64,000 nucleotides of DNA, taken from the NCBI RefSeq assembly GCF_011299555.1, contig NZ_CP049857.1:1860001-1924000 (forward strand), written 5' to 3'. This DNA is from Dysgonomonas sp. HDW5A (GTDB taxonomy: Bacteria > Bacteroidota > Bacteroidia > Bacteroidales > Dysgonomonadaceae). The notes beneath the pieces are model-generated. The model was not told where the DNA came from. It searched no databases and saw nothing but the letters and a program-made list of their open reading frames with translations. The position numbers were made by a program, and so were the translations under genes. Shown piece after piece: positions 1 to 64,000 of the stretch; position 1 is the stretch's first letter, and the number at the start of each line of letters is the position of its first letter.

Positions 1-1
1 A

Positions 2-97
2 GCTATGGTTCGTTATTATGAGGAAATATATATGGCCGACTCTGAGTTTGGCAAGCACCAGAAGGCACTCGTGTCAAAGGCACTGGAAGTCTCATAA
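2..97 (+). CDS. 3' end of an unidentified gene (partial)
   Basis: An open frame enters the window from the left and stops with TAA at 95-97, leaving 31 C-terminal residues that end in QKALVSKALEVS. The fragment is charged and probably helical. It is too short to assign to a family. It lies 40 bases upstream of the glycosyltransferase gene on the same strand and could be co-transcribed with it. Confidence 0.5.
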   Translation, partial: AMVRYYEEIYMADSEFGKHQKALVSKALEVS

Positions 98-137
98 CAA
101 TGGTATTGTTTAAAAAAAGTTGAAGTAAATTATAAAT

Positions 138-1634
138 ATGATTATAGGTCTAAAAATTCTTTTGACTTTTTTTGTCCTCTTAGGTGCTCTTCCTTTATTT
201 GCATCTCTATATCAGTTTTTTTTGGTCATTTTTCATTCAAAACTTAATCATTATAAACTGGCTAGGCCTATTACGCCTAAAGTAGCGGTGGTGATTCCTT
301 GTTGGAACGAGGCTGATGTGATAGGAAATACGATAGAGCACTTGTTGTCTATGGATTATCCACTTGAATCTTTAAAACTTTATGTAGTAGATGATGCAAG
401 TACGGATAATACTTTCGAAATAGTGAATGAAAAATTGAAACTATATCCTGACAATATACGCTATGTAAAGAGAGAAAAAGGCGGTGAAGGAAAGGCACAT
501 ACGCTCAATGCCGGAATTAAAGTACTATTAGAAGAGGATTGGGCCGAAGCTGTTTTAATTATTGATGCGGATATTCTTTTCGAGGAAAAAACCCTTAGGA
601 AGATGGTTCGACATCTTGCCGATCCGGATGTAGGAGCTGTAATGGCCTATATAAAAGAAGGGTCAGTATCTAACACGTTAGTCCATAAATTTGTAGCATT
701 TGAATATATTTGTGCACAAGCTGCCAGTCGGAGAGCGCAGAATGTATTAGGGGTTACCGCATGTCTGGCAGGAGGGGCACAGCTGCTTACTAAGGAAAAT
801 CTGATAGCGATAGGAGGGAAGATCGATACTTCATCTCTGGCTGAAGATACTTTTACTACTTTCAATACCCAGCTGACCGGGCGAAAAACCATTTTTGATC
901 CTTATGCTATTGTTTGGGCAGAAGAGCCGAATTGTTTAGTCGCATTATGGAAGCAAAGGCTGCGGTGGGCAAGAGGTAATGTTCAGGTGACCAAAGCTTT
1001 TAAGCATATATGGCTTAATAAGAAAATTGGAAACCTGGGTTCTTTTAGCTTTTCTTTTATCTGGTTTACGATTATGCTCATGCCTTTGTTGATGATATTG
1101 TCATCGATAGGACTTACGGGTTTATTTTTTCTTGACTTCCCTTATTCATGGTTCATATTTAAACAATTTTGGATACTCAATACCTTTACGGATCTGTTTA
1201 TTATTTTGACTTGTAATTTTTTAGACCCGAAAACAGCGAAAAGAACACGGCTCGAAGGGCTTTTGTTTCCCGGTATAATATCCCTGTGTTTAATTATTCT
1301 TTCCGTTTATCCTAATCTTCTGGATAAATTGTTGGATATAATGGTTCTTGCGAATGATGGAAATCATCTTTATTTCGGGCTTGATTTCAAATCATTTATT
1401 ATTGTTTTCTTCCTGTATCTTTGGGTTGCTCTATGTATGGTTGTATCTTTTATGGCATATTATACCGAGAAAAAAGGTTTTCCATTATTTATCTCACGTA
1501 CACTCTTGCTTATTGGTGGGTATGGTCCTTTCTTATGTGCTGTCACATTTGCTTCTTACATAAAAGAAATAACCAAGTCGGAAATGAAATGGGATAAAAC
1601 TCGGAAAACAGGTAACTTACAGAAAAATGGCTGA
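138..1634 (+). CDS. Processive family 2 glycosyltransferase, membrane-bound
   Basis: 498 residues. An N-terminal membrane segment (about 5-32) precedes a GT-A catalytic domain, and four or five hydrophobic segments follow from about residue 300. The family 2 processive motifs are all visible: VIPCWNEAD near 53-60, the Asp pair D85-D86, the metal-binding D143-A-D145, the acidic E236-D237, and the QRLRW box at 273-277. This is the layout of poly-N-acetylglucosamine, hyaluronan and cellulose-type synthases, which polymerise a sugar from a nucleotide donor while extruding it through the inner membrane. The sugar cannot be read from the sequence. A 62-residue membrane protein follows 3 bases after the stop and may be an accessory subunit. 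A YaiO-like barrel and an HPt-like protein converge from the right. Confidence 0.85.
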   Translation: MIIGLKILLTFFVLLGALPLFASLYQFFLVIFHSKLNHYKLARPITPKVAVVIPCWNEADVIGNTIEHLLSMDYPLESLKLYVVDDASTDNTFEIVNEKLKLYPDNIRYVKREKGGEGKAHTLNAGIKVLLEEDWAEAVLIIDADILFEEKTLRKMVRHLADPDVGAVMAYIKEGSVSNTLVHKFVAFEYICAQAASRRAQNVLGVTACLAGGAQLLTKENLIAIGGKIDTSSLAEDTFTTFNTQLTGRKTIFDPYAIVWAEEPNCLVALWKQRLRWARGNVQVTKAFKHIWLNKKIGNLGSFSFSFIWFTIMLMPLLMILSSIGLTGLFFLDFPYSWFIFKQFWILNTFTDLFIILTCNFLDPKTAKRTRLEGLLFPGIISLCLIILSVYPNLLDKLLDIMVLANDGNHLYFGLDFKSFIIVFFLYLWVALCMVVSFMAYYTEKKGFPLFISRTLLLIGGYGPFLCAVTFASYIKEITKSEMKWDKTRKTGNLQKNG

Positions 1635-1637
1635 TTA

Positions 1638-1826
1638 ATGAAGAAAGAAGAAAAAGATAAGATGGACAATGATGCTCGAAAAGAATTAGCGAGGGAAAGA
1701 AAAATAACTTACCTACAGATTATCTCAATCGTAATTCTTTTGATTCTCGGTACTTTACTGGCTCTCTTTTCAGACGATGAAGCATATATAGCAATCTGTA
1801 TACGAGAATTATTTGGTAGGCAGTAG
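1638..1826 (+). CDS. Small single-pass membrane protein
   Basis: 62 residues. The first 24 are strongly charged (Lys, Glu, Asp, Arg), then one hydrophobic helix (about 25-45, YLQIISIVILLILGTLLALF) and a short tail. The ATG sits 3 bases after the glycosyltransferase stop codon, so the two genes are almost certainly translated from one message. The shape suggests a cytoplasmic charged head and a membrane anchor, comparable to small accessory subunits seen beside polysaccharide synthases. That role is inferred from position only; no family is recognised. Confidence 0.6.
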   Translation: MKKEEKDKMDNDARKELARERKITYLQIISIVILLILGTLLALFSDDEAYIAICIRELFGRQ

Positions 1827-1844
1827 AATGTAGATGTTGCTGTT

Positions 1845-2690
1845 TTATAGAAGTTTATAGCTGATGCCTAAGCTGGCAATATGTAAATTCCAACTACCGA
1901 CATTATCATTTTTCTTAAAATGATTGTAAGTATAGTTAACGCCTAGATATAGTTTTTTCGAAATAGGGAATGTTGTGTTAAAATTGAATCCATAGTATTT
2001 CTGGTATTGCTTAAGTGTTGTTACATTCGGAAGATTTCTAAATTCGGGGATAACGTTATTATCTCCAGTGAGTAAATTAAGTGAAATTACCGAGTTTTCA
2101 TTGAAATAATATCGGTATCCTAAAATAAAATCGTTATTAGATATGCCATTGTTGAGATATATCCATTTTGCCAGAAATAGATTTTTATGTACAGCATAAC
2201 TTGCTCCTGTATTTATCATCCAAATATCTTTCTGTCCTGAAAGGGCTATATACTTTACTCCGTTTTCAATTTCCAACTGTTTAATCCCTATGTAGTAGTT
2301 TGAAATAGCAGCAGTAAAATTAGGGTACCATGCTGTGTTCGAAAAAGAAAGGGAAGCGTATTGGTAGGTTTTCTTTTTTTTAGGAGTATAATAAAACTCA
2401 TTCGCTGATTGCCATCCTGTTTTGGTGGTATTATTATATGCCATCTGGAAGTTGCTTATCAGCGTATATTGTGCCTTCTTTAGTTTTATTCCTGCTGAAG
2501 ACTGGTTTAGGTTCATTGTGCCGAAGTCAGTATACTGTTGCTGTGCACTAATGTATAGAGAGGTACTGTCGGCCTTTCTTAATGCAAGATCTTTTCCGAT
2601 AAGTGATTGCGTTTGGGCATTGAGTGTTTGATGAGAAGAAAAATAAAACACAGGTACTAATAGTAGCAATAGTGTGGAGAATTTTCTCAT
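1845..2690 (-). CDS. YaiO-like outer membrane beta-barrel protein
   Basis: 281 residues with a signal peptide (hydrophobic core LLLLLVPVFYFSS, probable cleavage near LNAQ). The rest is alternating strands rich in Tyr, Asn and Phe and ends in the aromatic strand GISYKLL, typical of an outer membrane barrel. Pieces such as LGYRYYFNENSVISLNL resemble the YaiO family, whose members often sit beside family 2 glycosyltransferases and signalling genes in Bacteroidetes; the assignment rests on pattern recognition. It is convergent with the glycosyltransferase pair, with 18 bases between the stop codons. It could serve as an outer membrane port for the polymer, which is inference. Confidence 0.65.
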   Translation of the reverse strand: MRKFSTLLLLLVPVFYFSSHQTLNAQTQSLIGKDLALRKADSTSLYISAQQQYTDFGTMNLNQSSAGIKLKKAQYTLISNFQMAYNNTTKTGWQSANEFYYTPKKKKTYQYASLSFSNTAWYPNFTAAISNYYIGIKQLEIENGVKYIALSGQKDIWMINTGASYAVHKNLFLAKWIYLNNGISNNDFILGYRYYFNENSVISLNLLTGDNNVIPEFRNLPNVTTLKQYQKYYGFNFNTTFPISKKLYLGVNYTYNHFKKNDNVGSWNLHIASLGISYKLL

Positions 2691-2792
2691 ATTAGAACTT
2701 GTTTAGTTAAGATTATTTTTTCAAATCAAAGCAGTAGAACTATTATCCCCTAATTATAGCTGTTGACTGTTATTTTTGGTCAGCAGGCTGCT

Positions 2793-3158
2793 TTACTTTT
2801 TACTTTTTATTTTTTCTCTGTATTCTTTAATCAGAATTTCACTTTGAGTGAGACTTTCCTCCAGATTTAAAATAGCTTCATTGAGTAGAACGGGGTCTGT
2901 GTTATTTTTTATTTTCTCGTCAAGAAGTTCTATCTTAGCCGAAATAGCCGGAAGACCTATCATGTTGAAAGATGATGTAAAGTTGTTTAGAAATTCGATT
3001 TTCGAAGCTAAACTTTCCTCTTTATTACTGTTTAGAAAACTGGTAATTTTAGGAAAAGTTTGTTCTTGCATCAAACTCATCATTTTATCGACCATTTCAT
3101 TATCGGAGCCTCCGTATAATTCAATTAAATCTTTTTCGTTAATACTGATATATTCCAT
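2793..3158 (-). CDS. HPt-like phosphotransfer protein lacking the usual histidine
   Basis: 121 residues, predicted all-helical. The opening (INEKDLIELYGGSDNEMVDKM) and the helix around 50-70 follow the pattern of histidine phosphotransfer domains. The usual AHKLKSSF-type motif aligns to L57-N-N-F-T-S-S-F64, which puts Asn58 in the place of the phosphoaccepting His. The SSFNMIG continuation is well kept. The protein is therefore either a non-phosphorylatable decoy or adaptor, or a degenerate copy. A TAnnTTTG box lies 39 bases upstream. It is co-oriented with the YaiO-like gene, 102 bases away. Confidence 0.6.
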   Translation of the reverse strand: MEYISINEKDLIELYGGSDNEMVDKMMSLMQEQTFPKITSFLNSNKEESLASKIEFLNNFTSSFNMIGLPAISAKIELLDEKIKNNTDPVLLNEAILNLEESLTQSEILIKEYREKIKSKK

Positions 3159-3196
3159 AAAACTTGAAATGAATAAAAGTATAAATGTTTCTTCTT

Positions 3197-3204
3197 CAAA
3201 GATA
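3197..3204 (-). promoter_or_regulatory. Bacteroidetes-type -7 box upstream of the HPt-like gene
   Basis: The minus strand reads TATCTTTG, a full match to the TAnnTTTG -7 element, 39 bases before the ATG at 3158. No convincing TTTG -33 box is seen at the usual distance. Confidence 0.4.
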
Positions 3205-3690
3205 TAAATTTATCTTATTATTTGTGTCCTTTATAAGAAATTATTATAGGAATGTCTTTTTTTCTTTAGGAAGTGGTTCCACCTGAGATATTAGTTTTAT
3301 CTCTCTAATTGATAACTTGTCATCAATTTATTAATACGCTAAGATACTGTGGTAATGACTTGGGAACGATTTAATTTCCATATAACGTTAACTTCTTCAA
3401 ATTCAAAGTGCTTAAACCCAGAATCTTTGATGAATACTTTGCACAAATTTTTTTCATCTAATTAGATATTTTGATAAACAAAAGAATAGACCCGAAATTC
3501 TATTATGTATTGAGATCGAGTATTTATAAATTCAAATTTTCTATACAAATGACTCCTTTAAAGTGTATTGGCTCTTTGAAAAATAAATGTTTAAACTTTA
3601 TGTGATGATTAATTTCATGCGATTTCCCTAAATTCGGGTTTTTGTCTTTCTTGTCTGTTGTTTTTTTGCAAAATATGCTGGAAGATTCGA
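3205..3690. other. Gene-free AT-rich stretch at the left edge of the accessory island
   Basis: No credible reading frame was found on either strand. The only recognisable item is the tRNA-end-like 17-mer at 3271-3287, which is listed separately. Confidence 0.5.
3271..3287 (+). other. Candidate attachment-site copy (attL-like) of the tRNA 3' end
   Basis: AAGTGGTTCCACCTGAG here matches AAGTGGTCCCACCTGGG at 16393-16409 at 15 of 17 positions, in the same orientation. The second copy is the 3' end of the tRNA(CAT) gene plus its flank. The pair brackets the IS relic, two-component system and peptide locus, as direct repeats do around elements inserted in tRNA genes. No integrase is left in the interval. 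Confidence 0.4.
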
Positions 3691-3839
3691 TTTAAACTGC
3701 CGCCTTCTGCCTAGGTAAACTGACCTCTTGGAACCGAAGTAAACTACCGCCTTGAAAAAGGTAATAAAGTACTTGTCATATTCGAGCATATGAGTTACTT
3801 TTCGTTTAGAAACAGATAAACAAAAAGTGAAATAAGTTG

Positions 3840-4250
3840 TCCGCCTTTACGTATAAGTCAAAGGCACCAAAGCCATTTCCATCACAGCAGATTGAAGTCT
3901 ATTGGGGTTATGGAATGATAGCCTAGCACACCCGTTCATACAGAAGACATCAATATACTACGTACGAAGAACACGTGTTTTCAAAACACAGGTTTCAGAC
4001 CGAATGGTGTACGGAGAATTTTATCAAGAAAGGAGCGATATACAGGAAAATATAGGCTATTACATCGGTAAGGTTTTTGAGTATAAGCCTAATGTCGAGC
4101 AACCATGTAAATCTTATTCGGGTGTACTGAGCTTCGCTTGCAGAGTTGAGTAGGAGCGTTTGTTTGGCATGTACGATGCTTTTAAAACCAATCCAGAGAC
4201 ATCTATTAAAGAAACTTACACCGAACCAATTAATAGCCTGTTAGTGAATA
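3840..4250 (+). pseudogene. istA remnant (IS21 transposase, C-terminal part)
   Basis: The reading frame at about 3902-4153 contains IGYYIGKVFEYKPNVEQPCK followed by SYSGVLSFACRVE, which matches the C-terminal region of IstA transposases (pattern EQ-x-YKSC-x-GILSLA-x-K). Past a stop at 4151-4153 the similarity continues with ERLFGMYDAF. Only the tail of the usual 500-residue protein is recognisable, and it carries several in-frame stops. Confidence 0.6.
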
Positions 4251-4259
4251 ATGAATAGG

Positions 4260-4830
4260 ATGACCGTAAGAACATAATGGAAGACAGAGTCCTCAAGTAA
4301 TCCAACTTCCGTAACAAGGCATCCTTGGAACAGTTAGACTACTCCATTGAAAGAGATTAGACAAAACTCAGATACATAGGTTAGCCAGCCTAGATTTTAT
4401 CAAAGAACATAAGGAATTGTTTATACCAAGCAACACAGGAATCAGAAAGAGTTATTTGGCAAAAGCTATCGGTTTATCATGCCTGTCAGATGAGTTACCG
4501 AGTCTTTTATATATCGACCTCTAAGCCGTTGGATCAACTTTAATTGGCTAAAATGTAAGGAACTATACTAACTGATCTTAAAAGGATATATAGGATGGAG
4601 CTGCTTATACTTGATGATTTTCGACTGCAACCTTTTGACTCACAATCAAGGATTGTTTTATTAGATATTATTGAAGATAGGCATGAGAAAAGGTCTACAA
4701 TCATAACTTCTCAGATTCCTATCAAAGGGAGGTATGATATTATTGGAGAAAAACAATTGCGGATGAGATATTGGAACGAATAGTTCATCATTATTGATGT
4801 TTTCAAACATAACTAATTATCATCCATAAT
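4260..4830 (+). pseudogene. istB remnant (IS21 helper ATPase)
   Basis: Broken pieces of an IstB ATPase can be followed along the strand: a P-loop remnant SNTGIRKSYLAKAIG near 4430 (normal form G-x4-GKS), then LLILDDFRLQPFDSQSRIVL with the Walker B residues at 4601-4660, then DIIEDRH and STIITSQIPI. The sequence after it (DEILERIVH) lies in another frame. Multiple stops and at least one frameshift interrupt it, so no functional ATPase can be made. Confidence 0.7.
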
Positions 4831-4936
4831 TTATAAACGATATTTAGACAAAGAGTCTAGTTTTTGATAAATATTTCTGCATTACAGAAATAGCCAATGG
4901 AGATTGTTTCACAAAAAACTTACTTTAAATAACATA

Positions 4937-5263
4937 ATGATAACATTCGAATTAATAAAATCTCTTTTTCTTTGTTCTGAATATTTTAAAGAGAAAAATA
5001 GAATGGAAATATTGGATAAGAGGTACGAAAAAGAGTTTTATGAACAAGTGTATCTGTTAGCATTTGGGAAAAGTAGAATATTTTTCTACCAAAGTGATAT
5101 TAAGGATATTATGATTTTTCTTGAAGGTAATTTTTGCGGGGATAATTTAATATTTAAGACAAGGCTTCTATGTCGGTTACTTTATTATGATGCATTTGTC
5201 AACCTCTCAATTAAAAAGCAACTTATCCAGAAATCCAAGGAGTTATCAATTAATTGCCAGTAG
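4937..5263 (+). CDS. Hypothetical protein
   Basis: 108 residues from the first ATG (MITFELIKSLFLCSEYF). It is predicted mostly helical, with several Tyr, Phe and Leu and no signal peptide or membrane helix. No family is recognised. The region is flanked by the IS relic on the left, and the 3' end overlaps the response regulator gene by 14 bases on the opposite strand. It may be a real orphan gene or a remnant of something carried with the element. Confidence 0.35.
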   Translation: MITFELIKSLFLCSEYFKEKNRMEILDKRYEKEFYEQVYLLAFGKSRIFFYQSDIKDIMIFLEGNFCGDNLIFKTRLLCRLLYYDAFVNLSIKKQLIQKSKELSINCQ

Positions 5264-5951
5264 ATGATAAAATTAGTCCCAAACCTCTTATTGTCTTTAT
5301 TTCAACAGATGTATCTTTTGATAAGTAACGCCTCATTTTACTAATAAAGACATCTAAACTTCTGGAGGTAAAGTAGTCATTTGTACCCCAAAATTTAAGA
5401 AGAATATCATCTCTTTTAACGAGTTCTCCTCTGTTCTCGCATAGCATCTGTAAAATTCCTGATTCACGTGAGGTTAGTAATTGCTTTTGTGAATTATATC
5501 CGAGTGAATATTTTTCAGGATCAAATGTATAAAGACCCAGATTATATATTTTAGTTATAGTCTTTGTTTTAGTTTTATTTCTCAAATTCATCAATGCCTT
5601 AATATGGGCATCTAATTCTTCCGGAAGAAATGGCTTTTTTATGTAATTATTTACACCAGAATTATAACCAGAAGTAACATCTTTAGAGGTGTTTCTTGCT
5701 GATGCAAAGACGATTGGAGTCTCTACGTCTGACTGGCGAATAATGCAAACCATTTCTAATCCACTCATAATAGGCATCTCTACATCGGATACAATAATCT
5801 CGGGATTATGCTCCTTCCAGGCTTTTAAACCGTCTTTCCCATTATTAGCTAGAATTATTTCGTATCCTCCTATTATTTCTTCTAGGCTTCCTTTTATTAT
5901 GTAGCCAAGATTTATATCATCTTCAACTAATAGTAACTTTATCTTTTTCAT
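5250..5951 (-). CDS. OmpR-family response regulator
   Basis: 233 residues from the ATG at 5951 (MKKIKLLLVEDD); this start places the acidic pair at its usual position, and the further-upstream ATG would add ten residues. The receiver domain has the acidic pair EDD, the phosphoacceptor Asp in IIVSDVEMP, and the conserved Lys in NYIKKPF. A winged-helix DNA-binding domain (about 135-230) ends in KTIRGLGLIL. The gene overlaps the kinase gene by 29 bases, so the two are translationally coupled. The pair is divergent from the peptide locus and is the obvious candidate for its regulator. It resembles the RprX/RprY type of Bacteroides in layout, but no symbol is assigned. Confidence 0.85.
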   Translation of the reverse strand: MKKIKLLLVEDDINLGYIIKGSLEEIIGGYEIILANNGKDGLKAWKEHNPEIIVSDVEMPIMSGLEMVCIIRQSDVETPIVFASARNTSKDVTSGYNSGVNNYIKKPFLPEELDAHIKALMNLRNKTKTKTITKIYNLGLYTFDPEKYSLGYNSQKQLLTSRESGILQMLCENRGELVKRDDILLKFWGTNDYFTSRSLDVFISKMRRYLSKDTSVEIKTIRGLGLILSSTGN

Positions 5952-7251
5952 CTTTATTGGGTATACTAATTGTAAATTCACTAAAAGATCCCAGGATACT
6001 ATTTACTATGACCTCACCTCCATGGGCTGTAATTACTCTATAAACATAATTGAGTCCTAAGCCAAAGCCTGTAGGCCCTGCTGAACTGTTTGTGAAGGAA
6101 GCACGCTCAAATTTATCAAAAATCTTTTTCTGATTTTTCAATGATATTCCAACACCATTATCCCAGACTACTATTTTTGTATATTGTCCGTCAGAAATAG
6201 AACTTATATTAATGCGAACAGTTTCCCTTGAATATTTAATTGAGTTTTCAATTAAATTTCTGATAATTTCTGATAAATATTCAGGATCGGCATAAACATA
6301 CTCTACATTATTAAAGTTTGTATGAAAATCAATGCACTTCCGAGGCTCAATATTAAATTTTTCTATTAAGCTGTTAATCATTCTGGGTAAATCAATTAAT
6401 TGCTTTGTCAGCTTCATTTTATTGTGCTCCAATCTTGCAATTGTTAATATTCTATTGGAAAGTGTTAGTAGATGATTGCTTTCATCTACAAGGATATTAA
6501 AATATTGCTCTTTTAGATCTGGTTTATCATCTAGTTTTCCTGTTTTTAAGGTTTGTGCTCCCATTAATATCGTTGTAAGTGGATTTTTCATATCGTGAAT
6601 CATAGCATATGTAAAATCTTTTCGTATTTCAGCGATTCTATTCTGGCGGATAATGATTTTTACTTGTAGAAAAATACAATATCCAATAATGATAGCGATT
6701 AAGCCTGATCCAATAAGTAAAAGGGTCATCTTCTCAAATATCATTTTGTATGGAGAAATAACAACAACTTTTATAGATTCTGATTTATCCATTCGTATTG
6801 GCATAGTTTTAGTATAAAAAATAGGGCTAGCATCTTTGGATATGCCATGTTCTATAATCACTGATGTTTTATCTGTATTATTAATCTTCTCTAAATAATA
6901 GTCAATCTTTCCGACATTTTTATTTGCTATACTATAAAATACACTATCTAAACGAGTGAAATTAAGAGGAGATCCTTCTGAATATAGAAATTCCTGAAAG
7001 GCTAATGCATTTGTCTCCGGATCATTCTCCGGATGCGCCCCTTCAACTATTTTCCCATTATCCTTATGTTTTCCGGGAGACTTTAAACGTAAATAAACTT
7101 CTTTTTCAATTGATAGGCTTAAAACATTATCCAATCTTTCTACTAGTTCTTTTTCAAGAAGAGTATAGGTATTATATAACCAAATACCTTGTAGTACGAG
7201 TATCGAGATAATAGCAATGCAGGTAATTATTTTTATAAACTGATTTTTCAT
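5923..7251 (-). CDS. Sensor histidine kinase
   Basis: 442 residues from the ATG at 7251 (MKNQFIKIITCIAIIS). There are two membrane helices (about 7-24 and 180-205) with an extracytoplasmic sensor region of about 150 residues between them. The cytoplasmic part has the H-box MIHDMKNPLTTI, the N-box LIENSIKYS, and the G-boxes WDNGVGI and GFGLGLNYV. Upstream ATGs exist (the farthest at 7302), but the chosen start gives a standard short cytoplasmic lead before the first helix. Its stop codon lies inside the response regulator gene. The sensed signal is unknown; an exported peptide of the neighbouring locus or envelope stress are both possible. Confidence 0.85.
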   Translation of the reverse strand: MKNQFIKIITCIAIISILVLQGIWLYNTYTLLEKELVERLDNVLSLSIEKEVYLRLKSPGKHKDNGKIVEGAHPENDPETNALAFQEFLYSEGSPLNFTRLDSVFYSIANKNVGKIDYYLEKINNTDKTSVIIEHGISKDASPIFYTKTMPIRMDKSESIKVVVISPYKMIFEKMTLLLIGSGLIAIIIGYCIFLQVKIIIRQNRIAEIRKDFTYAMIHDMKNPLTTILMGAQTLKTGKLDDKPDLKEQYFNILVDESNHLLTLSNRILTIARLEHNKMKLTKQLIDLPRMINSLIEKFNIEPRKCIDFHTNFNNVEYVYADPEYLSEIIRNLIENSIKYSRETVRINISSISDGQYTKIVVWDNGVGISLKNQKKIFDKFERASFTNSSAGPTGFGLGLNYVYRVITAHGGEVIVNSILGSFSEFTISIPNKDEKDKVTIS

Positions 7252-7276
7252 TGTAAAGCGCGTGATCATTGATTCA

Positions 7277-7284
7277 CAAATATA
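7277..7284 (-). promoter_or_regulatory. Bacteroidetes-type -7 box upstream of the kinase gene
   Basis: The minus strand reads TATATTTG, a full TAnnTTTG match, about 26 bases before the chosen kinase start. This agrees with the start at 7251 over the one at 7302. No clear -33 element is seen. Confidence 0.35.
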
Positions 7285-7435
7285 ATAACATTTAGATAAC
7301 ATTATATATGATTTCGATAACTTATTAAATAAATCGATGAGCTTTACTTTGCAGTATCAAAATAAGTAAGCAAAATAGATCTTAGCGCAAAAAGCTATTT
7401 GCAAGCAATTGTTAAAACTATTAAACTTTAAATAA

Positions 7436-7555
7436 ATGAAAAATCTTTTAGCAAATACTCAAATAAGAATATTGACAAATAAGGAATTAGTAAAGATAAC
7501 CGGAGGGGGACGCTGGGTCGTTGTTGATGGAGAATTGGTCTTTGTGAATAATTAA
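7436..7555 (+). CDS. Double-glycine leader peptide precursor, type A (39 aa)
   Basis: Encodes 39 residues, too short for routine gene calling. The leader ends with LTNKELVKITGG (13-24), which fits the double-glycine consensus: Leu at -12, Glu at -8, Leu at -7, Ile at -4, Gly at -2 and -1. Cleavage would release the 15-residue core GRWVVVDGELVFVNN. It is the first gene of the peptide locus and starts 184 bases from the divergent kinase gene. The core has no Cys, so it may be a signalling peptide or carry a different modification from the Cys-containing peptides downstream. The leader match supports processing by the C39 peptidase at 11675. Confidence 0.75.
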   Translation: MKNLLANTQIRILTNKELVKITGGGRWVVVDGELVFVNN

Positions 7556-7648
7556 CCCTGTACAAAAAAATAACATAATGATGGCAATCTGATAACCTAA
7601 TTTACTCCTAAAGAAATCTAGATTTGAAATCTCAAATAATAAGCAAAA

Positions 7649-7813
7649 ATGAATCATGTTATGGAATGGAAAGATCGACACGATTTAAGCTTGGATACTC
7701 TTTGTGAGATAGCTATAGATAAAATAAAAGAGGTAAGGAGGAAAGAGAAAATTGGTGTAAAAGAAGAAAAAATCAAATGTACCCTTTTAATGATGGACGA
7801 AAAACTCTCTTAA
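7649..7813 (+). CDS. Small hypothetical protein of the peptide locus (54 aa)
   Basis: 54 residues, starting MNHVMEWKDRHDLSLDTL; a second ATG lies four codons in. It is charged (Lys, Glu, Asp, Arg), predicted helical and soluble, with Cys19 and Cys44. No double-glycine site is visible and no family is recognised. It lies between the type A precursor and the glycosyltransferase on the same strand. It might be a leader-binding or immunity protein, but nothing in the sequence shows this. Confidence 0.4.
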   Translation: MNHVMEWKDRHDLSLDTLCEIAIDKIKEVRRKEKIGVKEEKIKCTLLMMDEKLS

Positions 7814-7895
7814 AGCACTTTTATTCATAGGGATTTATATTGATAAATTATAACTAAGTGAAAGTAGGAAATCTTTGATTACGTATACATTTAAA

Positions 7896-21953: not shown

Positions 21954-22943
21954 TTATGAAACTTTAATTAAGTACTTTGTTTGAATATTATTAGCTTTCA
22001 TTTCAGCTAAATGCTTGGCGAGGTTATCGAATGTTTCGACTTTGTTATCCCTTATTCTGAGGGTTCCGCTCGCTATTTTATGGAGGAGTAATTCTCCTTG
22101 CTGCATCAGTTCTGATATCTGTTGAGGCGATCCGTATTTATGAAATGCCCCTAACGCTACTTCGTGTAGCGATATACAGGTGGTGAATGCAGGTAAAGGA
22201 GACTGCCCGACTCGATCTTGGATAGCTACCAAATGTCCGTAGTATCCGATTAGAGAAGCCATTCCTGTTGCATGCTCTCCACTTACAGTATCGATTATGG
22301 CTTCAAATGAATCTCCATTCAAATGATTCTTTATCGTTCTTTTCCAGTTATTATCTTTATAATCTATAGCTTGTATAACACCCATTTTGAGGAATTCAGC
22401 ATGGTGTTTCTCGCTTGCTGTAACATAGACTCGTGCATTGGCTTCGAGTAATAATTGAGTGAGGAAATATCCCACTGATCCGCCTGCACCGCTTACTAAA
22501 ACTTTTTTACCTGCTATATTTGGTATCTTTTGGAGAGCTTGCCAAGCTGTAAGTGATGGGCAGGGAAAAGACGCTGCTGCTGTATCACTCAATTTGTCGG
22601 GAACATACATAAGTGCATTCCCTGAAACAATTGTATGTGTACTGAAACTGCCGTCTTTCGAAAGATCGGTATGATAACATACTCTGCTGCCTATACGCAA
22701 GTGAGTCATGTTTCGTCCAACTTTGAGAATAACTCCCATTCCGTCAACGCCGGGAACTGAATCGGAACTCCATGCAGGATGTCCCCATTCTATTAATTTC
22801 CAGTCGACAGGATTTAGTCCTATTACACTGTTCTGAATAAGGACTTCGTTATCCCCAATTTCTCTTATCTCCTTTTCTTTGAGAATAAGATCAGTTGGTT
22901 CACCTTTCTTTTGCCAACACCAAAATTTAGCTTTTGTCTCCAT
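21954..22943 (-). CDS. Zinc-independent MDR-family oxidoreductase
   Basis: 329 residues of the medium-chain dehydrogenase/quinone oxidoreductase type: a GroES-like N-terminal domain (IGLNPVDWKLIEWG, PGVDGMGVI) and a Rossmann domain with VLVSGAGGSVGYFLTQL. The Cys ligands for structural zinc are missing, as in quinone oxidoreductase-like members. It would reduce a quinone or enone with NADPH. It is inserted between ilvD and ilvB with gaps of 12 and 13 bases, so it shares their transcript. A direct role in the pathway is not known. Confidence 0.8.
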   Translation of the reverse strand: METKAKFWCWQKKGEPTDLILKEKEIREIGDNEVLIQNSVIGLNPVDWKLIEWGHPAWSSDSVPGVDGMGVILKVGRNMTHLRIGSRVCYHTDLSKDGSFSTHTIVSGNALMYVPDKLSDTAAASFPCPSLTAWQALQKIPNIAGKKVLVSGAGGSVGYFLTQLLLEANARVYVTASEKHHAEFLKMGVIQAIDYKDNNWKRTIKNHLNGDSFEAIIDTVSGEHATGMASLIGYYGHLVAIQDRVGQSPLPAFTTCISLHEVALGAFHKYGSPQQISELMQQGELLLHKIASGTLRIRDNKVETFDNLAKHLAEMKANNIQTKYLIKVS

Positions 22944-22955
22944 CTTTCGGATGTT

Positions 22956-24785
22956 TTAGTCTATCAATCTGACCGCACCTAAATCAGCCGAACTTACCAT
23001 ACTTGCGTATGCTTTTAAGGCTTTAGATATATTTCTTACACGGTTGGGTTTGAATGCTTCATTGCCTTTAGCAAGTTCTTCTTGACGGCGTTTTTCTAAC
23101 TCAGCATCCGATACTTTTACATTGATAGATCGGTTGGGGATATCTATTTCTATAATATCACCATCTTTTATCAGACCGATTGCTCCGCCTGCTGCGGCTT
23201 CGGGTGATACGTGACCTATCGAAAGTCCTGAAGTACCTCCTGAAAAACGACCATCGGTAATCAAAGCACATTCTTTTCCTAAATGTTTTGATTTTATGTA
23301 TGAAGTAGGGTAGAGCATTTCCTGCATACCGGGACCTCCTTTTGGGCCTTCGTATGTGATAACTACTACGTCTCCTGCTTTAACTTTGTCTCTCAAAATT
23401 CCATCACAAGCTTCATCCTGAGAATGAAATACTTTGGCAGTGCCCGAAAATTTGAATATACTTTCGTCAACACCTGCAGTTTTAACCACACAACCATCTA
23501 AAGCGATGTTTCCTTTCAGAATAGCCAAGCCGCCATCTTTGGTATATGCATGCTCATAATCACGGATACATCCGTTTGCCCTGTCGCTATCAACTTCTTT
23601 ATACATGTTGGTTTGCGACCCCATTACTAAATTGGGTTTATTTCCGGGAGCCGATTTATAAAGCTCAAGAGCTTCAGCCGATGGATTTGCAGATGTTATA
23701 TCGTATTTGTCGATTGCTTGTTGAAGAGTAAGACCATCTACGCGAGGTAGAGAAGTATCTATTAAACTGGCTTTAGCCAATTCTCCCATGATACCTAATA
23801 TACCACCGGCTCTGTTTACATCCTGTATGTGGTATTTATCGGTATTGGGTGCTACTTTACAAAGACATGGAGTCTTTCTCGAAAGTTGGTCTATATCGGT
23901 CATTGTGAAGTCTACTTCAGCTTCGTGAGCTATTGCTAGTAAGTGAAGTATTGTATTGGTAGAACCTCCCATGGCTATATCCAAAGTCATTGAATTGAGG
24001 AAGGCTTGTTTTGTAGCTATTGTACGGGGAAGTACAGTGTCGTCACCATCTCGATAGTATTTGTAAGTGCTTGCAACAATCATTTTAGCTGCATCCTGAA
24101 ACAGTTTCAAGCGGTTTGCATGGGTGGCAAGAATAGTTCCGTTTCCGGGTAATGCCAAACCTATAGCTTCGTTCAAACAGTTCATTGAGTTTGCAGTAAA
24201 CATTCCTGAGCATGATCCGCAAGTGGGACAAGCGGCACGTTCGATAGCTGATACTTCTTTATCCGAAACATTGCTGTCTGCTGCTTTTATCATGGCATCT
24301 ATCAAGTCGAGATGTTTGTTATCTAGCTCTCCTGCCTCCATTGGACCTCCCGATACAAAAATGGTCGGGATATTCAATCGCATGGCTGCCATTAGCATTC
24401 CGGGAGTGATTTTGTCGCAGTTGCTTATACATACCATTGCATCCGCTTTGTGGGCATTTACCATGTATTCGATGCTGTCTGCAATCAAATCACGAGAAGG
24501 TAGGGAGTAAAGCATTCCATCGTGTCCCATTGCAATACCATCGTCAATGGCTATTGTATTGAATTCGGCTGCAAAGCAACCCAATGCTTCGATTTCCGCT
24601 TTTACTTGTTGACCTATATTATGTAGATGCATATGCCCGGGTACGAACTGAGTAAACGAGTTCACCACCGCAATGATTGGTTTACCCAACTGTTCCTCTT
24701 TCATACCGTTTGCTCTCCAAAGAGCTCTGGCTCCTGCCATTCTTCTGCCTTGTGTGCTGGTAGAACTTCTTAATTCTATTGCCAT
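22956..24785 (-). CDS. ilvD: Dihydroxy-acid dehydratase
   Basis: 609 residues. The enzyme dehydrates dihydroxyisovalerate and its homologue to the 2-oxo acids of Val and Ile synthesis, using an iron-sulfur cluster and Mg. Conserved cluster cysteines are visible in [13 protein letters not shown] and [18 protein letters not shown]. The C-terminal [20 protein letters not shown] block is complete. It is the first structural gene of the operon and stands 15 bases after the attenuator hairpin, so its transcription depends on escape from that terminator. Confidence 0.96.
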
Positions 24786-24800
24786 CTTGATAGTTTTTTG

Positions 24801-24835
24801 ATAAAAAAAACCTTTCTCATCTAATGAGAAAGGTT
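24801..24835 (-). terminator. Attenuator terminator in front of ilvD
   Basis: The minus strand reads AACCTTTCTCAT, a 3-base loop, ATGAGAAAGGTT, then eight T (overlapping the last stem bases). It is a perfect 12-base stem with a U-run located inside the leader of the operon, only 15 bases from the ilvD start. It is stem 3:4 of the attenuator. Confidence 0.88.
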
Positions 24836-24894
24836 TATATCTAGTGATTACATTTAGCTATTTTAGTACACGATTATCGTTATACATACCTTCC

Positions 24895-24957
24895 TCATTT
24901 ACTCTGTCCGACGAGCAGAATATCAAGAATGAGGACATGTAAAATACAATTTGACAT
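24895..24957 (-). CDS. ilvL: ilv operon leader peptide (20 aa)
   Basis: A 20-residue reading frame, MSNCILHVLILDILLVGQSK, of which ten residues are branched-chain (4 Ile... counted as I5, I10, I13; L6, L9, L11, L14, L15; V8, V16). Its stop codon lies in segment 2 of the attenuator. It starts about 17 bases after the expected transcription start. It is not expected to have a function beyond its translation. The symbol is given by analogy with the enterobacterial leader peptide. Confidence 0.82.
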   Translation of the reverse strand: MSNCILHVLILDILLVGQSK

Positions 24958-24980
24958 AAATAATGATACTGTGTATTTCA

Positions 24981-25009
24981 CAAAGATATAAATGTTTTTT
25001 TATTTACAA
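24981..25009 (-). promoter_or_regulatory. Promoter of the ilv operon
   Basis: The minus strand has TTG (25007-25009), 18 bases, then TATCTTTG (24981-24988), a full TAnnTTTG -7 box at near-standard spacing. Transcription would begin about 24974, just before the leader peptide. Confidence 0.65.
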
Positions 25010-25056
25010 GCTTTTTGCCTGTATATTTTATTCATTGCTTTAAAAAATAAGAATCT

Positions 25057-25644
25057 CTATTTACTCCAAAGTCTTACTCCCAAACGGAGTACAGGAGAAA
25101 AATCAATATTAGAAATATTATATTTAGTACCTTCAAAGTCTAAACTATGGTCTTTTCTGCAATAAATATGTAAGGCGGGTTGTATATAAAAATAACGTCC
25201 AATGAAGAACTGATAACCTACACCACCTCCAAGGTCAACAGTATGTATGTCTTTTTCTATTCTGGTACTTCTTTGTTGTATACTGAAAGTATGGAATTCG
25301 GCAAACCCGTAAAGCTCAAGATTCTTCCAAACGTTATATCCTAAAAAGATTCCGGGTGATGTTTTGTAAAAACGTTTAAAGTCATCAGAGTGATTATTTA
25401 TGCCTGCAGTTTCCGCATTATAGCTTCCTCCGTTTATTACGCTTGCACGTACTCTAAACTTATCGTATCTATATCCAATGGCGAAGTGATATCCTCCAGT
25501 AAAGAACATGGGAACAAGGCTTTCGACCTCAAAAGCTTGTTTTACCTCATAACTGCGAGGCTTTATTATTGTCGACTGATCTTGTGAAAACACCATGGTT
25601 GCTATGCTTACCAGCATCATTAAAGAGAATAATTTCTTTTTCAT
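25057..25644 (-). CDS. Small outer membrane beta-barrel protein
   Basis: 195 residues with a signal peptide (LFSLMMLVSIATMVFSQ). The mature protein alternates aromatic and polar residues (GGYHFAIGYRYDKFRV, VDLGGGVGYQFFIGRYFYI) and ends LRLGVRLWSK. It has the look of an 8-strand outer membrane barrel of the OmpW/porin-like kind found across Bacteroidetes. No specific family or ligand is recognised. It is read towards the ilv promoter, with 80 bases between it and the upstream Crp-family gene, so it may belong to that gene's unit. Confidence 0.65.
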   Translation of the reverse strand: MKKKLFSLMMLVSIATMVFSQDQSTIIKPRSYEVKQAFEVESLVPMFFTGGYHFAIGYRYDKFRVRASVINGGSYNAETAGINNHSDDFKRFYKTSPGIFLGYNVWKNLELYGFAEFHTFSIQQRSTRIEKDIHTVDLGGGVGYQFFIGRYFYIQPALHIYCRKDHSLDFEGTKYNISNIDFSPVLRLGVRLWSK

Positions 25645-25724
25645 TTTATTCGGAAATTTGCATTTATTGTTTCTGCAAAGGTCAGAATAGAATGAAGATC
25701 AATTAATCCACATTTGTTACCAAA

Positions 25725-26312
25725 TTAGTCTTTATTGAAGATTTCACCTCTAATCCTACTCAGCGATTTGGCAGCTATGCCTAAGTAGTTAGCTATATGG
25801 TATTGGGGGATTCGTTGAAATATCTCCGGATGATTCTTTAGTAGTTTAAGATAGCGATCTTTAGCAGATAGTGTTTGTAGATCAATATTGTGTTCCACCA
25901 TTTTTAAGAAGAAACGTTCAGTCACTTCTCTTCCTAATTTCTCTAAGGAGGGAATCTTCTTATAAAGTTCTGTTAAGTCTCTATTCTTTAGAATGTATAA
26001 TTGAGATTCTTCTATAGTTTTGATATTTATTAGTGAAGGGCAATTATTCAATCGACTGTAGTTATCGGTTACCCAATCACCTTCGAAGGCAAAATCAGTA
26101 GTCATTTGATCGCCATTTTCGAGATCTTTATAATAAATAAGAGCTCCACTACTTATAAAAGCAATAGAGTCAGATACTTCTCCTTCTTTTAGTAGATGAG
26201 TATCTTTAGCTAATACTTTGCTTTTTAGTACTTCTAATACTAATTCCCATTGATTATCTTCCAGTGAGATAATCGAATTAATATATTCTTGTATGCTAAT
26301 AGCGTTTTGCAA
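25725..26312 (-). CDS. Crp/Fnr-family transcriptional regulator
   Basis: 195 residues. A cyclic-nucleotide-binding-like beta-barrel (about 20-115, HLLKEGEVSDSIAFISSGAL) is joined by a dimer helix to a short helix-turn-helix (IPQYHIANYLGIAAKSLSRIR, about 165-187). The Fnr-type Cys cluster is absent, and the phosphate-cassette residues of true cAMP sites are not clear, so the effector is unknown. This compact form is common in Bacteroidetes. It might control the barrel gene downstream. Confidence 0.85.
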   Translation of the reverse strand: MQNAISIQEYINSIISLEDNQWELVLEVLKSKVLAKDTHLLKEGEVSDSIAFISSGALIYYKDLENGDQMTTDFAFEGDWVTDNYSRLNNCPSLINIKTIEESQLYILKNRDLTELYKKIPSLEKLGREVTERFFLKMVEHNIDLQTLSAKDRYLKLLKNHPEIFQRIPQYHIANYLGIAAKSLSRIRGEIFNKD

Positions 26313-26373
26313 AATATTTTTATTTATCTGAGTTTGTTTCTGATAACGAATATAATAAATATACTACAAACAA

Positions 26374-26402
26374 AAAACGGCTACTTATAAAGTAGCCGTT
26401 TT
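26374..26402 (-). terminator. Terminator of the sdh/frd operon
   Basis: A 13-base perfect stem AAAACGGCTACTT/AAGTAGCCGTTTT with a 3-base loop and T-rich flanks on both strands, 26 bases after the sdhB stop codon. Confidence 0.85.
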
Positions 26403-26428
26403 TATAGAATTATATCTTAAGATATTTA

Positions 26429-27184
26429 TCAATCTTTAAATTTAGCTGTGATAAATTCACGATTCAAACGAGCGATATTGCTGATCGAGATGTTTTTAGG
26501 ACATTCAACTTCACAAGCACCTGTATTGGTACAGTTACCGAAGCCTAATTCATCCATTTTAGACACCATTGCTTTAGCACGTTTTGCAGCTTCTACACGT
26601 CCTTGTGGTAATAAAGCAAGCTGACTTACTTTAGCCGAAAGGAATAGCATTGCCGATCCGTTTTTACAAGCTGCTACGCAAGCTCCACAACCGATGCATG
26701 ATGCCGAGTCCATAGCCTCGTCTGCATCTTCTTTCGAAATTGGAATTGCATTAGCATCCTGTGCACCACCTGCGTTGATTGAAGTATATCCACCTGCCTG
26801 AATAATTTTATCGAAAGCAGTACGGTCTACGATCAAGTCACGGATAACAGGAAATCCTGCTGAACGCCAAGGCTCGATTGTGATAGTTTCGCCATCTTTA
26901 AATTTACGCATGTGTAATTGGCATGTAGTGATATCTTCGTCCGGTCCGTGAGGGTGTCCGTTGATATATAAGCTACACATACCACAAATACCTTCGCGAC
27001 AATCGTGGTCAAATACGATAGGCTCTTTTCCTTGGTTGATAAGTATTTCGTTTTGAATGTCTAACATTTCAAGAAAAGAAGTGTCTACCGATATTCCGTC
27101 CAATTTGTATGATTCAAAAGCTCCTTTTTCCTTAGGACCTCTTTGACGCCAAACTTTTAATGTTATATTTATTGTCTTATCCAT
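26429..27184 (-). CDS. sdhB: Succinate dehydrogenase/fumarate reductase iron-sulfur subunit
   Basis: 251 residues. The plant-type ferredoxin domain has the 2Fe-2S ligands in CREGICGMC and the later Cys in ITTCQLHM. The C-terminal helical domain binds 4Fe-4S and 3Fe-4S clusters through [14 protein letters not shown] and [13 protein letters not shown]. It passes electrons between the flavoprotein and the cytochrome b subunit on the cytoplasmic face of the membrane. In Bacteroidales this complex usually works as fumarate reductase (frdB). It starts 25 bases after sdhA. Confidence 0.94.
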
Positions 27185-27209
27185 TTTTGTTACTCTTTTA
27201 CTAATTGGG

Positions 27210-29168
27210 TTATGCTTTATAGTTACGTTGTTGTCTAACTACAAATTCGTAGTCAAGAGGTTCTTTAATTAATTCAGGTTCTTGATCTTCACCTGTAAAC
27301 TTCCAACATGAAACGTAAGCGTATTCATCATCACGGCGAAGAGCTTCACCTTCGGGTGTTTGGTACTCTTCACGGAAGTGTCCACCACAAGATTCGTTTC
27401 TTGTCAACCCGTCAATAGCCATCAAATAGCCAATTTCAAGGAAGTCAGCTAGACGAAGAGCCTTATCTAACTCAACATTTAATGTATTAGCTTCACCCGG
27501 TATGCGTACATTGCTCCAGAATTCTTTTTTCACTTTCTTGATATCTTCAATAGCTTTCTCCAAAGACTCTTTAGAACGAGCCATTCCCACAAAGTCCCAC
27601 ATAATAAGACCTAGTTCTTTGTGGATAGAATCTACAGAACGAGTTCCTTTAATGCTCATCAGTTTGGCGATCTTTTTATTTACATCGTCTTCTGCTTGTT
27701 GGAATTCAGGAAGTTCAGTACTGAAACGAGGTACAGTAATCTGATCAGCCAAATAGTTCTGAATAGTATATGGTAATACGAAATATCCGTCGGCAAGACC
27801 TTGCATAAGTGCAGACGCTCCCAAACGGTTAGCTCCGTGATCCGAGAAGTTAGCTTCTCCGATAAAGAAACATCCTGGGATTGAAGTCATCAATTCATAA
27901 TCAACCCAAACTCCACCCATTGTATAGTGGATAGCAGGGTAAATCATCATCGGTGTTTCGTACGGATTTTCATCTACAATCTTGTCGTACATTTGGAAAA
28001 GGTTACCATATTTAGCTTCTACTACATCTTTACCTAGACGTTTGATAGAATCCGAGAAATCAAGATATACGGCTAAACCTGTATTACCTACACCAAAACC
28101 TGCATCGCATCTTTCTTTAGCAGCACGAGATGCAACGTCACGAGGTACAAGGTTACCGAATGCAGGGTAACGTCTTTCCAAGTAGTAGTCACGATCTTCT
28201 TCTTTCAATTGAGTAGGTTTAAGTTTACCTGCTCTGATAGCTTCAGCATCTTCTTTTTTCTTAGGTACCCAGATACGTCCGTCATTACGAAGAGATTCCG
28301 ACATCAAAGTCAATTTTGATTGGAACTCGCCATGAACAGGAATACAAGTAGGGTGAATCTGAGCGAAACAAGGATTCGCAAAGTAAGCTCCTTTTTTGTA
28401 ACATTGGATAGCAGCTGAGCCATTAGAACCCATTGCATTTGTAGAAAGGAAGAATGCGTTTCCGTATCCACCTGTTCCAACAACTACTGCATGAGCCGAG
28501 AAGCGTTCGATCTTACCGGTTACTAAGTTACGTGCGATAATACCACGAGCTTTGCCATCAATGATAACAAGGTCTAGCATTTCGTAACGAGTATATAATT
28601 TTACAGAACCTTTTTGTACCTGACGGCTCAATGAAGAGTAAGCACCAAGTAAAAGTTGTTGTCCTGTTTGTCCTTTAGCATAAAAAGTACGAGATACCTG
28701 AGCACCACCGAATGAACGGTTGTCTAACAAACCTCCGTATTCGCGAGCAAAAGGTACACCCTGAGCCACACATTGGTCGATGATGTTGTTCGACACTTCA
28801 GCCATACGATATACGTTTGCCTCACGTGCACGGTAGTCACCACCTTTGATTGTATCATAGAATAAACGGTAAACCGAGTCTCCGTCGTTTTGATAGTTTT
28901 TTGCAGCATTGATACCTCCTTGAGCAGCGATAGAGTGTGCTCGGCGAGGAGAATCCTGAATGCAGAAGTTAAGGACATTGAATCCCATTTCTCCAAGAGA
29001 TGCAGCAGCCGAACCTCCTGCTAAACCTGTACCTACAACAATAATATCAAGACGACGTTTGTTAGAAGGATTCACCAGTTTTTGGTGGGCTTTATAGTTT
29101 TTCCATTTGTCAGCCAAGGGACCTTCAGGAATTTTAGAATCTTTTTTTGGATCTAATATAGTAGCCAT
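27210..29168 (-). CDS. sdhA: Succinate dehydrogenase/fumarate reductase flavoprotein subunit
   Basis: 652 residues. The FAD-binding fold starts with [19 protein letters not shown]. The His for covalent FAD is in [16 protein letters not shown]. The substrate-binding region includes HPTCIP and the catalytic Arg region near REANV and [11 protein letters not shown]. It interconverts succinate and fumarate. The length and gene order C-A-B fit the type with one di-haem cytochrome b subunit. Whether it runs as dehydrogenase or reductase cannot be told from sequence. Confidence 0.95.
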
Positions 29169-29195
29169 ATCTGTTTTTTTCTTTTAGCGGTTAAA

Positions 29196-29873
29196 TTATA
29201 TACAAGAAGAACAAAGGAAATGCTTCGCCAGGAAGAAAATCGGCACTATAGCAAAACCTAAACAAATGATGGTTGCTACTGCATAACCGATAACTTTGAA
29301 ACGAGGTAACCATATTCTGTTGTTGATACCTACTGACTGGAACATACTCCAGAAACCATGTGCAAGGTGAAACCAAAGTGCTGTGATACCAATAAGATAG
29401 ATAAGCACGTGCACAGGATTACTGAACAAATCGATTGCAATTACCGATCCGTGAGGTTCAGCACCTTCTAAATGGAAAAGTTCAGAGAACTGCATTTTAT
29501 ACCAGAAATCGTAAAGGTGCAATACAAGGAAAGCAACAATTACTAATCCCAATACGAACATGTTTTTAGATGACCATTCTACAGGAGAAAGGTTGGATGA
29601 CGCGTACACATCGCCACCTCTGGCTTTTCTGTTCTGTAATGTCAATACTACAGCATACAGAATATGTACGATAAACAATGCAGCTAAACCCATAGAAGCT
29701 ACAATCGCATACCAGTTTGTTCCAAGGAAATCGCAGATCATGTCATAAGCTTCGACCGAAAAGATCAAGACTAAGTTCATGCTCATGTGAAACAGAAGGA
29801 ACAAAATCAACGCACAGCCGGACAAAGCCATGATGAATTTGCGGCCAATAGAAGAATTAAGTAACCAACTCAT
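29196..29873 (-). CDS. sdhC: Succinate dehydrogenase/fumarate reductase cytochrome b subunit
   Basis: 225 residues, five membrane helices, of the b558-type single-anchor family. Candidate haem-axial histidines lie in helices around FLLFHMSMNLVL, AALFIVHILYAV, LVLHLYDFWYK and LWFHLAHGFWS. It anchors SdhAB to the inner membrane and reacts with (mena)quinone. It is the first gene of the operon, 27 bases before sdhA. Confidence 0.92.
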   Translation of the reverse strand: MSWLLNSSIGRKFIMALSGCALILFLLFHMSMNLVLIFSVEAYDMICDFLGTNWYAIVASMGLAALFIVHILYAVVLTLQNRKARGGDVYASSNLSPVEWSSKNMFVLGLVIVAFLVLHLYDFWYKMQFSELFHLEGAEPHGSVIAIDLFSNPVHVLIYLIGITALWFHLAHGFWSMFQSVGINNRIWLPRFKVIGYAVATIICLGFAIVPIFFLAKHFLCSSCI

Positions 29874-29967
29874 AAGATTTAATAGTTTTTTAGTTATTTA
29901 ATGGTTATTGATTAGACTCTTATAAATAAAAGTAATAGTGCATCTTTTTTATCAATGATTCGCACTG

Positions 29968-29975
29968 CAAAAATA
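29968..29975 (-). promoter_or_regulatory. Bacteroidetes-type -7 box upstream of sdhC
   Basis: The minus strand reads TATTTTTG, a full TAnnTTTG match, 94 bases before the sdhC start. A -33 element is not obvious. The rest of the 337-base gap (29874-30210) shows no gene. Confidence 0.4.
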
Positions 29976-30210
29976 GAGTAAATAACCTAGTAAAGAAAGT
30001 AAAATGAGACTTTTTTGTGTATTCACACATCGTTATATAGGTTAATTACATTTCGTTGTGAATATTGCAGATTGTTTTTTATTATTTTGATTTTCATTTT
30101 TTTTTTACTAAAATGACTATAAGTAATTGGCGGAAGAGAGATGTATTTTATCATTTTTAAAGGCTAAGCCGTTTTCTTAGAATAAATAATGCATCCTGAA
30201 AATTACAAAT

Positions 30211-31539
30211 TCAAAACATTTTTATATTATTATCCTTGTCTAACCAACCTGGAATCTCAACCCCTTTAGCATCCCTATGTTGTTGGAATATTTTTCTTAA
30301 TGATTTGATTGATAGGTAAACATCTGTAATCATATTCTTTTGCTTCTCAATATATTTTTTATCATATTCATTTTCATTTATTTTGTGTGCAGGATTTTGC
30401 CTTTCTTTTCTTACATTTTTTAGTGGCTTAAATACTTCTTGGATCCCTGATTGACTGCCATTATCTATGGTAAATTGAGAAAGTAACCATTCTTCAAAAA
30501 GTCTCAAAGTTCCTTTAGGTATCTTTTCAGACACATTATTTCCCTTATTTCGTATCTCAAACAAGTCTATTCTGTCTTTAAAAAAACCTTTATTGATATT
30601 TTCCGAGATCATCTTATCTAATAATGAAACAAAACTCTCATAGTTTTTTAATGTAGGAGTAAAGAAAAAAGTAAATTCTTTGGGACGTTTCTCATCTTTA
30701 AACGTATTTGAAAACAGTTGGATACCAAATATGTGTGAAGCCAAATTATTTAGGCTTTCTATTTCACCAAGAAAAGCAGAAAAGATTGAATGAGAAAAAG
30801 CCCAGTCTCCTATTATTGTATTTTTATAGTATTCTTCTAATATTTTACAATTACCTTTTATCTCCTTGCCTTTCCAAAATATTTGATGTTCAGTAGTTAG
30901 ATTCTTTAAATATCTCAAATACACTACGGCTAGCCTATTGCCATTGTCGTCAAAGCCCAATCCAAAAGTCTTTATGAATATTTGATCCTCCTCTCTTAGT
31001 AAAGCCTTCCCTTCTTCATCATATTTACAATAAATTCTTCCTGAATAGTCATTGAATATAGTGTCATATCTGGGGTCACTAAAATAGCGGTCTATCACTT
31101 CTATATCAAAAAAAAGTGGTTTTAACTGAGGTTCTCCTAGGGCTAATTGTTTTGTATAATCTGCATATCCGTACTGAGTCAAATCTCTGTTCTCTTTTAA
31201 ATAATTTTTTGTGGGATATAAGCAGATAGGAAACTCGGTGTCTTCCACAGCGAAGTTAAACTCCCCAATCTTGCTATACGTTATCTTGGTATTTTTTGCA
31301 TCTTCCAATATAGATAGTTGATTTTTAATAGGATAATGTTGTGTTCTGATTATGTGGGGATTTGTACTTGACTGAATAGTGATTATTTCATTTAATACCA
31401 GCTCTTTTATTAAATCTATTGATTTAGTGTACTCTATTTTTAACTCTTCTGAAATTCGTCTTAATGGGATGCCATTAAAATCTGTAGAGCTTAAAAAAAA
31501 ATCATATACAATTTCCTCTATCTTCTTTTTCATATTCAC
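30211..31539 (-). CDS. Orphan protein with N-terminal winged-helix and C-terminal HEPN-like region
   Basis: 442 residues, no signal peptide and no membrane helix. Residues about 22-53 (IPLRRISEELKIEYTKSIDL onwards) look like a helix-turn-helix. Near the C-terminus R380-QNPA-H385 fits the R-x4-6-H motif of HEPN ribonucleases and is set in a helical, Lys-rich context (continuing to VYLSIKSLRKIF). The middle part is not recognised. It is flanked by terminators or gaps on both sides and is thus monocistronic, AT-rich, and unlike its housekeeping neighbours. A defence or toxin role is possible but unproven. Confidence 0.5.
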   Translation of the reverse strand: MNMKKKIEEIVYDFFLSSTDFNGIPLRRISEELKIEYTKSIDLIKELVLNEIITIQSSTNPHIIRTQHYPIKNQLSILEDAKNTKITYSKIGEFNFAVEDTEFPICLYPTKNYLKENRDLTQYGYADYTKQLALGEPQLKPLFFDIEVIDRYFSDPRYDTIFNDYSGRIYCKYDEEGKALLREEDQIFIKTFGLGFDDNGNRLAVVYLRYLKNLTTEHQIFWKGKEIKGNCKILEEYYKNTIIGDWAFSHSIFSAFLGEIESLNNLASHIFGIQLFSNTFKDEKRPKEFTFFFTPTLKNYESFVSLLDKMISENINKGFFKDRIDLFEIRNKGNNVSEKIPKGTLRLFEEWLLSQFTIDNGSQSGIQEVFKPLKNVRKERQNPAHKINENEYDKKYIEKQKNMITDVYLSIKSLRKIFQQHRDAKGVEIPGWLDKDNNIKMF

Positions 31540-31652
31540 TAAACTATAAATTAAATGCGGAATTGTAAAAATACAAATATAAATCGTAGCAGAGCTTGAC
31601 TTTTTAATAATGCAGATGATGATTGATGCTTAGTGACTAAATTTGCATCAAT

Positions 31653-31687
31653 AAAAAAGCCGGACAAATTATTTGTCCGGCTTTTTT
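31653..31687 (-). terminator. Terminator of the thrS-infC-rpmI-rplT operon
   Basis: Perfect 17-base stem AAAAAAGCCGGACAAAT/ATTTGTCCGGCTTTTTT with a 1-base centre (the real loop is larger), 30 bases after the rplT stop codon. The U-run exists on both strands, so it works in either direction. Confidence 0.88.
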
Positions 31688-31717
31688 AATATGTAAGAAG
31701 TTGAAAAAGTACTAGCC

Positions 31718-32062
31718 TTATTTCACTTTATTTACAATAGCTGTGAATGCTTCTGGATGATTTAATGCAAGGTCAGCTAGAACTTTACGGTTAATTTCGA
31801 TCCCTGCTTTGTGAAGAGCACCCATTAAACGAGAGTAAGACATTCCTTCTGCACGTGCAGCTGCATTGATACGTTGTATCCAAAGTGCACGGAAGTTACG
31901 TTTTTTAGCACGACGGTCGCGGAATGCATATGTTAGACCTTTTTCCCAAGTGTTTTTGGCAACTGTCCAAACATTTTTGCGGGCACCGTAGTATCCTCTT
32001 GTTAGTTTTAATACTTTTTTTCTGCGGTTGCGCGAGGCAACATGATTGACTGATCTTGGCAT
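31718..32062 (-). CDS. rplT: Ribosomal protein L20
   Basis: 114 residues, normal length, basic N-terminal extension [20 protein letters not shown] followed by the globular RNA-binding domain ([20 protein letters not shown]-type segment, [20 protein letters not shown]). It binds 23S rRNA early in large-subunit assembly. It is the last gene of the operon. In many bacteria L20 also represses its own operon by binding the leader; whether that holds here is not visible. Confidence 0.97.
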
Positions 32063-32175
32063 AATTGTAAGATGTTTTGAATGTTAGCGGTTCTCCTTTT
32101 ATTTATAAGAACTCTTTTGATGCATACATTCGGTTAATAAACCTAATTGAAAATTTGCTTTAAAAAACGTTGAAA

Positions 32176-32373
32176 TTATTTCAATCTAAGCATTTGCTTA
32201 ACATTGTTCTCATCAGACTTGTGAACAGTAGCTGAGTGAGTTAAATTTCTTTTTTGTTTTTTAGTTTTCTTAGTCAGGATGTGACTTTTGAAAGCATGTT
32301 TTCTTTTGATTTTTCCTGATCCGGTAAGGCTGAACCTTTTTTTGGCACCGGAATTAGTCTTCATTTTTGGCAT
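32176..32373 (-). CDS. rpmI: Ribosomal protein L35
   Basis: 65 residues, the standard size, with the family signature [14 protein letters not shown] and a highly basic body. It is part of the large ribosomal subunit. It stands 113 bases before rplT and 70 bases after infC, the usual order. Confidence 0.97.
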
Positions 32374-32443
32374 CTTATTAAACTTATATTTAATTATTTA
32401 AAATAGCACCATTACAGGTGTTTTCTTCTAGTGTCTCTTGGGA

Positions 32444-33109
32444 TTACTCTGCTGCGGGGGTATCCTGAATCTGAGTTTCTCCCTCAGGTTCTGCTGTTGC
32501 CTGCTCCTCAGTTTTTGGTTTCGCCTCTTTTACCTTATGTGGCTTTTCTTCCGCAGGTTTTGGTTTTGGCTGTACCTTTTTAGGAGATAGCATAATGATC
32601 ATCTTTTTACCTTCTAATTGAGGTAGCTGATCTACTTTTGCATGATCTTCTAATTCTGTGGCAAAACGAAGCAGTAAAACTTCTCCTTGTTCTTTAAATA
32701 AGATCGAACGACCTTTAAAGAACACATAAGCTTTCACTTTGCAACCTTCTTCCAGAAAAGATTTGGCGTGTTTTAATTTAAAGTTGAAATCATGATCATC
32801 AGTTTGAGGACCAAAACGAATTTCTTTTACCACCACTTTTACTGTCTTCGCTTTTTGCTCTTTCAGTTTTTTCTTTTGTTGGTATAAAAACTTCTGATAA
32901 TCAGTGATTCGACAAACAGGAGGATCTGCACTTGGAGAGATTTCGACTAAGTCTAAGCCTTTCTCATCGGCGATTTTCAAAGCTTCGTGTGTTGAGTAAA
33001 CTCCTTGCTCAATGTTTTCTCCAACCAGACGAACTTGAGGCACACGAATTTTTTCATTAATTCTGTGAAGTTCTTCTTTTTTGTTGTTATTTATTCTGTT
33101 GTTCCTCAT
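32444..33109 (-). CDS. infC: Translation initiation factor IF-3 with C-terminal extension
   Basis: 221 residues. The N-domain ([20 protein letters not shown]) and C-domain ([20 protein letters not shown] and [14 protein letters not shown]) are complete by about residue 175. After LSPKK comes a tail of some 45 residues rich in Pro, Lys, Glu and Ala ([19 protein letters not shown]), absent from the 180-residue E. coli protein. Bacteroidetes IF-3 proteins commonly have such tails. It starts with a normal ATG, unlike the AUU start of E. coli. IF-3 binds the 30S subunit and checks start codon and initiator tRNA. Confidence 0.95.
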
Positions 33110-33188
33110 TAAAAAAGATTATTTCCTTTCTGTTTTGTTTTTTATTTTTATCCTGTTGATTATTCGTTTCATCATAATGAACAGTGAA

Positions 33189-35135
33189 TCAATGATTCCA
33201 AGCATTCATCATTTTCTCAACTTCTTGAGTAATTTGATCGGCAAAGGTAGTAAATTTCATTGAACCTTTATCACCTTCACCCTGTTTTCTTACAGAAACT
33301 TCTTCACTCTCTGCTTCTTTCTCTCCAACAACGAGTAAATAAGGGATTCTTTTCAATTCGTTGTCACGTATTTTTCGACCGATTTTTTCGTTTCTGTCAT
33401 CTACTTGCGAACGAATATCTTTGCTTTTCAAAAATGCAGATACTCTGTAAGCATAATCATTGAACTTTTCGCTGATAGGCAGAATAACTACCTGATCGGG
33501 TGTCAGCCAAAGAGGAAATTTTCCTGCAGTATGCTCTATAAGTACCGCAATGAAACGTTCCATAGAACCGAATGGTGCACGGTGAATCATTATAGGGCAA
33601 TGTTTTTGATTGTCGGCACCTGTATATTCAAGTCCGAAGCGTTCAGGTAGATTGTAATCTACTTGTATAGTCCCAAGCTGCCAGCGTCTGCCGATAGCAT
33701 CCTTCACCATAAAGTCAAGTTTGGGGCCATAGAAAGCTGCTTCGCCAAGTTCTACTTTTGCAGGTAGGCCTTTTTCTTCACAAGCCTCTATGATTGCACG
33801 TTCTGCCTTTTCCCAATTTTCTTCAGTTCCGATATATTTTTCTTTATTATTCGGATCTCTTAAAGAGATTTGAGCTTCGAAGTTGTCAAAATCAAGAGCT
33901 TTGAAAATAATAAAGATAATATCTACAACCTTCAAAAATTCAGCTTTAAGTTGGTCGGGAGTACAGAAGATATGTGCATCATCTTGAGTAAATCCTCTAA
34001 CCCGAGTTAAACCATGAAGCTCTCCACTTTGTTCGTAACGATATACAGTTCCAAACTCAGCCAAGCGAAGTGGAAGGTCTTTGTAAGAACGAGGTATTAC
34101 CTTATATATCTCACAATGGTGAGGGCAGTTCATCGGTTTTAATAAAAACTCTTCGCCTTCTTCGGGTGTGTGGATAGGTTGGAAAGAATCTTTTCCGTAT
34201 TTAGCATAGTGACCCGATGTTACATATAGTTGCTTGCTTCCGATATGAGGGGTCATTACTTGTTCGTAGTCGAATTTCTTTTGGATTTGTTTCAAGAAAT
34301 CCTCCAGTTTAAGACGCAGCTGTGTTCCACGAGGTAACCAAAGCGGTAATCCCTTTCCTACATTCTCAGAGAATGCAAACAATTCAAGCTCTTTTCCTAT
34401 TTTTCTATGATCACGCTTTTTTGCCTCTTCCAATAATACCAGATATTCATCAAGCATTTTTTGTTTAGGAAAAGTGATTCCGTATAAACGAGTCAATTGT
34501 TTTCTCTTTTCGTCACCACGCCAGTATGCACCCGCTGCACTAAGTATTTTTACAGCTTTGATGTAAGAGGTGTTTGGTAAGTGAGGACCGCGGCATAGGT
34601 CGGTAAACGATCCTTGCGTATATGTAGTGATGGTTCCGTCTGCCAAATCGTTGATAAGTTCAACTTTATAGCCTTCGTTACGTTCGCCAAACATTTTTAT
34701 AGCATCGTCTTTGGAAATGCTCTTACGAACTATTTCTTCTTTTTGAGCGATAAGGTCTTTCATTTTTTTCTCGATAGCCGGAAATTCTGCATCTTTTACA
34801 GATGTATCACCAAAATCGATATCATAATAAAAGCCATTTTCGATAGCCGGACCAATTCCGAATTTAGCATGAGGATACAACTCCTGTACTGCTTCGGCCA
34901 TTAAGTGTGCTGAGGAATGCCAAAATGCGTGCTTGCCCTCCGTATCATCCCATTTCAAAAGACTTACCGTAGAATCTTCTTCTATCGGACGTGTTAAATC
35001 CCACGTTTGTCCGTTGACGCTAGATGCCAATACATCTTGGGCCAATCTTGAGCTAATACTTTCTGCAATCTGCATGGATGTTGTTCCTTTGGGAAATTCC
35101 CGCACCGAACCATCAGGAAATGTAATTTTAATCAT
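33189..35135 (-). CDS. thrS: Threonyl-tRNA synthetase
   Basis: 648 residues from [11 protein letters not shown], the natural beginning of the TGS domain; an ATG 27 bases upstream (35162) would add nine residues. The editing domain follows ([16 protein letters not shown] with the His pair), then the class II catalytic core with zinc ligands ([21 protein letters not shown]) and the anticodon domain ([14 protein letters not shown]). It charges tRNA-Thr and edits Ser. It is the first gene of the thrS-infC-rpmI-rplT operon. Confidence 0.96.
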
Positions 35136-35196
35136 TAGTATACTTGTTTTATTTGCCTCCATACAAGCGAAGACAATGTTTTATGATTTTAACTTG

Positions 35197-35204
35197 CAAA
35201 ATTA
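35197..35204 (-). promoter_or_regulatory. Bacteroidetes-type -7 box upstream of thrS
   Basis: The minus strand reads TAATTTTG, a full TAnnTTTG match, 61 bases before the chosen thrS start. No T-box-like leader is seen. Confidence 0.4.
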
Positions 35205-35788
35205 AACATTTTATAGACTCTACCATCTCTTATCGTAAAAAAGTAATTATTCTATTAAATATTATTAGAGTTTATATTCAATAACAGTATATAGAATTGA
35301 AATAGTAGGGTTTAAACACAACGGATTCAAAGGGATTTTTTCTCTGAGAACATTATTTTTAAGTACCTGCATGCTTATTCTGTAGATGGCCTTAATGGCT
35401 TTTTGTAAGGTGGCATTCATGACAAAAAGGAGTCATAAAAGTGACAAAACTATACAAAAAGTGTGAGTTTTCAATTGCCTGTGAATGAGTCGATAACTGT
35501 TGAAAAGGTTACAAAGGTTACAAAAGTGACACTTTTTACCTGCTTCTTTTTACTGTTACCTTTTTTCTGTTTAGAGATGTATTATATACGCTTGATTAAT
35601 AAGGAATTTTTCTAAATGGACGTACGAAATGTTCCCCCCCCACAGTTGTAGTCAGTAACAAAGTTTATAAATAGATAAAATAGACTGTTTGTATTATCTT
35701 CGTATACTCTATGATTTTCTTTTCACAGATAGATTTAGTTATGTCTCTTAATAATTCTACTTTGGTGTCAACGCTTTGTTGTGCTCAG
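35205..35788. other. Long gene-free stretch between thrS and the DJ-1-like gene
   Basis: No credible reading frame on either strand. It contains a direct repeat GGTTACAAA-GGTTACAAA (about 35508-35525), which forms an imperfect inverted repeat with TGTTACCTTTTTT about 45 bases further on, a candidate hairpin with a T-run. It also contains a run of eight C at 35634-35641 in an otherwise AT-rich background. It might be a remnant of a lost gene or hold an unrecognised RNA. Confidence 0.4.
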
Positions 35789-36379
35789 TTAATTTTGTCT
35801 ATCATCAAATCCCATTAATTGGCGAATTTTGTCAGCATTACTTTTTGTCGTTAAATTCTCCAATAATAATAAAGCAACATCTATAGCTGTTGACGGATTC
35901 CATGAAGTAATGATATTGTCATCTATTACAATTGGTTGATGCAGTACATTAACACCGAATCCTTTTAATGCTTCTCTTCGAATCGGGTTATTATAAACAG
36001 TTCCATTCTTATTTTTCAAAATACCACTCTTACCCACTGGCAAGGCTCCAACACAAATAGATGCAATAATTTTATTATTTGTTTTAAACCCTCGAATTAA
36101 ATCTAAGAATTTATCATCGTAAGCATCGTTGTAAAATCCATAAACCTCAAATCCGCCCGGAATTGCTAATGCGTCGAATGTAGAAATATCGATATCTTCA
36201 ACCAGATAATCTACAATAAACCGTTGGTTAAACGAACTTTTAATTTCCTTTTTTAATCCGCAAGTAAATAATTCGGTAGAGTTATCACCTTCAACAAGAT
36301 TCCAGCCTATAACATCAATAAATACACTTGCTTCAAATATTTCAAATCCATCCGCTAATAACAATAATACTTTTTTCAT
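35789..36379 (-). CDS. DJ-1/PfpI (ThiJ) family protein
   Basis: 196 residues with the glutamine-amidotransferase-like fold. The start MKKVLLLLADGFEIFEASVF carries the conserved acidic residue (Glu in GFEIFE), and the nucleophile elbow is IASICVGALPVG with the reactive Cys. Family members act as chaperones, deglycases, isonitrile hydratases or sensors, and the sequence does not say which. It lies 56 bases downstream of the nucleotidyltransferase-HEPN gene on the same strand. Confidence 0.85.
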   Translation of the reverse strand: MKKVLLLLADGFEIFEASVFIDVIGWNLVEGDNSTELFTCGLKKEIKSSFNQRFIVDYLVEDIDISTFDALAIPGGFEVYGFYNDAYDDKFLDLIRGFKTNNKIIASICVGALPVGKSGILKNKNGTVYNNPIRREALKGFGVNVLHQPIVIDDNIITSWNPSTAIDVALLLLENLTTKSNADKIRQLMGFDDRQN

Positions 36380-36435
36380 TTTTAATCATTTGGTTATTAT
36401 TTGAATCTAAGTCATTATTAAAGATTAGCTTTATG

Positions 36436-37230
36436 CTAGTTTCTCTCCCCGTATTCCTTGATCTTTTCCTCGCAAATCTTTTTGGTAATATCCCTCAGCA
36501 ACTCCACTTTTGGAACCAATGCATCAACATCTTCCTTGGTTACTACAAAATCGGGATCATAGCGACCATTTACATAAGCAGCTTTGATAAGCTCGAAAAG
36601 GCGTTTTTCTTCAGGCGTATCTTGTGGGAAGACATTTATAAACTCGACTGAATATTTCTTTACCGAGTTTAATAGCTTTGATAGGTTATGTTGTTTGGGA
36701 TTTTCTAATGTGAAAACTAAGCGGATGGCATAAATATAACTTTCACAGGCTTGATGAAGCATAAAAGATGATTTTTTATACCATTCTTTACTATAATTAA
36801 AATTAGCATTTTCTAGAAATTTATTAGCACTCTGGAATTTATCATTAAAATATTCCTCAGCTTGTTGCTTTATTTCTTCAAAGCTAAGTTTTCGCCTTCG
36901 TGCTAATTTATGCTTTCCGCTATCATATAGTATAACACCTTCTTGTTTTATTTGGGTATAAAAATATCTACCTTCTTTCAGATATTTATTCAGCTTTTTC
37001 ATATCCTCGCTGATAAACTGAACAGGAGGTTGTCTGTCCGGGTCTTTCGCCCTATCGTAATATAAATCTTCTATATTACCGAGGGCTTTAATTGCCACGC
37101 CATCTGATACTCCGCTTGTAACAACCAATATATCATAATCGCTTACATAGAACTGTATTTTGCCAAACTCATATTTTTCATCATACGCCACATAATCATT
37201 ACGGGCATAACTACCGAAAAGAATTATCAT
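36436..37230 (-). CDS. Nucleotidyltransferase-HEPN protein, N-terminally truncated
   Basis: 264 residues. The N-terminal nucleotidyltransferase domain has GSYARNDY and, after a short insertion, the acidic SDYDILVV. The C-terminal HEPN domain spans about 125-255 (KSSFMLHQACESYIYAIRLV). Single-chain proteins of this kind are common in Bacteroides; their role is unclear, and separate MNT and HEPN proteins form toxin-antitoxin pairs. The ATG used here directly precedes IILFGSYAR, so the protein lacks the usual N-terminal helix. In-frame sequence for that helix exists upstream, after an amber codon (see the separate entry). Confidence 0.7.
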   Translation of the reverse strand: MIILFGSYARNDYVAYDEKYEFGKIQFYVSDYDILVVTSGVSDGVAIKALGNIEDLYYDRAKDPDRQPPVQFISEDMKKLNKYLKEGRYFYTQIKQEGVILYDSGKHKLARRRKLSFEEIKQQAEEYFNDKFQSANKFLENANFNYSKEWYKKSSFMLHQACESYIYAIRLVFTLENPKQHNLSKLLNSVKKYSVEFINVFPQDTPEEKRLFELIKAAYVNGRYDPDFVVTKEDVDALVPKVELLRDITKKICEEKIKEYGERN

Positions 37231-37323
37231 TTCGGTCTGCTTGATCCGTGTCAGGATAGATTCAACAATATAATGCTAATCTCGTTGATTAGTAGGCGGC
37301 AAATAGGATATAGACTTTTTCAT
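37231..37323 (-). pseudogene. Upstream in-frame part of the nucleotidyltransferase-HEPN gene, cut by an amber codon
   Basis: From the ATG at 37321-37323 the frame reads MKKSISYLPPTNQRD, then TAG (37276-37278), then HYIVESILTRIKQTE directly into MIILFGSYAR in the same frame. The combined text resembles intact N-termini of this family (LP-x-NQ-x-DL-x-x-IV). A single change from TTG (Leu) to TAG would explain it. The intact gene would start 13 bases after the TPR gene. Confidence 0.65.
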
Positions 37324-37336
37324 TCGATCAGTTTAC

Positions 37337-39403
37337 TTATTCGGTCATCCTTTTTATGATACTGTATGCACTCACTATGCCTAGTTCTCCTGCTTTGCGA
37401 AGATCGTCAAGTCCTCGGTCGGTATCCTTTATTTGCAATCTGTTTAAGCCTCTGTTGTAATAAGCTTCGCCAAATTCAGGATCACGTCTAATTATTTCGT
37501 TATAGTCTAAAATCGCTGCTCTGTAATCTTTTTGCATCGATTTTATCTCGGCTCTGTTGTAATATGCAAAAGTAAAATCAGGAGACAACTCTATGATTCT
37601 ATTGTAGCTTTTCAGTATAGATTCGTATTCGAGCCTTGCACGAATTGCTTTTGCATCTATATCCGAATTACTTCCTGACGATGAAGATGCCGGCTTATTG
37701 TCAATACCGGTTTGCATGCTGATGCTTAATTCGGTTTGAGGCGTTTGACTATACAATTCGGGCAGAATATCTTTCGATTTTAACTGTTTGGTATAAGCTA
37801 CAGCCAAATTAAAGTAAGCAAGTGTAAATTTCGGATCTATAAGAGTTGCTTTCGTAAAATCTTCGATTGCGCTGCTGAAATCCTGAACCAGCATATAATC
37901 AATACCTCGGGCAAAATAGAATATCGCATTTTCAGGTTGTTGGTCAATGAGTGTCGAATATTCATTGATCGATGCAAAATGGATGGCAACCTGAGTACTG
38001 TCTAATGCTATTTCCTGATTTGTGATGATTAATTTTCGGCTGAGTGTATTACGTTTATTGATATTCTCCAGATCTTGATTGTAATGAGTATATTTCTGGT
38101 AATCATTTACTTTCTCATAATAGGATACAATAAATGTCGGAGCCAATTCAATATTAGCTTGTTTATTTTGTACTTTACCACGAGTTTCGCTGTTGTACTT
38201 GCTCTTTTCGGTCTCTTCCTTATCGGCTACAACAAGTAAGTTGAATTTATCAATTGTTTTATCTGATTTCTCACGAGTTTTGGTTGTACTCTCTTTTCCG
38301 GCAAATGCATCTTTTTTAGTTTGCTCTTCTTTCTTTCGGGCATACAGGTAATCCTGTTCCGCACTTCGTAAATCATTTTGTTTACGTTTGATTTCCGATC
38401 GCAAGTAGTACCCCTGATAAAAATCGGGATATTCTTTCAGCACTATATTCAGATCGGCTAATGCACCTTTTATATCGCCAATATTGTTCTTCAGTAATGC
38501 TCTGTTCATGTATGCGGTATAATTGTCGGGATCATTCGCCAGAACGAAATCAAAGTCTGCTATCGCCTTGTTGTCATCTCCTACCTGAGCTCTTAGAAGG
38601 GCTCTGTTGAAATGGGCTATGTGGTTGCTAGGCTCTATCTCGATAACGTGATCGTAGTCGGCCATAGCTCCCCGCAGATCGTTTTTATAATATCTGGCAA
38701 GTCCGCGATTTATATAATTTCCCGTTAAGATAGGATCAAGCTTTATCGCTTCGTCAAAATCGGCGAGTGCCTTGTCGTATTCTTTTTGAGAAAAATAGGT
38801 AGAAGCACGCATAGAATAAGCCGGAGAAAAATATTTGTCTTTCTCGATAGCCAAGTTGTAATTTTCTAAAGCTTTAATCGTATCTCCTCTTTCAAGATAC
38901 AAGCTTCCTCTGGTTAATATTCCTTGTGTATAGTTTGGGTTCTTCTGAACGAGTTTATCTAAATATTTCTCAGCTTCATCGTAATCTTTCTTTTCAATGT
39001 TGACTATACCCATGTTGATCAGGATAAATTTATCATCCGGATTATTCTTAAGGCTGGCTTTGTAATCTTCTAAAGCACCATCATAGTCTTTTTGATTCTG
39101 GCGGGCATCGGCACGTAGCTGATATGCATTTGTATAGAACGGATTTCGCTCCAGACATTGTGTACAGTCTTCGCTCGCACCTTTAAAATCATCGAGGTAA
39201 TATTTTGCTATTGCCCTGTAATAATAAGGTTCAGCCAAATAGGGTTTCGATTTTATTACCTGATTAAAATATTGTATGGCAAGGATGTAATCCTCAAAAT
39301 ACAAAGCGTTACGCCCGATTAGTGTAACTCTCTCTGTATTTATTTGTGCAGAGATTACTATCGAATAAAAGAGCGTAAAAACGATCAATATATATTTCTT
39401 CAC
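37337..39403 (-). CDS. Tetratricopeptide repeat protein, secreted
   Basis: 688 residues with a signal peptide (YILIVFTLFYSIVISAQ). At least nine TPR units follow (for example AIQYFNQVIKSKPYLAEPYY, DYDGALEDYKASLKNNPDD, ALADFDEAIKLDPILTGNYI), then a non-repeat region of about 200 residues, and further TPRs at the C-terminus. It probably acts as a periplasmic or outer membrane-attached scaffold. Its partners are unknown. It is convergent in order with the autokinase genes (same strand, 91 bases away) but is separated from them by a terminator. Confidence 0.85.
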   Translation of the reverse strand: MKKYILIVFTLFYSIVISAQINTERVTLIGRNALYFEDYILAIQYFNQVIKSKPYLAEPYYYRAIAKYYLDDFKGASEDCTQCLERNPFYTNAYQLRADARQNQKDYDGALEDYKASLKNNPDDKFILINMGIVNIEKKDYDEAEKYLDKLVQKNPNYTQGILTRGSLYLERGDTIKALENYNLAIEKDKYFSPAYSMRASTYFSQKEYDKALADFDEAIKLDPILTGNYINRGLARYYKNDLRGAMADYDHVIEIEPSNHIAHFNRALLRAQVGDDNKAIADFDFVLANDPDNYTAYMNRALLKNNIGDIKGALADLNIVLKEYPDFYQGYYLRSEIKRKQNDLRSAEQDYLYARKKEEQTKKDAFAGKESTTKTREKSDKTIDKFNLLVVADKEETEKSKYNSETRGKVQNKQANIELAPTFIVSYYEKVNDYQKYTHYNQDLENINKRNTLSRKLIITNQEIALDSTQVAIHFASINEYSTLIDQQPENAIFYFARGIDYMLVQDFSSAIEDFTKATLIDPKFTLAYFNLAVAYTKQLKSKDILPELYSQTPQTELSISMQTGIDNKPASSSSGSNSDIDAKAIRARLEYESILKSYNRIIELSPDFTFAYYNRAEIKSMQKDYRAAILDYNEIIRRDPEFGEAYYNRGLNRLQIKDTDRGLDDLRKAGELGIVSAYSIIKRMTE

Positions 39404-39456
39404 GATTCAATAAAATATTATTCTGGGCAAATATATAAATTCTATGTATATAAACT

Positions 39457-39485
39457 AAAAGAGAGGCAGTTGAAGCCTCTCTTTT
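39457..39485 (-). terminator. Terminator after the tyrosine autokinase gene
   Basis: Stem AAAAGAGAGGC/GCCTCTCTTTT with a 7-base loop, 9 bases after the stop codon of the autokinase gene and T-rich on the minus strand side. Confidence 0.8.
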
Positions 39486-39494
39486 TATATATTT

Positions 39495-41885
39495 TTATTT
39501 TTCAAAATAATCATCGTGATAATATGAATTTCGTTTCAGGTAATATGATTTGTCTCCATAATATCTGGATGTTCCATAATAACCCTCTCGTCCCTTCACA
39601 TCGTTGAAGACTAAAGCTGCATGCTCAAGTCCATCATTACGCATTTGGTTAACAACGCTTTTGAAAAAGGCTTTATTTGTTTTAGCTCTACGAACAACAA
39701 ACAAAGTTGTATCTACATATTTAGACAGGATATATGCATCGGACACGAGACCTATAGGGCTACAGTCTACGATAACATAATCATATTTGGTCTTCAGATA
39801 ATCTATCAAGTCCTTTGTTTTCTTCGTCTTAATCAATTCACTGGGGTTTGGAGGTAATGTTCCGGCAGTGATAATATCGAATTCATATTCAGGGTGAGTC
39901 AACGTGATTTCGTCAAGAGTCACTTGACCAATCAAAAAGTTAGAAACACCTTTCTTGCTTTCAATATTAAGTAATTTTGCAACCGAAGGACGTCTTAAGT
40001 CAAAGTCTATTAAAACTACTTTTTTACCAGTTAATTGATACACCGAAGCTACGTTACCTGCAATGAATGTTTTTCCATCTCCGGGCTCTGCCGATGTGAT
40101 CAGTATTGAAATTCCCGATTCTTTTTGAGCCATATACTCAATTCGAATTCGCATATTTCGAAACGACTCTGCAAAACTTGATTTCGGAAAATTCTTCACC
40201 AGAGTAGTTGATCCGGCAGAAGATATCTTTTTGGAGATATTTTCTATTGTACCGATTACCGGTAGACCCGATAAGCGTTCGCAATCTTCTTTTGTCGATA
40301 TAGCATGATTGAATATCTCTTCTTTACATACAACAAATGCAAGGGGTAGAGCAAGTCCAATCAAGAAAAAGAATGTATAGTTTTTAGACTTTTCGTCACC
40401 ATTTACAGGACCACCTTTTTGTCGGGGTTCTTCCATTATAAAGTTATCCGGAATATTGGATGCCTTCTGTATGGTAGCTTCATATCGTCTCTGTCTTAGA
40501 TATGTATAATACGCATCATTGACCTGATATTTTTTCTCATATCGAGCATATTCCCTTTCCTGTGCAGGTAAAGTCGACATTCTACTTTCTATTTCTCTAG
40601 TGCTATTATTCAGATCTTCCTTTTTATTTTGGATTCGATCCTGAAGCCCTCTTAACTCTTCAAGTATTTTAATTCGAAGATTTGTCAGTGATTGTTCGCT
40701 TTTCGCATACATAGGATGTGCAGAACCCATACTCGCCAGTTTGTTAATAAGGCTATTGTATTCTCCTATCGACTGAGTCAGTTTTGCTTCTGTTATACCC
40801 AACGCTGATGGTTCTACAAGTTCCGTCCTGTTTAATATTGAACTGTTGATTTCATCGGTTAGTCGCAATATCATATCTTCTTGAGCTTTTACCTCTCCTA
40901 TTGATTGCATTACAGACTCTAACTCAGATCTGCCATCTGTTTTAGTCAATCGGTATAATCCTGTTTCATCCTGAAAATCTTTAAACGATGCTTCCGATTG
41001 TTGCAATGAATCTGCGATTATGCCCATTTGTCTATCGATGAAAGCAATGGTTCTATCAGCAGCTTCATTTTTTAATGTTAAGTTGTAATCTTCAAATTCT
41101 TTGAGTAATGCTCGTAAGAAATCAACATCTTGTGCTGGGCTACTTCCATATATTGATACTCCCAATGCTGTAGAGCCCTCTCTAATCATCCCTGTAGATA
41201 TTCTGCCTGAATAGCGACCGATTAGTTCTTCTTTCGAAACAAACCGAAAACTGAAAGGTTCAAAATTGGCAGCAAATCGAGGGGATTTGTTTATTTTTAT
41301 ATAAAAGCGTTGCTCTTGTACAAACTGTCCATAAGGTACTTCCATCGAAAACGGAGCAGTAGTTTCTGATCCGGGATAGAATATTCTGCATTTTTCGGAA
41401 TTGATAGGTTCTATTTCAAAAACGATACTATATGCACTTGGGGCAACATATTTAGCTTCAATAGTTACAGGAGTCAAACCGTACCAGTTGTCTGCTTTAA
41501 ATTTCCCTTTTTTGAAGTAGTCTACGCGCATTTGTGGAAGTTTTGCAATAGTACGAACCACCATGTCGTACGAATTTAGAATCATTTGCTGATTGACCGA
41601 ATTCTGAACTAAACTTCCTAATTGAACAGCGCCCATGGCAACACCGGAATTACCTCTTTGTTCCATCATCAAAACGGCTCCCGACTGATACAAGGGAGTC
41701 CAGCTTTTATTCTTAAGATAAGCGTATCCCAAAAACAATGCTAAAGATATAGCAAATAAGTACCAGTATTTGAGGATTCGATAGAACCAAAGCACAAAAT
41801 CAAAAGAGAATTTTGTCTTTGCTTGGACTTCGTCAAAGTATGGGTCTGTACTGAAGTCCGGCGATCTGTTTATATTTTGTTCCAT
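39495..41885 (-). CDS. Polysaccharide co-polymerase/tyrosine autokinase (Wzc-like)
   Basis: 796 residues. The N-terminal Wzz-type domain is bounded by two membrane helices (about 35-50 and 505-525), with a long coiled periplasmic part between. The cytoplasmic BY-kinase has Walker A SAEPGDGKTF, Walker A' VVLIDFDLRRP and Walker B YVIVDCSP. The C-terminal tail is a tyrosine cluster (GYYGTSRYYGDKSYYL, then YYHDDYF; nine Tyr in about 27 residues), the autophosphorylation site. It controls chain length and export of a surface polysaccharide together with the two export lipoproteins immediately upstream. No polymerase or flippase genes lie nearby, so the polysaccharide genes must be elsewhere. Confidence 0.9.
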   Translation of the reverse strand: MEQNINRSPDFSTDPYFDEVQAKTKFSFDFVLWFYRILKYWYLFAISLALFLGYAYLKNKSWTPLYQSGAVLMMEQRGNSGVAMGAVQLGSLVQNSVNQQMILNSYDMVVRTIAKLPQMRVDYFKKGKFKADNWYGLTPVTIEAKYVAPSAYSIVFEIEPINSEKCRIFYPGSETTAPFSMEVPYGQFVQEQRFYIKINKSPRFAANFEPFSFRFVSKEELIGRYSGRISTGMIREGSTALGVSIYGSSPAQDVDFLRALLKEFEDYNLTLKNEAADRTIAFIDRQMGIIADSLQQSEASFKDFQDETGLYRLTKTDGRSELESVMQSIGEVKAQEDMILRLTDEINSSILNRTELVEPSALGITEAKLTQSIGEYNSLINKLASMGSAHPMYAKSEQSLTNLRIKILEELRGLQDRIQNKKEDLNNSTREIESRMSTLPAQEREYARYEKKYQVNDAYYTYLRQRRYEATIQKASNIPDNFIMEEPRQKGGPVNGDEKSKNYTFFFLIGLALPLAFVVCKEEIFNHAISTKEDCERLSGLPVIGTIENISKKISSAGSTTLVKNFPKSSFAESFRNMRIRIEYMAQKESGISILITSAEPGDGKTFIAGNVASVYQLTGKKVVLIDFDLRRPSVAKLLNIESKKGVSNFLIGQVTLDEITLTHPEYEFDIITAGTLPPNPSELIKTKKTKDLIDYLKTKYDYVIVDCSPIGLVSDAYILSKYVDTTLFVVRRAKTNKAFFKSVVNQMRNDGLEHAALVFNDVKGREGYYGTSRYYGDKSYYLKRNSYYHDDYFEK

Positions 41886-41900
41886 AATTTACAGAATCCT

Positions 41901-42665
41901 TTAGTTTATACTGTTTACTATACCTATTACTGCAAATACAGTGGCTATTGGTGCTATAATAGTAGTTATCAGCCCTGTGAAAGAATTTATCCGGAAGAAT
42001 GCTCTCTTACTTGTCGAATAATAGATTAAATCATTTGGCTTTATATAGTAGAACTCCGATTCGATAATAGATTCGGATCTGAGATCAAATTCTTTAATAA
42101 TTGATCTGCCTGTTTCATCAAGTCGGATGATTTTTACTTTCCCTAATTCTAAATCGGGCCCAGGCTCACCATTTATGGCTAAAGCCTGAAATATGGTCAT
42201 GTTATCTTTGTAGATATTTTGTCGCCCATTTTGTGATTCAGAAACAACATAATAATAATTGTTTTTTAGAAATATTTTTACCTGAGCGTCAGGTATAGCC
42301 TGTCTCATTTTGTTCTGGATAACTTCTTCCGCCTCAGGTATAGTCAATCCTAAAATCTGAATATCTCCAAAAAACGGAATCGAAATATTGCCACTTTCAA
42401 ATATGGCATAGGAAGCTTTAGTCGATAAATCAGTGCTTGATAATACTCCGTTGAAAACGTCAGAAAAATCTTTGTTACTGGTTAATATAGAACAATATAT
42501 CTCATCATTAATTTGTAATTGATAGTCCTTGAAAGGTTTTGATGTATATATAGGACTTTTATCCTGTAATAAATTCGTTGCTTTAGGAGATGTACACGAA
42601 CTGTACATCATTATAGCAAAACCTATAAATAGGCAGTATATAAAGTATTTAAATCCTGTTTTCAT
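41901..42665 (-). CDS. Polysaccharide export lipoprotein (Wza-like), second paralogue
   Basis: 254 residues. Lipoprotein signal with the lipobox MYSSC. A polysaccharide export domain (YQLQINDEIYCSILTSNKDF) is followed by SLBB-like segments (GNISIPFFGDIQILGLTIPE) and a C-terminal hydrophobic helix (LITTIIAPIATVFAVIGIV) suited to the Wza-type outer membrane pore. It starts 2 bases after its paralogue and ends 15 bases before the autokinase gene. Confidence 0.85.
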   Translation of the reverse strand: MKTGFKYFIYCLFIGFAIMMYSSCTSPKATNLLQDKSPIYTSKPFKDYQLQINDEIYCSILTSNKDFSDVFNGVLSSTDLSTKASYAIFESGNISIPFFGDIQILGLTIPEAEEVIQNKMRQAIPDAQVKIFLKNNYYYVVSESQNGRQNIYKDNMTIFQALAINGEPGPDLELGKVKIIRLDETGRSIIKEFDLRSESIIESEFYYIKPNDLIYYSTSKRAFFRINSFTGLITTIIAPIATVFAVIGIVNSIN

Positions 42666-42667
42666 CT

Positions 42668-43456
42668 TTAAAAGTTATTTTTAATAACAAAGTATGCTCC
42701 TACAACTGTTCCTACGAGACTAACTAAACCTAGAATTCCGGTAAATGAAGTTACACGTCCAAAGAAGGTTCTGTTCATCTCAGGTACATATATAACATCA
42801 TTGGGTTGAATATAGTAATATTCAGAATCGACAATATCTTTAGATCTGATGTCGAAAGTCTTTACTTCTGTTCCATTAGGGGTTTGCCTAACAATTTTTA
42901 CTTTTGTTCTATCCCCAAATGTTTGAATTGGACCGGACATGGCTAATGCTTGAAATATCGTTAACTTAGGTAGAGGCATAGCTATACGGCTTTGTCCGGC
43001 TTCACCTAAAACACTAAAAAAACGATTTTGAAGATTTAGCTCTATGACTATGTTGGGTGAAAATGTAGAAAAACGTTCCTCTATAATTTTCTTCGCTTCT
43101 GTAGTAGTATAGCCTTCTACCGATATTTTTCCTAAATAGGGTATTTTAACAGTACCGTCGGAATAAACATTAAGAACATTCGCTCCCGTTTGATCAGTAG
43201 CTGCTGCACTTAGTCCCGAAGACTGATCTACAATATATACGGAGAAAAGTTCTTTCATACTTTCGTCCAATGTATAAATTCTGAGCGTCAATTGATCCCC
43301 CAGAATAATTTTGTAATCATTGTTAAGATTCACATCAATGGGATAATCCTTCTTTATATCCTGCAAAAGATTTGTGTCACGAGGGGTAACACATGAACTT
43401 AATATTGATATTATCACTATTTGCAACAATAGTAGTTTAATTTTCATACGTCTCAA
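42668..43456 (-). CDS. Polysaccharide export lipoprotein (Wza-like), first paralogue
   Basis: 262 residues. Lipobox ILSSC, export domain ([20 protein letters not shown]), SLBB-like part ([20 protein letters not shown]) and C-terminal hydrophobic helix. It shares order and motifs with the downstream protein (N-termini [14 protein letters not shown] and SSCTSPKATNLLQD), so the pair arose by duplication. The ATG overlaps the stop codon of the peptide deformylase gene by 4 bases. Confidence 0.85.
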
Positions 43457-44016
43457 GGTTTGTTTTGAATGGCTTTTGTTCTATAAGAACAATTTACTCG
43501 CCCCTTTGTTAGATTATTTAGTTTCGATTTTATCAATTGTTTTCTGATCCCTGAAATTTTGTCTATAAATAGCTTGCCATCTATATGGTCGTATTCGTGT
43601 TGAATACAACGTGCAAAAAAATCAGAATAAACTTCTTCATGTTCAACGAAGTTTTCGTCGAAATATTTGATTTTAACAGTTTCTTCTCTAGGGACATTTT
43701 CATTAATTCCGGGAATGCTAAGGCAGCCTTCCTGTGTGGAGACTATCTCTCCGGTGCGTTCAATAATTTCGGCATTAATAAAAGCTTTCTTGAATCCGTG
43801 ATACTTTTCATCATCTTCAGCAAGAGGCTCTAAGTCAATTACGAATAAACGGATATCTAAACCTATTTGTGGTGCAGCCAGTCCAATGCCATCGGCATTA
43901 TACATGGTTTCGAACATGTTTTGGATAAGCTCATTCAGATTAGGATAATCTTTATCTATGTTATGAGCAATTTTTCTCAATACCGGTTGACCGTAGAGAT
44001 ATATGGGAAGTATCAT
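43453..44016 (-). CDS. def: Peptide deformylase
   Basis: 187 residues. All three motifs are present: GIGLAAPQ (motif 1), EGCLS (motif 2, metal Cys) and QHEYDHIDG (motif 3, metal His pair and catalytic Glu). It removes the formyl group from nascent proteins in the cytoplasm. It overlaps ruvX upstream and the export lipoprotein gene downstream by 4 bases each, so these unrelated functions are translationally linked. Confidence 0.95.
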
Positions 44017-44444
44017 AAATTCTTATTTTTGTATGTAAGACTCTCCATGTAGTCTTGTAATATAATAGTTGCACTTATTTCGTCAATCGTCGCCTTATTC
44101 TGACGGTTTTTCTTTTTCATACCACTCTCTATCATAGAACGTTGTGCTATTACTGATGTAAATCGCTCATCATAATACTCAATAGGAGTGTTGGGGAATT
44201 GAGCACAGAACTTTTTCACAAAGGGTTCTATATGCTTCATATTTTCGGAAAACTCATTATTCATTTGTTTAGGCATACCAATAATCACATATTCGACAGC
44301 CTCTTTAGCGAAATACTCTTTTAAATATGTTAATAGTGTATGGGTTGGAACAGTCGTAAGGCCTGTTGCAATAATTTTTAAAGGATCTGTAACGGCTAAA
44401 CCGGTACGTTTTGTTCCATAATCTATTGCTAGCAATCTACCCAT
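44013..44444 (-). CDS. ruvX: Putative Holliday junction resolvase / pre-16S rRNA nuclease (YqgF)
   Basis: 143 residues from [10 protein letters not shown]; an ATG three codons upstream is possible. The RNase H-like fold has [11 protein letters not shown] (catalytic Asp), the [11 protein letters not shown] strand and [12 protein letters not shown] (acidic residue). The C-terminal [13 protein letters not shown] carries the last catalytic Asp. Family members cut Holliday junctions or mature the 16S rRNA 5' end. It overlaps def by 4 bases. Confidence 0.92.
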
Positions 44445-44479
44445 GAGCGGCAAAGATATAGTTTTTTTTTAATATATAA

Positions 44480-45250
44480 TTATTTTGGTCGTTCTATAAT
44501 ACGTCTTTTTAACTCAAAGTCGCGACCTAGATACTTTTCTTTAACTGTTTCATTGGCTGCGAGTTGTTCGGGTGTACCTTGAAATAGAACTTTACCTTCG
44601 AACAGTAAATAGGCCCTGTCGGTGATACTAAGCGTTTCATCCACATTGTGGTCGGTGATTAATATTCCGATGTTTTTATATTTTAGTTGAGCAACTATTT
44701 CCTGGATATCCTGAACGGCTATAGGGTCTACTCCCGCAAAAGGCTCATCGAGCATTATGAATTTAGGATTAATCGCAAGGCATCGAGCTATCTCAGCTCG
44801 CCTTCTTTCTCCCCCCGAAAGTCTGTCTCCCAGATTTTTACGGACTTTATGTAGTCCGAATTCCGAAATTAGACTCTCTAGTTTTTCTTTTTGATATTCT
44901 TTTGATTGTCCCGTCATTTCGAGGACAGATCTGATATTGTCTTCTACAGTAAGTTTTCGGAATATGGATGCCTCTTGTGCGAGATATCCAATTCCGTTTT
45001 GAGCCCTTTTGTATACGGGGAATTTTGTAATTTCCTGATTGTCAAGAAATATTCGCCCTTGATTTGGCATGACTAATCCTACAGTCATATAAAATGTCGT
45101 AGTTTTGCCTGCTCCGTTTGGACCAAGTAAACCTACTATTTCTCCTTGCTTAACTTCAATGGAGACATGATTAACAACTGTCCGGGATTTGTATTTTTTT
45201 ACCAAATCCTCGGTCCGTAATACCATCTGTGAGTGCTCTGCTGACTGCAT
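44480..45250 (-). CDS. lptB: LPS export ABC transporter ATPase
   Basis: 256 residues. Walker [17 protein letters not shown]-loop YLAQEASIF, signature [16 protein letters not shown], Walker [16 protein letters not shown], switch His in ITDHNV. The FAGVDPIAV sequence after Walker B is typical of LptB. With LptF and LptG (not in this window) it extracts lipopolysaccharide from the inner membrane. It is separated from ilvE by 37 bases and from ruvX by 35. Confidence 0.93.
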
Positions 45251-45287
45251 TAATTTAACTTAGTTGAGTTGTTGGATAGTTAAATAT

Positions 45288-46307
45288 TTATTCGATTATA
45301 GTAATCCAATTGTGTGTGTCGGGCTCATTTCCATACTGTATAGCTCTCAATTTGTTGTATAGGAGAGTAGATGTTGGACCGGCCTGTCCGTCTTTAACAA
45401 ACGAATACGATTTGTTTTCTTCTAGATCATCAATACGCTCTACCGGACTGATTACCGCTGCTGTTCCGCAGATACCTGCTTCCTCGAAAGAGCTTAACTC
45501 TGTTTCAGGAATGGGGCGTCGTTCAACTGTCATTCCTAAATCTTTGGCCAACTGCATTAGGCTATCATTTGTGATAGACGGGAGTATGGATGTTGACTGA
45601 GGGGTTATGTATGTATTGTTTTTTATTGCGAAAAAATTGGCAGGTCCACCTTCGTCAATATATTTCTTTTCTTTAGGATCAAGATATAATACTGCCGAAT
45701 ACCCTAATTCATGAGCTTTGTTTCCTGCAACAAGACTGGCTGCGTAGTTGCCTCCTATCTTATATGTACCTGTGCCTAGAGGAGCAGCTCTGTCAAAACT
45801 TCTGAATATAACAAGAGGTGTAGGTTTGAAGCCTTCTTTGAAGTAAGGTCCTACTGGAGTAACAAAAACCACAAACAGATATTCTTTAGATGGTTTTACT
45901 CCTACTTGTGGACTGGTGCCTATAAGAAGTGGACGTATATATAGAGATGCTCCACTTTCGTATGGGGGAACAAATTTTTCGTTAAGCTTGACTGCCTTTA
46001 ATACTGTTTCTTCAAATATTTCAATAGGAAGCTCTTCCATCATAATGCCTCGACAAGATGATTGCATACGTAATGCATTCTCTCTCATTCTGAAAATTCT
46101 GATTTTTCCATCTTTTCCTCTAAAGGCTTTTAGACCCTCAAAGGCTTCCTGTCCATAATGCAAGCAAGTTGCAGCCATGTGAAGTTCGATAGTTTCGGAT
46201 GAAGTTTCGGTAGGTGTACTCCATTTTCCGTCTTTGAAATAGCTCCGAACATTGAAGTCGGTTTTTAAATATCCGAAAGATAAATTTGTCCAGTCAATCG
46301 TACTCAT
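45288..46307 (-). CDS. ilvE: Branched-chain amino acid aminotransferase
   Basis: 339 residues of the longer (type II, eukaryote-like) BCAT class. The PLP lysine is in GTYKIGGNYAASL. Cofactor-phosphate binding residues follow (GICGTAAVISPVERI). It performs the last step of Val, Leu and Ile synthesis with glutamate as amino donor. It is not in the ilv operon of this window, but heads the lptB-ruvX-def-export unit. Confidence 0.94.
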   Translation of the reverse strand: MSTIDWTNLSFGYLKTDFNVRSYFKDGKWSTPTETSSETIELHMAATCLHYGQEAFEGLKAFRGKDGKIRIFRMRENALRMQSSCRGIMMEELPIEIFEETVLKAVKLNEKFVPPYESGASLYIRPLLIGTSPQVGVKPSKEYLFVVFVTPVGPYFKEGFKPTPLVIFRSFDRAAPLGTGTYKIGGNYAASLVAGNKAHELGYSAVLYLDPKEKKYIDEGGPANFFAIKNNTYITPQSTSILPSITNDSLMQLAKDLGMTVERRPIPETELSSFEEAGICGTAAVISPVERIDDLEENKSYSFVKDGQAGPTSTLLYNKLRAIQYGNEPDTHNWITIIE

Positions 46308-46504
46308 ATCTTATATTCTATTAATATTAACTCTAAATAATGATAATATGCGCGTGTTCCCCGAAAGCGTATTCACAAAAGTACAATTTTAGTTTAATTA
46401 GTTGATTGTTTTGCTTTAAATATTATTTGTATAAATGTTACTTACATATATTTTGCTTAGATATAGATTGAATCTATCAGAGATGTACTTTTGTTGGTAT
46501 TTCT

Positions 46505-46534
46505 TTTGTTCATTAAAAAAAAACTTTACTTTTG
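46505..46534 (+). promoter_or_regulatory. Promoter of the nuo operon
   Basis: TTTG (46505-46508), 18 bases, TACTTTTG (46527-46534), a full Bacteroidetes-type promoter. The transcript would begin near 46541 and have an 80-base leader before nuoA. The rest of the 316-base gap after ilvE holds no gene. Confidence 0.7.
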
Positions 46535-46623
46535 CATCGATTATGACAAGTGGACTTGATAATTTTGCCTTTCATTTGTCTTTTCAGTCTTATAATGTGT
46601 AGCCTTTTTGAATAATCACGTAT

Positions 46624-46974
46624 ATGAATTCTGCTTTATTTTTAGTTGTTTTTGTCACCGGACTAGTTTTGGTCTGTGCTGGTTTGGGTATGGCTATTTT
46701 GTTGTCTCCAAGTTCTTTTAATGCACAAAAGGGACAGGCGTACGAATGTGGTATACCAACAAAAGGAACATCTTGGATGCAATTCAGGGTGGGTTACTAT
46801 TTGTATGCGATACTTTATTTAATGTTTGATGTCGAAGCGATCTTCTTATTTCCTTGGGCTAATGTTGTTCGGGATTTGGGAATGGCCGGTTTGTATAGTA
46901 TATTATTTTTCTTGTTAATTCTAGGTTTAGGGTTAGCTTATGCCTGGAGGAAAGGAGCATTGCAATGGAAGTAA
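46624..46974 (+). CDS. nuoA: NADH-quinone oxidoreductase subunit A
   Basis: 116 residues with three membrane helices. The conserved loop [20 protein letters not shown] and the Asp/Glu in [14 protein letters not shown] mark the family. It is a small core membrane subunit at the junction of the peripheral and membrane arms. It overlaps nuoB by 10 bases. Confidence 0.94.
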
Positions 46975-47528
46975 AGAACGTATATATAAAAGGAATACCT
47001 AATGAGGAATTCCGGGACAATGAATACCTTGAGAATTATGTTAAGGAACTTCAGGCGAATGGAGTCGGCATAGTTGTCGGTAAACTGGATGACCTTATAA
47101 ATTGGGGTCGCTCAAATTCAATCTGGCCTTTAGCTTTTGCAACCAGTTGTTGTGGTATTGAATTTATGGCAACGGCTGCAGCCAAATACGATATAGCTCG
47201 TTTCGGGATGGAGGTTACCCGTAATAGTCCCCGTCAGGCAGACTGTATTGTGGTGGCCGGTACGATTGTTCATAAAATGGCTCCTTTGTTGAAGCGTATA
47301 TATGATCAGATGGCCGAGCCTAAATATGTTGTTGCCATGGGTAGTTGTGCTATTTCGGGAGGACCTTTTCTTGATTCTTACCATGTGGTGAGAGGAATTG
47401 ATGAATTTCTTCCGGTAGACGTATATATACCCGGTTGTCCACCTCGTCCTGAATCATTACTTTATGGATTAATGCAGTTGCAGCGTAAGATAAAGCTGGA
47501 GCGTTTTTTATTTAAAGTGAAAAAATAA
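46965..47528 (+). CDS. nuoB: NADH-quinone oxidoreductase subunit B
   Basis: 187 residues, soluble. It carries the N2 [4Fe-4S] cluster ligands: the Cys pair in [11 protein letters not shown], the Cys in [10 protein letters not shown] and the Cys in PGCPPRPE. N2 passes electrons to quinone. An N-terminal stretch of about 40 residues precedes the conserved part. It is followed by a 113-base gap containing a triloop palindrome. Confidence 0.95.
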
Positions 47529-47617
47529 ATTCGAGAGACTTGTTCTTAAGAATGATAAATGTCGATAAACGATTAATTATAACAGGCTTTAGCCACGTTA
47601 TTTACCAAAGCAATATA

Positions 47618-47632
47618 AAGGTCTGAGACCTT
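47618..47632 (+). repeat. Triloop palindrome before nuoCD
   Basis: AAGGTC-TGA-GACCTT, 9 bases before the nuoCD start. The flank ACCAAAGCAATA upstream is shared with the copy before nuoH. Confidence 0.7.
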
Positions 47633-47641
47633 CAGAGATCA

Positions 47642-49270
47642 ATGGAAAATATCAAGAATGTAATCTTAAATGCGGTACCCGAAGCAGTTATCGAAGACAA
47701 GAAAGTCTTAACCGTAACTGTGGAGTCGGACAAATTGCACCATTTAGCTAAAACGTTACGTTATAATGCTGAATTTCCTTTTGACTTTCTTGTCCAATTG
47801 ACAGGAGTAGACAGAGGTGAAATGCTGGGTGTAAATTATTTGCTGTCATCTTCTAAAGATTTATCAGTAGAAGTCCTTCTTAAAACAAGCACCGCAGATA
47901 GAGTAAATCCTTTATTGTATACCGTTACCGATTTATGGGCAACTGCCGATTTTAATGAAAGAGAAGTATATGCTTTATTGGGGATAAGATTTATAAATCA
48001 CCACGATATGCGTAAATTTTTCCTGAATCAGGATTGGAGAGGTTATCCTTTAAGGAAAGATTATGATGCCGATCCGGCGTTAAATCCTGTTACGGTTGAA
48101 AGTAAGGATATGGTTGATACCACTCCTCGTATTTATGAAACTCCTCAAGGTTTGAAAGAGGATGTTGTTAAAGTATTCGAGGATGATGATTATATTATAA
48201 ACATTGGTCCGCAACACCCTTCTACTCACGGAGTAATGCACTTTAGAGTTTCTCTTGAAGGTGAAATCGTGAAAAAAATAGATGTTCACAGTGGATACAT
48301 ACATAGAGGTATCGAAAAATTAAGTGAAAATCTTACTTATCCTCAAATACTTCACTTTACAGATCGTTTAGATTATCTTTCTTCAAATATCAACCGCCAT
48401 GCCTTGTGTATGTGTGTTGAAAAAGCCGCAGAAATAGAAGTTCCTCAAAGAGCACAATATATACGTACTATTATGGATGAATTGAATCGTATAGATTCTC
48501 ACCTGATAGCATGGGGTACTTTGTGTATGGACTTAGGGGCTACCACTGCTTTTATTTATGGAATGCGTGAGCGTGAGCGTATACTCGATATTTTCGAAAA
48601 AACATCGGGAGGTCGTCTTATAATAAATTATAACGTTGTCGGCGGAGTAATGTTCGATATTCATCCCGATTTTCAGAAAGATATCAAGGCTTTCATTATC
48701 GAGATGAGAGAACGTTTAAAAGAATATGATAAATTAGTTACAGGTAATCCTATTATTATTGGCAGGCTTAAGGGAATAGGTATTCTTTCTAAAGAAGACG
48801 CTATTTCATATGCTGTTACCGGACCTGCAGGTCGTGCTTCGGGATTTGCTTGTGACCTTAGAATACATCACCCATACGCACTGTATAACAAAGTAACTTT
48901 CAAAGAAGTGATTCGTTACGAATCAGATTCATATGCCCGTTACTTAAATCGTTTGGATGAAATCGAAGAATCTTTACAGATTCTAGAGCAATTGGTTGAC
49001 GATATACCTGACGGAGATTTCTTAGCCAAAGTAAAAGCTATTATCAAATTGCCCGAAGGAGAATACTTCCAACGAGTGGAAGCTGCGCGTGGAGAATTTG
49101 GTGTGTTTATTGAAAGCCGCGGAGATAAAACTCCATACCGTTTGAAATTCAGATCGCCATCTATGGCTTTAGTTTCGGCAATGCCGACACTTTGTGCAGG
49201 TGAGAAACTTTCGGATTTGATTGGTATAGGTGGATCAATGGATTATGTGATACCCGATATTGACCGTTAG
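47642..49270 (+). CDS. nuoCD: NADH-quinone oxidoreductase subunits C and D, fused
   Basis: 542 residues. The N-terminal NuoC (30-kDa) domain spans about 1-165 (ATADFNEREVYALLGIRF, WRGYPLRKDYD). The NuoD (49-kDa) domain follows from about 180 (NIGPQHPSTHGVMHFRVSLE, HSGYIHRGIEKL with the quinone-site His) to the end (SMALVSAMPTLCAGEKLSDL). The fusion occurs in E. coli and several Bacteroidetes. It forms the quinone-binding part of the peripheral arm. Confidence 0.95.
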   Translation: MENIKNVILNAVPEAVIEDKKVLTVTVESDKLHHLAKTLRYNAEFPFDFLVQLTGVDRGEMLGVNYLLSSSKDLSVEVLLKTSTADRVNPLLYTVTDLWATADFNEREVYALLGIRFINHHDMRKFFLNQDWRGYPLRKDYDADPALNPVTVESKDMVDTTPRIYETPQGLKEDVVKVFEDDDYIINIGPQHPSTHGVMHFRVSLEGEIVKKIDVHSGYIHRGIEKLSENLTYPQILHFTDRLDYLSSNINRHALCMCVEKAAEIEVPQRAQYIRTIMDELNRIDSHLIAWGTLCMDLGATTAFIYGMRERERILDIFEKTSGGRLIINYNVVGGVMFDIHPDFQKDIKAFIIEMRERLKEYDKLVTGNPIIIGRLKGIGILSKEDAISYAVTGPAGRASGFACDLRIHHPYALYNKVTFKEVIRYESDSYARYLNRLDEIEESLQILEQLVDDIPDGDFLAKVKAIIKLPEGEYFQRVEAARGEFGVFIESRGDKTPYRLKFRSPSMALVSAMPTLCAGEKLSDLIGIGGSMDYVIPDIDR

Positions 49271-49369
49271 GTCGTACCCTTTTGTCGAGTTGGATTAAGT
49301 AAATTATCCTATTTAATGATACATAAGTTATAACAAATTGTAGTTGTTATACTAACCAAAGCAATAAAG

Positions 49370-49382
49370 AGGTTTGAGACCT
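49370..49382 (+). repeat. Triloop palindrome before nuoH
   Basis: AGGT-TTGAG-ACCT inside AAAGAGGTTTGAGACCTTT, a one-base variant of the GGTC-TGA-GACC form. It lies 31 bases before the nuoH start, and the flank ACCAAAGCAATA is identical with the copy before nuoCD. Confidence 0.65.
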
Positions 49383-49413
49383 TTAATAGATTAGTTATTA
49401 TATTTAAAGATAT

Positions 49414-50535
49414 ATGTTAGAACTTTCACGTTTGACTGCCTTAATCGATAGCTTACTTCGAGAAACTTGGGGATTATCTGAGTTTTGGGTGTTGTTTATC
49501 GAGTTTGTATTAGTAGGTGCTGCTTTATTGACAGCATATGCAGTATTAGCTCTGATCTTGATTTATGTAGAACGGAAAATTACCGGATTTTTTCAATGCC
49601 GTTTAGGTCCTAATCGTGTAGGAAAATATGGTATGGTGCAGAGTGTTGCCGATATGGTAAAGATTCTTCTCAAAGAAATTATCCATATCGATAATGTCGA
49701 TAGATTCCTTTTCTATGCTGCTCCATTCTTTATGATTGTGGCTTCTATGCTGACGTTTGGAGCTATTCCTTTCGGAAGAGGATTGCAAGCTGTCGATTTT
49801 AATATCGGAGTATTTTATGTAGTTGCTGTATCATCTCTTGGTATTATTGGTGTTTTACTGGCAGGATGGTCAAGTAACAATAAATATTCGATGATTGGTG
49901 CTATGCGAAGCGGTGCCCAATTTATCAGTTATGAATTGTCTGCCGGATTTGCTCTGATAACCATGGTTGTGCTATCGGGATCAATGCAGTTTTCTACAAT
50001 TATTGAAAATCAAACGTATTGCTGGAATTTATTCAATGGTCATATTGCTTCGGTAATAGCCTTTGTTATATATCTTATATCGGGACATGCCGAAACAAAC
50101 CGTGGTCCTTTCGACTTGCCGGAAGCTGAATCGGAACTTACAGCCGGATACCATACTGAGTATTCAGGGTTGCAGTTCGGATTTTTCTATTTGGCCGAAT
50201 ATCTGAATATGTTTATTGTTGCAGCCATTGCTACTACCATTTTTCTTGGAGGCTGGATGCCTATCCAACTAAAAGGATTTGATGGCTTCAACGAAGTGAT
50301 GAATTATATTCCATCTTATATATGGTTCTTCGGTAAAGCCGGATGTTTAGTGTTCCTAAGTTTATGGGTTCGATGGACATTCCCTCGCTTACGTATCGAC
50401 CAGTTATTGAATCTGGAGTGGAAGTATTTACTGCCTATTAATATGTTTAATCTTCTGCTTATGGTAGTCATCGTATTGGCAGGTTTGACATTAGAAGATA
50501 TATTTCCTAGTATATTTAAATTTATAGCTGAATAA
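49414..50535 (+). CDS. nuoH: NADH-quinone oxidoreductase subunit H
   Basis: 373 residues, eight or nine membrane helices. The conserved loops [18 protein letters not shown] and [20 protein letters not shown] (quinone-cavity acidic residues) are complete. Its C-terminal region [14 protein letters not shown] is typical. It forms the lateral wall of the quinone channel. nuoI begins 2 bases after its stop codon. Confidence 0.95.
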
Positions 50536-50537
50536 AG

Positions 50538-51173
50538 ATGAGTTCTGTATCACAATATTTTAAAGGTTTATTCCAAGGTATTGGCGGACTGCTTACGGGT
50601 ATGTCTGTTACTTGGACAGAGCTGTTTACTAAAAAGATTACACAACAGTATCCTGAGAATAGAAAGACTCTGGTTATTTCGGATCGTTTCCGAGGCGAAT
50701 TGGTTATGCCTCACGATGCAAATAATGAGCATGCCTGTACTTCTTGCGGTATCTGTCAGATGAATTGTCCAAACGGAACAATTGTAATAAAGTCTAAAAC
50801 AATAGAAACAGAAGACGGCAAAAAGAAGAAAATTCTGGATGAATATTATTACAATCTAGGTTCATGTACATTCTGTAACCTGTGTGTGTTGACATGTCCT
50901 TCCGATGCTATCAAATTTGATAACACATTCGAAAGTTCGGTATTCACCAGAGGTAAACTGAATATGAAGTTAAATCAATTGGGATCGAAACTTCGTGAAA
51001 AGAAAAAGCCCGAGCCAAAGCCTGTTGCAGAGAAACCTGCCGCAGTAGAAACAGCTCCGGCTGCACCTAAACCTGCTGCTGCACCTGCATCGGTAGAAAC
51101 AGAAAAGAAAGAGAATATCACAAGTCAGGATAGTGCAGACAGTGCAACTTCTGATAATGTAACAAAAGAATAA
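50538..51173 (+). CDS. nuoI: NADH-quinone oxidoreductase subunit I with Ala/Pro-rich tail
   Basis: 211 residues. Two ferredoxin motifs, CTSCGICQMNCPNG and CTFCNLCVLTCPSD, bind the N6a and N6b clusters. Behind them lies a low-complexity tail (about 150-211, KPAAVETAPAAPKPAAAPAS and so on) absent from the 180-residue E. coli protein. It relays electrons towards NuoB. The electron donor upstream is not NuoF/G, which are missing here. Confidence 0.94.
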   Translation: MSSVSQYFKGLFQGIGGLLTGMSVTWTELFTKKITQQYPENRKTLVISDRFRGELVMPHDANNEHACTSCGICQMNCPNGTIVIKSKTIETEDGKKKKILDEYYYNLGSCTFCNLCVLTCPSDAIKFDNTFESSVFTRGKLNMKLNQLGSKLREKKKPEPKPVAEKPAAVETAPAAPKPAAAPASVETEKKENITSQDSADSATSDNVTKE

Positions 51174-51198
51174 TAATCAAAATACGTAAAGGTTGATT

Positions 51199-51699
51199 AT
51201 GGCAGAGTTTATTATATTTGGAGTACTAGCAATCGTAATTGTCGTTTTTTCATTATTGGCGGTTACCACTCAAATGATTATCCGTTCGGCAACTTACTTG
51301 CTCTTCGTATTGATTGCAACAGCAGGTCTGTATTTATTGATGGATTATCAGTTTCTTGCAGCAGTGCAGGTGGCGGTATATGCAGGCGGTATTATGGTCT
51401 TGTATATATTTTCGATATTGTTGACTAACGATCCCGGGATAGAAGTGAAATACGAAAAACCCGGTCGAATGATATTAGCAGCTCTTGTAGCTGTAGTTGG
51501 TTTGGGCATCTGTGGTCATATCATCTATTACAATGTTTCCCGCATTTATACATATGCAGATTCGGCGATAGATATGACTCAACTGGGTACTACCATGATG
51601 GGTACCGAGAAATACCAATACTTACTTCCTTTCGAAGCTATCAGTTTATTGCTTTTGGCTTGTATAATAGGAGGTATAATGATTGCCCGTAAACGATAA
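51199..51699 (+). CDS. nuoJ: NADH-quinone oxidoreductase subunit J
   Basis: 166 residues, five membrane helices. The start is the ATG in GATTATGGCAG (MAEFIIFG); an in-frame TTG lies two codons upstream. The conserved region AAVQVAVYAGGIMVLYIFSI is present. The 25-base gap before it contains a 7-base inverted repeat (TAATCAA/TTGATTA). Confidence 0.92.
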   Translation: MAEFIIFGVLAIVIVVFSLLAVTTQMIIRSATYLLFVLIATAGLYLLMDYQFLAAVQVAVYAGGIMVLYIFSILLTNDPGIEVKYEKPGRMILAALVAVVGLGICGHIIYYNVSRIYTYADSAIDMTQLGTTMMGTEKYQYLLPFEAISLLLLACIIGGIMIARKR

Positions 51700-51712
51700 C
51701 GGTCTCAGACCG
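51700..51712 (+). repeat. Triloop palindrome after the nuoJ stop codon
   Basis: CGGTC-TCA-GACCG directly follows the TAA of nuoJ. A compensating change (outer A-T pair to C-G, loop TGA to TCA) keeps the pairing. Confidence 0.7.
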
Positions 51713-51773
51713 CTTTGTAACAGGTTTGTTGCAGAAAGAAAAAAAGAGTTATATAGCTTAATAATATACAATT

Positions 51774-52112
51774 ATGAATGAATTTCTAGTAGAAACCTTT
51801 TCCGTTCCCATGGAAGCATATTTGACTGTAAGTACACTTATGTTTTTTATTGGAGTATATGGTTTTCTGTCTCGAAAAAACATGTTGATGGTATTGATGT
51901 CAATGGAATTGATGCTGAATGCCGCAGACTTGAATTTTGTGATTTTTAACCGGTTTTTATATCCCGGTCAATTCGAAGGGCTTTTCTTTGCTCTGTTCTC
52001 TATTGCCATAGCAGCAGCCGAAACAGCCATTGCTATTGCCATTATCATCACTATATATCGTAATGTGAAGAGCGTATATATAGATGAGAACATAACAAAC
52101 ATGAAACACTAA
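51774..52112 (+). CDS. nuoK: NADH-quinone oxidoreductase subunit K
   Basis: 112 residues, three membrane helices, with the conserved Glu in the helix SMELMLNAADLNFVIF and a second one in AAAETAIAIAIII. Both belong to the proton-path chain. A triloop palindrome overlaps the region just after its stop codon. Confidence 0.94.
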   Translation: MNEFLVETFSVPMEAYLTVSTLMFFIGVYGFLSRKNMLMVLMSMELMLNAADLNFVIFNRFLYPGQFEGLFFALFSIAIAAAETAIAIAIIITIYRNVKSVYIDENITNMKH

Positions 52113-52114
52113 TA

Positions 52115-52127
52115 AGGTCGTTGACCT
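52115..52127 (+). repeat. Triloop palindrome after the nuoK stop codon
   Basis: AGGTC-GTT-GACCT, 2 bases after the nuoK TAA. The loop differs from the other copies while the stem is kept. Confidence 0.7.
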
Positions 52128-52157
52128 AATTTATAAAGAATAAATAACGATATAGAT

Positions 52158-54092
52158 ATGTCTTATACATTATTAATAATCGTACTACCGGCAATAATGT
52201 TCCTTATTCTGGGATTGTTGGGAGGAAAAATGAAACCAATCATTGCCGGAACTTTGGGTACCCTGTCTCTGGCGGTTATGACAGCATTGTCGTATTTTAC
52301 AGCTTACGAATACTTTTTCAAAATAGGAAAAGGAGCTTCGGGAGCCTACGAAACAATAATGGCTGTTGAGCCTTACCAATGGTTGAAATTCACCGATAAA
52401 CTGCATATCGATTTGGGGATCATGCTTGATCCTATTTCGGTGATGATGCTTGTGGTAATTACTACCGTTTCGCTGATGGTACACATATATAGTTTAGGCT
52501 ATATGAAAGGCGAAAGAGGATTTCAACGTTACTATGCTTTCCTTTCACTGTTTTCATTCTCTATGTTAGGATTGGTAGTTGCTACTAATATCTTCCAAAT
52601 GTATATATTCTGGGAGTTGGTAGGAGTTTCTTCTTACTCACTTATCAGTTTCTACTATACTAAACCAAGTGCAGTGGCTGCTTCTAAGAAAGCATTTATT
52701 GTAACCCGTTTTGCAGACTTATTCTTCTTAATAGGTATATTGATATTGTCTTATTACTCGGGAACATTCGACTTCCAAACATTAACGGCTTTGGACGCTC
52801 CCTATTTATCGAGCTTTGTTGGTGCATCATTCTTAGGAATATCGGCATTAACTTGGGCAATGTTATTTATATTTATGGGTGGTGCCGGTAAATCGGCAAT
52901 GATGCCTTTCCATATCTGGTTACCCGATGCAATGGAAGGCCCAACACCTGCCTCAGCATTAATCCATGCTGCAACGATGGTTGTTGCAGGTGTATTTCTT
53001 GTAGCACGCTTATTCCCGATATATCTTTTCGGTACACCCGAAGTTCTTACTATTATCGGATACGTTGGAGCAATAACCTCCGTGTATGCAGCTATTGTGG
53101 CATGTACTCAGACGGATATTAAACGGGTTTTAGCATTCTCAACTATTTCGCAGATTGCATATATGATTACAGCCTTAGGCGTATCGGGTTATTCCGGTCA
53201 CGATGGATTAGGTTATATGGCATCTATGTTCCACTTATTTACACACGCATTCTTTAAAGCATTGTTATTCTTAGGAGCAGGAGCTATAATTCATGCTGTA
53301 CATAGCAACGAGATGGACGATATGGGAGGATTGAAGAAGTTCCTACCAATCACGCACATCACATTCCTGATTGCATGTTTGGCTATTGCAGGTATTCCTC
53401 CATTTTCAGGATTCTTTAGTAAAGATGAGATTTTAGCTGCAGCTTTGCACCACGATAAGTTCTTGTTCGCATGCTTATTCCTATGTGCAGGTCTTACAGC
53501 ATTCTACATGTTCCGTTTGTATTACAGAATATTCTGGAACGACACAAATAAACATTATCACCATGCTCCTCACGAAGCAGGTCCTACAATGACAATTCCA
53601 TTAATTATTTTAGGAGTGTTTTCAATATTTTCGGGATTTGTTCCCTTTGCCGACTTTATCTCAGCAGACAGAATGCCTTTCGAAGCACATATAGATATGG
53701 CTGTTGCCGTATCGAGTGTAGCTGTAGCCCTTCTTGGTATAGGAATCGCAACAATGATGTACTTCAAGAAAACAGATATGCCGGACAAAGTATCTAACGG
53801 AGTTGGCAACTTTTATAAATGGGCTTATCATAAATTCTATTTCGATGAATTATGGTTGTTCGTTACACGCAAAATAATATTTAACTGCATATCTAAACCT
53901 ATTGCATGGTTTGACCATACTATTGTTGATGGCTTTATGAATGCTTTAGCTTTTGTAACCAATAGTACTTCGGATAAGATTAAAGGATTGCAATCGGGCA
54001 GAATACAACAATATGCCGGTGTTTATTTATCGGGAGCTTTAGTTATTGTTGCAGTCTTTGCTTTCTGTTTGGTGTGTTATATCTGTGGTTAA
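52158..54092 (+). CDS. nuoL: NADH-quinone oxidoreductase subunit L
   Basis: 644 residues, an antiporter-like subunit with about 15-16 membrane helices. The family core is seen in WELVGVSSYSLISFYY, then GKSAMMPFHIWLPDAMEGPTP and ALIHAATMVVAGVFL with the conserved Lys and His. The C-terminal part includes the long lateral helix region. It forms one of the proton channels at the distal end of the membrane arm. Confidence 0.95.
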   Translation: MSYTLLIIVLPAIMFLILGLLGGKMKPIIAGTLGTLSLAVMTALSYFTAYEYFFKIGKGASGAYETIMAVEPYQWLKFTDKLHIDLGIMLDPISVMMLVVITTVSLMVHIYSLGYMKGERGFQRYYAFLSLFSFSMLGLVVATNIFQMYIFWELVGVSSYSLISFYYTKPSAVAASKKAFIVTRFADLFFLIGILILSYYSGTFDFQTLTALDAPYLSSFVGASFLGISALTWAMLFIFMGGAGKSAMMPFHIWLPDAMEGPTPASALIHAATMVVAGVFLVARLFPIYLFGTPEVLTIIGYVGAITSVYAAIVACTQTDIKRVLAFSTISQIAYMITALGVSGYSGHDGLGYMASMFHLFTHAFFKALLFLGAGAIIHAVHSNEMDDMGGLKKFLPITHITFLIACLAIAGIPPFSGFFSKDEILAAALHHDKFLFACLFLCAGLTAFYMFRLYYRIFWNDTNKHYHHAPHEAGPTMTIPLIILGVFSIFSGFVPFADFISADRMPFEAHIDMAVAVSSVAVALLGIGIATMMYFKKTDMPDKVSNGVGNFYKWAYHKFYFDELWLFVTRKIIFNCISKPIAWFDHTIVDGFMNALAFVTNSTSDKIKGLQSGRIQQYAGVYLSGALVIVAVFAFCLVCYICG

Positions 54093-54127
54093 GTAATTAT
54101 ATATTTGACGAAAAATTAAAATTAAAT

Positions 54128-54140
54128 AGGTCTGTGACCT
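54128..54140 (+). repeat. Triloop palindrome before nuoM
   Basis: AGGTC-TGT-GACCT, 16 bases before the nuoM start. Confidence 0.7.
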
Positions 54141-54156
54141 CTTAAATTATAAAACA

Positions 54157-55626
54157 ATGAATATTCTTTCATTATTTGTCCTGATTCCTGTTTTAATGTT
54201 GATTGCATTTATTCCATGCAAGAACATCAAACAAGTAAGAACTGTTGCTGTTTTAGGAACGGCTATTGAACTGATATTTTCGGTGGTCTTTTTATTTATG
54301 TTCTTAGGAGCAAGAGAAGCCGACCCAACCAGTGCGATGCTATTCCAACACGATATAGTTTGGTTTAAAGCACTCAATATTCATTACGCAGTAGGTGTCG
54401 ATGGTATATCGGTATTGATGTTGTTGCTAACAGCTATCATTATGTTTACCGGAGTATTTGCGTCATGGAATATGGATCCGCTTCCTAAAGACTTCTTTAT
54501 GTGGCTTACCCTGCTTGCTGTAGGAGTATACGGGTTCTTTATTTCGCTGGATATGTTTACCATGTTTTTCTTCTACGAAATAGCTTTGATACCGATGTAC
54601 TTGTTGATAGGTCTATGGGGTACGGGAAGGAAAGAATATTCGGCAATGAAACTGACTCTAATGCTGATGGGAGGATCTGCCTTTCTTTTAGTAGGAGTTT
54701 TTGGAATTTATTTCAACTCGTCTGAAACAGGCGAATATACATTTAATATATTGCAGATTGCTCAAAACAATGTTATTCCTGTAGAAGCTCAACGATGGAT
54801 ATTCCCGTTGACATTCTTAGGATTTGGTGTGCTGGGAGCATTATTCCCATTCCATACTTGGTCGCCCGATGGTCACGCTTCGGCACCTACAGCAGTATCG
54901 ATGCTTCACGCAGGGGTATTGATGAAATTGGGGGGATACGGATGTTTTCGTATTGCGATGCATTTATTGCCTGAAGCAGCAAGTGAACTTTCTTGGATAT
55001 TCTTAATTTTAACCGGTATAAGTGTTGTTTATGGAGCGTTCGGTGCAATTGCTCAAAACGACTTGAAATATATTAATGCATACTCTTCGGTAAGCCACTG
55101 TGGATTGGTATTATTTGCTATCCTTATGATGAATAATACGGCAACTACAGGTGCTGTAATGCAAATGCTTTCTCACGGATTGATGACAGCATTATTCTTT
55201 GCATTGATCGGTATGATATACGGACGAACTCACACACGTGATATCAGGCAGTTAGGTGGTTTGATGAAAATTATGCCTTTCCTTTCGGTTTGTTATGTGA
55301 TTGCCGGTTTGGCTTCATTAGGACTTCCCGGATTGAGTGGATTCGTTGCAGAAATGACTATATTCGTTGGATCATTCCAACATCAAGATATGTTCCACAG
55401 AGTATTAACTGTAATGGCATGTTCATCAATTGTTATAACTGCAGTTTATATACTTAAAGTTGTTGGAAAAATATTATACGGTCCCGTCGTAGATGACCAT
55501 CACTTAGAGCTTACAGATGCAGTTTGGTATGAAAAAGTTGCAGTTGTGGGATTAGTTCTTAGTGTTGCCGGAGTAGGATTATTTCCCGGGTGGATCTCCG
55601 ATTTAATTCATACATGCTTACACTAA
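54157..55626 (+). CDS. nuoM: NADH-quinone oxidoreductase subunit M
   Basis: 489 residues, antiporter-like, about 14 membrane helices. Conserved features: YAVGVDGISVLMLLLTA, FFYEIALIPMYLLIGLWG with its Glu, and FHTWSPDGHASAPTAVSMLH with the conserved segment after the Lys region. It forms a second proton channel next to NuoL. Confidence 0.95.
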   Translation: MNILSLFVLIPVLMLIAFIPCKNIKQVRTVAVLGTAIELIFSVVFLFMFLGAREADPTSAMLFQHDIVWFKALNIHYAVGVDGISVLMLLLTAIIMFTGVFASWNMDPLPKDFFMWLTLLAVGVYGFFISLDMFTMFFFYEIALIPMYLLIGLWGTGRKEYSAMKLTLMLMGGSAFLLVGVFGIYFNSSETGEYTFNILQIAQNNVIPVEAQRWIFPLTFLGFGVLGALFPFHTWSPDGHASAPTAVSMLHAGVLMKLGGYGCFRIAMHLLPEAASELSWIFLILTGISVVYGAFGAIAQNDLKYINAYSSVSHCGLVLFAILMMNNTATTGAVMQMLSHGLMTALFFALIGMIYGRTHTRDIRQLGGLMKIMPFLSVCYVIAGLASLGLPGLSGFVAEMTIFVGSFQHQDMFHRVLTVMACSSIVITAVYILKVVGKILYGPVVDDHHLELTDAVWYEKVAVVGLVLSVAGVGLFPGWISDLIHTCLH

Positions 55627-55637
55627 AAATTGACGCG

Positions 55638-56132
55638 ATGAAAACGATTGTAAAATTATTTTTTCTAATTGCATTTATATCCGTATCGGCTTTTGCTTCG
55701 GCTCAGAGCTTTACTATAGCAGAGTTAATAGATTTGGCTCCAAATGGAAAAGAACATTTCGAAAGTGTTGTCACAGCAAAAGGATACAGCCATCAAGATA
55801 GTCCTGTAAGTGACTTATCTAATAACTTTATTTTTACTCATTCGGGAAACTCTAAAATAACATTGATTACTCCATCTTTTGAGAGCGATGTAAGAATGGT
55901 TTCTTGGGAGTTTAATTCTGCTGCTGTTTTCAACAGTTTGAAAAGTGAGTTAGTGGCCAATAAATACAGATTGAATAATACCGAAAGACGAAATGGTGGC
56001 AAATACGTGTCATTATTTTATTCAAGACCGGGTATTGAAGTTATATTGACAACAGATAAAACTGTTGATCCTAACGGTGTTTATATTGCTTCAGTAAAGT
56101 ATACCAATGCAGCGAAGTATATTGTAAAATAA
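55638..56132 (+). CDS. Secreted protein of unknown function inside the nuo operon
   Basis: 164 residues from MKTIVKLFFLIAF; an in-frame start at 55590 would overlap nuoM by 37 bases and would spoil the signal peptide. A clear signal peptide ends near ASAQS. The mature 140-residue domain is alpha/beta, without recognised family. It sits between nuoM and nuoN in the same direction, 11 bases after nuoM, with a triloop palindrome overlapping its stop codon. A periplasmic protein is not a known part of complex I. Confidence 0.7.
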   Translation: MKTIVKLFFLIAFISVSAFASAQSFTIAELIDLAPNGKEHFESVVTAKGYSHQDSPVSDLSNNFIFTHSGNSKITLITPSFESDVRMVSWEFNSAAVFNSLKSELVANKYRLNNTERRNGGKYVSLFYSRPGIEVILTTDKTVDPNGVYIASVKYTNAAKYIVK

Positions 56133-56144
56133 GGTCTGAGACTA
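56132..56144 (+). repeat. Triloop palindrome at the stop codon of the secreted protein gene
   Basis: AGGTC-TGA-GACTA, a copy with a weakened right arm, overlapping the final base of the stop codon (TAAGGTC). Confidence 0.6.
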
Positions 56145-56247
56145 GTTTGTAGCTTTAATGAGAATTATTTATAACGCCTGTTAAAATTGGAAAATACTGT
56201 ATCATCATTATTTTCCTGTACTTTAAATAAATAAAGAGATTTACGAA

Positions 56248-57681
56248 ATGAATTTGAGCAATTATTTGTTGATGAAGCCCGAATTGTCACTTATAGTGGT
56301 ATTTCTGTTATTGATCTTTTACGATCTATTTGCTTCTAACAACGCAAAAAAGTATTATTTCCCTGTAGCTTGTTTGCTATTTCTGGTACATACGCTTTAC
56401 TGTTTCTTTATAGATAAAGGTGTTACTACATCTTTCGGAGGAATGTATGTTTCGGGAGCGGCTCAAATAACAATGAAAAGCGTACTGAATATAGGTGTAT
56501 TTCTTATATTTCTGCAAGCTAATGAATGGTTGAAAAAGCCTGAATCGATATTTAAACGCGGAGAGTTTTTTATGCTTTCGATACTTACTCTGTTGGGTAT
56601 GTATCTGATGATATCTGCGGGAAGCTTTATGATATTCTATATCGGATTAGAAACGGCATCATTACCTATAGCTGCATTAGTTGCTTTTGATAAGTATAAG
56701 AGTAACTCGGCAGAAGCAGGAGCTAAATATATCTTTAATGCAATATTCTCATCAGCCATAATGGTTTTTGGTATCTCGTTCCTATACGGAGCTTGCGGAA
56801 CATTGTATTTTGAAGATATGGCTCAAAATATCTACTCATCGCCATTGGTGATTATGGCTATGATATTTTTCTTATCAGGATTATTCTTTAAAATATCGTT
56901 GGTTCCCTTCCATTTGTGGGCACCCGACGTATATCAGGGAGCACCCACAAATGTTACACTTTACTTGTCGACAATATCAAAAGGAGCAGCAGTGTTTGCG
57001 TTAATGATTATTCTCTATAAAGTATTTCCTGTTTTAGCAAGTATCTGGCAACCCATTATATGGATACTTATCTTGTTGACTATAACAGTTGGTAACTTGT
57101 TTGCTCTAAGACAAAAGAATTTGAAGCGTCTGCTTGCATTCTCTTCGATCTCTCAGGCAGGTTATATAATGTTGAGTGTCTTCTCAGGCTCATCAGCAGG
57201 TATGGCAGCCACTATATTTTATGTGTTTGTTTATGTTTTCTCTAACTTGGCAGCATTCGGAGTTATTTCAGCAATTGAAAACAAAACAGGTAAAGTGAAT
57301 ATGGATGACTATAAGGGGCTTTATCTAACTAATCCGAAATTGGCTTTAGTGATGATGATCTCTATGTTCTCATTGGGAGGTATACCATTTACAGCAGGAT
57401 TCTTTAGTAAATTATTTGTCTTTATGGCAGCAATGGAATCGGGTAATCCATGGAATACTGTATTGGTATTCTTAGCATTGGTTAATACAGTAGTGTCATT
57501 GTATTATTACTTGCTTGTCGTAAAAGCGATGTTTATAGAGAAAACCGATTCACCAATCGAAACTCTGAAAACTGATAGCTATTTGAAGATATCGTTGGTG
57601 GCTTCTGTAGTCGGAATCTTCTGTGTTGGCGTTATTAGTTGCTTCTATGAGTATATTAATACAGTAAGCTTTGGTTTTTAA
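56248..57681 (+). CDS. nuoN: NADH-quinone oxidoreductase subunit N
   Basis: 477 residues, antiporter-like, about 14 membrane helices. The family core includes FYIGLETASLPIAALVAFDK with its Glu, VPFHLWAPDVYQGAPTNVTLYL with the Lys-side loop, and LKRLLAFSSISQAGYIMLSV. It is the third proton channel and the last gene of the operon. It is separated from the secreted-protein gene by 115 bases. Confidence 0.95.
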   Translation: MNLSNYLLMKPELSLIVVFLLLIFYDLFASNNAKKYYFPVACLLFLVHTLYCFFIDKGVTTSFGGMYVSGAAQITMKSVLNIGVFLIFLQANEWLKKPESIFKRGEFFMLSILTLLGMYLMISAGSFMIFYIGLETASLPIAALVAFDKYKSNSAEAGAKYIFNAIFSSAIMVFGISFLYGACGTLYFEDMAQNIYSSPLVIMAMIFFLSGLFFKISLVPFHLWAPDVYQGAPTNVTLYLSTISKGAAVFALMIILYKVFPVLASIWQPIIWILILLTITVGNLFALRQKNLKRLLAFSSISQAGYIMLSVFSGSSAGMAATIFYVFVYVFSNLAAFGVISAIENKTGKVNMDDYKGLYLTNPKLALVMMISMFSLGGIPFTAGFFSKLFVFMAAMESGNPWNTVLVFLALVNTVVSLYYYLLVVKAMFIEKTDSPIETLKTDSYLKISLVASVVGIFCVGVISCFYEYINTVSFGF

Positions 57682-57701
57682 CAATATTTGTTCAAAATAA
57701 A

Positions 57702-57749
57702 ACTAATTCGATAAACACTTAGTCTTAACTTTGCGTTTATCGAATTAGT
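57702..57749. promoter_or_regulatory. Inverted repeat with promoter box in its centre, upstream of exbB
   Basis: 15-base perfect arms (57702-57716, ACTAATTCGATAAAC, and 57735-57749) flank an 18-base centre. The centre contains TAACTTTG (57726-57733), a full TAnnTTTG -7 box reading towards exbB. No T-run follows, so it is a poor terminator. It fits a large operator around a promoter, or an RNA hairpin. Confidence 0.55.
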
Positions 57750-57794
57750 CGTTTATAACAATCGATATATACTTATTTTGACAAAGTGATAAAT

Positions 57795-57808
57795 AGGTTT
57801 TGGAACTT
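57795..57808 (+). repeat. Degenerate triloop-type palindrome before exbB
   Basis: AGGTT-TTGG-AACTT, 17 bases before the exbB start. It resembles the nuo hairpins in place and size, with one mismatch. Confidence 0.35.
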
Positions 57809-57824
57809 AATCCTCTTTTGAAAT

Positions 57825-58535
57825 ATGAATTTATTTATTTTATTACAATCTGTTACTACAAATCTGGAACAAGTAGCGCCCGCACCAGCTGAAAACTACT
57901 TCAGTCTGATACTTAAAGGCGGTTGGGTTATGTTACCTATAGCTATTCTTTCGATATTAGCTGTTTACTATATTATTGAACGAACTTTGATTATCAGGAA
58001 AGTCGGAAAGTCCGATTCGATCTGGCAATCACGCATCGTTGAACTTATCTCTGAGAATAAGATTGAACAAGCTCTTAAATTTTGCTTTGAGAAGCCTTAT
58101 ATTCTAGGAAAAGTTATTTCTGCCGGATTAAAGGAGAAAACAGATACCATCGAAGAGATAGAAGAAACGATGGAGGTTGAAGCCCGTCAACAAGTTTCGA
58201 AGCTAGAGAATCATATGAATTATTTAGGTATAATTGCTTCCATAGCTCCCATGTTGGGATTCTTAGGAACTATCTTCGGGGTAATCAATATCTTTTACAA
58301 TATTTCTCAAACAGCAGACTTAGATATTGCAACCATCTCCGATGGTTTATATCAAAAGATGATATGTTCGGGAGCAGGTCTGCTTGTAGGTATCGTGGCC
58401 TATGCTGGATATTATGTTTTAAACGGTAATATCGATAAGATCGTTACTAATCTCGATAGAGATTCCAACGAAGCATTAAGAGCTATCAGAATGTATAAAA
58501 AGAACCAAAACACAATGAATCTTTCAAAGGATTAA
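57825..58535 (+). CDS. exbB: MotA/TolQ/ExbB-family proton channel protein
   Basis: 236 residues. A first membrane helix (about 30-52) follows a short periplasmic N-terminus. A cytoplasmic part with an acidic helix (DTIEEIEETMEVEARQQVSK) precedes two more helices with the signature NYLGIIASIAPMLGFLGTIFG and an ICSGAGLLVGIVAYAGYYV stretch. With ExbD it powers TonB or Tol-type energy transfer to the outer membrane. The TolQ possibility cannot be excluded, but the large outer membrane receptor-like gene downstream supports ExbB. Confidence 0.85.
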   Translation: MNLFILLQSVTTNLEQVAPAPAENYFSLILKGGWVMLPIAILSILAVYYIIERTLIIRKVGKSDSIWQSRIVELISENKIEQALKFCFEKPYILGKVISAGLKEKTDTIEEIEETMEVEARQQVSKLENHMNYLGIIASIAPMLGFLGTIFGVINIFYNISQTADLDIATISDGLYQKMICSGAGLLVGIVAYAGYYVLNGNIDKIVTNLDRDSNEALRAIRMYKKNQNTMNLSKD

Positions 58536-58562
58536 TGTGTTTTTTAAGAAGTGCTAAAATTG

Positions 58563-58579
58563 GGTCTGAGATGATGACC
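58563..58579 (+). repeat. Degenerate GGTC/GACC palindrome before exbD
   Basis: GGTC-TGAGATGAT-GACC, the same arms as the nuo hairpins but with a 9-base centre, 17 bases before the exbD start. Confidence 0.45.
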
Positions 58580-58596
58580 TTAAGAGCCGAAAAAAT

Positions 58597-59004
58597 ATGA
58601 AGATTCAACGTCGTAAAAATAGAGCCGCAGAGGTTTATACAGCATCACTGAATGACATTATGTTTTTCTTATTGTTGTTCTTCCTTATTGTTTCAACAAT
58701 GGTGACTCCTGCAGCTATCCGTGTTTTATTACCCAATTCGTCGACAGCCGAAAAGGTTGCCACTAAGAAAAATATCAATCTGATTGTTACCTCAGATCTC
58801 ACCTATTACGTAAATGATAAACAAGTGCCTTTTGAAGCACTTGAAGGAGAATTAGCGAATACAATAGGAGAACGTCAGGAGGGAGATGATGTTAATGTGC
58901 TTTTACAGGCTGATAGAAGTCTTAATTTACAGGACATTATTAATGTAATAGATATCGGGAATAAGCTTCGTGTAAAGATGGTACTCTTTACACAAAAGGA
59001 TTAG
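58597..59004 (+). CDS. exbD: ExbD/TolR-family biopolymer transport protein
   Basis: 135 residues. A basic N-terminus is followed by one membrane helix with the conserved Asp near its start (LNDIMFFLLLFFLIVSTMV). The periplasmic domain follows (VLLQADRSLNLQDIINVIDIG). It works with ExbB, 61 bases upstream. Only one ExbD gene is present and no TonB gene follows; Bacteroidetes often have an ExbB-ExbD-ExbD-TonB set elsewhere. Confidence 0.88.
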   Translation: MKIQRRKNRAAEVYTASLNDIMFFLLLFFLIVSTMVTPAAIRVLLPNSSTAEKVATKKNINLIVTSDLTYYVNDKQVPFEALEGELANTIGERQEGDDVNVLLQADRSLNLQDIINVIDIGNKLRVKMVLFTQKD

Positions 59005-59039
59005 AACTAATCTGCCTGTACCGAAAATAAGATTATAGA

Positions 59040-59073
59040 AAAAAGAGCTGCCATAATAGAAGCTCTTTTTTTT
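59040..59073 (+). terminator. Terminator after exbD
   Basis: Stem AAAAAGAGCT/AGCTCTTTTT with an 11-base loop and a T-run, 35 bases after the exbD stop codon. It also has an A-run on the left side, so it may work both ways. Confidence 0.8.
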
Positions 59074-59248
59074 CGTTATATAGCTGAGTAGATAAGTAAC
59101 TATTTATTGGCAGTAATAATTTACAGACGTATTTATTCTTGCCGAAGGAATAAAAGGTCTTCTTGTAAAATAGTTATTTTTGTATTATTCAACATGATGG
59201 ATTCTACGACATATTGTACTTATAAAAAATAATGAATAGGTTTGTGAT

Positions 59249-61981
59249 TTGATGTTTCACAGAGCCTTAAATAAAAGTAAACGGTATTCATTGGGACGTT
59301 TTTATTGTCTTTTTATCTTATTCTGTATAGCTATAAGCTCTTATGCCCAGAATGTCACAGGAATTGTATGTGACAGTCTGAATCGTGAAGCCATTGGCTA
59401 TGCTTCAGTGCGTATACTCAATATAAAGGACAGTACTTATATTAAGGGAGCCGTCACTTCTTCAAACGGAAAATTTACAATCAATCAATCTAAAGGAGAT
59501 TATATAATTGACATCTCCTACATGACAAATACCCGATACACAAAACAAATCAGGCTCGAAGACAAACAGACTCTTGATCTCGGAACTATTTATCTTGGAG
59601 AAGCCAGTTATATGCTGGGTGAGGCTGTAGTTGTAGCACCGGTTCCAGATATTGTTGTTAAGGGAGATACCATAGAATATAATGCTGACGCATATAGGGT
59701 GGGAGAGGATGCTCTCCTTCTCGACTTAGTGAGAAAGATGCCCGGTATTGATATTAGTTCCGATGGAAAATTGATGGCCAATGGAAAGATCATCTCAAAG
59801 ATACTTATCGATGGTAAAGAGTTCTTTGGTAATGACATTGATCTGGCATTGAAAAACCTACCTGCGTCGATGATCAATAAGCTTCAATTATTTAAGGAAC
59901 AATCAGAAATGTCGAGAGTGACAGGCTTTAATGATGGTAATGCAGAACAGGTGTTGAACTTGACGGTTAAAGAAGCTTTGAAGCAGAGTATATTTGGAGA
60001 GGGGCGGTCGGGCTATGGTAGTAATGGACGATACTCCAATAAACTGAATGCTCATTATATGTTAGATGATAATCAGTATTCTCTTATTGCAAATTATAAA
60101 AATATAACGGACGATTTTGAGTATAGCGGTTCTTCCAGTCAATACGATGGTATTACTAAAAATGCTGAAGTTGGTTTTAACTTTAATGCATTAAGAAGTG
60201 ATAAACTGAATGTCGGCGGTAATTTGCATTATGACAATAATAATAATGTATTTGAAATGGATAGTAATACTAAGACCTTTATCGAAACTGGTAATAGACT
60301 TAGCACCCAATCATCAGCCACTCAAAGTATAAAAAGGGATCTTTCTCTTGGTCTGAATATGAAATGGACTCCGGACTCATTAACTACTATTTATGCCCGG
60401 ATGAATGTGAATACAGGTACAAGTGACGATATACGACACAGTACAAATTTTTCGTATGTTCAAGGCTTGCAGGATACAACTTCAGGATGGACTGATTATA
60501 AAACGAGTGGTGATACCCATAACCTTAATGCCTCAATTATATTCGGACGAAAGTTGAATAGTGCAGGCCGAACCATAAGTGCCAGCTTGAACGGAGCTAC
60601 CAGAGGAGGACGGAGTTATGGTACCAACTACTCTCCTGTTTTTTATCAGGCATCAAATAAGACCACAGTTATCGATCAGGAACTTTCTATCGATAATACG
60701 GGAAACAACTGGGGGTTTATGGTCTCCTATGTAGAGCCCATAACCAAAAATAACTCAGTAAAGGTAGCCTATACCTATCGGCGCGATTACTCGGACAGAA
60801 ACAGGCTTACATTCAGGAGGGATGGCGAGGGTGAATATACGATTGTGGATACAGCCTTTACCCGAAAAACGACTTCAGACTATACAACTCAAAGAATAAA
60901 TGTAGGATTCCAGTCAGCAATGGAGAAGTATGAGTACAATATTGGTTTCAATGTCGATCCCTCAGTATCTTCTTCAAAAACAATGATGCAGGATTCTATT
61001 ATCGAAAATCAGAAACAAAGTGTAGTTAATTTTTCTCCCACATTTAAATTTACATACACACCTAAGAATAATGTAACTTTCGATTTTGATTATTATGGGG
61101 CGACAGAGCAGCCTACACTGAAACAGATTTCGTCTGATACAATTGTAATAGATGCCTTAAATCGTACGTATGGAAATTTGGATTTAAAGCCCAGTTTTGA
61201 TAATACTTTTAGTATGTATTTTCAGAAATCGAATTATGAGAAGGGATCTTTTTTTATGATTACCGGTGGAGGTAATTATATTTTCAATAAAATAGTAGAT
61301 TATACTACCATTGACGAATTCGGAAACGTAGAATCATCGTATCGAAATGTTACCGGAAACTGGGGTTTGAATGGTGGAATAATGTTTAATACCCCATTGA
61401 GAAATAAAAAGTTTACAATCGATAATAGCTCTTTCGGTTATTTTGTTCGAAATATAGGATATTCAAATAGTGTGAAGAGTATAACCTATAATCTGACAAT
61501 GAGCGAATCGTTCTCGATAAGCTATCGCTCGGATAAGTTTGATCAGCGTTTACAGGCTAATATATCATATAATATAACAAGGAACAACCTTCCTAACCAA
61601 GAAGGGATGAATACGTCTAATTACGGGCTTAAATCATCTACCTTATGGAAACTGCCTTATGATTTTGCAATCCAGAATGAAATAAGTTTCACCTATAATA
61701 AAGGATATGCTGAAAATTTTCAGAAATCCGAAGTGTTGTGGAATCTTTCTGTCGCGAAACAGTTCCTTAAGAAGAAACAAGCCACAGCTAAATTCCAATG
61801 TTATGATATATTAGACGATCGTAATAACCTGATGCGTGTTGTTTCCGGAAATTATATATCAGATACAAGGACTAATATGATTGGTCAATATTTTATGTTT
61901 AGTTTTGGATATCGATTTAACATTACCAATAAACCTGCTCGAAACGTTTCGGAAACGCAAGGTGCAGATGATTATAATTAA
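59249..61981 (+). CDS. TonB-type outer membrane protein with carboxypeptidase-regulatory domain
   Basis: 910 residues with a signal peptide (FCIAISSYAQ). A carboxypeptidase-regulatory-like beta-sandwich (about 35-115, IGYASVRILNIKDSTYIKGA), a plug domain (about 130-230, VRKMPGIDISSDGKLMANGK), and a barrel of the OMP_b-brl_3 kind follow. The layout matches the receptor-like protein of the peptide locus. No SusD partner follows, so it is not a classical sugar-uptake pair; the ligand is unknown. Its start is 22 bases after a partly palindromic AGGTTTGTGATTTG. Confidence 0.85.
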   Translation: MMFHRALNKSKRYSLGRFYCLFILFCIAISSYAQNVTGIVCDSLNREAIGYASVRILNIKDSTYIKGAVTSSNGKFTINQSKGDYIIDISYMTNTRYTKQIRLEDKQTLDLGTIYLGEASYMLGEAVVVAPVPDIVVKGDTIEYNADAYRVGEDALLLDLVRKMPGIDISSDGKLMANGKIISKILIDGKEFFGNDIDLALKNLPASMINKLQLFKEQSEMSRVTGFNDGNAEQVLNLTVKEALKQSIFGEGRSGYGSNGRYSNKLNAHYMLDDNQYSLIANYKNITDDFEYSGSSSQYDGITKNAEVGFNFNALRSDKLNVGGNLHYDNNNNVFEMDSNTKTFIETGNRLSTQSSATQSIKRDLSLGLNMKWTPDSLTTIYARMNVNTGTSDDIRHSTNFSYVQGLQDTTSGWTDYKTSGDTHNLNASIIFGRKLNSAGRTISASLNGATRGGRSYGTNYSPVFYQASNKTTVIDQELSIDNTGNNWGFMVSYVEPITKNNSVKVAYTYRRDYSDRNRLTFRRDGEGEYTIVDTAFTRKTTSDYTTQRINVGFQSAMEKYEYNIGFNVDPSVSSSKTMMQDSIIENQKQSVVNFSPTFKFTYTPKNNVTFDFDYYGATEQPTLKQISSDTIVIDALNRTYGNLDLKPSFDNTFSMYFQKSNYEKGSFFMITGGGNYIFNKIVDYTTIDEFGNVESSYRNVTGNWGLNGGIMFNTPLRNKKFTIDNSSFGYFVRNIGYSNSVKSITYNLTMSESFSISYRSDKFDQRLQANISYNITRNNLPNQEGMNTSNYGLKSSTLWKLPYDFAIQNEISFTYNKGYAENFQKSEVLWNLSVAKQFLKKKQATAKFQCYDILDDRNNLMRVVSGNYISDTRTNMIGQYFMFSFGYRFNITNKPARNVSETQGADDYN

Positions 61982-62007
61982 TTATAATCCAGGATTAAGA
62001 TAATTTA

Positions 62008-62047
62008 AAAAAACGGGTACTAATTTTATAATTAGTACCCGTTTTTT
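62008..62047 (+). terminator. Terminator after the outer membrane protein gene
   Basis: 18-base stem AAAAAACGGGTACTAATT/AATTAGTACCCGTTTTTT with a 4-base loop and T-run, 26 bases after the stop codon. Confidence 0.88.
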
Positions 62048-62247
62048 GTTTTTGTTGCTTCTTGAAATAGGTACATAAAAAAGCGGGATGTAAAATATAT
62101 AGATATAGTGTGTAAATAAATTTTACATACAGTGAAACTTTGGGTTTGTATTTAGTTCTTGTTTTTCAGCGTTTTATGTTCTTTGGCACGCCTTTGGCTT
62201 AATATATAGTAGAAACGTAAACAAAAAACAATATAAAATAAAACATT

Positions 62248-62697
62248 ATGAAAACAACAATTATCACATTGGCAGCACTAGCATTATTATCAATCGGGAA
62301 TGTATTTGGAAAAGATCAGTTATATAAAAGTGTAGAAACGAATAACGAGGCTCATTCTACGACAACGACTATTTGTAAAGGTGTAAATGAAAAATATTTG
62401 TCACCAATGAAGCGCTATATTGTAACTTCTGACTTGAATGGTAATCCTGTTGAAAAGGCAATCTATGTATGGAATGATGATAGTAGAAGCTGGGAGGCTT
62501 TTCAAAAATATAATTATGATTATGCTATGGATGGGCAACTTCTTTCTCTTGCTTTTACTGAATGGGATAAAACAGCTGATTCATGGGGTGAGAGCGTGCA
62601 ATATGCTATGCTTATCAATAATAAATCAGAAGATATAAACTTCTTAAGCATTGAGTTAATAGATTCGAACTTAAACCCGAAACAAAACTTTAATTAA
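62248..62697 (+). CDS. DUF3836-like secreted protein, copy 1
   Basis: 149 residues with a signal peptide (MKTTIITLAALALLSIGNVFG). The body has the family-like pattern YVWNDDSRSWEAFQKYNYDY and WDKTADSWGESVQYAMLI, with Trp- and Tyr-rich strands. It is the first of three adjacent paralogues. DUF3836 members are small secreted proteins of Bacteroidales with no known function; the family name is assigned from pattern memory. A terminator lies about 200 bases upstream, and the 266-base gap before it (61982-62247) has no other gene. Confidence 0.7.
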   Translation: MKTTIITLAALALLSIGNVFGKDQLYKSVETNNEAHSTTTTICKGVNEKYLSPMKRYIVTSDLNGNPVEKAIYVWNDDSRSWEAFQKYNYDYAMDGQLLSLAFTEWDKTADSWGESVQYAMLINNKSEDINFLSIELIDSNLNPKQNFN

Positions 62698-62801
62698 TCA
62701 ATGCAATCGAATATTAAAATTAATATTCTTAAAGTTGTAACCAAAGATACTTATCGTTCGTCTTATTATTATAACACCAAAATTAGTAAATAAATAGCAT
62801 A

Positions 62802-63230
62802 ATGAAAACAACAATTATAACAACAGCAGTCGCCATTTTATTATCAATAACAGCTCCTGTTTTAGGAAGTGATAAATTATATAAAAATGTAGTTGGAGAT
62901 AAAGAATCGGGTATAGTTACCTCTACAGTATGTAAAAGCTCCAGTAATGGCAGTTTGACTCCGCTAAAACAAACTGTATTCTATTATAGTTCCGATAAAA
63001 GTCTAAAAGAAAGAACTTCATATATATGGGATTCGAATACCCAAGAATGGGTTGTAGTTGGGCAACACAGATACGAATATAATTCCGAAAGTAAATTAAT
63101 GAATATATCCTACCTGTGCTGGAATAAAACTACCAAATCATGGCATAAAGATGTTCGGTATGCTATGTATGTGTATGATGCGAATAATATTGACCATCCT
63201 GTGAAATATTTATCTGTGAATGCGAATTAA
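62802..63230 (+). CDS. DUF3836-like secreted protein, copy 2
   Basis: 142 residues with a signal peptide (TTAVAILLSITAPVLG). It shares with its neighbours the N-terminal DKLYKN, the STVCKSSSNGSLTPLKQ stretch, WDSNTQEWVVVGQHRYEY, and WNKTTKSWHKDVRYAMYVYD. It lies 104 bases after copy 1 with no terminator in between and 37 bases before copy 3. The three are thus likely on one transcript. Confidence 0.7.
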   Translation: MKTTIITTAVAILLSITAPVLGSDKLYKNVVGDKESGIVTSTVCKSSSNGSLTPLKQTVFYYSSDKSLKERTSYIWDSNTQEWVVVGQHRYEYNSESKLMNISYLCWNKTTKSWHKDVRYAMYVYDANNIDHPVKYLSVNAN

Positions 63231-63267
63231 ACGAAATAGTATCAATAAACATCAAAATTATAAGATA

Positions 63268-63717
63268 ATGAAAACAATTATAGCCCTTTTTATAGCCGTA
63301 ATCTTTTTATCAACAGGAAACTCTTTCGCAAAGGGTGATGATAAATTGTACAATAATATAATCGTGAATAAAGAAAAGCAAACAGTAACTACAACTATCT
63401 GTAGAGGACAAGATGATATGAATTTGGTCCCGTTAACACAGCATGTTCTTAAAAAGGATATAGCAGGAAAACCTCTCGAAAGGATTTCTTACAAGTGGGA
63501 CGCTCGTAAAAAAAGATGGATTGCTGTTCAGAAATACACTTATGCATACCATGATAATGGAAGTCTGGCTACTATTTATTATTCCGAATGGAATAAGTCA
63601 ACCAAATCGTGGGGTGGCGATATCCAATATGCAACGTATGTATATGGTTCGAATGATAACCTTACATCTGTTCTGGGAACTAATCGGGTTGAAGATTTCG
63701 ATTTAAGTTTGAAGTAA
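63268..63717 (+). CDS. DUF3836-like secreted protein, copy 3
   Basis: 149 residues from MKTIIALFIAVIFLSTG, the start of the signal peptide. An in-frame ATG at 63220 would overlap copy 2 and prepend a charged stretch, so it is rejected. The body matches the other two (WDARKKRWIAVQKYTYAY, WNKSTKSWGGDIQYATYVY). Divergence among copies is considerable, so the triplication is old compared with the peptide precursor repeats. Confidence 0.7.
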   Translation: MKTIIALFIAVIFLSTGNSFAKGDDKLYNNIIVNKEKQTVTTTICRGQDDMNLVPLTQHVLKKDIAGKPLERISYKWDARKKRWIAVQKYTYAYHDNGSLATIYYSEWNKSTKSWGGDIQYATYVYGSNDNLTSVLGTNRVEDFDLSLK

Positions 63718-63732
63718 TTTTGGCAGACTAAA

Positions 63733-63776
63733 AAAACAAACCCTTAGATAAACTAATTTATCTGAGGGTTTGTTTT
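63733..63776. terminator. Bidirectional terminator between the DUF3836-like triplet and the metY-like gene
   Basis: 20-base arms with one G-U pair (ACAAACCCTTAGATAAA against TTTATCTGAGGGTTTGT, extended by A/T runs on both sides) and a 4-base loop. Converging genes lie on both sides. Confidence 0.85.
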
Positions 63777-63825
63777 GTGATATAAATATACCTGTTAAGT
63801 ATATTATATGGCTCAAAGCTGAATA

Positions 63826-64000
<175 letters not shown>

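Follow-up and report, generated by a model that had tools for sequence, protein, structure and literature searches.

How the genes for branched-chain amino acid (BCAA) synthesis headed by ilvD are controlled in Dysgonomonas sp. HDW5A, and what part the short Ile/Leu/Val-rich reading frame in front of them takes in this, is the question raised by the locus. The window, i.e. the whole stretch of 64,000 nt that was analysed, belongs to a 4.3 Mb single-contig genome. The initial annotation had read the region as a leader-peptide attenuator for BCAA, and leader, terminator, antiterminator and promoter all proved to be conserved. With a probability of about 0.93, judged from sequence, the region serves the ilvD-ilvB-ilvN-ilvC cluster as a ribosome-mediated transcription attenuator that responds to BCAA, and the genes would very probably be switched off when Leu/Ile/Val are plentiful. 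The coordinates of all features are listed in Table 1.

Table 1 Features of the ilvD leader region and of the genes behind it (window positions)
Feature	Position	Strand	Sequence or detail	Basis
Promoter, Bacteroidetes primary-sigma type	TTG 25009-25007; box 24988-24981	minus	TTG + TAnnTTTG box TATCTTTG	sequence, perfect match
Leader ORF	24957..24895	minus	MSNCILHVLILDILLVGQSK; ATG 24957, UGA 24897-24895	sequence and alignment of 34 family leaders
Conserved strand 1	24941-24932	minus	UACAUG.CCU; codons 6-9, Leu-His-Val-Leu	RNAalifold on 34 sequences, pair counts
1:2 helix as drawn in the initial annotation	24935-24928 with 24899-24892	minus	UCCUCAUU with AAUGAGGA	sequence
Inner leader hairpin	24922-24917 with 24905-24900	minus	UAUUCU / AGAGUA	RNAalifold and pair counts
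Strand 2 (antiterminator 5' arm)	24883..24898	minus	AUGAGGAAGGUAUGUA	shuffles and pair counts
2:3 antiterminator	24898-24888 with 24834-24824	minus	AUGAGGAAGGU with ACCUUUCUCAU; one G-U	sequence
Strand 3	24824..24835	minus	AACCUUUCUCAU	common to antiterminator and terminator
3:4 terminator	24835-24824 with 24820-24809	minus	AACCUUUCUCAU with AUGAGAAAGGUU; perfect	sequence
Intrinsic terminator, strand 4 and U tract	24803..24820	minus	AUGAGAAAGGUU + U tract	sequence and pair counts
ilvD, dihydroxy-acid dehydratase, first structural gene	22956..24785	minus		TIGR00110 above cut-off, PF00920
ilvB, acetolactate synthase large subunit	20243..21940	minus		TIGR00118 above cut-off
ilvN/ilvH, acetolactate synthase small subunit	18489..19031	minus		TIGR00119 above cut-off
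ilvC, ketol-acid reductoisomerase	16623..17669	minus		TIGR00465 above cut-off

The leader comprises 20 codons, and the ten Ile/Leu/Val codons counted in the initial annotation can be read directly from the sequence. The I/L/V share is 0.49 in the 34 family leaders vs 0.24 in 35 window genes. Its UGA stop sits within strand 2, and the loop of the inner leader hairpin holds the codons CUC GUC. The intrinsic terminator (24835-24803) is placed between the leader ORF and the ilvD start at 24785; its tract of eight U (24810-24803) shares the first two residues with the arm of strand 4. The annotated 2:3 pairing of 11 bases with one G-U and the 3:4 pairing of 12 perfect bases followed by eight U are likewise present. 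The whole leader fold has a z-score of -4.3, none of 200 shuffles being as stable, and the 2:3 pairing is better than in all of 60 shuffles. The perfect 1:2 helix of eight bases is also found in the window as described, but was matched by 8 of 60 shuffles and is thus within chance.

The genes behind the leader follow the order ilvD, zinc-type alcohol dehydrogenase, ilvB, methyltransferase, small protein, ilvN, acyl-ACP thioesterase, ilvC. The non-ilv genes inside the cluster are located at 21954-22943 (zinc-type alcohol dehydrogenase), 19573-20241 (methyltransferase) and 17735-18466 (acyl-ACP thioesterase), and a tRNA-Met (CAT, 16395-16469) is encoded directly downstream of ilvC.

In the proposed mechanism, a ribosome would enter the 20-codon leader behind RNA polymerase. 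When Leu-, Ile- or Val-tRNA runs low, the ribosome would stall in the run of BCAA codons and leave strand 2 free, so that strands 2 and 3 pair and the polymerase reads into ilvD. If the tRNAs are charged, the ribosome would reach the UGA and cover strand 2, and the 3:4 terminator would form before ilvD. Leader, terminator, the conserved 2:3 and 3:4 pairings, promoter and gene cluster are seen in the sequence, and the switching with ribosome position is a calculated result. The mechanism would further require that the leader is translated, that ribosomes stall in it, that translation is coupled to transcription, that the cluster is cotranscribed and that amino acids affect the outcome.

The conservation of the pairings was counted on an alignment of 34 ilvD leaders of the family, which are related and not independent. 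The initial annotation had proposed to look for leader frame and stems in close relatives, and the frame as well as the 2:3 and 3:4 stems are kept there before ilvD. For 3:4, 93.9% of the cells are paired, four pairs are changed on both sides and 12 double-change cells occur. For 2:3, 95.5% of the cells are paired, compared with 41-58% when the strands are slid against each other; its covariation is weak (2 double-change cells, reached by 93 of 500 shuffles) because strand 3 is nearly invariant. Strand 2 begins at the UGA stop or one base before it in 32 of the 34 leaders. The inner leader hairpin is paired in 96.6% of the cells, with changes on both sides in two of its six pairs.

Among the relatives, the 1:2 helix of the initial annotation fares less well than the other stems: 80.4% of the cells are paired, and one C-G pair (C53-G104) is lost in 27 of the 34 leaders. 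An alternative 1:2 pairing, in which UACAUG.CCU pairs with AGGUAUGUA (24891-24883) around the inner hairpin, is paired in 95.9% of the cells and has five double-change cells; it was derived by RNAalifold from the same sequences, and its advantage over slid versions is therefore partly built in. A first finder for strand 1 picked varying partners and was uninformative; it was replaced by the pair counts on the alignment.

A promoter box at the right distance had also been annotated. The end of the box lies 23 nt from the leader ATG in the window, and an exact TAnnTTTG box together with TTG is found in all 34 family leaders, 21-25 nt upstream of the ATG. By chance, an exact TAnnTTTG box occurred in 63 of 820 shuffled stretches. 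The consensus is that of the Bacteroidetes primary sigma factor as quoted in a passage of PMC7366714.

The effect of the ribosome position was calculated with a folding model in which the RNA ends after strand 3 and the ribosome, counted from the first base of the A-site codon, masks 17 nt on the 5' side and 14 nt on the 3' side; the model describes equilibrium, not kinetics, and depends on the assumed footprint. For the window, the modelled probability of 2:3 is 0.95 without a ribosome and reaches about 1.0 when one of codons 2-16 occupies the A site; it is 0.84 at Gly17, 0.07 at Gln18 and 0.00 at the stop. The model thus predicts antitermination as long as the ribosome is on codons 1-17, and termination once it stands at codon 18 or beyond, up to the stop. 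The family means (n=34) are 0.85 without a ribosome, 0.99 with a stalled ribosome and 0.01 at the stop. With strand 2 free to vary, a switch is predicted in 80 of 82 leaders; in an earlier version with strand 2 tied to the stop codon, 10 of 33 other ilvD leaders and 2 of 15 leuA leaders failed to switch. The end of the BCAA run and the switch point are at most one codon apart in 64 of 82 leaders when the footprint extends to A+14, in 65 at A+16 and in 34 at A+12. At A+12, this holds for 4 of 34 family leaders, the run mostly ending two codons early. The leuA and trpB leaders of the same genome show only weak switches in this model.

These calculations bear on the exact classical plan of the initial annotation, according to which UCCUCAUU and AAUGAGGA pair in ribosome-free RNA and thereby bring about termination. 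The model instead predicts that RNA without a ribosome favours the antiterminator over a protector 1:2: 2:3 has a probability of 0.5 or more in 30 of the 34 family leaders, and the conserved alternative 1:2, too, loses to 2:3 at equilibrium. Together with the loss of C53-G104 in most relatives and the shuffle result, this makes the classical plan unlikely, even though its eight pairs are perfect in the window and a 1:2 helix, being made before strand 3, could win kinetically.

The distribution of such leaders was surveyed with a finder that requires eight or more I/L/V within some stretch of 12 leader residues and a terminator downstream. It was positive for 64 of 168 ilvD upstream regions, for none of 504 dinucleotide shuffles and for none of 241 upstream regions of other ORFs from the same loci. 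At a finder threshold of seven, a BCAA leader with terminator precedes ilvD in all 34 family loci from five genera (L082-L115). In a public scan of 80 named loci with phyla assigned from record titles, leader and terminator were found in 32 of 62 Bacteroidota loci versus 0 of 18 from other phyla. Of the 30 Bacteroidota ilvD loci without a leader according to the automatic finder, three (L001, L018, L023) are positive by eye, their leaders being beyond the finder limits. The Prevotellaceae locus L068 was a chance ORF and was left out of the codon counts for other ilvD leaders, the switch-model counts and the named-locus counts.

No leader was detected by the finder directly before ilvD in the remaining 54 ilvD loci of the family (L116-L169). 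In 15 of these, the upstream DNA was examined and ilvD lies behind genes of the leuA-leuC-leuD-cimA-leuB type, named from their N-termini and from similarity to L013. Where ilvD follows leuB, a BCAA leader with terminator stands before leuA in 14 of the 15 loci (12 by the finder; L174 and L176 by eye and RNA model); in the fifteenth, the contig starts about 200 nt before leuA and is too short. Where ilvD heads its own cluster, as in the window, leuA has a separate leader: the own-genome leuA (TIGR00973) is preceded by a second, Leu/Ile leader, MKLFTNILSSIILLWENLRVSSVA, at 3748254 on the minus strand. The attenuator thus keeps to the first gene of the operon, be it ilvD or leuA. A covariance model of the 34-leader alignment has matches at E<=0.01 in 118 of 393 genomes of the order, distributed over 76 of 206 genera. 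Among its best 30 match loci, 27 were inspected, and in 24 of them the match precedes ilvD or leuA and includes a BCAA leader (22 of 25 without two training loci).

In several lineages, two BCAA leader-plus-terminator units stand in series before one ilvD (L055, L061, L064 at about 2590-2935, L289 at 1525-1830 on the minus strand, and L280 at 1526-1822). In L061, MQFNSVIIISVIIRVLLDTIRG and a terminator are followed within about 20 nt by MLSFKVVIIVIIISIVIIRM... and another terminator. In the tandem loci of Marinifilaceae, the run of the second leader is made up of Ile and Val alone. Marinifilum and Labilibaculum are among the genera with such a tandem ilvD locus. In L280, the second unit has a hairpin recognised by eye and a poor U tract, and was missed by the finder. 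Paired matches of the covariance model were also obtained at G394:C101 and G314:C68.

The choice of control codons was compared with the expectation from genes of the same loci, using 30 of the 34 family leaders (four loci were too short). Observed versus expected counts in the family are 87 vs 14.4 for CUC, 59 vs 8.8 for GUC and 61 vs 24.2 for AUU. For 33 other ilvD leaders the values are 69 vs 26.1 (GUC), 91 vs 57.6 (AUU) and 25 vs 3.4 (CUA), and for 15 leuA leaders 16 vs 3.2 (GUC), 52 vs 19.5 (AUU) and 24 vs 2.7 (CUA). Locus by locus, GUC takes a larger share of the leader than of the genes in 29/29 family, 29/32 other ilvD and 12/15 leuA loci. The CUC bias is restricted to the family's ilvD leaders; elsewhere CUA is favoured, among the other ilvD loci in just 18 of 32. 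The loop codon at -6 is CUC in 31 and GUC in 3 of the 34 family leaders, that at -5 is GUC in 30 and CUC in 2, and the Gly codon beside them varies (GGU 12, GGA 7, GGC 6). Selection on codons rather than on pairing would be the simplest reading of the C at the third base of the loop codons. Attenuators of E. coli, too, are known for a bias in their control codons (PMC1183508).

A tRNA survey of the own genome, with 150 of 276 candidates scored, yielded Leu anticodons UAA, UAG, CAA and GAG, the Leu-GAG for CUC being a single gene. One Val tRNA was found among these 150 candidates, with anticodon UAC; no Val-GAC was seen, though the leaders prefer GUC, and with one tRNA locus giving no call this absence is not secure.

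Further candidate leader-peptide attenuators in the same genome match their operons: hisG is preceded by MTRQLHHHHLYFSSFGK (HHHH; L217, from 1209) and trpB by MNFQLTNTYWWWSLQLKKS (WWW; L218, from 97), each followed by a terminator-like hairpin and a T run. Since the leader peptide fits the operon in each case, with HHHH before hisG, WWW before trpB and Leu/Ile before leuA, the attenuator reading gains support. Run against 65 sources, the ilv-leader covariance model also gives weak matches to the own-genome His leader (33 bits) and Trp leader (27 bits). A widened motif pattern matched the ilvD leader alone on the own genome, the leuA, hisG and trpB leaders having been located via their genes.

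The terminator might just end the upstream gene, which lies on the same strand in the window (25644..25057), with the short ORF arising by chance or encoding a small hydrophobic protein of its own, given that 20 residues rich in I/L/V could make up a membrane peptide. This is very improbable. In the 30 family loci with long flanks (L082-L111), the closest large ORF upstream runs on the opposite strand in 8, there is none within 500 nt in 7, and in the rest it is of varied kind; the perfect promoter lies in between in all 34. A chance ORF or an independent protein is also at odds with the His and Trp leaders of this genome and with the observation that I/L/V content is kept between lineages and the peptide sequence is not. 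Still less credible is an RNA of the riboswitch or T-box kind, binding a ligand or a tRNA, in which the ORF is present by chance. Such an RNA would likewise account for a conserved and folded 5' region that has a terminator and an antiterminator and precedes biosynthetic genes, but frame, codon choice and position of the stop codon are conserved, none of which an aptamer needs, and the region scores below the gathering threshold of every Rfam family. The Rfam search of the whole window returned only a tRNA at gathering score; that of four loci, including the own trp, his and leu regions, returned no family and no T-box or riboswitch. The best sub-threshold match at the leader is rnk_leader (34 bits, the cut-off being 50), for which the terminator hairpin would be the simplest explanation.

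Beyond ribosome-mediated attenuation at this locus, a broader reading is put forward tentatively and with more doubt than belief: the leaders may share a common descent as a single Bacteroidales family of attenuator RNAs, which stays with the operon's first gene (ilvD or leuA) when genes are rearranged, was duplicated in tandem in several lineages, with units perhaps reading different amino acids, carries the stop in the antiterminator, is ON without translation and is shut only by a ribosome at the stop. If this reading is true, tight transcription-translation coupling must exist in Bacteroidota. More generally, ribosome-mediated attenuation needs a leading ribosome that keeps pace with RNA polymerase, so that working attenuators would be evidence of such coupling in a phylum that is not known to rely on Shine-Dalgarno initiation. 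The locus offers a concrete mechanism for the little-studied amino acid regulation of Bacteroidales at two operons, and sharp predictions, namely a default ON state without translation and a codon bias toward GUC/AUU and CUC or CUA.

The ilv and leu attenuators of E. coli and Salmonella combine a BCAA-rich leader peptide, alternative 2:3/3:4 stems, a U tract and biased control codons, and the locus resembles them in all of these as well as in its biosynthetic operon. It differs in the phylum, the promoter type, the non-Shine-Dalgarno type of initiation, the stop inside the antiterminator strand and a 1:2 that is weak in the model; the comparison is one of features, and a sequence relationship is not claimed. 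The Bacteroidetes/Chlorobi are reportedly named among the groups with candidate attenuators in the abstract of Vitreschak et al. 2004. Bacteroid-trp RNA, as its name also says, stands before trp genes, and Flavobacterium represents another class of the phylum. For E. coli and Salmonella, ilvGMEDA (ilvL), ilvBN (ivbL) and leu are listed as attenuated operons in PMC1183508. Bacteroid-trp (RF01692; Weinberg 2010) is listed as a cis-regulatory candidate in Bacteroidetes in a part of PMC2864571; the ilv leader shares this status and differs in that Bacteroid-trp concerns tryptophan. The RF01692 gathering score is reached neither by the ilv leader nor by the own-genome trp leader.

The initial annotation knew of no detailed experimental description of such an attenuator in this group. 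The novelty is smaller than this implies: leader-peptide attenuators had been inferred in the phylum before, for Flavobacterium psychrophilum, with transcriptome-supported 5' regions before amino acid operons, of which the pheA and hisG elements are named as conserved in its family (excerpts of PMC9723704). These agree with the present case in phylum and inferred mechanism and differ in that ilvD and leuA are not named in those excerpts; a description of an ilvD or leuA attenuator in Bacteroidales was not found in the open-licence literature. A published account of B. thetaiotaomicron mentions long 5' UTRs in which short ORFs resemble leader peptides. Actinobacterial ilvB leaders also carry an I/L/V leader with a terminator before acetolactate genes (parts of PMC1262725 and PMC11857589); there, unlike in the window, the leader ORF overlaps the terminator (same part of PMC1262725). 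Codon substitution in the Streptomyces ilvB leader had no effect, as stated in that part of PMC1262725, which is a warning for all sequence-only attenuator claims. The tandem ilvD units have a counterpart in the two leader ORFs in series of the Salmonella mgtCBR tandem attenuators (part of PMC3641672), which differ in not being amino acid biosynthetic. The ilv leader is thus a well-supported further case of ribosome-mediated attenuation, a known mechanism already inferred in Bacteroidetes; its wide distribution, its following of the operon's first gene, the stop within the antiterminator and the tandem copies are the newer elements.
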